Assembly: GCA_020627965.1 (NCBI GenBank)
Contig: JAHDFX010000001.1
Span: forward strand, 61,895-106,780
DNA: 44,886 bases
Direction: 5' to 3'
Source: Saprospiraceae bacterium
GTDB taxonomy: Bacteria > Bacteroidota > Bacteroidia > Chitinophagales > Saprospiraceae
The notes beneath the pieces were generated by a model. The model ran no database searches and was not told where the DNA came from. It saw only the letters and a list, made by a program, of their open reading frames with translations. This document shows, piece by piece, positions 1 through 44,886 of the stretch. The position numbers and the translations under genes are program-made. Every line of letters starts with the position of its first letter. The stretch's first letter is position 1.

Positions 1-674
1 AAGGTAACTTCCTAAAGCAGTATGACATCGCTACAACAACTACTGACACATCTGGTGTTGTTATGGTAGGTACAAGAGAATCTGGTTTATTATCTCAGTT
101 ATTCTCTCCTGCTACTATCAATATCTCTCCTGGTGTTGACTGGAAGCCAAACACTAATTTCTCATTGTTCTTTTCTCCTGCTTCTGCAAGAATTGTAACT
201 GTATTGAATAATGAAATTGCTCAATTACCAGCAATCAGCGCAGAAGATGGCTCTTACCTGGGTGCTTTACAAGGTAATCCACAGACTTACGAAAATGGTG
301 TTGTAACAAGTTACGATAATATCGCTGTAGGTGTAGGTGCTTTGGCTAAAGCTAAGTACAACAATACTTTCCTGGAAGACAGAGTGGCTTTCAGTTCTGA
401 GTTGAATCTATATTTTGATTACCTAAACAGTGTTGGTGCTGATAAAAACGTTCCTACTGTTGATTGGTTGACATCTACGACTTTCAATATTTTCAAAGGT
501 ATTGGTGTTACACTAAGTACAGGTGCTTTTTATGACTATACTAAGCCAGTTTCTTCTGGTTGGAGAGAAAATGCAGATGGTTCTTACGGATATGAAACGA
601 CTAAGCGTGGTATCATGTTTACAGAGACTTTGGCTTTGACTTATAGCCGTGTATTTGGTGCGAAAAAAGAGTAG
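1..674 (+). CDS. DUF3078 outer-membrane barrel-like protein (5' truncated)
   Basis: The reading frame is open from base 3, so the window begins inside the gene; the ATG at 63 is internal. What remains is the C-terminal part of a protein rich in alternating polar and aromatic residues, as in an outer-membrane beta-barrel. The segment FSPATINISPGVDWKPNTN followed by FSLFFSPASARIV matches what I remember of the DUF3078 family, a Bacteroidota envelope family without an assigned function (typical pattern: LSP..I..G.DYKPN..LS.F.SP...R). Later strands (AKAKYNN, SELNLYFDYL, VDWLTSTTFNI) fit the same family. It ends at TAG 672-674 and is followed by a stem-loop with a T-tract. No signal peptide can be judged because the start is missing. 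Confidence 0.7.
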   Translation, partial: GNFLKQYDIATTTTDTSGVVMVGTRESGLLSQLFSPATINISPGVDWKPNTNFSLFFSPASARIVTVLNNEIAQLPAISAEDGSYLGALQGNPQTYENGVVTSYDNIAVGVGALAKAKYNNTFLEDRVAFSSELNLYFDYLNSVGADKNVPTVDWLTSTTFNIFKGIGVTLSTGAFYDYTKPVSSGWRENADGSYGYETTKRGIMFTETLALTYSRVFGAKKE

Positions 675-731
675 TAAAACGATTCATCAGAATCTTTAAG
701 AAAAATGGGCGGTCCATAGTCGATGGTCCAT

Positions 732-784
732 AGTCGATGATTAGTAGTCCATAATTTCAAGACTATTGATCATCGACTTTTTTT
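732..784 (+). terminator. Intrinsic terminator built from an intergenic repeat
   Basis: An 18-bp imperfect stem pairs AGTCGATGATTAGTAGTC (732-749) with GACTATTGATCATCGACT (761-778), with two G-T pairs and an 11-base loop, and runs into seven Ts. It sits 57 bp after the DUF3078 stop codon. The arm uses the same GTCGATGGTCCATAGTC word that occurs twice just upstream (about 711-738) and again at 24935-25083. Confidence 0.6.
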
Positions 785-825
785 AAAGCAGACGGATATA
801 TTTCCCCAATAACCTAATTAACCAC

Positions 826-1500
826 TCACCACTCACCACCAACTAACTCATTCACTGCTGCCCAGATTCCATCACCTTCTGGTAAATCAGCTACCCATTC
901 CAAACTTTCCCCAGAAACAGGGTGTTGAATCGCCAATCTTCTGGCATGCAGATGAATAGATCTATCTCTATTACTCCTTTTAAAGCCATATTTCACATCG
1001 CCTTTTATCGGGTTTTTTACTGCACCTAATTGTGCCCGAATCTGATGATGCCTACCCGTCAATAATTCAATTTCCAATACATGATAGCGTTTCAGGCTGG
1101 TCAGTAAGCGGTATTTCGACTCTGCTTTTTTAGTATGGTGTAAAGGCTTATCAAAGGCAAAAGAGCGATTCTGTTTTTGATCTTTTCTTAAATAATGTAG
1201 CAGTATACCTGTTTCAGGAACTGGTTTGTTTTGTACCACTGCCCAATATATCTTCTTGACTTGCTTTTCCTGAAATTGCTGAACCAATAAGTTGGCAATT
1301 TCCTTAGTTTTTGCAAATACCATGATACCACTAACGGGTCTATCCAAACGGTGTACGAGATATATAACTTGCCCGAATTTTTCAGATAATTGATCCTGCA
1401 AGGCTATATCATCAGTTTTATCCGATTGTACGGGCATGCCCGCTGGTTTCCAAACGGCTAAAATGGCTTCATCTTGATATATAATGGCATAGTTGTGCAT
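826..1500 (-). CDS. RluA-family RNA pseudouridine synthase (no S4 domain)
   Basis: This 224-residue protein should convert uridine to pseudouridine in rRNA or tRNA. The RluA catalytic motif is visible as HRLDRPVSG at residues 50-58, with Asp53 as the expected nucleophile, preceded by the usual opening II.YQDEAILAVWKPAGMPV and followed by LLTGRHHQIRAQL, the conserved substrate-binding strand. The protein starts directly in the catalytic domain without an S4 RNA-binding domain, and its length fits the short TruC/RluC-like members. RPVSG replaces the more common RxTSG. The exact target base cannot be told from sequence. The start at 1500 is the only ATG that precedes the conserved N-terminal strand. 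It is convergent with the DUF3078 gene. Confidence 0.85.
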   Translation of the reverse strand: MHNYAIIYQDEAILAVWKPAGMPVQSDKTDDIALQDQLSEKFGQVIYLVHRLDRPVSGIMVFAKTKEIANLLVQQFQEKQVKKIYWAVVQNKPVPETGILLHYLRKDQKQNRSFAFDKPLHHTKKAESKYRLLTSLKRYHVLEIELLTGRHHQIRAQLGAVKNPIKGDVKYGFKRSNRDRSIHLHARRLAIQHPVSGESLEWVADLPEGDGIWAAVNELVGGEW

Positions 1501-1537
1501 CGGATAAATATAAACATTACCTGGGAACTAATTTGTA

Positions 1538-1708
1538 CCTAAGTACATTGTAAACTAAATTTCTTTAGCTTTTTAAGCGTTTATTTTGAAATTAATCGAG
1601 TCAAAAACGACGCACATAGCCCAGCTACGTAAGAAGTTTTTGAGGAAGAGTAATTTTAAAAGAAGCACCTGAAAAAGCATAGAAATTTAATTTACAATGT
1701 ACTAAGGC
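1538..1708. repeat. 171-bp imperfect inverted repeat filling the intergenic gap
   Basis: The 1501-1824 gap is dominated by one long hairpin. The left arm from 1538 (CCTAAGTACATTGTAAACTA...) pairs with the right arm ending at 1708 (...TTAATTTACAATGTACTAAGG). The outer arms of about 35 bp are near-perfect, and pairing continues with mismatches through GCTTTTT, TTAAAATTA-like and TCAAAAAC/GTTTTTGA segments to a small central stem around 1617-1630. It encodes nothing recognisable. It could be a MITE-like element or a stable RNA hairpin between the divergent genes. Confidence 0.7.
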
Positions 1709-1777
1709 TGTATTATTATTTTATTTGAAAATGTGCGTTAAAATATTTTGAAGTCAAAAAAATATATATAAAAAGTA

Positions 1778-1785
1778 TATCTTTG
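1778..1785 (+). promoter_or_regulatory. TAnnTTTG -7 promoter element
   Basis: TATCTTTG matches the Bacteroidota -7 consensus TAnnTTTG and lies 39 bp upstream of the start codon at 1825. A TTTG at 1747-1750 is present but the 27-bp spacing is longer than the usual 19-21, so the -33 element is uncertain. Confidence 0.45.
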
Positions 1786-1824
1786 CAATGCCATACTCTA
1801 AACACAGTTCAAACTATCTCCTGA

Positions 1825-4008
1825 ATGAGAAATACAATTGCTTTGCTGTTTCTGTTTTGTTGTTGCACAAAACTATCAGCCACCCAATCGCCTACAGATG
1901 ACCAATTAGCCATCTGGACATTTCCTACCGTTAATACCAATTCAGGAGATATTATTGAGTCCACGCAAGAGGATGTTGTTGGTATACCTACCTTGATGAT
2001 GTTCAATGAAAATATTGACCCAAACGGAAAAGCGGGTATTTCTTATGTAGATATAGATACGACAGCCCATGCAGAAAACGATGCTATTGCCTGGAACGAC
2101 ATTGCACAAGGAAATTCTCTCGACGCTGAATTGCAAATCAATATTAATACCACAGACTGGCAAGATTTGAAATTGCGCTTTGATTATAAAAGTGAAGAAA
2201 CGGAATCTGTCGATCTGGCATATAGTCTGGATAATGGAACGACTTTTCAAAATATCCAAAATAACATCTCTCTTGTGGCAGACGGCAATGTCGACTGGCA
2301 GCTCTTTTTTATTGATATGAGCAATATCTCTGCTATTGAGGATGCCGGAGCAGTCATTTTTCGTTTTTCAAATTTTGCTCAAAGCACAGACACTGGCAAT
2401 GCAGAAAAATTCCGTATTGACAATCTTGAAATATATGGTATTTCACAAAATGCCTGCCCTATGCCCATTGACCTTAGTTTTGATGATGGCAATACCATAA
2501 CTTATGTCGAACTGGGAAGTGATGGAGGTTTTTTGAGTGGCGTTATTAATGACCCAACAGACCCGGCAGGTACTTATGGAATTGCTTTTTCCTGTAATGA
2601 TGCCACTGCTACATATAGTGCAATTGCTGCCCCTACAGGTATAGTTACGACAAGTGTTGTTCAGTCAGGAGCAAATGCACGACTATATATTGCACCGATA
2701 GGAGTCGGTTATACGACCATTACGCTTAGAGTAAAAGATGGTGTTAATTGTGGAGAAGATACTTATGTCATAAATTATGCAGCTTCAGCAGCCACTACGG
2801 CAACTTCTTCTAGCTTCTTTCATGTATCTACCAGTGATGCTTCCAGTGCTGTAGCTCTTAATGCCGATGAAATGCTCGTAGCAGATGATGAAAATGAAAC
2901 ACTGCGACTGTTCAATCGGCATCATTCAGGCTTACCAGTCGCTTCATTCTATGTTCGTTGGTTTTTGGGATTGACAGGAAGTGGTGAGGTGGATATAGAG
3001 GCTTCCGCCAAAATAGATAACCAAATTTTTTGGATATCATCGCATGGCAATAGTGGCAGTGGTAATGAGCAACCAAACAGACAAAGGATTTTTGCAACTA
3101 CAATATCCGGGACTGGCACTAATACAGCATTGACATTTAATGGTTATTACCAATATCTGAGAGACGATTTGATAAGTTGGGATGATGCAAATGGAGGGGT
3201 ATTGGGCTTGTCAGATAGTGCCGAGCCACCTAATATACCTAAGGCAGTGGATGGTTTTAATATAGAGGGACTGGTGATGGCGCCAGGCAGCAGCACAACG
3301 GCTTATGTCTGTTTTAGAGCACCAATAGTATCGCCGGGCAGCCGTACAGATGCCCTGATCGTACCAGTGTTGAATTTCACTGGATTGCTAGGAATGTCAG
3401 CCGGTAGTGCCGTATTTGGTGATCCAATCTTTCTGGATCTGGGAGGACGAGGTTTTCGAAGTGTTGATAAAAATGCCGCAGACCAATATTTAATACTAGC
3501 AGGCCCTCCTGGTGAGGCGACGGGAATAGCACCGCTGGATTTTGCTTTGTACACCTGGACGGGTCAAGCGAATGATGCGCCTTTATTGACAGAAACAGAC
3601 CTTTCTATTCCTTTCTATGAAACAGGAGGGAGTTTTGAGTCTATTATAGAAGTTCCTGATAACCTGGCTATTGGCGATACTATACATCTTTTATTGGATA
3701 ATGGTACAGCAGATTGGTATAATGATGGTATGGAAAATAAAGACCTCACAGAGCCACATTATCAAAAATGCCAGCAATACAGAGTAGTATTAGGCAATGT
3801 GGAAGGTTCTTGTAATGCTGTTTTAAATTATGGCAATATCAGTATGCAGAGTGGCTTGTATATAGCTGCTAACCAGATCACAACTGAGAGTATTGTGCCG
3901 CAAGGGACTACAGTCAATTTTCAGGCAGGTAATATGATCGAATTACAATCCGGGTTTATGGTGCTTCCTGAGGCTGAGTTTAGTGCTTATATTCAGAGCT
4001 GTCAATAA
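1825..4008 (+). CDS. Secreted DUF3616-domain protein with coat-hanger C-terminal domain
   Basis: This 727-residue exported protein has an N-terminal signal peptide (hydrophobic run IALLFLFCCC, cleavage near residue 19). Residues about 30-205 look like a beta-rich jelly-roll or adhesion-type domain (DLKLRFDYKSEE, FRIDNLEIYG). Residues about 330-560 carry features of DUF3616: SSAVALNADEMLVADDEN, DIEASAKIDNQIFWISSHG, NRQRIFATT and FNIEGLVMAPG...YVCFRAP. The last 60 residues (NISMQSGLYIAANQ, VNFQAGNMIELQSGF, EAEFSAYI) resemble the three-strand coat-hanger repeat that ends many secreted Bacteroidota proteins. The role is unknown; a cell-surface or secreted protein is the reasonable inference. It has its own promoter-like element and no operon partner. 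Confidence 0.75.
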   Translation: MRNTIALLFLFCCCTKLSATQSPTDDQLAIWTFPTVNTNSGDIIESTQEDVVGIPTLMMFNENIDPNGKAGISYVDIDTTAHAENDAIAWNDIAQGNSLDAELQININTTDWQDLKLRFDYKSEETESVDLAYSLDNGTTFQNIQNNISLVADGNVDWQLFFIDMSNISAIEDAGAVIFRFSNFAQSTDTGNAEKFRIDNLEIYGISQNACPMPIDLSFDDGNTITYVELGSDGGFLSGVINDPTDPAGTYGIAFSCNDATATYSAIAAPTGIVTTSVVQSGANARLYIAPIGVGYTTITLRVKDGVNCGEDTYVINYAASAATTATSSSFFHVSTSDASSAVALNADEMLVADDENETLRLFNRHHSGLPVASFYVRWFLGLTGSGEVDIEASAKIDNQIFWISSHGNSGSGNEQPNRQRIFATTISGTGTNTALTFNGYYQYLRDDLISWDDANGGVLGLSDSAEPPNIPKAVDGFNIEGLVMAPGSSTTAYVCFRAPIVSPGSRTDALIVPVLNFTGLLGMSAGSAVFGDPIFLDLGGRGFRSVDKNAADQYLILAGPPGEATGIAPLDFALYTWTGQANDAPLLTETDLSIPFYETGGSFESIIEVPDNLAIGDTIHLLLDNGTADWYNDGMENKDLTEPHYQKCQQYRVVLGNVEGSCNAVLNYGNISMQSGLYIAANQITTESIVPQGTTVNFQAGNMIELQSGFMVLPEAEFSAYIQSCQ

Positions 4009-4009
4009 A

Positions 4010-4897
4010 TTATAATTGTTCAATTTCTTCAACGCTTAGTCCTGTGTATTGGGCAATTTTATCTGCTGACATACCATCTTTTTTCATAGTAATTGCTGTT
4101 TCTATTGCATTTTGCTTTTTACCTTCTGCCCGACCTTCTGCCCGACCTTCTGCTCGACCTTCTGTTCTTTGCCTTTGGCGCTCCTCTCTTTCCATAGCGA
4201 TAATACTTCCCTTTTTAGCCATAGACATTTCAAACCACATCCGCTGCTCGGATGTCATTTTACTTTTATCTACTTTTTTCAATGCTTCTGCTATCCAGTC
4301 TTCCTCTGCAAATTCAGGTAACTGGCTATTGTCTTTTATGGTATCTGATTGTTTCATGATATAAATCAGTTTATCTAAATCGTTATCAATTTGTTGAGGT
4401 GCTTTATCAAATTTACCAATTTCTACAATGATATGCACGGTTTGGCGGTCTAATTCTTCGCCTACCTGATTCTTTAACGTTGCAAAGTGGTAATATTGTT
4501 CCGATTCAGGATAGATATTTTTAGCTAAAAAGCTGATACAATAGATCGGAGTTAGGTTGTCAAAGTTATACTTTCCACGTTCAACCAGTGTATTAAAGCG
4601 ATGAAAAGCATAGAATTTAGCTCTCTGAATAAAATGCTTGAAATGCCCGAGTTGCATCTCTACGATGAAGTAATTCCCATTTTCATCCTGACAGGAAAGA
4701 TCATAGACACCACCTCTTGCTTCTTTGGTCAATCCAGGAAATTCATTCCTTAAAAATTCTACTTCCTTGATTTTAAATGGGCTTTGAATAAGTGCTGTCA
4801 GCGATTTTCTTAGGAATAGTGTGTCTGTTTCATCTGTAAAGGTAACTTTGAAACCATAATCAGAAAGTAGAGAAATGAATCTATTGGTGTTTTTCAT
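4010..4897 (-). CDS. Rpn-family / PDDEXK_2 nuclease (putative transposase-like)
   Basis: The 295-residue protein belongs to the PD-(D/E)XK nuclease group annotated as Rpn recombination-promoting nuclease or PDDEXK_2 transposase-like. The signature is YDLSCQDENGNYFIVEMQ, which supplies the catalytic Asp and the E-x-Q variant of the ExK motif, and the start RFISLLSDYGFKVTF is the family's usual opening. Near the C-terminus is a perfect tandem GRAE repeat (GRAEGRAEGRAEGK), encoded by 12-bp DNA repeats at about 4119-4163, then a final helix pair SADKIAQYTGLSVEEIEQL. Such proteins occur in many diverging copies in Bacteroidota genomes; E. coli Rpn homologues increase recombination. It is convergent with the DUF3616 gene, 1 bp apart. 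No terminal inverted repeats typical of an insertion sequence are visible. Confidence 0.85.
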   Translation of the reverse strand: MKNTNRFISLLSDYGFKVTFTDETDTLFLRKSLTALIQSPFKIKEVEFLRNEFPGLTKEARGGVYDLSCQDENGNYFIVEMQLGHFKHFIQRAKFYAFHRFNTLVERGKYNFDNLTPIYCISFLAKNIYPESEQYYHFATLKNQVGEELDRQTVHIIVEIGKFDKAPQQIDNDLDKLIYIMKQSDTIKDNSQLPEFAEEDWIAEALKKVDKSKMTSEQRMWFEMSMAKKGSIIAMEREERQRQRTEGRAEGRAEGRAEGKKQNAIETAITMKKDGMSADKIAQYTGLSVEEIEQL

Positions 4898-5106
4898 GGG
4901 TTAAAAATAAGGTCATCTTTCTTAAAAACAAAAAATTTGAAATTATTTGTTTTGATCTGTATCTGTTTTAATGTAATTTTATCAGCATTTTCTATTAAAA
5001 ATTGTTCGATTTCATCACTCACTAGCTTTTCTTCACGACATTTAAATAGTTCCAAACAAACATTAGCATATTTGTTGAATTTACCGGGCCGACTTCTTCC
5101 AGACAA
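4894..5106 (-). CDS. Possible small ORF or gene remnant upstream of the Rpn-like nuclease
   Basis: A 70-residue frame overlaps the nuclease start by 4 bp (ATGA arrangement), which would permit translational coupling. However, its only possible start is TTG, an in-frame stop lies two codons further upstream, and its beginning lies inside a degenerate repeat block. I recognise no family; the middle (LVSDEIEQFLIENADKITLKQI) could form helices. It may be the decayed end of an older gene or a chance frame. Confidence 0.2.
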   Translation of the reverse strand: MSGRSRPGKFNKYANVCLELFKCREEKLVSDEIEQFLIENADKITLKQIQIKTNNFKFFVFKKDDLIFNP

Positions 5107-5222
5107 GTACTAAGTCGAACGTCTGAAGTACCCGATTGCCATAAGAAACTATCGTTTCAATCTTCTGAGGTACTAAATTGTTCTGGAAAAGTACCAGGTC
5201 AGACTTCTGAAGTATTAAATTG
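5107..5222. repeat. Degenerate direct repeats, core GTAC-AAGTC-GACTTCTGAAGTA
   Basis: Three related copies are readable: GTACTAAGTCGAACGTCTGAAGTAC (5107-5131), CTTCTGAGGTACTAAATTG (5162-5180) and a 32-bp copy at 5191-5222 containing CAGGTCAGACTTCTGAAG. A weaker echo with GCCGGACTTTGGTAC follows to about 5280. The block fills the gap between the divergent nuclease and E1 genes and has no coding capacity that I trust. Confidence 0.55.
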
Positions 5223-5315
5223 TACAAGAGAAGCATCAAGCCGGACTTTGGTACTGAAAACTCTCGTACCGGAGCCTTTAGTTGCCAGTACGGTGTAAAT
5301 CCCTTTAAAAAATAC

Positions 5316-5323
5316 TACCTTTG
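5316..5323 (+). promoter_or_regulatory. TAnnTTTG -7 promoter element for the E1 gene
   Basis: TACCTTTG fits the Bacteroidota -7 consensus and is 30 bp upstream of the ATG at 5354, giving a short untranslated leader. No clear -33 TTTG is seen at the expected distance. Confidence 0.45.
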
Positions 5324-5353
5324 CAGACTTAAAACAAATTAATTGTTTGTGCC

Positions 5354-7339
5354 ATGGAAATAGCAATTCAGTACGACAAAAAAAGATTGAGCAAAAAAAA
5401 GCTTTTATCGCTGTATAACGGGCTGTTACGTCCTCGTATGATCGAAGAAAAAATGTTGCTTTTATTGCGACAAGGAAAGATCAGTAAATGGTTTTCTGGC
5501 ATAGGTCAGGAAGCAATTTCTGTGGGGGTGACGGCTGCTATGAAAGATGAAGAGTATGTCTTTCCGATGCACCGAAATCTAGGGGTTTTCACTACACGTG
5601 ATGTGCCTTTGGAACGCTTGTTTTGCCAGTGGCAGGGTAAGATGAAAGGCTTCACCAAAGGACGTGACCGTTCTTTTCATTTTGGTGCTAAAGACTGGAA
5701 TATTGTAGGTATGATCTCTCATTTGGGGCCTCAACTGTCTTTGGCAAGTGGAATTGCATTAGCCCATAAGTTGGGTGGTGAAAAGAATATATCTGTAGCC
5801 TTTACAGGCGAAGGAGGAACGAGCGAAGGAGAATTTCATGAAGCGCTGAACACGGCGGCTGTCTGGCAATTGCCGGTGATATTCGTTATTGAAAATAATG
5901 GCTACGGTTTGTCAACACCAGTCAGTGAGCAATATCGGGCTGAATTCTTATCGCAGCGTGGAGTTGGCTATGGGATGGAAGCGGTGACCATTGATGGTAA
6001 TAATGTATTGGAGGTCTACAACACGATTGACAATATAGCTAAAGACCTCCGTAAAAATCCACGCCCGTATCTGGTAGAATGTATGACTTTCCGTATGCGA
6101 GGGCATGAGGAAGCTTCAGGCACTAAGTATGTCCCAAAAGAATTGATGGATACCTGGGCTAAGAAAGACCCTTTGAAAAATTTTGAAGCATATTTGTTGG
6201 ATGAAGGCATATTGACGGAAAAAGCTATTGAAAAATTAAGGGCGGAGATTAAAGAAGAGATCAAAGAGGGCTTGGCGGCAGCCAATGCAGAACCGCCTGT
6301 CGATTTTTCCTATGAACAGGAAACCACCGATATTTTTGCACCTTATACGCAAAGCCTTAGCCCTTCCAATGGCTCCGCTACAGAGATGCGTGTGGTAGAT
6401 GCTATTTCAGATGGATTAAAAGAAGCCATGACCAAGCACGATAATCTCGTCTTAATGGGGCAGGACATCGGTGATTATGGAGGCGTTTTCAAAATTACAG
6501 ATGGTTTTGTTGAAGAATTTGGTCACGAACGAGTGCGTAATACACCATTATGCGAAAGCGCAATTGTCGGTATTGGATTAGGACTGAGTATCAAGGGATA
6601 TAAGGCAATGGTAGAAATGCAATTCGCCGATTTCGCTACTTGTGGCTTCAATCAAATCGTTAATAATCTGGCAAAATTACATTATCGCTGGGGGCAAAAT
6701 GCGGATGTGGTTGTTCGTATGCCAACCGGCGGAGGAGTAGGTGCAGGACCTTATCACTCTCAAAGCAATGAAGCCTGGTTTTTTCATGTCCCTGGTTTGA
6801 AAATTTTCTATCCATCTAATCCAGTTGATGCCAAAGGTATGTTATTGGCGGCCTTTGAAGACCCGAATCCGGTGATGTATTTTGAGCATAAGGCACTATA
6901 CAGAAGCTTGTCGGGAGAAGTGCCGGATGGTTATTACACAACAGAAATAGGAAAAGCTGCACTTGCTGCTGAAGGAACTGACCTTTCCATTATCACTTAT
7001 GGTATGGGAGTACATTGGGCGAAAGCCGCTATAAATGAAATGGAGATTAGTGCCGACATCGTGGATCTTCGGACTTTATTGCCGCTTGATTATGAGACTA
7101 TTCAGCAGACTGTTCAGAAGACCAATAAGGTACTGGTTTTACATGAAGATACATTGATTGGCGGTATAGGAGCTGAAATTTCGGCTTATATCAGCGAGCA
7201 TTTATTTGAGTATTTGGATGGACCAGTACTGCGAATAGCTAGTTTGGATACCCCATTTCCATTTGCAGCTGCACTTGAAAAGGGCTTCTTGCCAGTGGAG
7301 CGTTTGAGAGAAGGAATCAGGCAGTTATTGGACTATTGA
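5354..7339 (+). CDS. Fused alpha/beta E1 subunit of a 2-oxoacid dehydrogenase
   Basis: This 661-residue protein joins the alpha and beta chains of the thiamine-diphosphate-dependent E1 enzyme, which decarboxylates a 2-oxoacid and passes the acyl group to lipoyl-E2. Residues 1-330 are the alpha half: SGIGQEAISVG, HRNLG, and the ThDP/Mg motif GEGGTSEGEFHEALNTAA...ENNGYG at about 152-184, with GEG where GDG is usual. Residues 345-661 are the beta half: GQDIGDYGGVFKITDG, RNTPLCESAIVGIGLGLS, MPTGGGVGAGPYHSQS and the C-terminal transketolase-like domain (VDLRTLLPLD). Single-chain E1 proteins of this layout are common in Bacteroidota. Branched-chain 2-oxoacids are the more likely substrate than pyruvate, but sequence alone does not settle it. 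E2 and E3 genes are not adjacent. Confidence 0.88.
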   Translation: MEIAIQYDKKRLSKKKLLSLYNGLLRPRMIEEKMLLLLRQGKISKWFSGIGQEAISVGVTAAMKDEEYVFPMHRNLGVFTTRDVPLERLFCQWQGKMKGFTKGRDRSFHFGAKDWNIVGMISHLGPQLSLASGIALAHKLGGEKNISVAFTGEGGTSEGEFHEALNTAAVWQLPVIFVIENNGYGLSTPVSEQYRAEFLSQRGVGYGMEAVTIDGNNVLEVYNTIDNIAKDLRKNPRPYLVECMTFRMRGHEEASGTKYVPKELMDTWAKKDPLKNFEAYLLDEGILTEKAIEKLRAEIKEEIKEGLAAANAEPPVDFSYEQETTDIFAPYTQSLSPSNGSATEMRVVDAISDGLKEAMTKHDNLVLMGQDIGDYGGVFKITDGFVEEFGHERVRNTPLCESAIVGIGLGLSIKGYKAMVEMQFADFATCGFNQIVNNLAKLHYRWGQNADVVVRMPTGGGVGAGPYHSQSNEAWFFHVPGLKIFYPSNPVDAKGMLLAAFEDPNPVMYFEHKALYRSLSGEVPDGYYTTEIGKAALAAEGTDLSIITYGMGVHWAKAAINEMEISADIVDLRTLLPLDYETIQQTVQKTNKVLVLHEDTLIGGIGAEISAYISEHLFEYLDGPVLRIASLDTPFPFAAALEKGFLPVERLREGIRQLLDY

Positions 7340-7452
7340 TAAATAGTTTAAATGTCTCTAAGCCTATTGCTCAGTCGGGAACTTTTTTCTTGTAAACTTC
7401 ATTATGCTTTTGTAATTTATATTTTTCCCTTTTGGAATTTTAAAAGAGTAGT

Positions 7453-7833
7453 ATGGCATCGATCAGACAGAAGCAAGTAGCTTCAACAATACAACGTAAT
7501 ATGAGCACGATCTTCCAGCAGGAAGGCTCCTATATATATGGAGACGCTCTCGTCACAGTGACAGAAGTAACTTTAACACCTGACCTGGGTATAGCACGTG
7601 TTTATCTGAGTGTATATAATGTGCATAATAAAGAAGCAGTGGTGGAGGCTGTAAAACATCAGGCTACCCGTCTTCGTACTTTATTGGCAAATCGTATTCG
7701 TAAACATGTTCGTCGTATTCCATTTTTGGAATTTTACATAGATGATACGCTAGATGAAATGCATCGTATGCAAGAATTATTTAGTAAGTTGAAAAAAGAA
7801 CGTGATGAAAAAAGCGATGCAGAAGAAGAATAA
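7453..7833 (+). CDS. rbfA: Ribosome-binding factor A
   Basis: RbfA is a small KH-type protein that binds free 30S subunits and helps mature the 5' end of 16S rRNA. The 126-residue protein has the family's normal length and landmarks: RQKQVASTIQRNMSTIF at the N-terminal helix, VTVTEVTLTPDLGIARVYLSV in the first strands, and RIRKHVRRIPFLEFYIDDTLDEMHRM at the end, followed by an acidic tail. It heads a tight same-strand group with a lipoprotein and an FtsX-type permease. The rbfA-permease order recurs in Bacteroidota as far as I remember. Confidence 0.92.
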   Translation: MASIRQKQVASTIQRNMSTIFQQEGSYIYGDALVTVTEVTLTPDLGIARVYLSVYNVHNKEAVVEAVKHQATRLRTLLANRIRKHVRRIPFLEFYIDDTLDEMHRMQELFSKLKKERDEKSDAEEE

Positions 7834-7854
7834 AATCTAAATTATAAACATAGT

Positions 7855-8580
7855 ATGAATCAATTTAAAATATTGGCAGGCATTGTATTGGGGCTTGTTA
7901 TATTAATCCTAAGTTGTGGAAAAGAAGACGATGAACCAGTTCTTAATACCACAGATTTCACAACAACTATCGACGAAAATCCTGGCATTGGTCAAAGCCT
8001 TGGCGATATTAGTGCTTCTACGAATCAAGGTAGCCTTACTTTTAGTTTGACAAGCCAGGAACCTTCCGGAGCCTTTATTATAGATGCTTCGAGTGGTAAC
8101 CTTACCGTTGCGGAACCGGATGAATTTGATTATGAGTTTAGAGAATCTTTGTCGGCTGTTGTAAACGTCAGCAATGGCGCTCTAAGTAAAACAGTGAATG
8201 TATTGGTTTTGCTCAATGATGTAAAAGCAAGCGCAACTGACCTAAATAGACTACAAAGAACCTGGGAAATGGTGAATTTCTCTTATAATGGAGTCGCTGC
8301 CAGCATGTTCAATCATACTTGTAGACTAGATGATGCAATGGCGTTCCAGGCAAACGGAACCTATTTGTATAATGGAGGAGCAGAGCTATGTGGTGGAGAG
8401 GACAGCGCTCAACAAAAATCAGGAACCTGGGATTTAGATGAAAACCTGAACTTTGTCTTATTTGATAAGGGAACGATTAAAGAATTAAGAGCCAATATAG
8501 ACTTTTTTACAGATACAAATCTCAATATGTCGGGAACTTACATGTTTTCCTCTTTTTCTGGTGAAACTGTTCCGCAGTAA
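7855..8580 (+). CDS. Lipoprotein with cadherin-like domain and lipocalin-like C-terminal half
   Basis: The 241-residue protein begins with a lipoprotein signal peptide ending ILILSCGK, so Cys21 is the likely lipidated residue. Residues about 35-118 read like one cadherin repeat: TIDENPGIGQSLG, then GAFIIDASSGNLTV, then FDYE and the closing LLNDV. Residues about 125-235 resemble small lipocalin-like domains: LQRTWEMVNFSYNG, CRLDDAMAFQANGTY and SGTWDLDENLNFVLF, with three cysteines. Ligand and function are unknown. It lies 21 bp after rbfA and 1 bp before the permease start region, so it is probably cotranscribed with both. It appears to interrupt a more usual rbfA-permease pairing. Confidence 0.7.
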   Translation: MNQFKILAGIVLGLVILILSCGKEDDEPVLNTTDFTTTIDENPGIGQSLGDISASTNQGSLTFSLTSQEPSGAFIIDASSGNLTVAEPDEFDYEFRESLSAVVNVSNGALSKTVNVLVLLNDVKASATDLNRLQRTWEMVNFSYNGVAASMFNHTCRLDDAMAFQANGTYLYNGGAELCGGEDSAQQKSGTWDLDENLNFVLFDKGTIKELRANIDFFTDTNLNMSGTYMFSSFSGETVPQ

Positions 8581-8581
8581 T

Positions 8582-9806
8582 ATGAATTTACCATTCAAAA
8601 TAGCCAGGCGTTATTTGTTTTCTAAAAAATCGACGAATGCCATTTATATCAGGTATTTCGGTTTTTGGGATTACACTGGGTACGGCTGCACTGATCATTA
8701 TTCTTTCTGTTTTTAATGGCTTTGGCGATTTGCTGAGTAGTCTGTTTGATAAATTTAACCCGGACATCAAAATAACTGCTGTGGAAGGTAAAGTCTTTAC
8801 GCCTACAGCCATCCAGCTTGAGCAACTTCGCAAACTGGAGGGGGTAGAGTATATATCTCAAACGCTGGAAGAAAATGCTATGTTTGAATATGGTAAAAAT
8901 ACCGATTTTGGTATAATTAAGGGCGTTGACGAATGGTTTGATGAGGTAACATCTATTGATACTACAGTGGTGCGGGGTAGATATGAACTCCAAATGGATG
9001 GACGTAATTTTGCTATTCTTGGTCTGGGTATGGAGCATAAACTATCTGCCAGTATTGCAGACATTATTTCTACGCTAAATATATACATGCCCAAGCGCAA
9101 GGTTTCCAGCAGTCTGCTTCAGGAACCGATCAAAAAGAGAAGAATCAATTTTGGTGGTACTTTTGTTGTACAACAAAGTGATTTTGACGAGCATTATGTA
9201 GTTGTACCGCTGGATTTTGCACGCGAGCTATTGAGTTATGACACTGAGGTCAGCTCATTGGAAATTAAATTATATACAGATGTCAATAAGCCAGCTACTC
9301 TGGCAGCTATAGAAAAAGTGATGGGCAGTGGTTTTGCAGTAAAAGACCGTTATCAGCAAAATGAAGCATTTTTCAAAATTATGAACATTGAAAAATGGAT
9401 TGCTTATGTGATATTGAGCTTTACATTGGTCTTGGTTGCCTTCAATATGGTCGGTTCGCTTTGGATGCTGGTTATTGAGAAAAAACAAGATATTGCTATA
9501 CTAAAATCAATGGGTGCCACCTCAAAAATGGTACGTAATATTTTTCTGAGTGAAGGCTTATTATTGTCTCTGTTCGGTATTGGAATTGGTTTTTTTATTG
9601 CTATTACAGCCTGTTTGTTACAACAAAAATTTGGACTCATTCGCTTACAGGGTAGCGATTCATTTTTGATTGATGCCTATCCGGTCAGTATGCAGTTATG
9701 GGATTTCATAGTTATATTTTTTACGGTTATTCTCATCGGCACATTAGCTGCCCTGATGCCTGCTTTGCGTGCCAGCCGAATTGATAGTATTATAAGAGGG
9801 GAGTAG
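8582..9806 (+). CDS. FtsX/LolC-type ABC transporter permease with a frameshifted N-terminus
   Basis: The main frame (8637-9806, 389 residues) encodes a MacB/LolCE-type permease: TM1 in FGITLGTAALIIILSVFNGF, a large periplasmic domain, then three helices near the C-terminus with the coupling-helix region KKQDIAILKSMGATSKMVRNIFL and the ending ALMPALRASRIDSIIRGE. Family members normally start with a cytoplasmic segment like IARRYLFSKKSTNAI. Exactly that sequence is encoded from ATG 8582, but in another frame (MNLPFKIARRYLFSKKSTNAI), one base out of phase; the switch must fall near 8643-8648. Either there is a one-base insertion in the ATTTATATC stretch (biological or sequencing error) or translation starts at 8637 and lacks the N-terminal segment. 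The substrate is likely a lipoprotein or lipid; no ATPase gene is adjacent. Confidence 0.75.
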
Positions 9807-9812
9807 TTTTTT

Positions 9813-9897
9813 GTGCTATCGTGTTATGGTGTTAATGTGTTATCGTTGACACAGCATAACGATAACACAACGAACAATAACACAATAACACGACAAT
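9813..9897. repeat. 8-bp repeat array folded as an inverted repeat
   Basis: The gap consists of degenerate 8-base units: four of type GTGTTATN on the left (about 9813-9844) and about five of the reverse complement type (TAACACAA/ATAACACA) on the right (9854-9894), around a GTTGACAC loop. The array ends directly before the ATG at 9898, so it forms the whole leader of that gene. Arrays with the same unit occur at 11530-11612, 35103-35134 and 35573-35649. Confidence 0.75.
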
Positions 9898-10251
9898 ATG
9901 CAAGACTGGGAAATAGATTTTGAATGGTTGCGGATACGCCACTTGGTGAAAGACATGTTTGATAAAGAAAAATTACCAGACCTGAATGCTATTTTATTTG
10001 TTATTGGCATACAGGAACTAGGGCGTATGCAAGACGGATTTACCAAAGAGCAAAAACAGGATCTTATGCATATTGCGGTCTGCCGTATACTAAGTTATGA
10101 AGGTTACTATGAATTTATCGGCAGAGATGAAGAAGGTTGGCCGCATTGGGGAGCACTACGTCCTATACAGGAACAAGGGGTGAAAGGACAAAGCGAATTA
10201 TTGAAAAAAAATATTATTCGCTATTTCAAAGAATGGGAAGCTGAACAATGA
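9898..10251 (+). CDS. Hypothetical protein, small soluble, conserved-looking
   Basis: I do not recognise this 117-residue protein. It is soluble and helical, acidic at the N-terminus (MQDWEIDFEWLRIRHLVKDMF), with the central segment LPDLNAILFVIGIQELGRM, and a Trp- and Gly-containing segment EEGWPHWGALRP before a charged C-terminal helix. It has good coding character, an ATG start right after a repeat array, and its stop overlaps the next start by 4 bp (ATGA), so it is translationally coupled to the DUF4199 gene. Confidence 0.65.
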   Translation: MQDWEIDFEWLRIRHLVKDMFDKEKLPDLNAILFVIGIQELGRMQDGFTKEQKQDLMHIAVCRILSYEGYYEFIGRDEEGWPHWGALRPIQEQGVKGQSELLKKNIIRYFKEWEAEQ

Positions 10252-10664
10252 GAACACTTCTGATATATGGCTCTATCCTAGGAGTTTTTTACAGTCTCAT
10301 CACTCTATTCGCCCAATATGGTAACATAGATACTCCCATCATGCGCACCCTAGCCTGTGCAATTACTATACTCTTCGGCATTAATCACTACCTGAAATAT
10401 GGAGCAAACAAAGCAGCATACAATTACTTCTTCGGCATATTGATCGGTGCTGCCATATCTGTATTCGGAGCTTTGTTGTATGGTCTGGTATTGTACTTAT
10501 ATCCCAAATGGAGTTTCTCCGTTTATATGATACAAAGAATGTTGGTGGCTTCTGCATTGATCTCTATTTTTATTCCAAGCTTTTATCTTAGAAATTCCTT
10601 GAAAGGTCGGAAAGAAGAAGAGGATGATGTTTTGGATAGCGAGATGCGGCAAAAACTAAAATAG
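10248..10664 (+). CDS. DUF4199 membrane protein
   Basis: The 138-residue protein has four predicted membrane helices: residues about 3-22 (LLIYGSILGVFYSLITLF), 30-48, 60-88 (NYFFGILIGAAISVFGALLYG) and 96-117. This arrangement and the motif KAAYNYFFGILIGAAIS match DUF4199, a Bacteroidota family of small membrane proteins with no assigned role. It ends in a charged cytoplasmic tail (RKEEEDDVLDSEMRQ). The gene overlaps its upstream neighbour by 4 bp. Confidence 0.7.
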   Translation: MRTLLIYGSILGVFYSLITLFAQYGNIDTPIMRTLACAITILFGINHYLKYGANKAAYNYFFGILIGAAISVFGALLYGLVLYLYPKWSFSVYMIQRMLVASALISIFIPSFYLRNSLKGRKEEEDDVLDSEMRQKLK

Positions 10665-10914
10665 GGGCTATTTTTTGAAATTTGTTATTTTTTGGCAAAA
10701 AACAACAAAAACTGCTTGATTTTTGACTCGACCAGCCTCCCCACAAAAAAGCTCCCTGTACAATGGTATATCTTCTAGTGGAAGAGTTATTACATTATGG
10801 TGGTAAAGAAATTGATGATAATACAGAAACATGAAAACACCGCAAATAATCCTAACAATACTAATAGTATTGACAAGCTACAATAGAAATATGGCAAAGA
10901 AGTGGGGTAGCCCC

Positions 10915-11523
10915 CTATAAAACCCGAATGAACATAATCAACCCAAATATCAGTATTCCACCTCCTGCAATGTAGCGCATCCACTGAAAATGCTTAGGTT
11001 TCATGTAGGCTTTAATCTTGTGAGCTAGTAACAATTTGATAAAATCGGTTATTGCAACGGTGCTTATAATAGCCAAAAAGTGTACTATACAGGCTGTATG
11101 GTTCATGTTTTTTTCTATCATGTTACCCGTTACGGCTATCCATAGAAACAAAACAAAAGGATTTAAAGTGTTAATGGCCATGCCTTTGAAGAAATACCCT
11201 ATATAGTTTTGAGTACTTATCGTCGTTTTTTTAGGAGGTTTATATTTGCTTAATATCGTTGCAAGTCCAAAGCCTATGAGAATTAATCCACCAATAATTC
11301 CCATGTACAGTTTGAAGTTTGGGCTATCAGACAACCATACTACTCCTTTGTAGGCTACTACTACATAAAATACATCACTAAATAATACACCGGCTGATAA
11401 TGCCAGACCGGGTAAAATTCCACGTTCTATGCCTAGCTGTATTAGCATAAAAAAGATAGGCCCGGCAGCAAGGCTTAATAGCAAGCCCAATAATATACCA
11501 TCTTGTAGACCTTCAAAAATCAT
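10915..11523 (-). CDS. LysE-family exporter
   Basis: LysE/RhtB proteins export amino acids or related small molecules. The 202-residue protein has the normal length and about six membrane helices. The first holds the family signature GLLLSLAAGPIFFMLIQLGIERG, followed by LSAGVLFSDVFYVVVAY, and the central loop and helix KGMAINTLNPFVLFLWIAV carry the conserved NP of helix four. The C-terminus (YIAGGGILIFGLIMFI) is the last helix. Substrate cannot be told. The start at 11523 is the only one that keeps the first helix whole. It is divergent from the PhyH gene across an 8-bp repeat hairpin. Confidence 0.85.
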   Translation of the reverse strand: MIFEGLQDGILLGLLLSLAAGPIFFMLIQLGIERGILPGLALSAGVLFSDVFYVVVAYKGVVWLSDSPNFKLYMGIIGGLILIGFGLATILSKYKPPKKTTISTQNYIGYFFKGMAINTLNPFVLFLWIAVTGNMIEKNMNHTACIVHFLAIISTVAITDFIKLLLAHKIKAYMKPKHFQWMRYIAGGGILIFGLIMFIRVL

Positions 11524-11529
11524 ATTTTT

Positions 11530-11612
11530 CGTGTTATTGTGCTATGGTGTTTTCGTATTACCGTATTGTATAAATTACAATAACACGATAACACAGTAAC
11601 ACAATAGCACAA
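11530..11612. repeat. 8-bp repeat array folded as an inverted repeat
   Basis: About five left-hand units (GTGTTATT, GTGCTATG, GTGTTTTC, GTATTACC, GTATTGTA) face four right-hand units of the reverse complement (TAACACGA, TAACACAG, TAACACAA, TAGCACAA), around TAAATTACAA. It is the same unit as at 9813-9897 and lies between the divergent LysE and PhyH genes. Confidence 0.75.
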
Positions 11613-11619
11613 AAAAACT

Positions 11620-11627
11620 TAATTTTG
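11620..11627 (+). promoter_or_regulatory. TAnnTTTG -7 promoter element for the PhyH gene
   Basis: TAATTTTG matches the Bacteroidota -7 consensus and ends 31 bp before the ATG at 11659. The -33 region would fall within the right arm of the repeat array, where no TTTG is seen. Confidence 0.4.
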
Positions 11628-11658
11628 GCTGACTAAACGATTTGTAAAACAACATCAC

Positions 11659-12636
11659 ATGCCATCTCTTCAGCGAATTTTCAACAAATATACAGGAAGC
11701 TTACGTAGCTTACGTGCAGTTTACTACATCAATAATGTTTTAAATGCCCGAAAGCTTCAGCATAATGCGGAATTATATAAAAAACATGGACTAAAGAAAA
11801 GTATTTTTGAGAGCATTAGTAGTCATGATTTTAAAGAGCAAGTCGGAGAAATTCCATGGCTGGATCGCCCTGATGCACTTCAGAGACTTAAAAAACATCC
11901 TGAATTTCAGGATTTTGATGCCGATACACAGGCGCAGTTAATTCAATGGCTGGATAATGGCTTTTTAATTTTGAAAGGTTTTTACAATAAAGAAGACGTT
12001 CGTAAAATAAATGGAGAAGTAGACCGCTTACTAGCCGAGCAAAAAACGGATTTCAATTATACGGGCAGAAAAATAATGGACGCCTACCGTATTTCGCCTC
12101 TTATTAATGATTATTTCAGAAACCCCAGAATGATAAAATTACTCAATTTTATCATGGGACAAACCATCCACCCTTTTCAAACAATCAATTTCATAGAAGG
12201 CACAGAACAAAAAGCACATTCCGATTTTATTCATATGACGAGTGAGCCGAAGGGCTACCTGATTGCAAGCTGGACGGCACTCGAAGACACAAATGAAGGG
12301 AATGGACCTCTTTTCTATTATCCTGGCAGTCATAAATTACCCTATATTCTGAGTAATGACTTTGAAAGTGGTAATAGTCGATGGAAATTAGGCTATAATA
12401 GTTATAAACGTTATGAAGACCGAATAGCTGATTTTATTGAAGAACATCAATTGAAAAAAGAATATTTTTTCGCCGAATCAGGAGATGTATTGTTGTGGCA
12501 CGCTAATTTGTTGCACGGTGGCAGCCCTATTATGCAAAAAGGGAGTACGCGCAAAAGTATGGTGTCACATTATTTTTGTGAAGGAATTATATGTTATCAC
12601 GAGATATCGCAACGCCCAGCTATGCTCGATCAGTAG
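11659..12636 (+). CDS. Phytanoyl-CoA dioxygenase (PhyH) family protein
   Basis: This 325-residue protein is a non-haem Fe(II)/2-oxoglutarate dioxygenase of the PhyH family. The iron ligands are visible: H187-S-D189 in KAHSDFIHM and the distal His286 in HANLLHGGSP, with the 2-oxoglutarate-binding Arg probably in the following KGSTRKSMVSHYF. The family's double-stranded beta-helix is indicated by GFLILKGFYN at the start of the domain and by WTALEDTNEGNGPLFYYPGSHK. The N-terminal 90 residues are basic and helical and are not part of the core. The substrate is unknown; PhyH proteins hydroxylate lipids, antibiotics or small metabolites. Confidence 0.82.
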   Translation: MPSLQRIFNKYTGSLRSLRAVYYINNVLNARKLQHNAELYKKHGLKKSIFESISSHDFKEQVGEIPWLDRPDALQRLKKHPEFQDFDADTQAQLIQWLDNGFLILKGFYNKEDVRKINGEVDRLLAEQKTDFNYTGRKIMDAYRISPLINDYFRNPRMIKLLNFIMGQTIHPFQTINFIEGTEQKAHSDFIHMTSEPKGYLIASWTALEDTNEGNGPLFYYPGSHKLPYILSNDFESGNSRWKLGYNSYKRYEDRIADFIEEHQLKKEYFFAESGDVLLWHANLLHGGSPIMQKGSTRKSMVSHYFCEGIICYHEISQRPAMLDQ

Positions 12637-12958
12637 TTTGTGTCTTTTTTTTTGCATTTGCTGTTTTACAATGAAGGAAGCTTTTTGAGTTTCATTCTTG
12701 AAAGTAAGTATTTGGTTTTTAGGTTTTTGTGGTTTATTTGTAAAGTGTTATTGCATGCTTGCATTTTATATTTTAAATAAATAAATTTGTCACGTTTTTT
12801 ACGTGTAAATCTTTTTATGAAAGGGTATTTGTGTAATTTTGTTGTTACTTAATGTCACTTAATCTGGTGTTTAGGTTTTGACTTTGTGGTTTTACCCCAA
12901 TACATTAATACTGAAATAATGACTAACTATTTTTCCCACTTGACCTAATCCACCCTAT
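12637..12958. other. Non-coding gap, AT-rich, no clear gene
   Basis: The 322-bp gap is AT-rich with long T runs. It holds a short hairpin CACGTTTTTTACGTG near 12791-12805 and a TAATTTTG (about 12833-12841) that could be a -7 element for the small gene at 12959. I see no repeat family, RNA gene or convincing ORF. Confidence 0.5.
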
Positions 12959-13300
12959 ATGAAAATCACGAGAATCGTCGGTTTATCACTAGCCGATATC
13001 CAAAACCTAATTGTTCATCAGGTTAAACAAAGAGAGTTTAGGATGAACACAAACGCACTAGCTTACAGATCCTCCCATTTTAACAATACGGTAAGGGTAA
13101 CCAAACGTGTTGTAGAGGAAAACAAAGCAGTTGTTAGCGCAATAAATGAGTGCCAGTTATCCGTTAGTAAATTAGTATTAATAGCGGATTTTATAAGCGT
13201 AGCGAAGCCACAAGTTGTGGAAAAGCTTATTGTTAATAATCGCTTTGATAATATGACAAAAGTTGAAATCTTGGATGAACTGGTCAACTCCTGCGATTAA
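12959..13300 (+). CDS. Hypothetical small protein
   Basis: I do not recognise this 113-residue protein. It is basic in the first half and appears helical throughout, with a segment VVEENKAVVSAINECQLSVS and a C-terminal half (KPQVVEKLIVNNRF, KVEILDELVNSCD) that could be a small helical fold. There is no signal peptide or membrane segment. It stands alone between an AT-rich gap and an intrinsic terminator 41 bp after its stop, which supports its being a real transcription unit. Coding evidence is moderate only. Confidence 0.5.
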   Translation: MKITRIVGLSLADIQNLIVHQVKQREFRMNTNALAYRSSHFNNTVRVTKRVVEENKAVVSAINECQLSVSKLVLIADFISVAKPQVVEKLIVNNRFDNMTKVEILDELVNSCD

Positions 13301-13340
13301 AAATTTAAATGTTTAGCGGCTATCCTTGCCTAAACAATAG

Positions 13341-13371
13341 AAAATCCTGACGTTTACGTCGGGATTTTTTT
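13341..13371 (+). terminator. Intrinsic terminator after the small hypothetical gene
   Basis: AAAATCCTGACG pairs with CGTCGGGATTTT around a TTTA loop and runs into a T-tract. It lies 40 bp after the stop codon at 13300. Confidence 0.8.
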
Positions 13372-13386
13372 ATTGGTGCCTACTAT

Positions 13387-13478
13387 CAATACTCCGTATT
13401 GATATTGAGAATGCTCCGCATTCGTTTAAGACCTAATGTCATTTGACTGATAAAAGCAAAAACCAATACGGAGTATTG
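13387..13478. repeat. Perfect 15-bp inverted repeat pair CAATACTCCGTATTG
   Basis: CAATACTCCGTATTG at 13387-13401 is repeated as its exact reverse complement at 13464-13478, 62 bp apart. Each copy is itself nearly palindromic, and a related palindrome AATGCTCCGCATT lies between them at about 13410-13422. The rest of the gap to 13706 shows no gene; the DUF6029 frame is open back to 13569 but that part lacks protein-like character. Confidence 0.6.
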
Positions 13479-13706
13479 TGCCATAATATATGAATTTGGT
13501 TTGCTTTGTGACAATATTGTAAAAATAAGGAGCTAATATGCCAAAGTAGTGCTTCTAAAAATAATGCTTTGCTTAACTTAGCTATCAAGTTTAACAGTAT
13601 TGAATATTTGCCAGGCTTATTCGAAGAAATCTCTATTTCCTTTTTTAGCCAAACGATTTCCAAATCAAGTCTAATATTCAGGCATTTTGTAAATTTTAAA
13701 TTAGTT

Positions 13707-15440
13707 ATGAAAAATTATACCCAGACTATTCTGCTCTGTTGTGGAATTTTGTTCGCAGGTGGATCGTTTGCTCAAGGGACTTTCTCCGGAAGCTTACAAG
13801 CTAACGGAAATTTTTTTCAACGAGATACGACCATTGGGGCTGCTAATACACCTCAGTACGACCATTTGAAAACAGGTGGAGAAGCTTGGTTGAACCTGAA
13901 TTATAATATCTCGGGTTTCGACTTTGCCTTGCGTTTTGATATGTACGAAAACTCAAATTTACCTAATCCGCAAGATGCTTACTCAGGACGTGGAATTGGC
14001 TTTTGGCAAATTAAAAAACAGGTAGATAAACTCAATATTACGGCAGGACATCATTACGACCAGTTTGGTAATGGGATTATTCACAGGGCTTACGAAGAGC
14101 GCCCTCTGGGAATTGACCATGCTATATTGGGCTTGCGCCTAACCTATGACCTGACTGAAGACTGGCGTATAAAGGCTTTCTCTGGCAAACAAAAAAATGC
14201 CTTTGGTTTAGATGGTTTTATAACTGGTGTAAATCCGGCACTTATCAGTGGGGCTAGTCTGGAGGGGTTTAAAATGCTGAATGAAAAAGTATCAATAGCA
14301 CCAGGCATTGGCATTGTCAATCGCTCTTTAAATGCTGATCTTATTAGGAGTATTTCTTCTGATATTGGATTGAACAACTTTGGTGATTACTTCTTTAAGC
14401 CCAAATATAACGTGTATGCTTTTTCTGCATACAATACGCTGACAGCAGGAGATTTTGTTTTTAGTGCGGAGGCAGCATTCAAAACACCAGAAGCCATTAT
14501 TTCACCTGTAAATATTGTGGTGGATACAACAGGGCAAGTCTTGGAAGAATATGCGCTGACAGAGTCTCCATCCATTACCGGCAATCAGGTTGCTGGTAAT
14601 TATCTGGTTACTTATCACAGAAAACCAGGGTCTGTACTGTTTGCCAGCCTGGGATATTCCAGAAAAGGCTTTGGTATTACTTTGCAGGCAAAAAGAACAG
14701 AAAATTTCCCGCTTCGTATCAATCCTACACAAAACACTATTCGTGGAGTGATGAATTTTTTACCTCCCATGGCCAGACAAAATACAAAGCGCCTGACAAC
14801 ACGTTATAATGCTGCTACTCAGGATTTAGGTGAATGGGGATTTCAGGCAGATATTTTGTTCAAAATCAGCAAAAAAGTCAGTGGACAGTTAAATCTATCT
14901 AATATTACTGACCTCGACGGCGATTTGCTATATAGAGAAGCGCATCTTATTGGTAAATTTAGAAAACGCCCCTGGGCAGTTACTACAGGTTTGCAATACC
15001 AGCAATACAATCAGGAAGTATTTGAATCTAAACCAGGTGTACCGCTTGTCAATGCTATTGTTCCCTACACAGAAGTAGTCTATAAAATTGATCGAAAAAA
15101 ATCAATTCGTACTGAACTTCAATATCTGCACAGTGATGAAGATTATGGTAAATGGGCTTATGGTTTGCTTGAGTTTAGCATTGCACCAAAATGGTCGTTT
15201 TCTATTGAAGATATGATAACACTCACACCGAAAAAATACTATGAAAAGTCTAATCTTAATGTAGACAATCCTTCAAAACCAGTTCATTTTTATACTGTAT
15301 TTATTTCTTACACAGAAAAAGCAAATAAGTTTTCTTTGGCTTATGTGCGTCAGCCCGATGGTATCAATTGTACTGGCGGGGTATGTCGTTATGAACCAGC
15401 ATTTAGTGGAGTAAGACTTGCTGTAAAGTCTGGCTTTTAA
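13707..15440 (+). CDS. DUF6029-family outer-membrane protein
   Basis: The 577-residue protein has a signal peptide (MKNYTQTILLCCGILFAGGSFAQ), which decides for the ATG at 13707 over the upstream in-frame ATG at 13569. The rest is a string of amphipathic beta strands typical of a large outer-membrane barrel: GGEAWLNLNYNISGFDFALRFDMYENSNL, GRGIGFWQIKKQVDKLNITAGHHYDQFGNG, and a final aromatic-ended strand RLAVKSGF. These features match the DUF6029 family of Bacteroidota. It is followed by an Omp28-related gene 73 bp downstream, a pairing that I recall as conserved, suggesting joint function at the outer membrane. The role is unknown. Confidence 0.78.
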   Translation: MKNYTQTILLCCGILFAGGSFAQGTFSGSLQANGNFFQRDTTIGAANTPQYDHLKTGGEAWLNLNYNISGFDFALRFDMYENSNLPNPQDAYSGRGIGFWQIKKQVDKLNITAGHHYDQFGNGIIHRAYEERPLGIDHAILGLRLTYDLTEDWRIKAFSGKQKNAFGLDGFITGVNPALISGASLEGFKMLNEKVSIAPGIGIVNRSLNADLIRSISSDIGLNNFGDYFFKPKYNVYAFSAYNTLTAGDFVFSAEAAFKTPEAIISPVNIVVDTTGQVLEEYALTESPSITGNQVAGNYLVTYHRKPGSVLFASLGYSRKGFGITLQAKRTENFPLRINPTQNTIRGVMNFLPPMARQNTKRLTTRYNAATQDLGEWGFQADILFKISKKVSGQLNLSNITDLDGDLLYREAHLIGKFRKRPWAVTTGLQYQQYNQEVFESKPGVPLVNAIVPYTEVVYKIDRKKSIRTELQYLHSDEDYGKWAYGLLEFSIAPKWSFSIEDMITLTPKKYYEKSNLNVDNPSKPVHFYTVFISYTEKANKFSLAYVRQPDGINCTGGVCRYEPAFSGVRLAVKSGF

Positions 15441-15513
15441 AGTAAAAACTTATATCCTCTGCGCATAGCAGCTTTAGTGTACTTGTCGGTCGTTTATAAA
15501 ATACCATTCAATT

Positions 15514-16377
15514 ATGTTTAAAATAAAATCTTCCTTTTCTTACCCCATATATATTGCTATAGTAATAACACTGATACTGAGTTTTTCGACTTGTCAGGAA
15601 GTGTGCCCTGACCTGGAACCGCCAACGGTCAATAACACAACAACAGAGGATACTTCCGGGGTTCCTGTACGGCATGTTATTGTAGAAGAATTTACTGGTG
15701 TACAATGTGTTAATTGTCCACAGGGGGCTCAGGCTATACAGGCGCTTATCAATACCTATGGTAATAGGCTTATTGCTGTATCTGTCCATTCTGGTTTTTT
15801 CTCGAATCCACTGCCTGACAGTCAGTATGATTTCCGTACACCTGAAGGAGCAGAATTAGAAACGCTGCTTGGGCCAATTATCGGTTATCCTTCAGCAGTT
15901 ATTAATCGCAAACTGTTTCCTGGCGAAAATTCACGTATGCTGGCACCGGGTACATGGGCTGGTTATATTGCCAGTGAATTGGAACTGCCTCCAAGCATAG
16001 GGATGGATATAGTGAATACATATGATGCAAATAGTCGTAATCTTGATATTAGCATAACGACTAATTTTATTGAGGAAGTGACCGATGATATCAGCCTGAC
16101 CGTAATAATTACTGAAGATGATATTATTGATGCGCAAGTAGATAATACGGGGCTTATTCCTATGTATAATCACAAACACGTATTGCGTAAAGCATTGACA
16201 AACTCAGCTGGGCAGTCTATTGACGCGCAGCCAGTCGGCGGAAATACTACAGAAACTTTCAGCTATACATTACCGCCTGAATGGAATGAGGCTAAGTGTC
16301 ATGTAGTAGCTTTTGTACACCAAAGTGCACCGGATCTGGAAGTTTTGCAGGCGGCAGAGGCTAGTTTGATCGAATAA
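15514..16377 (+). CDS. Omp28-related, thioredoxin-fold envelope protein
   Basis: The 287-residue protein starts with a hydrophobic export signal ending near STCQEVC; a lipoprotein cleavage at Cys28 is possible but the lipobox is atypical. The family signature follows: VIVEEFTGVQCVNCPQGAQAI with a thioredoxin-like CVNC at residues 65-68, then LIAVSVHSGFF and LGPIIGYPSAVINRK, the cis-Pro region of the thioredoxin fold. The C-terminal half is an immunoglobulin-like beta domain (LTVIITEDDIIDAQ, HKHVLRKALT, KCHVVAFVHQ). Omp28-type proteins are outer-membrane-associated in Porphyromonas. Partner of the upstream DUF6029 barrel gene. Confidence 0.82.
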   Translation: MFKIKSSFSYPIYIAIVITLILSFSTCQEVCPDLEPPTVNNTTTEDTSGVPVRHVIVEEFTGVQCVNCPQGAQAIQALINTYGNRLIAVSVHSGFFSNPLPDSQYDFRTPEGAELETLLGPIIGYPSAVINRKLFPGENSRMLAPGTWAGYIASELELPPSIGMDIVNTYDANSRNLDISITTNFIEEVTDDISLTVIITEDDIIDAQVDNTGLIPMYNHKHVLRKALTNSAGQSIDAQPVGGNTTETFSYTLPPEWNEAKCHVVAFVHQSAPDLEVLQAAEASLIE

Positions 16378-16400
16378 ATTTAAATCGGTTCATTCTTATT

Positions 16401-16408
16401 TAAATTTG
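16401..16408 (+). promoter_or_regulatory. TAnnTTTG -7 element, overlapping an AT-only hairpin
   Basis: TAAATTTG matches the -7 consensus and would give a leader of roughly 130 bases for the solute-binding protein gene at 16548. The site overlaps a perfect 10-bp AT-only stem, AAATTTAAAT (16376-16385) with ATTTAAATTT (16398-16407), which begins in the Omp28 stop codon region. This could instead be a weak terminator, so the assignment is tentative. Confidence 0.3.
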
Positions 16409-16547
16409 TAGTTACCTTAGTACGCTTAATGGTATAAATAGCTAAAACCTAATTCACATAAGTAAGCGGACAGGATTAAGTTTAAAACAATGAAGGGTAG
16501 ATTCTGTCAGCTTATTTAATATCCAAATTTTAGACAAATCTAATAAT

Positions 16548-18344
16548 ATGAAGAAACTGATCAACAGCCTAACTTTATTTCTCCTTTGTGGCCTGGCAGG
16601 AATCTATATGGTTTCATGTACTTCCGATAGCAAGCCGGGAGGGGAAGGAGCAACCGATGCCACAACTGGTGTTGCTTATGAAAACAAACTGACGGATTAC
16701 CTGACAGGAAACCCTCAGCAGCTCAATCCTTACAACAGAACGGATGCTGCGAGTGCCATGATTATTCAGTATTTATTCCAGCCACTGGTAAATACGGACC
16801 ACTTTACTTATGAACTTGTTCCACAATTGGTTAAAGAATTGGCAGAACCAAAAGTTCTGGACAATGGGAAAACCGAAATGACTTTTGAAATCAAAGATGG
16901 TGCACAATGGGACAATGGTACACCGATTACAGGCGAAGATGTTGCCTTTTCATTGAAAATACTCAAGTTGCCTAAGACCGACAATAATCACCTAAAGCCT
17001 TATTTGGAATATATAGAGGATGTACGGATCGATAAAGGGAATCCAAAGAAATTCACATTGATCTGTAAAGAGCCTTATATGCTGATGCAAAGTACACTTC
17101 AAAACCTGTTTATTCTGCCAGGTTATGTGTATGATGAAAAAGGTATTTTGAAAAACTATACAGTAAAGCAAATTGCAGATGGAGGCCCTAAAATCGAAAA
17201 AGATGCTAAGCTTGTAGAGGCAGCTGAAAACTTTAATAACCCTAAATTTCAGAATCAAATCGTTGTAGGTTCTGGCCCATATAACTTTGTAAACTGGTTA
17301 CCTAATCAGCGTATTAATCTGGAGCGCAAGAAAAACTGGTGGGGAGATAAATATAAAGGAACTACGCACTGGTTTGATGCAAGCCCTGAAAAATTCACTT
17401 ATGAGATCATTACAGACCCCACAACGGCTGTCGTTGCCCTGAAAGGTGAAAAAATTGACGCTATTTATCGTGTAGAGCCTAGGGCATTTGTTGAAGAGTT
17501 GAAAAAATCAGCCACATTTAAATCCAAATTCAATACCTATACTCCTACACAGTTTTTGTATTCATACATTGGTATGAATATGAAAAATCCAAAGTTTGAT
17601 GATGTGAAAGTCCGTAGAGCCATGCGTTATATCATGAATAACGAAGTGTATGACAAACAGGTCTTCTATGGTATGGCTCAGCCCGTTACGACTTTCTTGC
17701 ACCCAAGTAAGAAAAAGTTCATCAATCAGGACTTGAAAGTGATTAAACAAGACTTGAAAAAAGCAGCAGATCTGATGGCAGAAGCTGGTTGGAAAGATAC
17801 AAATGGCAATGGTATTCTGGATAAAGAAATTGATGGTGAATTGGTAGAGTTTGAAGTAGATTTTGTATATCCAAATATTGCAAAAACAAGCGAAAAAGGC
17901 GTGTTAATGTTCCAGGAAGCAGCTAAGAAAGTTAATCTTAAAGTCAATGCTGTTCCTTTAGAATTTACTGTTATGCTTGAAAAAACAAAAGCTCACAATT
18001 TTGATATGTATTACGGTATTTGGAGTACGCCACCAACAGAAAGTGATCCTAAGCAGATATGGCATACCGATTCATATAGTGGAGGTAGTAATTATGTTGG
18101 TTTTGGAAACGAAAAAAGTGATAAACTGATAGAAGATCTTCGTAAAGAATTAGATGAAGATAAACGTGCAGAAATATATAAAGCACTACAAGCTATGATT
18201 GATGAGGAGGCACCATATGTGTTTATGTCTGCTACTCAAAATCGTGTGGCGGTGCATAAGAAATTTGGTAAAATACAGGACACTGGTGTGAATCCTGGTT
18301 ATTTTGCGCCTGGCTTGCAAGTACTGAATGTAGCGAAAGATTAG
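16548..18344 (+). CDS. Oligopeptide-type ABC transporter solute-binding lipoprotein
   Basis: The 598-residue protein is a family 5 extracellular solute-binding protein (DppA/OppA type), which captures peptides or related molecules for an ABC importer. It has a lipoprotein signal ending YMVSCTS with Cys24 as the lipid site, then a Gly-rich linker. Family features are clear: LNPYNRTDAASAMIIQYLFQPLV, MTFEIKDGAQWDNGTPITGEDVAFSLK, VGSGPYNFVNW, VRRAMRYIMNNEVYDKQVFYG and a C-terminal lobe including MYYGIWSTPPTESDP. No permease or ATPase genes are adjacent, so it is an orphan binding protein here. A strong terminator follows 28 bp after the stop. Confidence 0.88.
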   Translation: MKKLINSLTLFLLCGLAGIYMVSCTSDSKPGGEGATDATTGVAYENKLTDYLTGNPQQLNPYNRTDAASAMIIQYLFQPLVNTDHFTYELVPQLVKELAEPKVLDNGKTEMTFEIKDGAQWDNGTPITGEDVAFSLKILKLPKTDNNHLKPYLEYIEDVRIDKGNPKKFTLICKEPYMLMQSTLQNLFILPGYVYDEKGILKNYTVKQIADGGPKIEKDAKLVEAAENFNNPKFQNQIVVGSGPYNFVNWLPNQRINLERKKNWWGDKYKGTTHWFDASPEKFTYEIITDPTTAVVALKGEKIDAIYRVEPRAFVEELKKSATFKSKFNTYTPTQFLYSYIGMNMKNPKFDDVKVRRAMRYIMNNEVYDKQVFYGMAQPVTTFLHPSKKKFINQDLKVIKQDLKKAADLMAEAGWKDTNGNGILDKEIDGELVEFEVDFVYPNIAKTSEKGVLMFQEAAKKVNLKVNAVPLEFTVMLEKTKAHNFDMYYGIWSTPPTESDPKQIWHTDSYSGGSNYVGFGNEKSDKLIEDLRKELDEDKRAEIYKALQAMIDEEAPYVFMSATQNRVAVHKKFGKIQDTGVNPGYFAPGLQVLNVAKD

Positions 18345-18372
18345 AATAGGCAATATTTCAGGACATAATTTT

Positions 18373-18409
18373 AAAAAGTCCCGAATCTGAAAAGGTTCGG
18401 GACTTTTTT
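18373..18409 (+). terminator. Intrinsic terminator after the solute-binding protein gene
   Basis: AAAAAGTCCCGAA pairs perfectly with TTCGGGACTTTTT around a loop of about 10 bases and ends in Ts. Confidence 0.9.
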
Positions 18410-18485
18410 GTAAGATCAATCCAAAGTCTTGTCTTATAGCAACTTTGAATATTTATTCGTAATTTGTTCTCCAAACAATAACACT

Positions 18486-19112
18486 GTGGAGAAATACTAT
18501 AAAAAATCAGAAACCAGAAGACACTTACCTTACAATAAATCTAATCGGAGGAGAGAACAGCCCCCGCATCAGGAATCACGTCGATTGGAAAAAAGGGTTC
18601 CCTATGTCCCTGCCATTGATTTTAATATTGAATTGCCTAAGGTGGATTGGGAAATACCTACACTACCTGACAATGAAATTCTTATAGACCAACCTGTAGC
18701 AGTAGAGACCAAAGAACCTGCAATAGAGGATGCTCCAAAAAGAAAAGATAGGGCGGTCAAACCAGTTACACCAAAAACCCAACCAACACAACAGAAAAAA
18801 ACACCAACACCTCGCCCGTTTGGTAAAAAAACAGAGCCTGTTCCACAAACCAACCAAGCCCCAAAACCAAGACAACTTAAGTCTAGACCTGTCCAGAAGC
18901 CCCAGCAATCAAAAAGACGAACAAACTCCCCATCCCAGCAGCGCCCTTCGCAGAGACAAAAAAAGGCAAGTGGCATGAACCCAGGAGTAATTATAGGAGG
19001 GATTATGCTTGCGGTTGTAATATTATCATTGGTTCCGGGAGAGTTTAGAATTTTTGCAATCTTTGTTCTTTTCTTTTTTGGTAGCCGAATCTGGCAATCA
19101 CTTAACAGCTAA
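18486..19112 (+). CDS. Pro/Gln/Lys-rich membrane-anchored hypothetical protein
   Basis: The likely start is GTG at 18486 (208 residues); the frame stays open to a TTG at 18429 but the extra part lies close to the terminator. Residues 1-45 are strongly basic, about 46-85 hold acidic stretches (IDFNIELPKVDWEIP), about 90-170 form a low-complexity linker rich in P, Q, K and T, and two hydrophobic segments end the protein (PGVIIGGIMLAVVILSLVPG and RIFAIFVLFFFGSRIW). I know no family. It lies 8 bp upstream of the FIST gene and is probably cotranscribed with it, so a role at the membrane beside the sensor module is a guess from context. Confidence 0.6.
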   Translation: MEKYYKKSETRRHLPYNKSNRRREQPPHQESRRLEKRVPYVPAIDFNIELPKVDWEIPTLPDNEILIDQPVAVETKEPAIEDAPKRKDRAVKPVTPKTQPTQQKKTPTPRPFGKKTEPVPQTNQAPKPRQLKSRPVQKPQQSKRRTNSPSQQRPSQRQKKASGMNPGVIIGGIMLAVVILSLVPGEFRIFAIFVLFFFGSRIWQSLNS

Positions 19113-19120
19113 AAAATATA

Positions 19121-20218
19121 ATGTTAATCCAAACTCTGAATGTTGCTAAAATTGTTGATCAAATAAAAAAACTTATACCCGGAAACGAAAAAGGTGTCAT
19201 GTTATTAGTCGGAGAAGACAGTGAAGTAAATATACATGACTTGATCAATCAGCTCAATACCGATAATATTAATTTCTTTGGTGGTATATTTCCTCAGATA
19301 ATATACGATAATGAAGCTTATGCCAACCATATTCTGGCTATTCCCGTCCCTTTATCCGGAAAACCACAGCTTATCACAGGGCTGGGAACGGGAGATATTG
19401 TTGTTCCTCCTCCCGAACAGCCAGATGAAGATGAATTTTACATTACTTTTGTAGACGGGCTTTCTTCGCAGATCGCTAAATATCTTGTGACACTATATAA
19501 CGTAATTGGTAATGGTTGTTATGTCATTGGTGGAGGTGCAGGCTCTGTATCTTTTCAGCGAAAGCTCTGTATCTTTACTGCTGATGGCTTATTTCGGGAT
19601 GCTGCCGTATTAGCTTGTGTTAAAAGTCGGTGCAATTTTGGTTGTGGGCATGGTTGGTCAGACTTACGGGGGCCTTTCGTTGCTACAAAAACTAATGCAA
19701 ACATAATTGAAGAGCTTAACTGGCAAAAGGCTATTGATGTATACGGTGCAGAAGTAGAAATGGATGCTATGGAAAAAGTGTCAAAGGAAAATTTTTCAAA
19801 ATTGTCACAGTCTTACCCTTTTGGTATTCACAAAGATGACATGGAAAAAATTGTAAGAGACCCGGTCGGCATAACAGAAAATGGTGGCTTAGTATGTGTG
19901 GGAGAAGTGCCAGAAAACAGTGTCTTATTTCTTTTGAAAGGAGATAAAAATAAACTTATTAATGCAGCAGGGGAGGTAGCCGAAAATTCTGTCGATATAG
20001 GTGCAAAACCTGTTAAAGAAGTTTTTGTAATTGATTGTGTATCAAGGGCACTTTTTATGGCAGAAGACTATAAAAAAGAATTGGAACAGATAAAAAACAA
20101 GATCAATAATGAACAAATAATAACGAAGGGGGTTCTTTCTCTTGGAGAAATTGCTTCTTCAGGAGAAGGTTATCTTGAATTTTATAATAAAACAATAATT
20201 GTCGGAACGTTTTATTAA
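19121..20218 (+). CDS. FIST domain protein (FIST_N + FIST_C)
   Basis: FIST is a sensory module proposed to bind small ligands such as amino acids and is typically tied to signal transduction. The 365-residue protein shows the N-terminal half (GVMLLVGEDSEVN, NINFFGGIFPQIIYDNEAYANHILAIPV, FVDGLSS) and a core with GNGCYVIGGGAGSVSF, LFRDAAVLACVKSRCNFGCGHGWS, continuing to a FIST_C half with SYPFGIHKD, VRDPVGITENGGLVCVGEVPENSVLFLLKG and the terminal GVLSLGEIASSGEGYLEFYNKTIIVG. It has no signal peptide and should be cytoplasmic. It sits 58 bp upstream of a histidine kinase gene, a recurrent arrangement for stand-alone FIST proteins, so it probably feeds that kinase. Confidence 0.8.
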   Translation: MLIQTLNVAKIVDQIKKLIPGNEKGVMLLVGEDSEVNIHDLINQLNTDNINFFGGIFPQIIYDNEAYANHILAIPVPLSGKPQLITGLGTGDIVVPPPEQPDEDEFYITFVDGLSSQIAKYLVTLYNVIGNGCYVIGGGAGSVSFQRKLCIFTADGLFRDAAVLACVKSRCNFGCGHGWSDLRGPFVATKTNANIIEELNWQKAIDVYGAEVEMDAMEKVSKENFSKLSQSYPFGIHKDDMEKIVRDPVGITENGGLVCVGEVPENSVLFLLKGDKNKLINAAGEVAENSVDIGAKPVKEVFVIDCVSRALFMAEDYKKELEQIKNKINNEQIITKGVLSLGEIASSGEGYLEFYNKTIIVGTFY

Positions 20219-20276
20219 TGAAAGTCTATTTTCATTAATTCAGTCCTAGCACTTAAAATGTCAGAAATCAAGAATT

Positions 20277-21980
20277 ATGCTTACAAATGCCACAGACTTT
20301 AAGATAGTTCAAGATCTTTCTGTACTTTACGAATTGGCCCTGTCTATTGGAGTGTCTGGAGATGTGCGTGAAAATTGCGAAAGTTTCCTGAATGTTCTCA
20401 TGTCCAGAAAGAATCTATCTTTCGCAGGTTATTGGCTTTGTGAAGATATAGATAGAAAAACACCAGAACTTATCTATGCACTTCCTTTCAAAAACTTTAC
20501 ACCAGGCAATGTTACATTTAGCCCTGAGTTCAAAGCTTTTTTAAAAAAAGAAAGAACATCAATTGTTGCTAAAGGACACGATTTTCTCGAACATATTCAA
20601 CGATTAACCAACACTACAACAGGCGAATATTTAGTTTATAATACAGACAACTCTGGTGTACTGATCTTACATAGAAATTCAAGCCCTTTTTCACTATATG
20701 AAATGAAACAACTCCATAAAGTTGTCTCAAAATTTGGCTTATTCATCAAAAGTTTAATTGTTCAGCAACGTACATTAATGCGGGAGAACCTGCTCAAAGA
20801 ACAGGTGACTGCCCAATTGTACAAAAGCGAAAATAAATACCAAAAACTTTTTGATCATACTTTTGATGCTGTATTTAATTATGATTCAGAAACCAAACAA
20901 ATTAATCACTACAATCAGGCCTTCCGACAAATATTCAGACTAGGAGATCAGGAAGTGACTGAAATAGCCGATATCATGCCAGCCTATCAGCCTGGCGGAG
21001 AATCTTCTTGTGCTTATGTACGCACATACAGAGATAGCCTTGAACAAGGAGCGCAGGCAGCCAGGTTTAATTTCCTACACAAAAGAATAGACGGAGAAGT
21101 TTTTGAAAGTGAGACAACGATCATTACTGATGCCAAAGACGAAAAGCAACTCATTGTTATAGTAAAAGACCTGACCGAACTGAGAAAAAAGCAATACGAA
21201 TTGGCAAAAAGCCTGGAAACCCTAAATGCCAAAAATGAAGAATTACAACATTATATAGATTCAAATGAAGCCCTGGAAAACTTTGCTTACATGGCTTCGC
21301 ACGACCTACAAGCTCCCTTGCGTACAGTAATCAGTTTTACTCAAATGTTGAAGAGAAGCATTGAGCCTATGTCTGACCAACAAGAAGAGTATGTAGACTT
21401 TATTGTCAATGCTTCGCAAAATATGCAGCAATTGATACGAGACTTATTAGTTTATTCTAAAGTAGATGCTGACAAAAATACGGCTATCACGAAGCTCAAT
21501 GTAGAGAATATGGTCAAAACTATAATTAGTGAGCTTAAAGTAAATATAGAAGAAAAATCGGCAATACTAGAAGTCGCCGGGCTTCCGACAAACATTCAGG
21601 GAAACCCGACTCGCTTGCGCCAATTGTTCCAAAATCTTATTAGTAATGCCCTCAAATTTGTCAAATCTGATGTACAACCCAAAATAACAATCTCGGCAGA
21701 AGAACAGGAATCGCATTGGAAGTTTTATATCAACGACAATGGTATTGGTATAAAACCTGAATATCAGAGTAAAATATTTCAATTATTTCAGCGCCTGCAT
21801 ACAAAGGAAGAATACGAAGGAACTGGTATTGGTTTGGCAATGTGTCAGAAAATCGTTGAACAACACGAAGGAAATATCGGTATTGAGTCAGAATTTGGAA
21901 AAGGAAGTACTTTTTATTTCACCATTCAAAAGGATTTACAGAACTTTGCAGGCAACACCACTGATAAAACTACGTTATAG
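20277..21980 (+). CDS. GAF-PAS sensor histidine kinase, soluble
   Basis: This 567-residue cytoplasmic kinase has a GAF-like domain (about 10-165), a PAS domain (about 190-305; YQKLFDHTFDAVFNYD, FNFLHKRIDGEVFESETTII), a short coiled coil (about 305-335), a HisKA domain with phospho-acceptor His342 in YMASHDLQAPLRTV, and a HATPase_c domain with the N box LFQNLISNALKFVKS, G1 DNGIGI and G2 GTGIGLAM. No membrane helix or receiver domain is present, and no response regulator is adjacent, so its output partner lies elsewhere. It follows the FIST gene, which is its likely input. The ATG at 20258 is in a different frame and is not the start. Confidence 0.9.
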   Translation: MLTNATDFKIVQDLSVLYELALSIGVSGDVRENCESFLNVLMSRKNLSFAGYWLCEDIDRKTPELIYALPFKNFTPGNVTFSPEFKAFLKKERTSIVAKGHDFLEHIQRLTNTTTGEYLVYNTDNSGVLILHRNSSPFSLYEMKQLHKVVSKFGLFIKSLIVQQRTLMRENLLKEQVTAQLYKSENKYQKLFDHTFDAVFNYDSETKQINHYNQAFRQIFRLGDQEVTEIADIMPAYQPGGESSCAYVRTYRDSLEQGAQAARFNFLHKRIDGEVFESETTIITDAKDEKQLIVIVKDLTELRKKQYELAKSLETLNAKNEELQHYIDSNEALENFAYMASHDLQAPLRTVISFTQMLKRSIEPMSDQQEEYVDFIVNASQNMQQLIRDLLVYSKVDADKNTAITKLNVENMVKTIISELKVNIEEKSAILEVAGLPTNIQGNPTRLRQLFQNLISNALKFVKSDVQPKITISAEEQESHWKFYINDNGIGIKPEYQSKIFQLFQRLHTKEEYEGTGIGLAMCQKIVEQHEGNIGIESEFGKGSTFYFTIQKDLQNFAGNTTDKTTL

Positions 21981-22083
21981 TGAAGCGCATTAGTTATTTG
22001 AGGTAAAGTCTATGTAACAGGCATTAAATTTGCCACTCAAATCTCAAATCTATCAGAATTACAGCTTAAAATCAAAATTTGCC

Positions 22084-22977
22084 ATGCAAAAAATAATACT
22101 TACAATTTGTCTGATCTTTCTGGCACTGGCTAGTCAGGCACAAGAATTTACAGCCAATGTAACCATCAATGTCCCCAAACTACAAACAGCAGACCCAAAA
22201 ATATTTAGTACGCTGGAGGTAGCCCTGGAAGAATTTATGAATACAACCAAGTGGACAGACCAGCTCTACGAAGTAGAAGAAAGAATAGAAGTCAGTCTAC
22301 AAATCAATATTCAGGAAGAACTTTCTGCTACTAGTTTTAAAGGAGAAATGTTTATTCAGGCGGTGCGCCCTATTTATGGAAGTCGTAAGAGTACAGCCCT
22401 GCTAGAACATGCCGATAATAATTTTGAATTTAGCTACACAGAATTTCAGCCTTTAGAGTTTTCTCAAAATGCTTTTAATTCTAATCTGACTTCATTTCTG
22501 GGCTTTTATGCTTATATGATACTCGGATTAGACTATGATTCTTTTGAACTGGAAGGCGGAACTTCTTATTTTCAACAAGCACAGGATATTCTCAATTCTG
22601 TTCCGGCGAATACTTTCTCCGGCTGGAGTTCTCTTGATGGTCAGCGTAATCGCTACTGGATGATAGAAAGCGTACTAAGCCCGAGAGCAGGTGATATGCG
22701 TACGGCTATGTATGATTATCACAGGCTTGGACTGGATTTGATGCAGGAAGACCCTGAGGTGGCTCGCCAAAATATGACTGGTGCGCTTCAAAAACTAAAA
22801 TCTTTCGGACAAGCATACCCCAATGCCATGTCTATTCAGATGTTTGTCAATGCCAAACGTGATGAAATTGTAGAGATTTATAAAGGGGCGCCCACCAACG
22901 AAAAACGCTCCATACACAGTATTATGGTTAGATTAGATCCAGCCAATGCCTCGATTTATACCCCTATAAGAAGGTAG
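22084..22977 (+). CDS. DUF4835-family periplasmic protein (PorD-like)
   Basis: The 297-residue protein has a signal peptide (MQKIILTICLIFLALASQAQ), which sets the start at ATG 22084 rather than the upstream in-frame TTG at 22030. The mature part opens EFTANVTINVPKLQTADPKIFSTLEVALEEFMN and carries RNRYWMIESVLSPRAGDMRTAMYDYHRLGLDLM, both close to the DUF4835 pattern. Members of this family are found across Bacteroidota; I recall the name PorD being applied to them in connection with type IX secretion, but I cannot verify that here. It stands alone, with a repeat hairpin downstream. Confidence 0.75.
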   Translation: MQKIILTICLIFLALASQAQEFTANVTINVPKLQTADPKIFSTLEVALEEFMNTTKWTDQLYEVEERIEVSLQINIQEELSATSFKGEMFIQAVRPIYGSRKSTALLEHADNNFEFSYTEFQPLEFSQNAFNSNLTSFLGFYAYMILGLDYDSFELEGGTSYFQQAQDILNSVPANTFSGWSSLDGQRNRYWMIESVLSPRAGDMRTAMYDYHRLGLDLMQEDPEVARQNMTGALQKLKSFGQAYPNAMSIQMFVNAKRDEIVEIYKGAPTNEKRSIHSIMVRLDPANASIYTPIRR

Positions 22978-22983
22978 TAAAAT

Positions 22984-23054
22984 GTATGGAGGTGCGGATG
23001 TGTTAAAGTATTGATGTAAAAAATAGTACTTCAACACACCAACTCCTCAATACT
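22984..23054. repeat. Imperfect inverted repeat with degenerate GTGTTGAAGTATTGAGG units
   Basis: The left arm at 22984-23012 (GTATGGAGGTGCGGATGTG...) pairs over 29 positions with the right arm at 23025-23053, with about seven mismatches, several of them G-T pairs. It fills most of the gap between the DUF4835 and DUF368 genes and ends 17 bp before the latter's start. It is a different sequence family from the 8-bp arrays but has the same hairpin build. Confidence 0.6.
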
Positions 23055-23070
23055 TCAAGATAAACCAAAG

Positions 23071-24057
23071 ATGAAAAACCACTTACCCAACATCCTCAAG
23101 GGGGCAGCCATGGGGATTGCTGAAGTAATACCTGGCGTATCAGGAGGTACGATAGCCTTTATCACAGGAATATACGAACGACTGCTTGATGCCATAAAAT
23201 CCTTTAGTCCTTCCCTGATCGGAACATTCAAAAAAGAAGGAATAAAAGGCTTTTGGTCGGCAATCGATGGAACTTTTTTAGTAACATTGCTTACCGGCAT
23301 GGTCGGAGGAATTGTAGTCGGTGCCTTTGGTGTGTCTTATCTACTGGAAACTTATCCGCCACTGATCTGGGCTTTCTTCTTTGGGCTAATTATTGCCTCA
23401 GCGATCTATATTGGAAAACAGATCGAACGCTGGACAATCCGTGAAATTTTATTACTAATTGTCGGAGCTGTAGTGGCTTACATGATCACCACTATTGCTC
23501 CTGTTGAATGGTCACGCTCTTTGCCTGTGGTCTTTATAGCCGGGGCTATTGCGATTTCTGCATTGATTCTGCCAGGTATTTCAGGGAGTTTTATGTTATT
23601 GCTGATGGGAATGTACTATTTCATCGTCACGCAAACGTTCAAGGAAGGTTTATTGGAAAATCGTGATCCCGAAGCTTTCCTAATAATAGCCGTTTTTGGA
23701 CTGGGCTGTCTGACTGGATTATTGACGGTAGCTCGTTTGCTTTCCTGGACATTTAAAAGTTATAAATTTCCTACATTGGCTTTGCTGACGGGCTTTATGC
23801 TGGGTTCATTGAATAAAATATGGCCCTGGCGTACACCTACTGAGGCTATGAATGAAGCCGGTGCTATCGTTACTGACACAGCCGCTATATTAGCCGATAA
23901 GGAAATGAAAATTCTCAGAGAGGCTAAGGAATTACCCTGGGAATATAGTACGAGTACAGGAGAACCAGCTTATCTTATTGGTGCTGTCGCAATGCTGGTG
24001 ATTGGCTTTGTATCGGTCTTTGCAATGGAAAAATTGGGAGGCGATCAGAAGCATTAA
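23071..24057 (+). CDS. DUF368 membrane protein, undecaprenyl-phosphate translocase family (PopT-like)
   Basis: The 328-residue polytopic protein has about eight membrane helices and the DUF368 landmarks: LKGAAMGIAEVIPGVSGGTIAFITGIYERLLDAI near the start and the internal repeat of that motif, ISALILPGISGSFMLLLMGMYYFI, in the middle. Members of this family recycle undecaprenyl phosphate back across the membrane in some bacteria (PopT). That function is known for Gram-positive and some Gram-negative members and is inferred here. The C-terminal part carries an inserted soluble loop (about 255-295) before the last helix. It overlaps the convergent gene downstream by 4 bp. Confidence 0.85.
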   Translation: MKNHLPNILKGAAMGIAEVIPGVSGGTIAFITGIYERLLDAIKSFSPSLIGTFKKEGIKGFWSAIDGTFLVTLLTGMVGGIVVGAFGVSYLLETYPPLIWAFFFGLIIASAIYIGKQIERWTIREILLLIVGAVVAYMITTIAPVEWSRSLPVVFIAGAIAISALILPGISGSFMLLLMGMYYFIVTQTFKEGLLENRDPEAFLIIAVFGLGCLTGLLTVARLLSWTFKSYKFPTLALLTGFMLGSLNKIWPWRTPTEAMNEAGAIVTDTAAILADKEMKILREAKELPWEYSTSTGEPAYLIGAVAMLVIGFVSVFAMEKLGGDQKH

Positions 24058-24854
24058 CCCAAGATCATACGATAGTTAAACGCAAATAATAAAATACCTG
24101 CCGTAATCACTATCAATATCATGGTATCACGATTAACCTTATAGGCTTGCCTGACTTCGGGGCGGTTCAGCAGCCATAACAAGGCGCCATATAGCCCTAT
24201 CAGCAACATGACGACTAATAAGACTAGGTATAGATAAAGTTCTTCTTCTTTTCCTTCAAACAGACTTTCGGTATTCTTCACAACATTGATTATCGACCGA
24301 AAGAAATAATAGGTAATATAAAGGCATAGGAGTATCCAGGCATTCTTGAATCGTTTCCAGAAAAAGTATAGTAATACAATTTTTAAGGTCATGATGATTA
24401 GCTGTTGAGCCTCCGCAATAATTATAACGATAACATGCACCTTAAAGCTGATATAATTATATGCTATATAAGCCATCTTGACAATACCAAGCAGTAGTAT
24501 GATACACATACCACCTAGTATCCTATTTATATAACGATTGAGGCGTCTGTTTTCTTCTACTTCCTCGGTTTGCCAACCATCCAATATACTGTCATCCAAT
24601 ACTGGTTTTTGATCAAGGTTACTTTCAAATTTTTGTTTAATTGAATTTGCCTTAGCTGACCAGTCTATCTTCTTAGCTTCTTTTTTTTCTAAAATAAGAT
24701 TTGCCTGCTCAATATCTTCTTCATTAAGCGCCCGCTTATCCCATTCTACCTGGGCGGCTTCAATGGCTTCAGGTTTATAGTCCTCAGGATTTTGCAGAAT
24801 ATTCAATAAGGCTGAATCGGAGATAGATTGGTATCTTTTGGCAAATTCATTCAT
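24054..24854 (-). CDS. Membrane protein of unknown function with a soluble N-terminal helix motif
   Basis: The 266-residue protein begins with YQSISDSALLNILQNPEDYKPEAIEAAQVEWDKRAL, a short helical motif seen at the N-terminus of various Bacteroidota membrane proteins (nPedYkPeAieAA..E..kR). A charged segment to about residue 105 follows, then five or six hydrophobic helices between about 110 and 262 (GGMCIILLLGIVKMAYIA, LYLYLVLLVVMLLIGLYGALLWLL, TMILIVITAGILLFAF). I recognise no functional family. It ends in a 4-bp convergent overlap with the DUF368 gene. Confidence 0.65.
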   Translation of the reverse strand: MNEFAKRYQSISDSALLNILQNPEDYKPEAIEAAQVEWDKRALNEEDIEQANLILEKKEAKKIDWSAKANSIKQKFESNLDQKPVLDDSILDGWQTEEVEENRRLNRYINRILGGMCIILLLGIVKMAYIAYNYISFKVHVIVIIIAEAQQLIIMTLKIVLLYFFWKRFKNAWILLCLYITYYFFRSIINVVKNTESLFEGKEEELYLYLVLLVVMLLIGLYGALLWLLNRPEVRQAYKVNRDTMILIVITAGILLFAFNYRMILG

Positions 24855-24873
24855 AGTGTTTGTGTGTGTTATT

Positions 24874-25137
24874 CACCATAGATCAACACAAACATAAGTC
24901 ATCCCGAATTTTGGTCAAATAGAAATTATAAAAGGTCGATGGTCGACAGTCCATGGTCGATAGCTGTTATTTAGCCTCAAAGTCGTTCAATTTTTCATTT
25001 TGCGTTGCAACATGCATGTATAATCTGGCAAACTGAGTCGCTTTTTTATAACAACTATGGACTATCGACCATCGACTATGGACGCTTTTGAGCACTTTTA
25101 AAATTCGGGATGACTCATGTCTGTGCTATCTGTGGTG
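24874..25137. repeat. 264-bp nested imperfect inverted repeat (MITE-like)
   Basis: Three nested arm pairs are visible: CACCATAGAT...ACAAACAT (24874-24895) with the complement ending at 25137; AAGTCATCCCGAATTTT (24896-24912) with AAAATTCGGGATGACT (about 25100-25116); and a 40-bp arm of GTCGATGGTCGACAGTCC type (about 24931-24971) with its complement at about 25045-25085. The centre (about 24972-25044) is not paired. The element covers almost the whole gap between two minus-strand genes. The inner arm shares its word with 711-784; the outer arm resembles 44502-44522. Confidence 0.75.
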
Positions 25138-25162
25138 TTTTTATTTTAAACTCTATTCAGGT

Positions 25163-28100
25163 TTATTGAAATAATAAATAAGAATTTTCGCCTTCATTAA
25201 CTACTGTCATAAAGTCTTTGAATGTAGCAAAATCTTTAATTTCTATATTTTGACGATTGACGGTATAAATTCTGTGAATCTCCATTTCACTGTCATTGAC
25301 CTTCTTGAATTTTAGATCATAATTACAACCTTTAAATTGAGCAGATATATTTTCAGGTATTTCCTTGAATTTCATGCCATCGCCCAATTTGACCAATACT
25401 TTTTCTTCATACTTATCTGTATTCTCATAATTCATAAAATTAAAAGCATTGGCACGTTCTTCATCTTCAAAAATATTCATGCTGACCAAAATATCTGAAA
25501 AAGGTACTTTGACAGAACGAAGCGAACCTAATTTTAAGACATCTTTATCAACTACATAACTATACTTGTATTTAACTTCCTTAGCTCTGGGTTTCAGTAC
25601 TTCATAATCCAGAGAAGTGATCGTCAGAGAAGACTGGTGAAAATTGGAAATAGACTGTTTGATCTTATCTCTTTTCAGTTTATCATCGATGTAATAATAG
25701 CTGTTTACAGTTCCTGCGGCTCTTATTCCTTTCTTAACGACGTCTGATTTTATATTCATTTTGAAATCTTCCCCAATATCTAAGGTAGTATTGCGAATAA
25801 CTTCATCATCAAAGCCTTCATTTATTTTCAAATACTCAAGACCAACACCATTAGAAATATCGCCTGTTGGAATTTCCAGAATGGCAGCGCCTTCATGTGA
25901 ATAATAAAGATGTCCGTAAGGAAGGTCTGGATCTGTCAATTCCAGATACTTAGCTCCATTGTCCAGGTATACTTTGACTATACAGTGATTGAAATTAAGA
26001 GAAGGCAATACAACATTTTGCTGTCCATTATCTCGGGTATTAATCAGTACTAAATTAACATCAATACCGGCTTCTCTGGCAATAGAAGCATATAAGGTAG
26101 AAACGTCTTTGCAATCCCCTAATCTTGCATGGTAAACACTAGAAGCTTTTTGAGGAATAAAACCACTCTGACGAAAATCTACCGAGCTGTATTGAATGTT
26201 TTTACAAACGAACTCATATATAGTACGGGCTTTTTCTTCCTGACTCATTTTTTTACCATCAAATAAGTCGGAGACAATTTTTTTAATCGTAAAATCTGGT
26301 GTTGCCTGATGACTGGATAGATCGCTATACCATTGTACAATATCTTTCCACTCATAATCCATAGAAACATGTATGGCATCTGCCAGATCGTAGAAAGGCA
26401 ACGGATAAGTTTCATCCTTAACAATCTTAGGGCTTTTGTTTTGCCAATGGTGTCTGGTAAAACCATCTTTCTTTGAAGTCTTTGGTTTTTGTACGTTCCT
26501 AATGAGCTCTGTCTTCACTTTCAAACCCTCTTCTACCAATAAATTGTACTCCACATTATAATGTGGCAGATAGGAATTAGTAGCAAATTTATCACTAATA
26601 AAAGAAGACGATTTACCACCACTTACTTGTTTTTCTTTATAAGAAACATAGACATAATCACCCACTTCCAGATTAGTAAATACAACTTCACCGCCTCTTC
26701 GGTCTGCATCAATTTTTTGCCCGTTTTTCTTGATGGTTTGTACTTCGTCAAATTGTAATATCGAGAAACTTTCTGGTGAGAAATTCATATGTTGCCAATC
26801 TTCAATGGCAGACTCATCATTCATACGAAGAATATATTCTTCTTTTATACCTTTTGCTTTAGATTTAAATAAAATGATTGACCTTACCTTTGATACAATA
26901 TCGTAAGACGATTTCATTTCAGGTTTAAAATTCTTTTCAAACTCAGTAATTATATCTTCAGGCTTGGAACTTTCTACAATATCCATACCTTTGGTCTGAC
27001 CTTTTAGCTCACGTATTTTTTCATTTGTCTCTACCGAAAATGGGAAGTATTTAAGCGATTGCTCATACATCCTGATGGCGTTTTTCTTGTCGTCCATATT
27101 GGTATACAAGGTTGCCATATCTTCCATAACGAGATAGTCGGACGGGCGATGTTTGAGCACATCCTCGCAAATACTAAGTGCTTCTTTATACTTGGATGCC
27201 CTTGTAAGAATACTGGCAATAGAACGATAAGAACGCGTATCTTCTGGAGCAAAACGCAGACTGTGTTCCAGAAGCGCTTTTGCTTTATCAGAATCTCCTT
27301 CTTCAAAGTAATTACCGACCAGTTTGCGAAGTGTTCCGTAGTTGTAATTGGTTTCCAAAAACTTTTCTAATAATTTGTTGGCTTTCTTAGGCTCAGACTG
27401 ATAAGATTTGAGCAGATTATATTTAGCGGAAAGCGCTTCTTCATCTTCTGGAAATTTTTCATACAATTTATCAATAGCAGCTATGATTTTATCAATGTCT
27501 TCATCTAAAGAAGCCAGAATAACATCAAGGCTAAGTTTTTCATAGGGTGTTTCATATTTTTTCAAATATTGGGCTGCAATTTCACGGACTTTCTCTTTAT
27601 CACCTTCTTCCATGGCTTCGTCCATTTTTTCTCCAAGAACACTAGGATCTTCCGGGTAAGCGCCTTTATAAATCTCATAGTATTTGTTGAAATTAGTTTC
27701 ATCACCCTTCTCCAGATATACTTCGATCAAATATTTTAATGCCATGTTATCTTTAGGATGTTTCTTTATCATGGCTTCCAGTATTTCCTCAGCTTTATCC
27801 AGCTCCATTGAGCGAATATAGGCTTTCGCCAAAAGTATTTGGTATAAAGGGTCAGAGCCAGAAGCCTTCTTTTTGAGTGCTTCCAATGCAAAAAACGGAA
27901 TAGGCTCTACTGAAGTTAAACCTTTTTTGTAGGGCTGATAACTCGATGAAGCTGACAATACTATAAGATTGTCGTTCAAATCGGATATGCGCATATTAAA
28001 GTTGGGATAACTCTCATTATATTCCCCTAGTTGAACCAATATTCTGTTATAACCTTTATTAAGTTTGCATTTGTACCTGAAATAATCCATTTCAGTTTTC

Positions 28101-28894
28101 CTGCGTTCTGCTTCTTCATAAACCAGATCATCATTGATCCATAATTTCAAAGAACCAGAATAACCGAATTTTACAATAACATCCTGACCGGATTCAGATT
28201 CTACATAAGTTTGTGCATAAACAATAGAATTGTTACTACGGAAATACATGTCTTTACTGAGATAACAATCTTTTTCTTGTTTATTGGGGGTAAACCAACT
28301 AACCTCCGCACCATATTTAGAAGAAAAAACAGCATCGGATTTAGGATTATCCAAGGCTCCAAAATCTTTATTATAACCGCTGTTCATAACATTGTCGAAC
28401 GGACCCAATAATTGCCAGTCTATAATGTTTTTCACTTGCGTACTGTAAGAATGTGCTTTTTCAAGCTCGGCTGACATCAGATAGTGCAGGTACATTCTGT
28501 AAGTTGCTCCTCCATCAAGTTTTCCTTTATTGTCGGCTCTTTTGTAGATGGTTTCCAGGTTTTTATACTGGGCAGGAGTACGTTTGCCTGACTCTCCAAT
28601 AAGCCCTTCCTCAAACCATAAAGAGTACAGTTCAGGATAAGGGTCTTTGGCATCTTTCATAAAAGCCTGTAGAAGTTCGGCTGCTTGATCTTCTTTATTA
28701 GAATGTGAATACAATAAAGCTAAAGAGAGCCTGGCACTTTCTTTTTGTGGCCCCTTTAATGCTGAATTGAAATGATTGATAGCCTCATCTACTTGTGCAT
28801 TGTGTAAGGACTGCCAGCCTTTTTCGTATTTTGTTTGAGACCATGCTGTGAGTGTGCATGATAAACAGGTTAATAATAAAATAAATCTTTTCAT
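25163..28894 (-). CDS. TPR/DUF3857/transglutaminase-like large periplasmic protein
   Basis: This 1243-residue protein has a signal peptide (MKRFILLLTCLSCTLTAWSQ) and TPR repeats at about 20-130 and 330-640. A beta-sandwich segment lies between (about 165-305; FDNVMNSGYN, YSGSLKLWINDDLVYEE). A DUF3857 domain follows at about 660-830. A transglutaminase-like domain has Cys928 in ARLGDCKDVSTL, His970 in FNHCIVKVYL and an Asp in TDPDLPYG, so the catalytic triad looks intact. The C-terminal 230 residues are the family's extra beta domain. In Bacteroidota, DUF3857-transglutaminase proteins are common and unassigned; an envelope role in peptide or protein crosslinking or hydrolysis is only inferred. 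It is monocistronic, with the inverted repeat element immediately downstream. Confidence 0.85.
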   Translation of the reverse strand: MKRFILLLTCLSCTLTAWSQTKYEKGWQSLHNAQVDEAINHFNSALKGPQKESARLSLALLYSHSNKEDQAAELLQAFMKDAKDPYPELYSLWFEEGLIGESGKRTPAQYKNLETIYKRADNKGKLDGGATYRMYLHYLMSAELEKAHSYSTQVKNIIDWQLLGPFDNVMNSGYNKDFGALDNPKSDAVFSSKYGAEVSWFTPNKQEKDCYLSKDMYFRSNNSIVYAQTYVESESGQDVIVKFGYSGSLKLWINDDLVYEEAERRKTEMDYFRYKCKLNKGYNRILVQLGEYNESYPNFNMRISDLNDNLIVLSASSSYQPYKKGLTSVEPIPFFALEALKKKASGSDPLYQILLAKAYIRSMELDKAEEILEAMIKKHPKDNMALKYLIEVYLEKGDETNFNKYYEIYKGAYPEDPSVLGEKMDEAMEEGDKEKVREIAAQYLKKYETPYEKLSLDVILASLDEDIDKIIAAIDKLYEKFPEDEEALSAKYNLLKSYQSEPKKANKLLEKFLETNYNYGTLRKLVGNYFEEGDSDKAKALLEHSLRFAPEDTRSYRSIASILTRASKYKEALSICEDVLKHRPSDYLVMEDMATLYTNMDDKKNAIRMYEQSLKYFPFSVETNEKIRELKGQTKGMDIVESSKPEDIITEFEKNFKPEMKSSYDIVSKVRSIILFKSKAKGIKEEYILRMNDESAIEDWQHMNFSPESFSILQFDEVQTIKKNGQKIDADRRGGEVVFTNLEVGDYVYVSYKEKQVSGGKSSSFISDKFATNSYLPHYNVEYNLLVEEGLKVKTELIRNVQKPKTSKKDGFTRHHWQNKSPKIVKDETYPLPFYDLADAIHVSMDYEWKDIVQWYSDLSSHQATPDFTIKKIVSDLFDGKKMSQEEKARTIYEFVCKNIQYSSVDFRQSGFIPQKASSVYHARLGDCKDVSTLYASIAREAGIDVNLVLINTRDNGQQNVVLPSLNFNHCIVKVYLDNGAKYLELTDPDLPYGHLYYSHEGAAILEIPTGDISNGVGLEYLKINEGFDDEVIRNTTLDIGEDFKMNIKSDVVKKGIRAAGTVNSYYYIDDKLKRDKIKQSISNFHQSSLTITSLDYEVLKPRAKEVKYKYSYVVDKDVLKLGSLRSVKVPFSDILVSMNIFEDEERANAFNFMNYENTDKYEEKVLVKLGDGMKFKEIPENISAQFKGCNYDLKFKKVNDSEMEIHRIYTVNRQNIEIKDFATFKDFMTVVNEGENSYLLFQ

Positions 28895-29365
28895 GAAATG
28901 AATAGTTTGTTTACGCCTACTTTGGCTTGATTTCTCATTAAAAATGCGCTTATCTTTGAATGGCTGTATTTTTAAGGTTATTCAAATCCAAAGTAGGAAA
29001 AGTTAAATGAATAGGAATATATTGTTTGTTTGCTCAGAGTGCTTTTAGGGACATTTGAATTTAATTTTGCTTCCGCAAATTTAACAAATGAAATGCAGAC
29101 ATGGTTGATAAATTCGAGGAGAATACTTGTTTTTTCGATAGAAATCAAAATATCTTCTAAGTTCAATCACTTATCTACTTTGGGGGATGAACGAATAGAC
29201 TTCAAAACAAAGGGGGGGATATGATGAAACAGTTTTTAATATTTATTCGTTAAAATGCTCAATAAGGAGTATTGTAAAAGTTTAGAAAACGTTAAAGGGA
29301 TATAATTATTCGTAGTCTTCCTTAAAAGGCATTATAATTGTTGGTAAATAATTAAAATAAGACAT
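28895..29365. other. 471-bp gap without a convincing gene
   Basis: The region separates two divergent genes. Short frames of about 62-64 codons exist on both strands (28978-29166 minus, 29030-29224 plus, the latter from a TTG) but show no family or composition support. TATCTTTG at 28951-28958 is a -7-like element on the plus strand with nothing obvious downstream. A palindrome-like CAATAAGGAGTATTG near 29260-29275 resembles the 13464 repeat. Gene remnant or long regulatory region; undecided. Confidence 0.4.
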
Positions 29366-31021
29366 ATGATTCGTGCAATATTAAAAAAGCATCGCAAAAA
29401 AACTTTATTGTTGGCAGTTGTCTGTATCGGGATATTTTCGGTTTCGACTGATTACAATAAATATTTTGAGATTTCAAAAAACCTGGAAATATTTGCTAAT
29501 CTCTATAAGGAGTTGAATACGTCTTATGTAGATGAAGTAGAACCAGCAGAATTGATGCGTACAGGTATTGATGCTATGCTAGAGTCGTTGGATCCTTACA
29601 CTAATTATATTTCTGAATCAGAAATGGAAGGTTTTCGTCTTCAAATCACTGGGAAATATGGAGGTATTGGAGCAGGTATACGTAAGTTGAAAGATAAAGA
29701 TTATGTTGTTATTACGGAGCCATACGAAGGATTCCCAGCCGAAAAAGCAGGTCTACAGGCTGGAGATGAAATCATCTCTGTTGATGGCAAATCCGCAAAA
29801 GGCAAGAATACAAAGGAGATTAGTGAGGTACTAAAAGGTTCTCCAGGAGAATCTGTTAGTGTTACTATACGCCGTCCGGGTACATCCGGTGATTTTGATG
29901 TCAGTTTGACCCGGGAAGAGGTTAAGATTCCTAATGTGCCTTACTCTGGTATGCTGGATGAAAATACGGCTTATGTTACTTTAACAACTTTCTCCGAGAA
30001 AGCGGGTAAAAATGTAGCTGATGCCTTACAGAAATTGAGAGAAGAAAACGATGTAAAGTCTGTTATTCTTGATTTGCGTGGTAATGGTGGCGGATTATTG
30101 AATGAAGCAATTAACGTATCCAATATTTTTATTCCTAAAGGAGAGGAAGTCGTCACTACCCGTAGCCGTAATATTGAACGTGATCGTACTTTCAAAACAC
30201 TTAATAAGCCAGTAGATGAAAAAATGCCTTTAGCTGTTTTGATAGATGGTAGCTCTGCTTCAGCTTCAGAGATCGTTGCAGGGGTTATTCAGGATTTTGA
30301 TCGTGGTGTCTTGGTCGGAGTAGAATCGTTCGGAAAAGGTCTTGTACAAAACACAAGAGATGTAGGTTATGGCTCAAAATTGAAACTAACTACAGCCAAA
30401 TATTACATACCAAGCGGTCGTTGTATTCAGTCTGTTAGCTACAAAAAAGGTAAGTCGCAGAATATTAATGATTCTTTGCGAACAGAGTTTGAGACTATGA
30501 ATGGGCGTAAAGTGTACGATGGCTCTGGTATTGCACCTGATGTAGAAGTAGAAATCCCGGCATTAAGCAATTTGTCGAGAACACTGTTGACTAAAAACCT
30601 GATCTTTGATTATGCAACAGCATATAAATTGAAAAATAAGACGATTGCACCTGCAGCAGAATATCAGTTTACAGATGCCGATTTTCAGGATTTTGAACGT
30701 TTTCTCAGTAATCATGATTACGATTATGATACCGCCAGTGAAAAAGAATTGGAGCAATTAGAGAAAAAGGCCAAAGACGAAAAATACTATGATGCTGTAA
30801 AAACAGACCTTGAATCTATGAAGCGCAAGATTGAAGCTGATAAGAAAAAAGATTTATACAAGTATAAAGATCAGATCATTGATTTGTTAAAACGTGAGAT
30901 CGTTACTCGTTACTATTATCAGAAAGGAGGCATAGAAGTTGGACTAAACGGAGACCCTGACGTACAAGAAGCTATTCGTATTTTAAAAGATAAAAACAAG
31001 TACCAGTCTATCTTGAAGTAA
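29366..31021 (+). CDS. S41-family C-terminal processing protease (Ctp-like)
   Basis: The 551-residue protease has an N-terminal membrane anchor or signal (KKTLLLAVVCIGIFSVS), a helical lead domain, and a PDZ domain at about 90-175 (GGIGAGIRKLKD..VITEPYEGFPAEKAGLQAGDEIISVDG). The S41 core has SVILDLRGNGGGLLNEAINVSN, the serine region LIDGSSASASEIVAG (catalytic Ser near 299) and the lysine region GVESFGKGLVQN, which form the Ser-Lys dyad. The C-terminal 170 residues are charged and coiled, as in Bacteroidota Ctp proteins. It cleaves C-termini of exported proteins or acts in envelope quality control; the target is unknown. A strong stem-loop terminator follows. Confidence 0.9.
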   Translation: MIRAILKKHRKKTLLLAVVCIGIFSVSTDYNKYFEISKNLEIFANLYKELNTSYVDEVEPAELMRTGIDAMLESLDPYTNYISESEMEGFRLQITGKYGGIGAGIRKLKDKDYVVITEPYEGFPAEKAGLQAGDEIISVDGKSAKGKNTKEISEVLKGSPGESVSVTIRRPGTSGDFDVSLTREEVKIPNVPYSGMLDENTAYVTLTTFSEKAGKNVADALQKLREENDVKSVILDLRGNGGGLLNEAINVSNIFIPKGEEVVTTRSRNIERDRTFKTLNKPVDEKMPLAVLIDGSSASASEIVAGVIQDFDRGVLVGVESFGKGLVQNTRDVGYGSKLKLTTAKYYIPSGRCIQSVSYKKGKSQNINDSLRTEFETMNGRKVYDGSGIAPDVEVEIPALSNLSRTLLTKNLIFDYATAYKLKNKTIAPAAEYQFTDADFQDFERFLSNHDYDYDTASEKELEQLEKKAKDEKYYDAVKTDLESMKRKIEADKKKDLYKYKDQIIDLLKREIVTRYYYQKGGIEVGLNGDPDVQEAIRILKDKNKYQSILK

Positions 31022-31054
31022 TCTTATTTTGAGTAAGTACCTAAATTACTCGAA

Positions 31055-31117
31055 AAATACAAATTCCAGACATTAGGAATGAAGAACTCATTTTTGTTTG
31101 GAATTTGTATTTTTTTA
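31055..31117 (+). terminator. Intrinsic terminator after the S41 protease gene
   Basis: A perfect 13-bp stem pairs AAATACAAATTCC (31055-31067) with GGAATTTGTATTT (31100-31112), closing a 32-base loop, then a T-tract. The loop is long for a terminator, but arms and T-run are clear. Confidence 0.65.
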
Positions 31118-31162
31118 TTTTTGGGCTGTTTTTTATTTTTAATCATAATTTACCCACGTTAA

Positions 31163-31852
31163 GTGTCTTTAATTCTCAACATAGAAACGGCAACCCCTGT
31201 TTGCTCCATTTGTATTAGCAAAGACGGACAGGCATTGCTGACCAAAGAAATACTAAAAGGGCAGTCACATGCCGAAAAACTCACTTTGCTCATAGAAGAA
31301 GCTGCAAAGGAATTACAAATTTCACTAAAAGAACTCAGCGCTGTAGCTGTAAGCAACGGACCTGGCTCTTATACTGGGCTTCGTATTGGTCTATCGGTTG
31401 CCAAAGGAATTTGTTATGCGCTGAATAAACCTCTAATCACTCTAAGCTCTCTCAAAGCTATTGCATGGGGGGCATATCGACACATTAATAGATATGATGT
31501 TTTATATTGCCCGATGATAGATGCTCGTCGTATGGAAGTATACACGACCTTGTATGACTTCCGCCAAGAGACCCCTTTGATACCTATTCAAGCGAAAATA
31601 CTGGACGAACAGAGTTTTCAAGATTTTTTTGAACAAGGATATTCTATTGTTTTTTCTGGCAATGGTGCCGTTAAATGTCAGGCAATTGTAAATAATGCTT
31701 CTGTTATATATGAAAAAATGGGCTCTTCGGCTTCCTTTTTACCTGAATTGTCACATAATGCATATATTTGTGAAACATTTAGTGACTTGTCATATGTATC
31801 TCCGTCTTACCTCAAGAAACCTAATATCACTAAAGGGCGAAAAAAATTATAA
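31163..31852 (+). CDS. tsaB: tRNA threonylcarbamoyladenosine biosynthesis protein TsaB
   Basis: TsaB is the scaffold partner of TsaD in forming t6A37 on ANN-decoding tRNAs. The 229-residue protein has the ASKHA opening LILNIETATPVCSICI, the motif LSAVAVSNGPGSYTGLRIGLSVAKGICYALN and the dimerisation segment ALNKPLITLSSLKAIA, followed by a shortened C-terminal lobe, as is normal for TsaB. The start is GTG at 31163 (GTG TCT TTA ATT): no ATG is available before the first conserved strand. No tsaD or tsaE is nearby. Confidence 0.9.
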   Translation: MSLILNIETATPVCSICISKDGQALLTKEILKGQSHAEKLTLLIEEAAKELQISLKELSAVAVSNGPGSYTGLRIGLSVAKGICYALNKPLITLSSLKAIAWGAYRHINRYDVLYCPMIDARRMEVYTTLYDFRQETPLIPIQAKILDEQSFQDFFEQGYSIVFSGNGAVKCQAIVNNASVIYEKMGSSASFLPELSHNAYICETFSDLSYVSPSYLKKPNITKGRKKL

Positions 31853-32034
31853 ATTATTGCAACCTTTCATAGGTGATTCCCGTAACATATAAAAGATAGT
31901 TGCTTGTATACACAAAATGTTTTTCTGTGTAATGCGTAAAACTAACTAAAGCAATGCAAAGTAAAACAAATCGTAATTTTTTGCGGTTTTATAGAATAAA
32001 TATTATTATAACAAAAACAAAAATAGGATCAACC

Positions 32035-32373
32035 ATGAGGAAGTCAAAAAATGAAGTTGTGACTTTAACTAAAGGGAAAAAAGACATAAAGCTAGACTAC
32101 TCAGAACTGCGTAAAGCGGTACTGGTACTAAGAGCAGTTAACCATAAATTACGTCAGTCAGTCATTGATTTGTTAGAAGAAAATGAACGCATGACTGTCA
32201 CAGATATTTATATAAAATTGCGCTTAGAGCAGTCTGTAGCTTCTCAACATCTAGCCATTTTAAGAAGAGCAGGAGTGGTAACAACTGATCGTCAAGGTAA
32301 ATTCATTTACTACTCTTTAGACAAAGATCGTCTGAAGCAAATTTCTAAACTAGTTGAGGAATTAGCTAAGTAA
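32035..32373 (+). CDS. ArsR-type winged-helix regulator 1
   Basis: The 112-residue protein is an ArsR-type winged helix: RAVNHKLRQSVIDLLEENERMTVTDIYIKLRLEQSVASQHLAILRRAGVVTTDRQ with a wing GKFIYYSLD. ATG 32035 is preferred over the upstream in-frame ATG at 31954 because the protein then opens MRKSK, like the downstream paralogue (MRKAK). Neither this protein nor its paralogue has the ELCVCDL-type cysteine pair of metal-sensing ArsR proteins, and it contains no Cys at all, so it probably senses something other than a thiophilic metal. The long gap to the paralogue holds TTAGCTAA palindromes, which could be its operator. Confidence 0.85.
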   Translation: MRKSKNEVVTLTKGKKDIKLDYSELRKAVLVLRAVNHKLRQSVIDLLEENERMTVTDIYIKLRLEQSVASQHLAILRRAGVVTTDRQGKFIYYSLDKDRLKQISKLVEELAK

Positions 32374-32767
32374 TCAAAGCATTGATTAAATCAGATACGT
32401 TGAACTTGATATGAAGTAAGAAAGGAGAAATGATCCGAATTATTGTCGGACAAAACTTTTTTTACAACTTTTTTCGAGTCCAACGTATTTTTTTTGCATT
32501 AAATCTACTTTTTATACGTGTCTGTATTTTAGCTAATTAGCTAAAGCGTCCCAGCTTAGCAATATTTCAATAATTATTTGATAATGTGAAAAATAAAGAT
32601 TAGCTAAAAAAATAGGTTTTATTTATTGAAATAATACTTTTGTAAATAGCAAAAAAAAATAGATATTTGTAAAAGTGTTATTTTCAGTCGCATAATGTAA
32701 CATATTATTGCCTGACACCGTTAAAAAGAGGGAGAAACATTTTTAATTCAATTAAATTAAAAGGCTT
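32374..32767 (+). promoter_or_regulatory. 394-bp regulatory gap with TTAGCTAA palindromes
   Basis: The gap contains a perfect 18-bp palindrome TTTAGCTAATTAGCTAAA at 32528-32545 and a further TTAGCTAA at 32600-32607, 27 bp upstream of a TAnnTTTG -7 element (TACTTTTG, 32635-32642). The palindrome suits a dimeric winged-helix protein. The rest is AT-rich with long T and A runs and without an ORF that I trust. The leader from the -7 element to the ATG at 32768 would be about 120 bases. Confidence 0.5.
32635..32642 (+). promoter_or_regulatory. TAnnTTTG -7 element for the second ArsR-type gene
   Basis: TACTTTTG is an exact match to the Bacteroidota -7 consensus. The TTAGCTAA site at 32600-32607 would overlap the -33 region, so a bound repressor could block this promoter. 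Confidence 0.45.
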
Positions 32768-33079
32768 ATGAGAAAGGCAAAGGTTAAAATTAATGAGGAC
32801 AATCTGCAGATTTCGGCAGAGATTCTTCGTGCATTAGCACATCCGCTACGCATGAACATCCTCGAATTTATTGACAAGCACAAAACTATTAACGTAAATA
32901 AGATTTACAATACGTTGAAATTAGAACAATCTATCACTTCTCAACATTTGAGAATTTTACGTACTGCTGGTGTTGTAGATACCCGTAGAGATGGAAAGTT
33001 CATTTATTACACAATCAATTATCCAAGAGTTGCCCAGGTTGTTAAGGGTATTGATAATTTCTTGGAAGATGAGCAATAA
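32768..33079 (+). CDS. ArsR-type winged-helix regulator 2 (paralogue)
   Basis: The 103-residue protein is a paralogue of the gene upstream: MRKAK.. opening, LAHPLRMNILEFIDKHKTINVNKIYNTLKLEQSITSQHLRILRTAGVVDTRRDGKFIYYTIN. It has the ArsR fold without any Cys and with no known metal site. The two proteins share the LEQS.(A/T)SQHL.ILR.AGVV recognition helix, so they may bind related DNA and could form heterodimers. It has its own promoter-like element and terminator and is thus a separate transcription unit. Confidence 0.87.
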   Translation: MRKAKVKINEDNLQISAEILRALAHPLRMNILEFIDKHKTINVNKIYNTLKLEQSITSQHLRILRTAGVVDTRRDGKFIYYTINYPRVAQVVKGIDNFLEDEQ

Positions 33080-33102
33080 GTTATTGCTCAATATACGTTA
33101 AT

Positions 33103-33137
33103 AAAATGGCTTAGTTAATTCAAACTAAGCCATTTTT
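33103..33137 (+). terminator. Intrinsic terminator after the second ArsR-type gene
   Basis: AAAATGGCTTAGTT pairs with AACTAAGCCATTTT around a 7-base loop and ends in Ts. It isolates the cysS leader from upstream transcription. Confidence 0.9.
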
Positions 33138-33245
33138 GATAACGTAGACTTAAAAGACATGAACTATTCACCGAGAATGTTTGTACTTTTAAGAAATTCC
33201 TGAAAAGAGAAATCGCATTTCAAAAAAAATATTAATCAAATAAAG

Positions 33246-33320
33246 ATGTTATTTATCTGTACATGTTGTTGCTGTTGTTGCCCTATCAGGGAAGGAAAAG
33301 CAATTCATGTCACTGCTTAA
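33246..33320 (+). CDS. Cysteine-rich leader peptide of cysS (24 aa)
   Basis: A short frame starting at ATG 33246 reads MLFICTCCCCCCPIREG and continues to TAA at 33318-33320, 24 residues in all. Seven of the first twelve residues are cysteine, with six in a row encoded TGT TGT TGC TGT TGT TGC at 33264-33281. The start has an A-rich upstream context (AATCAAATAAAG ATG) typical of Bacteroidota initiation. It lies 116 bp upstream of the cysS start codon, between two terminators, and a perfect intrinsic terminator follows 22 bp after its stop. By position and composition it looks like a sensor of charged tRNA-Cys, as in trp- or his-type attenuation. A chance frame is possible but the Cys run in front of a Cys-tRNA synthetase gene makes that unlikely. 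Confidence 0.75.
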   Translation: MLFICTCCCCCCPIREGKAIHVTA

Positions 33321-33358
33321 TTATAAGACATCTGATAATGATAAAAAAAGCCTTTCCT
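33293..33358 (+). promoter_or_regulatory. Candidate antiterminator pairing in the cysS leader
   Basis: AGGAAAAGC (33293-33301), just after the Cys codons inside the leader ORF, can pair with GCCTTTCCT (33350-33358) with 8 of 9 base pairs (one A-C mismatch). The second segment is the inner part of the left arm of the terminator at 33343-33380, so the two structures exclude each other. A ribosome stalled on the Cys codons would leave 33293-33301 free. The pairing is short and untested. Confidence 0.45.
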
Positions 33359-33380
33359 GAAATATGGAAAGGCTTTTTTT
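33343..33380 (+). terminator. Attenuator-type intrinsic terminator upstream of cysS
   Basis: AAAAAAAGCCTTTCC (33343-33357) pairs perfectly over 15 bp with GGAAAGGCTTTTTTT (33366-33380) around an 8-base loop (TGAAATAT). The T-tract is part of the right arm. It lies 23 bp after the stop of the Cys-rich leader ORF and 56 bp before the cysS start codon, so transcription of cysS from an upstream promoter must read through it. Confidence 0.9.
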
Positions 33381-33436
33381 GTACTAAGAGTTTTAAAGTA
33401 ATTTTATCGTTTCAATGCAAATCGTATTTTTGCCGT

Positions 33437-34927
33437 ATGAAAAACAAGGATCTATATATTTACAACAGTCTAAGTCGTAAAAAAGAAAAATTTGAACCGC
33501 TAAATCCGCCTTTTGTAGGCTTGTATGTCTGTGGTCCTACTGTATACAGCCCTCCTCATTTAGGTAATGTTCGTACTTTTTTAAGTTTTGATATCGTTAA
33601 TCGTTATCTACTTTACTTAGGATACAAAGTCCGTTATGTGCGTAATATTACTGATGTAGGGCATATTACCAATTCGGAAGGAGAAGACATTGATAGAATT
33701 GGTGAACAAGCCAAAAAAGAAAATCTGGAACCCATGGAAATTGTGCAGAAGTATACGCTGGACTTTCATGAAGTTACCCATATTTTTAACATGCTGCCAC
33801 CAGATATAGAACCTACCGCCACAGGACATGTTGTAGAGCAGATAGAAATGGTACAACGTATCATTGATAATGGATACGCCTATGTGAAAAACTACTCTGT
33901 TTATTTTGATATTCCAAAATTCGTTAAAGATCATTCTTATGGCGAACTCAGTGGACAAAACATAGAAGAGCAATTGGAGGGACATCGTGAACTCGATGCA
34001 CAGAATGAAAAACAAGATGCCCGTGATTTTGCTATCTGGAAATACGCCGATAAAACACACCCTATGAGATGGAATTCTCCCTGGGGCGAAGGCGTACCTG
34101 GCTGGCATTTGGAATGTTCGGTTATGAGTACCAAGTACCTCGGACAAAAATTCGATATTCATGGTGGTGGTATGGATCTAAAGTTCCCTCATCACGAATG
34201 TGAGATTGCCCAATCCATTGGTGCCGATGGCTCTGCTCCTGTACGTTACTGGATGCATGGTAATATGCTCACGATGAATGGACAAAAAATGAGTAAATCA
34301 CTCGGCAACTCAGTCCTTCCGCGTGAATTGATTACTGGGGATCATGATTTGTTGGAGCAAGGCTATAGCCCAATGAGTATTCGCTTTTTCATGTTGCAGG
34401 CACATTATACCAGTACACTTGACTTGAGTAATGAAGCCCTAAAGGCAGCCGAAAAAGGTTATAAACGCTTAATGGAAGCTTTGAAAACATTGGAAAATCT
34501 GGACCTAAGAGAAGCGAAATCCCTAAGTGATGCCGATCAAAAAGTCAATGATAGTATTGATATGGCTTTCGCCGAATTGAATGACGATTTTAATACACCA
34601 AAAGCATTGGCAAGACTATTCGAATTGGTGACCGTCATCAACAGCTACAAAGATAAGAGAGAGGAATATGCCGGAGTCAGCAAAGCAACAATGGAACGTT
34701 TGCAGAAAGACTTCCGTGATCTGGTGATAGATATATTGGGCTTACAGGAAGAAACAGCTGGAGAAGATGGTACTATGGATGGTTTAATGCAACTCATTAT
34801 TGATATTCGCCAAAATGCCCGTACCAATAAAGACTGGACAACTTCCGACCTCATTCGCGATAAGCTGAATGAACTGGAATTGCAACTAAAAGACGGTAAA
34901 GATGGTACTACATGGACGAAGTTGTAA
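33437..34927 (+). CDS. cysS: Cysteinyl-tRNA synthetase
   Basis: CysRS charges tRNA-Cys with cysteine. The start at ATG 33437 (MKNKDLYIYNSLSRKKE) gives 496 residues, the family's usual length; the frame is open further upstream to 33263, but that part overlaps the leader and terminator. Visible motifs are YVCGPTVYSPPHLGNVRTFLSFDI (first zinc Cys and the HIGH-type PHLGN), GWHLECSVMSTKYLG and FPHHECEIAQ (remaining zinc ligands C, H, E), and the KMSKS loop GQKMSKSLGN. A TATTTTTG -7-like sequence at 33425-33432 is too close to the ATG for a usual leader. Regulation is probably by the Cys-codon leader and terminator upstream. A strong terminator follows the gene. Confidence 0.95.
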   Translation: MKNKDLYIYNSLSRKKEKFEPLNPPFVGLYVCGPTVYSPPHLGNVRTFLSFDIVNRYLLYLGYKVRYVRNITDVGHITNSEGEDIDRIGEQAKKENLEPMEIVQKYTLDFHEVTHIFNMLPPDIEPTATGHVVEQIEMVQRIIDNGYAYVKNYSVYFDIPKFVKDHSYGELSGQNIEEQLEGHRELDAQNEKQDARDFAIWKYADKTHPMRWNSPWGEGVPGWHLECSVMSTKYLGQKFDIHGGGMDLKFPHHECEIAQSIGADGSAPVRYWMHGNMLTMNGQKMSKSLGNSVLPRELITGDHDLLEQGYSPMSIRFFMLQAHYTSTLDLSNEALKAAEKGYKRLMEALKTLENLDLREAKSLSDADQKVNDSIDMAFAELNDDFNTPKALARLFELVTVINSYKDKREEYAGVSKATMERLQKDFRDLVIDILGLQEETAGEDGTMDGLMQLIIDIRQNARTNKDWTTSDLIRDKLNELELQLKDGKDGTTWTKL

Positions 34928-35061
34928 GTTAATACTTGCAAAGCAACCAAAAAGCCTTTACTTTTGTAAATAATGAAACTACATTTGAGTAATATTATCA
35001 TTAGCATTATAATTATTCACGATTCCTGCAATCTGTGAACCGCTAATGTATTGAAATAATA

Positions 35062-35107
35062 AAACGCGCCGACAGATTGCAAAATTTGTCGGCGCGTTTA
35101 TTTTTTG
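35062..35107 (+). terminator. Intrinsic terminator after cysS
   Basis: AAACGCGCCGACA (35062-35074) pairs perfectly with TGTCGGCGCGTTT (35087-35099) and runs into TATTTTTT. TGCAATCTGT (35027-35036) can pair exactly with ACAGATTGCA (35072-35081), overlapping the last three bases of the left arm and the loop, so an alternative fold exists. Confidence 0.9.
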
Positions 35108-35134
35108 TGCTATTGTGTTAACGTGTTATCGTTT
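35103..35134. repeat. Left arm of an 8-bp repeat array
   Basis: Three to four units (TTGTGCTA, TTGTGTTA, ACGTGTTA, TCGTTTAC) of the same degenerate 8-bp family, in the GTGTTA orientation. The opposite arm (YAACACAA orientation) is not adjacent but lies at 35573-35649, on the other side of the four-helix-bundle gene. Confidence 0.6.
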
Positions 35135-35141
35135 ACTTTTG
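35134..35141 (+). promoter_or_regulatory. TAnnTTTG -7 element for the four-helix-bundle gene
   Basis: TACTTTTG matches the consensus, with a TTG at 35113-35115 eighteen bases upstream, inside the repeat arm. It ends 29 bp before the ATG at 35171. Confidence 0.4.
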
Positions 35142-35170
35142 TACTTTGCTTACGAAAACCTACTCTTTTT

Positions 35171-35542
35171 ATGTCAAAAGTAAATCGATTTGAAGACCTA
35201 AAATGTTGGCAAGCGGCAAGAGAATTAGTAAATTTAGTTTATGAGTTGAGTGAACAAGGTAAATTCAAGAAAGATTGGGATACTAAAAGCCAATACAGAA
35301 GAGCGGCCTTGTCAGTGATGAATAACATAGCTGAAGGATTTATGAGATATAGTAACAATGAATTCATAAGATTTCTCAACTTTGCACAAAGTTCAGCCGG
35401 AGAAGTAAAAAGTATGACTTATATATTGGAAGATCAAAATTATTTACCTTTTGAAGATATTAAGAAATTGCACGAAAAAGCAGATAAAGCAATCAACTTA
35501 ACTTTGGGAATGATCAGATATTTAAAAAGTAAAAACAAATAA
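35171..35542 (+). CDS. Four-helix-bundle protein of the S23 / 23S-rRNA intervening-sequence family
   Basis: The 123-residue protein starts at ATG 35171 (MSKVNRFEDLKCWQAARELVNLVYEL) and shows the S23 pattern: FEDL.CWQ.AR.L opening, QYRRAALSVMNNIAEGFMRYSNNEFIRFLNFAQSSAGEVKSM, and LGMIRYL at the end. These four-helix bundles are encoded in intervening sequences of 23S rRNA in some bacteria and as stand-alone genes in many Bacteroidota; related Avd proteins serve diversity-generating retroelements. No reverse transcriptase, variable repeat or rRNA is near. The gene sits between the two arms of an 8-bp repeat array, which suggests insertion into it. The upstream in-frame start at 35105 lies in the repeat and is rejected. 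Confidence 0.87.
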   Translation: MSKVNRFEDLKCWQAARELVNLVYELSEQGKFKKDWDTKSQYRRAALSVMNNIAEGFMRYSNNEFIRFLNFAQSSAGEVKSMTYILEDQNYLPFEDIKKLHEKADKAINLTLGMIRYLKSKNK

Positions 35543-35572
35543 AAAGTGTTAGCCCAATATTCTTATTAAAAT

Positions 35573-35649
35573 CAACACAATAACACAATAACACAACAAC
35601 ACAACAACACAATAACACAATAACACATCAACACAACAACACAATAACC
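35573..35649. repeat. 8-bp tandem array (YAACACAA) directly before ileS
   Basis: Nine and a half nearly perfect tandem units, consensus (T/C)AACACAA, run without interruption from about 35573 up to the ileS start codon at 35650, so they form its whole immediate leader. The unit is not a multiple of three and no frame is encoded. Its partner orientation lies at 35103-35134. Confidence 0.85.
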
Positions 35650-38600
35650 ATGAGCTATAAAGAATACAAAGGGCTTAGCCTCCCGGAAATAGACAAAACC
35701 ATTCTGGAATTCTGGGAGGAGAACAAGATTTTTGAAAGCAGTATGGAAAGTCGCAAAGATGCACCTACCTATGTTTTCTATGAAGGACCGCCTTCGGCCA
35801 ATGGTAAACCTGGTATTCACCACGTTATGGCACGGACGGTTAAGGATATGTTCTGTCGTTTTCATACCATGAAAGGAAAGCTGGTCGAACGAAAAGGAGG
35901 TTGGGATACACATGGTTTACCTATTGAGTTAAGTGTAGAAAAAGAGCTGGGGATCACTAAGGAAGATATAGGGAAAAGCATCACCGTAGATGAGTATAAC
36001 CAGAAATGTCGGGAGACGGTGATGATGTATAAAGACATGTGGGATGACATCACAGTGAAGATGGGGTATTGGGTAGATTTAGATGATCCTTACATCACCT
36101 TTAAAAATGAATATATCGAGTCAGTATGGAACCTGTTGAAGCGCCTTTATGACAATGATTATTTATATAAAGGCTATACCATTCAGCCATATTCGCCAGC
36201 TGCCGGAACCGGACTAAGTTCACACGAATTGAATCAGCCTGGCTGCTATAAAGATGTAAAAGACACCAGTGCTGTTGCTCAGTTCAGAGTCATCAAAAAC
36301 GAAGCTGCCGAATTTTTATTTGAAACGGCTGAAGAAGATGTCTGTTTCATTGCCTGGACAACAACACCCTGGACTTTACCTTCCAACACAGCATTAGCAT
36401 TGGGTAAGAAAATTGACTATGTAAAGGTCAAAACCTACAATGCCTATACAGGCGAACCTGTTAGTGTGATACTGGCAAAAGACCTGATAAAAAAATGGTT
36501 CAAAGAAGGCGCAGACGAACTGGACTTTGACGCTTATCAAAAAGGAGATAAAAAAATCCCTTATAGAATAACAGGGGAATACAAAGGCGCAAAACTAGTC
36601 GGCTTGCGCTATGAGCAATTATTACCCTATGTTCAGCCTGATAATGGTGATGCTTTTAAAGTACTACATGGCGATTTTGTATCTACATCAGACGGTACAG
36701 GTATCGTACATATTGCTCCATCTTTTGGTGCAGACGATATGATGGTCGGCAAACAAAATGGCATGGGCTCGCTGACTTTGGTCGATAAGCAAGGGAAATT
36801 TACAGACGATGTAGGCGAATTTTCGGGACGTTATGTAAAAGACTACAAAGATGACCCTAATTACAAAAATGTGGACATTGATATTTCTATAAAGTTAAAA
36901 ACCGAAAACAAAGCCTTTAACGTTCAGAAGTACAGCCACAACTATCCGCATTGTTGGCGGACGGATAAACCTGTATTATATTATCCATTAGATAGTTGGT
37001 TTGTGCGCACCACAAAGGCTAAAGCCCGTATGGTTGAACTCAATAAAACGATCAATTGGAAACCAGCGGCTACTGGTGAAAAACGCTTTGGCAACTGGCT
37101 GGAAAACCTACAGGACTGGAATTTATCACGTTCTCGTTTCTGGGGTATTCCATTACCCATTTGGCGAACGGCTGATGGCACTGAAGAGAAATGCATCGGT
37201 TCGGTTGCTGACCTAAGAGACGAAGTAGAAAAGTCAATCCAGGCAGGGCACATGGAGACTCAACTTACTAAAGACTTTGACCTGCACCGTCCTTATATCG
37301 ATGATGTTATTCTGACTTCATCTAAAGGAGAACCGATGAAGCGGGAGCTTGACCTGATTGATGTATGGTTCGATTCTGGTTCTATGCCTTATGCGCAATG
37401 GCATTTCCCATTTGAAAATGAAGAAAAATTTAATCCCGATAGCTATCGTGGATATCCAGCTGATTTTATCTCGGAAGGGGTGGACCAAACACGTGGGTGG
37501 TTCTTTACATTGCACGCCATTGCAGTCATGTGTTTCGATAGTGTAGCTTATAAAAATGTTGTTTCTACAGGCTTATTACAAGCAAAAGATGGTCGAAAAA
37601 TGTCGAAAAGACTCGGCAATACAGTAGAACCATTCAAAGCCATTGAAGATTATGGTGCAGATGCCATCCGTTGGTACATGATGTCCAATTCTGCCCCTTG
37701 GGAAAACCTGAAATTCGACCTGGATGGAGTAGATGAAGTCCGTCGTAAATTCTTTGGTACTTTGTACAATACCTATTCTTTTTATGCGCTTTACGCAAAT
37801 GTGGATAAATTTTACAATAAGGAAGCTCAAGTACCATTAGAAAAACGTCAAGAGATCGACCGATGGGTTATTTCCTTATTAAATACGCTCAAAAAAGAAG
37901 TTAATAAAGATTATAGCGATTACGAGCCATCTCGTGCTACCCGCAAGATCATGACTTTTGTGGATGAGCATTTGAGTAACTGGTATGTACGTCTATGCCG
38001 TCGTCGTTTCTGGAAAGGCGAGAAAAATGAAGATAAAATAGCAGCTTATCAGACCCTCTATGAATGTCTGGTTACCATAGCTAAATTAATAGCGCCAGTC
38101 GCCCCGTTCTTTGCTGATTTCCTATACAAAAATCTCAATGATGCCACAGGAGCAGAAGCATCTAATTCTGTCCATCTAACAGATTTTCCAAAGGTAGAAG
38201 AATCAGTTATCAATAAAGACCTCGAACAGCGAATGGACTATGCACAACGTATTTCTTCATTGGTATTATCCTTACGGAAACGAGAAAAAATACGTGTACG
38301 TCAGCCATTGACAAAGGTCTTGTTGCCAGTATTAGATGACGATTTCCGTAGCCAGGTTGAAGGCGTTAAAAATCTGATCTTATCAGAAGTGAATGTGAAA
38401 GACATCGAATACATCACGGATACATCAGGCATCATCAAGAAAAAGATCAAGCCGAACTTTAAAACTTTGGGTAGAAAATTGGGTAAAAATATGAAATCAG
38501 CTGCCCAGTTGATCGGCGGTTTTGATCAGGATGCCATTGCAGAAATTGAAAAGACAAACGGTTACACCTTTGAAGCTGACGGAGAATCTATCCGCCTCAC

Positions 38601-38958
38601 ACTGGAAGATTTCATCATCACTTCAGATGATATAGAAGGCTGGCTGGTCGCCAATGACGGACCATTAACTGTTGCACTTGATGTCACCTTAACAGATGAC
38701 CTAAAAGCAGAAGGCATTGCCCGTGAATTGGTCAATCGTATCCAGAACATCCGTAAAAGCCGCGATTTCAATGTAACAGATCGCATTAAAGTCACTCTAC
38801 AAGCCAACGATGCACTGAATCCAGCTGTGAATCAGTTTGGTGATTATATTTGCAATGAAGTCCTAGCCACTTCTTTGGATCTATCGGCTAATGTATCCGG
38901 TGCCGAGGAAGTAGAATTGGTGGATGATCTGGTCGTTGGTATTTTGGTGGAGCGGTAA
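35650..38958 (+). CDS. ileS: Isoleucyl-tRNA synthetase
   Basis: IleRS charges tRNA-Ile and edits misactivated valine. The 1102-residue protein has the class I signature PPSANGKPGIHHVMAR (HIGH variant), the editing domain with TTTPWTLPSNTALAL, the DWNLSRSRFWGIPLPIW motif, WFDSGSMPYAQWH and the KMSKS loop GRKMSKRLGN. The C-terminal half holds the anticodon-binding domain and the Bacteroidota-type tail (RDFNVTDRIKVTLQ...YICNEVLA..LDLSAN). Length is normal for the long form. The start follows an 8-bp tandem repeat with no Shine-Dalgarno site. A second, broken copy of its last 66 codons lies at 40451-40643, beyond the WGR gene. Confidence 0.95.
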   Translation: MSYKEYKGLSLPEIDKTILEFWEENKIFESSMESRKDAPTYVFYEGPPSANGKPGIHHVMARTVKDMFCRFHTMKGKLVERKGGWDTHGLPIELSVEKELGITKEDIGKSITVDEYNQKCRETVMMYKDMWDDITVKMGYWVDLDDPYITFKNEYIESVWNLLKRLYDNDYLYKGYTIQPYSPAAGTGLSSHELNQPGCYKDVKDTSAVAQFRVIKNEAAEFLFETAEEDVCFIAWTTTPWTLPSNTALALGKKIDYVKVKTYNAYTGEPVSVILAKDLIKKWFKEGADELDFDAYQKGDKKIPYRITGEYKGAKLVGLRYEQLLPYVQPDNGDAFKVLHGDFVSTSDGTGIVHIAPSFGADDMMVGKQNGMGSLTLVDKQGKFTDDVGEFSGRYVKDYKDDPNYKNVDIDISIKLKTENKAFNVQKYSHNYPHCWRTDKPVLYYPLDSWFVRTTKAKARMVELNKTINWKPAATGEKRFGNWLENLQDWNLSRSRFWGIPLPIWRTADGTEEKCIGSVADLRDEVEKSIQAGHMETQLTKDFDLHRPYIDDVILTSSKGEPMKRELDLIDVWFDSGSMPYAQWHFPFENEEKFNPDSYRGYPADFISEGVDQTRGWFFTLHAIAVMCFDSVAYKNVVSTGLLQAKDGRKMSKRLGNTVEPFKAIEDYGADAIRWYMMSNSAPWENLKFDLDGVDEVRRKFFGTLYNTYSFYALYANVDKFYNKEAQVPLEKRQEIDRWVISLLNTLKKEVNKDYSDYEPSRATRKIMTFVDEHLSNWYVRLCRRRFWKGEKNEDKIAAYQTLYECLVTIAKLIAPVAPFFADFLYKNLNDATGAEASNSVHLTDFPKVEESVINKDLEQRMDYAQRISSLVLSLRKREKIRVRQPLTKVLLPVLDDDFRSQVEGVKNLILSEVNVKDIEYITDTSGIIKKKIKPNFKTLGRKLGKNMKSAAQLIGGFDQDAIAEIEKTNGYTFEADGESIRLTLEDFIITSDDIEGWLVANDGPLTVALDVTLTDDLKAEGIARELVNRIQNIRKSRDFNVTDRIKVTLQANDALNPAVNQFGDYICNEVLATSLDLSANVSGAEEVELVDDLVVGILVER

Positions 38959-39023
38959 TTCACACATCAAAGCCAACCCTTTAGTTACTGCTTTTTAATC
39001 ATGCGAATTAATATTTAATACAT

Positions 39024-40445
39024 ATGAAAACCTATCTTGAATTATCTGTAGACGAAAATGTTGGCTCTGCTCATAAATTTTACGAAGTCACTGTAGAAGA
39101 TACCTTATTGACACTTCGATATGGACGTATAGGAACAGATGGAACTGTTTCTACAAAGACATTTCCTAGCAATGAACTTGCATTGAAAGAAGCAGAAAAG
39201 AAGATAAAAGCTAAAAAGAGAAAAGGATACGAAGAGGCTGAACAAGGTGTTCGTAAAAAACGGTCTATTACTCGAAGAAGCATTACGAGTAAACGTTCGA
39301 CCGCTAAAAAAGCACCTGTTTTATGGAAATTCAATTCCGGTTCTCCTGCTTTTGGTATTTATATTGACGATAATTATTGTTGGGTGGGTAATGAAAAAGG
39401 ACGAATATTTAAGCTTAATCATGAGGGAGAAGTTGTCATGCAATTTCAATTGCCAGATGGTGTGAAATCTATTATCGTAGATGAAGGCTGGATTTATGTA
39501 GGCTGTGATGATGGTAATGTTTATGACTTGACAGGAAAACTACCTCGATTGGCATATGAGATTAACGAAAATATAGACATATATTGGTTGGATGTAAAAA
39601 ATGGATTATTAGCTGTTTCTGATGAAGGTGGTAATCTAACAGTAATCAATGCAGAAGATGAAGAACAATGGAATAAGAAAAGTGCTGGAAAAAGTGGTTG
39701 GATGGTTCGTTGTGATAAAGTTGGTCGTGTTTATCATGGACATAGCAAAGGAGTCACTTGCTATTATGGTTGGGATGGCTCTACCATTTGGAATAAAAAA
39801 ACAAGTGGCGCCGTTCTTTTTGGTTGGAAATCTGAGCATGCTGTAACCGTTGGAACATCGAGTAATAATGTGACGCTATTCGATCTCGAAGGAAAGCAAA
39901 TAGCGGATATGAAAGCTGACGACAGTGTCTTCTCTTGTGCGACAGCTCCAAATGACGAGTACATTTTTGCTGGTGATTCCTCTTCTTCTATTTATTGTTA
40001 CAACAAAGCTGGAGAACGTCTCTGGAAATTAGCCAGTACTTGTGGCTCTGCTTATTCTATGCAATATCACAAGGAGAAAGTATATATCGTAACGACCAAT
40101 GGCTCTTTGGCTTGTATTGATGCCAGTGAAGCGGCTATTGAAGCGGCAAAGGCAGGAGATGTTCCAACTATCCAGGATATAAAAGCACCAAAAGCGATAG
40201 CTGTTATCCAAACAGATATTTTGGAAAGTGCAACAGATTTGACAAAAGGTGTTGAATTGGTTTGTATTAAGGATGGCTCAAAATTAAGAATGCGTGTAGT
40301 TACACCTGGCTTTCATTCAGATTGGAATGTTCAGTTCCCTAAAAACCTTAGAATTCTTGGACAACGCTATATGGTGGATAATGTGCTGGAAGCCAATCAA
40401 GGTGGCTTTTATCGTTATTATGGTAATATTTATAAGATTGATTAA
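39024..40445 (+). CDS. WGR-domain protein with beta-propeller (PQQ/WD-like repeats)
   Basis: The 473-residue protein has an N-terminal WGR domain (residues about 1-78; YGRIGTDGTVSTKTF is the GRxG core), a Lys/Arg/Ser linker (about 79-100; RKKRSITRRSI) and a beta-propeller (about 100-375) with repeating strands such as FGIYIDDNYCWVGNEKGRIFKLNHEG, IYVGCDDGNVYDL and EYIFAGDSSSSIYCYNKAGERLWKL. A compact C-terminal domain follows (KGVELVCIKDGSKLRMRVVTPGFHSDWNVQFPKNLR). WGR domains bind nucleic acid or nucleic-acid-linked partners in PARPs; a bacterial role is not settled. There is no signal peptide. The gene lies between ileS and a decayed second ileS 3' end, which suggests recent arrival. Confidence 0.78.
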   Translation: MKTYLELSVDENVGSAHKFYEVTVEDTLLTLRYGRIGTDGTVSTKTFPSNELALKEAEKKIKAKKRKGYEEAEQGVRKKRSITRRSITSKRSTAKKAPVLWKFNSGSPAFGIYIDDNYCWVGNEKGRIFKLNHEGEVVMQFQLPDGVKSIIVDEGWIYVGCDDGNVYDLTGKLPRLAYEINENIDIYWLDVKNGLLAVSDEGGNLTVINAEDEEQWNKKSAGKSGWMVRCDKVGRVYHGHSKGVTCYYGWDGSTIWNKKTSGAVLFGWKSEHAVTVGTSSNNVTLFDLEGKQIADMKADDSVFSCATAPNDEYIFAGDSSSSIYCYNKAGERLWKLASTCGSAYSMQYHKEKVYIVTTNGSLACIDASEAAIEAAKAGDVPTIQDIKAPKAIAVIQTDILESATDLTKGVELVCIKDGSKLRMRVVTPGFHSDWNVQFPKNLRILGQRYMVDNVLEANQGGFYRYYGNIYKID

Positions 40446-40450
40446 TAACC

Positions 40451-40643
40451 AAAGATTTTAATGTGACAGATCGTATCGCTGTCGGGTTACAGAAGCACGA
40501 AGAGATAGTTCCTACAATAGAAAAATTGGTAGTATATCCAGACAGAAGTCCTTGCACATTCATTTGAACTTACAAACTCCGCTGAAGGGAAAGATGTAGA
40601 ACTTTTAAATGGTATTATAGTAGGGATTTCAGTAGAGAATTAA
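40451..40643 (+). pseudogene. Decayed duplicate of the ileS 3' end
   Basis: The first frame reads KDFNVTDRIAVGLQKHEEIV, matching ileS RDFNVTDRIKVTLQANDALN. After a frameshift near 40530-40540 the second frame reads YIQTEVLAHSFELTNSAEG then VELLNGIIVGISVEN and a TAA at 40641-40643, matching ileS YICNEVLATSLDLSANVSG then VELVDDLVVGILVER. The remnant thus covers the last ~66 codons of ileS (38761-38958). DNA identity is only moderate, so it is not a fresh duplication; it is more likely the tail of a different ileS allele left by recombination. Confidence 0.85.
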
Positions 40644-40672
40644 TGTTGTTCATTCAATAAATTTACTATGAA

Positions 40673-43600
40673 ATGAAGACATTTAAAGAGAGTATACAAG
40701 ATCTTCTTGCAAATGATGAAACAGTGAAGGCAATGCAGCAGTTGCTTGACCTGGATTATATTGATGATGAGTGGAGGCAAGATATTGTTCAGCTTAGAGG
40801 GCGTTATCAAGCTCTGGAAAAAGACATTCTTAATGGGGTAGTCAGTCATGCAGAAATTACGCTTGAGCGTAACAAGATTCGAGATAGTGTATTGACCTTA
40901 CTCAATAAGCTTCCAAGTGATATTAATAAGATCATCAGAAAAAACGATTTTCATCTTTTTAAAAATAAGTTTATTGACTACTACTCTAATAATGAGAGCT
41001 TTACTCATATCCATATTAGCGGAAATGCAGGTAGCTCCTTCTTTGGGGAATTTAGTTTTGAGGATTACTACGTCGATTTGTCTTATATAGAATTCAAAGA
41101 ACTAGAACAGCGAGATTCTTTATTTGACCTGGAAAAAAATAATAAAAAGCATTATAAAGAAGGACAAAGATTTTACCAGTCGATTACTCATAAAACTATT
41201 TCCAAGCAAATATTAGAGAATAATAAAAGAATAATTATTTCAGGTAATCCAGGGGTTGGAAAATCTACTTTTTCAAAATTCCTATGTTACGAATGGATAA
41301 AAACTGCAAAAGATCACGATAGATTACTAATACATATTGTGCTGCGAGATATTGAATTTAATAATTCCGGTAATGCAATTCTAAATTACTTAACGAATAC
41401 TTACCTTGAAGCAAATGATGTATCAATACCCAAGCTCAAAACATTTTTAAAAATCTTTGAAGGGCAGGTGATATATATTCTTGATGGTTTTGATGAATTA
41501 AATGATGATGCAAAAAACAAGTTTTACAAACAATTTAACTCTTTAACATATTCTCCAAATTTTATTTTACTCTCACGCCCTTATGGGTTGATTGATAACC
41601 AATTAAAAGCTCCTTTTTCCATTCAAATAGATGGTTTTAATGAGAGTAGTCAAGAACGTTATGTAAGGAATATTCTATCAAATCAGAACGCTGCTAACCA
41701 TATACAAGAGTTTTTCTATGTCTTGTATCGTAGTGAAATACTTAGTAATTATGCCAATAATCCTTTAATGCTGAGTTATATGCTTTTGGTAAGTGCGAGT
41801 CATAAAGAAGGAATAGAAGTTGGTTTGAAAGAATTGAGAGATATTACATCTGCATACGATCTGCAAACAAAAGTTTTGCATTGGTTTACAGATTATTATA
41901 AAGGCAAAGGACAAATCACTACTAAAGAGGTTATACAAAACTTAAATAAGAGTATCAAGTTTGCCGCTCAGCTAGAATTGAACCAGCAATTAGTTTATAT
42001 TAGTTCACTCACCAACAATAAATACATTGATTCAGCTCTTTTTTTCTCAGAATTGGGTATCGGGACACTAAATAAAAAAGAACGATGGTCGTTTTCTTTC
42101 AATACGATTACTTTTCAAGAATTTTTGACGGCACGTTATCTTAGTCAATTGGAAGATCATAAATTGTTCTTCTCTATTTTTGAAAACAAATATTTTTGGA
42201 ATGTAGGTAAAATGCTCATCAATGCTCTATGCGATAACCAAGAGCATGATAGAGTAAACGATCTATTAGAATATCTTGAAAAAGTTAATCGACCGAATCT
42301 TGAAAATATAAATACGTTCATTTACTTTTATTTTTTATCAGATTGCGATAGAAAAACAGTCAATAGTCGAATTGAAAAATTTGGTACAAATATTTTAATT
42401 AAAGCTTTTCAAAAAGCAGTTTTTATTGAAGAATGGAGAGATATTACTCTAGATGCCAATGTTTATATTTTCAAAAAACTTAATCTGAGCCTAAAAAAGG
42501 CTTATATTAATAATATTCTTGATCGTTTTAATTCCATTGACCTTGAATCGATAGAAGAAGTTGATAGTATTTATTATTTACTTTCATTAGTAAGTAATAT
42601 TGATGGATTGAATACCGAAGTTGCCGCAATTTGCTTTAGGAAAATAAAAATGTTTAAAGAAGAAATAAGAAGAATTAGTAGGCAGCTTCATGAGTTGGAA
42701 AATCATAAAGATCAAGGAGACACTACAAAGTCATCAATACTGTATACCAAAATAGATAATTATTTAAATACCCATTTCTATCTCATTGATATAATAAAAA
42801 GTCTTCCCTTTGAGCAATTGGTTATATTCAAAGATTTCTTTAACGAACAAGTATCCATTGACTATGAAGATAATCTGATAGATTATGCTGTAGTAAAAGC
42901 TAAAATAGCCGATTCGATAGATAGCTTAATTACTGTTTTTAGAAATAGCTTTTATAAAGCTGAGAGCATGTTTGAGGTTTGTTATTCTAATCTAAATGTT
43001 GATAAATATGTTTTCGGAAACGAGGAAATTATAAATGCGATGTTACAGTTAACCTGTGATATATATTCATTAGGATATGCTAATAAAAAAAAGTACAAAA
43101 CAGCTATAGATTATCTGACAGCCGATATAAAAAAAGCCATATGTCTGTTAGATAAATATTTGATTAGGTATACAGAGTTAGGGAAATCAGGTTTTCCGAT
43201 CGAAGATGGATTCATTTATAATCTAACCGAGATTTTTGCTCATGGAATAAACCTAATTTCAATAGAAGCTACTTACGACGACTTTTTTCTGTTTTTTCAA
43301 AAATGGGAAAAAAGAGAAAATACCCGTGAACACTTTTTAACTGAAAATGACTCATTTGATCGATATATCACTCAAAAAATAAAAGATTGTTTGAATGGAA
43401 GTGACTCAGAAGAAGAGTCTTTGAGAAAACTCTATATACTTATTACAGCGTTCAAACTAACTGAAAATGGTAAATACCTTTATACAGAGTACCGAGAAGA
43501 GCTGCATAATATTTTATGTGTTTTTACAGAACAATATCATGAGAAACTGGAATCTTTTGATGATGACGATTTTTTTGATTCAAAAGAACGCCAAATTATA

Positions 43601-44407
43601 GAAATTTTTCATGAACTACCATTTTTTCTCTTTGATAAATACTTTAGTATTGATAAAGTTTTTGCCACTAAAGCCTTGTGCGAATTAACTTATATTCAAT
43701 CTTATGTGTTACCTGGTATATTTTGTGAAAGGTTTGCTTTTTATCAAGAAGAATACTGGAATTATCTGCAAAACCTTTTAGAAGATGGACAGTACACACA
43801 ACAGTTTTGTGCGATTTTAGGTAATGAAGATATGTATTCTTTTTCAAGTAATTTTAGATATTTAGCGAAACTCTGTCCGTCCTTGTTGGAACAATTAACA
43901 ACAATGGATAATGCAGTTGTTGAGATTTATGCGAATGACTTGCTGGCATTTTCCTCCAATACTTTGTCTTGGTTCATAAAAAATGATAAAACATATTCTG
44001 AAAACTCTTCTGATAAGATACTAAGTGTATTAAGCTCGACGACTGATTATCTACTCAATCATCCTTCTGTTGTTCAGTATTTGGATTATAAAGAATACAG
44101 CGAATTGGTCAGCGTGGATGAAATCTTAGCATATCTTTATTACTACTACTTGACGAATAAACAAATCCCAAAACTTACACTTCCGCTAAATTTAATAGTG
44201 TCAAATTCTATTCATTTTCAAGATTTCACAGATAAATACATGTTTACTTTTGATGATGCTTTGAAGGATAAATCAAATCATTGGAATAAAATGAATAATA
44301 TTATAAACATGTATGAGTTGAGAGAAAGGATAAACATGGAGCATAATGCCAAGAGTCGGTTTTCAAGTCCGCCTAAAAAAGAGTTGATAAAAGCTTTATT
44401 GAGTTAA
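40673..44407 (+). CDS. EAD-NACHT STAND ATPase, probable antiphage protein
   Basis: The 1244-residue protein has a small helical N-terminal domain (residues about 1-85; KESIQDLLANDETVKAMQQLLDL, QDIVQLRGRYQALEKDILNGVVSHAEITLERNKI) that resembles effector-associated domains, most like EAD11 as I remember it. A NACHT NTPase follows: Walker A GNPGVGKST at 191-199, Walker B VIYILDGFDEL at 266-276, sensor-like FILLSRPYG and ANNPLMLSYMLL. A winged-helix-like part ends near FNTITFQEFLTARYLSQL (about residue 485). The remaining 750 residues are helical repeats without LRRs, likely a sensor region. Bacterial NACHT proteins of this kind can defend against phages; an EAD normally recruits a separate effector carrying the same EAD, none of which is visible here. 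It follows the ileS remnant. Confidence 0.85.
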   Translation: MKTFKESIQDLLANDETVKAMQQLLDLDYIDDEWRQDIVQLRGRYQALEKDILNGVVSHAEITLERNKIRDSVLTLLNKLPSDINKIIRKNDFHLFKNKFIDYYSNNESFTHIHISGNAGSSFFGEFSFEDYYVDLSYIEFKELEQRDSLFDLEKNNKKHYKEGQRFYQSITHKTISKQILENNKRIIISGNPGVGKSTFSKFLCYEWIKTAKDHDRLLIHIVLRDIEFNNSGNAILNYLTNTYLEANDVSIPKLKTFLKIFEGQVIYILDGFDELNDDAKNKFYKQFNSLTYSPNFILLSRPYGLIDNQLKAPFSIQIDGFNESSQERYVRNILSNQNAANHIQEFFYVLYRSEILSNYANNPLMLSYMLLVSASHKEGIEVGLKELRDITSAYDLQTKVLHWFTDYYKGKGQITTKEVIQNLNKSIKFAAQLELNQQLVYISSLTNNKYIDSALFFSELGIGTLNKKERWSFSFNTITFQEFLTARYLSQLEDHKLFFSIFENKYFWNVGKMLINALCDNQEHDRVNDLLEYLEKVNRPNLENINTFIYFYFLSDCDRKTVNSRIEKFGTNILIKAFQKAVFIEEWRDITLDANVYIFKKLNLSLKKAYINNILDRFNSIDLESIEEVDSIYYLLSLVSNIDGLNTEVAAICFRKIKMFKEEIRRISRQLHELENHKDQGDTTKSSILYTKIDNYLNTHFYLIDIIKSLPFEQLVIFKDFFNEQVSIDYEDNLIDYAVVKAKIADSIDSLITVFRNSFYKAESMFEVCYSNLNVDKYVFGNEEIINAMLQLTCDIYSLGYANKKKYKTAIDYLTADIKKAICLLDKYLIRYTELGKSGFPIEDGFIYNLTEIFAHGINLISIEATYDDFFLFFQKWEKRENTREHFLTENDSFDRYITQKIKDCLNGSDSEEESLRKLYILITAFKLTENGKYLYTEYREELHNILCVFTEQYHEKLESFDDDDFFDSKERQIIEIFHELPFFLFDKYFSIDKVFATKALCELTYIQSYVLPGIFCERFAFYQEEYWNYLQNLLEDGQYTQQFCAILGNEDMYSFSSNFRYLAKLCPSLLEQLTTMDNAVVEIYANDLLAFSSNTLSWFIKNDKTYSENSSDKILSVLSSTTDYLLNHPSVVQYLDYKEYSELVSVDEILAYLYYYYLTNKQIPKLTLPLNLIVSNSIHFQDFTDKYMFTFDDALKDKSNHWNKMNNIINMYELRERINMEHNAKSRFSSPPKKELIKALLS

Positions 44408-44574
44408 AATTAGTTAAGCACTCACTCAAAGTCCTTTTCATATTTCCGCTAAATATGTATGGTAAATTCCTTATATTTACTAACATTCAAAAAACTGTGT
44501 TCATCTGTGCGAATTTGTGGTGAATTATGAATTCTTACTGCGATATATTTAAACATATTTCAAATCACTACACT
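44408..44574. other. Gap with a short repeat-like word
   Basis: The only notable item is CATCTGTGCGAATTTGTGGTG at 44502-44522, which resembles the outer arm of the inverted repeat at 24874-25137 (CATGTCTGTGCTATCTGTGGTG at its right end). No gene or clear terminator is seen. Confidence 0.4.
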
Positions 44575-44886
44575 ATGAAAATAACACTAGCCATCCTGCT
44601 TCTATTATGCTCGGTATCGACATTAAAAGCACAAGATTATCTCTTCCAAAACCCAGAACTTCCTATCGAAGAACGAGTGGACGACCTCATCTCAAAAATG
44701 ACTTTAGAAGAAAAAGTAGCCCAACTGATGTACCATGCTCCGGCAGTCGAACGACTAGACATACCAGAATACAACTGGTGGAACGAATGTCTGCATGGAG
44801 TAGCTAGAGCAGGCAGAGCAACAGTTTTTCCCCAGGGCATAGGCATGTCAGCCACTTTTGATGAAGACCTGATGTATCGTGTTGGC
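44575..44886 (+). CDS. Glycoside hydrolase family 3 protein (3' truncated)
   Basis: The window ends 104 codons into this gene. A signal peptide (MKITLAILLLLCSVSTLKAQ) is followed by LPIEERVDDLISKMTLEEKVAQLM and YNWWNECLHGVARAG then TVFPQGIGMSATFD, the hallmarks of the N-terminal GH3 domain. The WWNE.LHGVAR segment is typical of beta-xylosidase/glucosidase-type members. The enzyme should act in the periplasm or at the cell surface on plant-type or algal oligosaccharides. Catalytic residues lie beyond the window. Confidence 0.9.
   Translation, partial: MKITLAILLLLCSVSTLKAQDYLFQNPELPIEERVDDLISKMTLEEKVAQLMYHAPAVERLDIPEYNWWNECLHGVARAGRATVFPQGIGMSATFDEDLMYRVG

Follow-up and report, generated by a model that had tools for sequence, protein, structure and literature searches.

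The cysteinyl-tRNA synthetase gene (cysS) of a Saprospiraceae bacterium is preceded by a short polycysteine leader that very probably attenuates transcription through the ribosome, as trp/his-type leaders do, and senses charged tRNA-Cys. The window, that is, the whole stretch of DNA analysed here, is 44,886 nucleotides long. The anatomy of the unit can be read directly in it. The unit is homologous to one in front of a cysM-like gene, its two antiterminator arms vary jointly over a family of related units, and that family is associated with sulfur genes. If the model is right, a recurrent leader ties sulfite reductase-like and cysM-like genes, and here also cysS, to the charging of tRNA-Cys and perhaps tRNA-Met, and a sulfur regulon of the Bacteroidota becomes readable from sequence.

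Anatomy of the leader unit

The leader ORF MLFICTCCCCCCPIREGKAIHVTA lies on the forward strand at 33246-33320 and consists of 24 codons, seven of which encode Cys. These control codons comprise one Cys codon at 33258-33260 and six consecutive ones at 33264-33281. The ORF is short, rich in Cys and matched to the amino acid charged by the product of the downstream gene. Between leader and gene stands an intrinsic terminator (33343-33380, forward strand), a perfect 15-bp stem with a T-tract as its 3' end. Its first strand, arm 3, combines an A-tract (33343-33349) with GCCTTTCC (33350-33357). The loop spans 33358-33365, and arm 4 combines GGAAAGGC (33366-33373) with seven T residues (33374-33380). 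The proposed regulated gene, cysS, follows on the same strand at 33437-34927 and scores 455 bits against TIGR00435, where the cut-off is 340.

Two further elements complete the unit. A protector (1:2) hairpin at 33261-33310 of the forward strand appears in the minimum-energy fold of 33246-33385, where the GCAAUUCAUGU stretch is paired with ACATG and the Cys codons and the hairpin closes over CCCU/AGGG. Arm 2, the 5' strand of the antiterminator, lies at 33288-33301 of the same strand by sequence reading and by duplex and truncated folds. Two registers are possible for it, AGGGAAGGA at 33288-33296 or AGGAAAAGC at 33293-33301; the latter pairs at 8 of 9 positions with 33350-33358. The fold contains both the 1:2 hairpin and the terminator, with a z score of -5.69 (none of 200 shuffles was equally good).

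Another hairpin with a T-tract (33103-33137, forward strand, by sequence reading) is found between an ArsR-type HTH gene (32768-33076, HTH_5 match) and the leader, and is the likely terminator of the upstream gene. A simple terminator scan listed neither this hairpin nor the one at 33343-33380, perhaps because their T-tracts are taken up into the stems. The main elements had been described in an earlier sequence-only reading of the window. The leader frame with its end at 33320, the 15-bp hairpin, the 8-of-9 pairing, the ATG of cysS at 33437 and the upstream hairpin were each found again in the sequence.

In the proposed mechanism, a ribosome supplied with ample Cys-tRNA would run through the Cys codons, and arm 2 would be unavailable, either covered or tied up in the 1:2 hairpin, so that the 3:4 terminator would form and end transcription near 33380. 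With scarce Cys-tRNA, the ribosome would stall in the Cys run and leave arm 2 free, which in the window begins 7-12 nt past that run. Free arm 2 would pair with arm 3 before arm 4 has been transcribed, and RNA polymerase would continue into cysS. The model thus involves translation of the leader, stalling and read-through, and the upstream transcript would matter for cysS beside the gene's own possible promoter.

Related units at sulfur genes

A second copy of the unit exists in the same genome. It came up when the leader region was used as a DNA query (locus L002), is 79% identical over window positions 33258-33380 and lies before a cysteine synthase-like (cysM-like) gene. Another unit lies directly upstream of this copy, so that the two stand in tandem. 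The pattern (TGY)5 matches 27 times in this genome, in about 15 separate places by manual count, and only three of these places combine a short ORF with a terminator; they lie upstream of cysS and of the cysM-like gene. By Pfam, the cysM-like operon runs in the order PALP enzyme, JAB, ThiS and ThiF-rhodanese. Locus L006 (1353-4321, reverse strand) holds an operon in which JAB, ThiS and ThiF-rhodanese genes accompany a PALP cysteine synthase-like gene. Mycobacteria offer a parallel, with their polycysteine leaders and a cysteine pathway built on CysM, CysO and Mec that the cysM-JAB-ThiS-ThiF operon resembles.

The ungapped pattern ACN(TGY)6 was searched in 198 genomes and in 298 family genomes, two sets that overlap, and matched in 19 and 34 of them, respectively. 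By manual count, the backward control pattern gave 1 match against 23 for the true pattern in the 198 genomes, and 5 against 41 in the family; six of the 41 family matches had no locus and were left out. Many (TGY)6 matches were rejected as leaders since they are coding sequence in another frame. Units were then defined by a Cys run of at least 4, an ATG, a length of at most 60 codons and a terminator of -8 kcal/mol or better. This rule accepted 31 of 34 candidate leaders (loci L001-L154), found at 18 loci in 17 genomes, with two units at 13 of the loci.

The gene 3' of these units is cysM-like at eight of the 18 loci and sulfite/nitrite reductase-like at six. The others are one each of cysH (459 nt away), a DUF4395 gene and cysS, with one locus at a contig edge. 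Seven of the downstream gene names come from NCBIfam, three from Pfam and seven from N-terminal similarity judged by eye. In NCBIfam, cysS scored above its curated cut-off, and the cysM-like and the cut-off reductase proteins scored below theirs, with cysM or cysKM as the best families for the former and NirA for the latter. Across the family, the Cys run is 3-8 codons long (six in the window), and leader sequences outside it differ widely among units. At the DUF4395 locus (L153, reverse strand, about 1271-1660), two polycysteine units were seen upstream of the gene, hinting that DUF4395 belongs to sulfur metabolism.

Since this first search was keyed on Cys runs, it was repeated by gene, with queries from unit-bearing loci. 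Of 41 family genomes, 7 have a cysM orthologue (E below 1e-100), the window's own among them, and clear polycysteine units are present at six of these seven loci, two per locus; an automatic scan of 500 nt found units at five of the seven. At L189 the second leader reads FCCAACC, at L191 the second hairpin is without a T4 tract, and at L187 an extra ORF separates the units from cysM. The weaker, cysK-type paralogues of cysM had a leader at none of 23 loci. The cysM orthologue at L190 has a hairpin upstream and lacks a clear Cys leader; the hairpin is preceded by a frame that contains Cys but has no ATG, and a doubtful polycysteine ORF lies about 1.1 kb from the gene. In the wider class sample, such a cysM is present in 9 of 198 genomes. 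Among seven new class loci, one has a leader and terminator directly upstream, and another has two polycysteine ORFs 0.9-1.0 kb upstream, where ORFs only were scanned. The remaining five have no unit within 600 nt; two of them (G387 and G399) lie about 2.2 kb after a leader-bearing reductase.

The sulfite/nitrite reductase-like gene was found in 31 of 119 class genomes, 30 of which gave loci (L215-L244). Here a rule set after seeing the reductase leaders was used, namely at least 2 Cys codons, at least 4 Cys and Met codons together, and a terminator of -11 or better. By this rule, 16 of the 30 loci carry a leader, in 12 families of the class and in some cases in tandem, and 14 carry none. The same rule accepted 1 of 80 cysS loci, 1 of 30 family cysS loci (the window itself) and none of the 23 cysK-type loci. 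Many reductase leaders mix Met with Cys, for instance MCMCMCMCCC and MMCCMMCCC. In the 40-unit set described below, 8 of 12 reductase units have Met close to their Cys run, versus 4 of 23 cysM units (Fisher p 0.007), a result that is only indicative because the units are related. Dual sensing of Met and Cys by reductase leaders is possible. As for cysH, a leader stands directly upstream at none of 27 loci. On several contigs a few kb separate cysH from the reductase, so the operon may carry a leader in front of its first gene.

Antiterminator pairing and tandem arrangement

The pairings were assessed over 40 units at 23 loci (17 with two units), made up of the 31 units from the pattern search and nine from L186-L191. 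Two of these units (at L186 and L188) have a Cys run of only 3, and the second unit of L189 was added by hand. Left out were L190 as doubtful, the second unit of L191 (no T4), the second unit of L043 (contig end) and a duplicate entry of L188.

In each unit the stretch from Cys run to terminator was paired with the 5' arm of the terminator and compared with 300 shuffles. Pairing of arm 2 with arm 3 beats the shuffles at p<0.05 in 24 of 40 units and at p<=0.01 in 11; the Stouffer score over the set is 13.3, with related units treated as independent. For the window unit alone the pairing is marginal (p 0.063). Arm 2 starts 11-19 nt past the Cys run in 35 of the 40 units.

Joint variation of the arms had been proposed as a check on the model, and for arms 2 and 3 it was found over the family. 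A unit's own arms pair at a mean of -11.8 kcal/mol, versus -8.8 kcal/mol when arms are swapped between units (z -8.9), and none of 5000 permutations was as good. A unit's own arm 2 is the best partner among all 40 in only four units, with a median rank of 9.5 and a rank of 13 for the window.

Folds of the transcript before arm 4 is made allow the antiterminator to be followed with the ribosome in different places. When the ribosome stands in the Cys run, all 40 units form 5 or more antiterminator pairs. With the ribosome at the stop codon 9 of 40 do so, a count that is lower in part because less sequence is folded, and with no ribosome 30 of 40 still do. The mean number of antiterminator pairs is 10.2 versus 6.8 in shuffles, and 39 of the 40 units lie above their own shuffle mean. 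At the level of the family, then, the antiterminator is predicted to exclude the terminator and to be free while a ribosome is stalled on the control codons. Support for the 1:2 hairpin across the units is weak (p<0.05 in 4 of 40; Stouffer 2.5, kinship ignored), which, like the antiterminator pairs formed with no ribosome, speaks against the full trp model. A local hairpin reaches a Stouffer score of 5.1 (kinship again ignored), with p 0.512 in the window.

Promoters in the Bacteroidota follow the consensus TTG-N17-22-TAnnTTTG, in which TAnnTTTG is the -7 box. Matches to it lie upstream of the first unit at 9 of 23 loci (a raw count), with box starts 22-24 nt apart. The strict promoter was found before the second unit at none of 17 loci and in the gap to the next ORF at none of 22. 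At 9 of the 17 tandem loci, too little sequence precedes the second unit to fit a promoter that does not overlap the first terminator. Promoter matches at first units alone fit two attenuators in series on one transcript, and the tandem units would then act serially. At 20 of 22 loci, 21-140 nt separate the end of the terminator from the next ORF.

A wider model, for which the chances stand about even, takes this arrangement as general. Sulfur assimilation in the Bacteroidota would be run by serial pairs of Cys (or Met and Cys) attenuators under one promoter. Each pair would make two independent stall-or-stop decisions, and the response to Cys-tRNA would be multiplicative and steep. The unit would be a modular cassette that was copied onto cysS in this lineage, and the Met codons of reductase leaders would make that gene responsive to each of the two products of sulfide. 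If the model holds, the serial action of two attenuators on the same transcript becomes a well-defined quantitative question.

The unit at cysS, rival explanations and known systems

At cysS itself the placement of the unit is not conserved. Runs of at least 4 consecutive Cys codons are absent upstream of all 80 other cysS loci. Seven of these have three in a row, and one of the seven (L110) passes the looser Cys/Met-plus-terminator rule. Among 30 cysS loci of the family, the unit is present at the window's own locus and at none of the 29 others, nor does the nearest cysS relative, 89% identical (L059 and L156), have one. The two cysS sets overlap, and L059 and L156 are apparently one contig.

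The sequence-only reading had called for a comparison of cysS upstream regions and had named missing conservation in relatives as a refutation, so by its own rule this absence counts against its claim. The cassette with its Cys run is conserved at other genes, and the attenuation that it claimed is upheld by the related units at sulfur genes; what did not stand is conservation of the placement at cysS. Because other cysS loci are without units, the unit at cysS most plausibly arose in this lineage by copying of the cassette, probably from the nearer of the two tandem cysM-JAB-ThiS-ThiF units. The direction of copying would thus be from the cysM unit to cysS.

A reading that gives the unit less weight is that cysS is transcribed from a -7-like box and that the copied attenuator barely acts on it. 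The sequence TATTTTTG (33425-33432, forward strand) matches TAnnTTTG, lies downstream of the terminator and starts 12 nt 5' of the cysS ATG, as it also does in the leaderless relatives L057, L058 and L059. This position suggests, from sequence, that transcription of cysS may begin at its start codon or close to it. The box is found at most 60 nt from the ATG in 25 of 79 cysS loci and never in a control stretch further upstream, and the strict promoter was not found upstream of the window's leader. Against this, the sequence at the -33 distance is TTT in place of TTG, and a bipartite promoter match occurs in only 2 of the 79 loci. The cysS and cysM copies, moreover, have diverged by about 21%, yet the reading frame, the six Cys codons and the 8-bp core arms of the terminator are intact. 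An attenuator without effect on cysS is accordingly rather unlikely. Given the place of TATTTTTG downstream of the terminator, transcription of cysS may still partly bypass the attenuator, and control by it is probably partial.

Two other explanations deny attenuation altogether. The peptide might be a functional Cys-rich binder of metals or thiols, the hairpin being merely the terminator of its transcript. A peptide with six to eight Cys in a row could bind metals, and small transcripts do end at terminators, but the wide divergence of leaders outside the Cys run, the variation of the post-run stretch together with the terminator arm, and the short distance from terminator to next ORF make a small protein very unlikely. 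The weakest explanation is chance, with the Cys run and the hairpin as unrelated features. Cys-run patterns do arise when coding sequence rich in Ala or Gln is read out of frame. A run of the form (TGY)6, however, has a single occurrence in the window, and 100 shuffles produced none; a family of 40 units that agree in anatomy and in gene context speaks so strongly against chance that its probability is next to negligible. Attenuation by the leader is thus the preferred reading.

The attenuators of the trp and his operons in Proteobacteria work by 1:2, 2:3 and 3:4 pairing with control codons in the leader. The unit described here follows the same pairing logic, and differs from them in amino acid, in phylum, in its serial tandem form and in the weakness of 1:2 over the family. 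Work by Canestrari et al. in 2020 is said, by its title, to concern cysteine-responsive attenuation by mycobacterial polycysteine leaders.

Cys-leader attenuation of cysS has already been proposed in Rhodobacterales, for the uORFC-8-2 motif (PMC8632094). Both that motif and the window unit, as far as the available text describes the former, have adjacent Cys codons in the first stem, a second stem with a U-run, and cysS downstream. By its description, uORFC-8-2 has two Cys codons, usually at positions 14-15, and is found in Alphaproteobacteria before cysS only (PMC8632094). The window unit, unlike it, has Cys at positions 5 and 7-12 and comes from Saprospiraceae, and its family mainly precedes cysM-like and reductase genes, often in tandem. 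Leader ORFs with Cys codons also stand before cys operons in Mycobacterium and other Actinobacteria, by the available text without conserved terminator hairpins (PMC1262725). Runs of Cys codons are shared with the Bacteroidota units, and strong intrinsic terminators with an antiterminator are, on that description, found in the latter only. A uORF before nirA has also been described in M. abscessus.

Tandem attenuators are known from mgtCBR of Salmonella, where, in the accessible text, two leader ORFs respond to ATP and proline (PMC3641672). Two leader ORFs are common to both systems; here both are Cys leaders, each with its own terminator. Within the Bacteroidota, a Flavobacterium psychrophilum study reports leader-peptide attenuation before amino-acid operons, cysteine not being named in the text available, and a B. 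thetaiotaomicron study, in its accessible part, reports leader-like sORFs.

At the Rfam gathering score, neither the window region 32900-33600 nor 14 related loci gave a match. A T-box or other Rfam leader was rejected, as a loose threshold gave sub-gathering hits only (best Thr_leader, 30.7 bits, cut-off 55). A tandem, terminator-based polycysteine attenuator of the Bacteroidota was not found in Rfam or recognised in the open-access literature searched.

A minor feature of the locus concerns annotation. The reading frame of cysS extends upstream without a stop codon as far as an ATG at 33263 (window 33263-33436), with the Cys run read as Leu, so a gene caller could misplace the start of cysS across the terminator.
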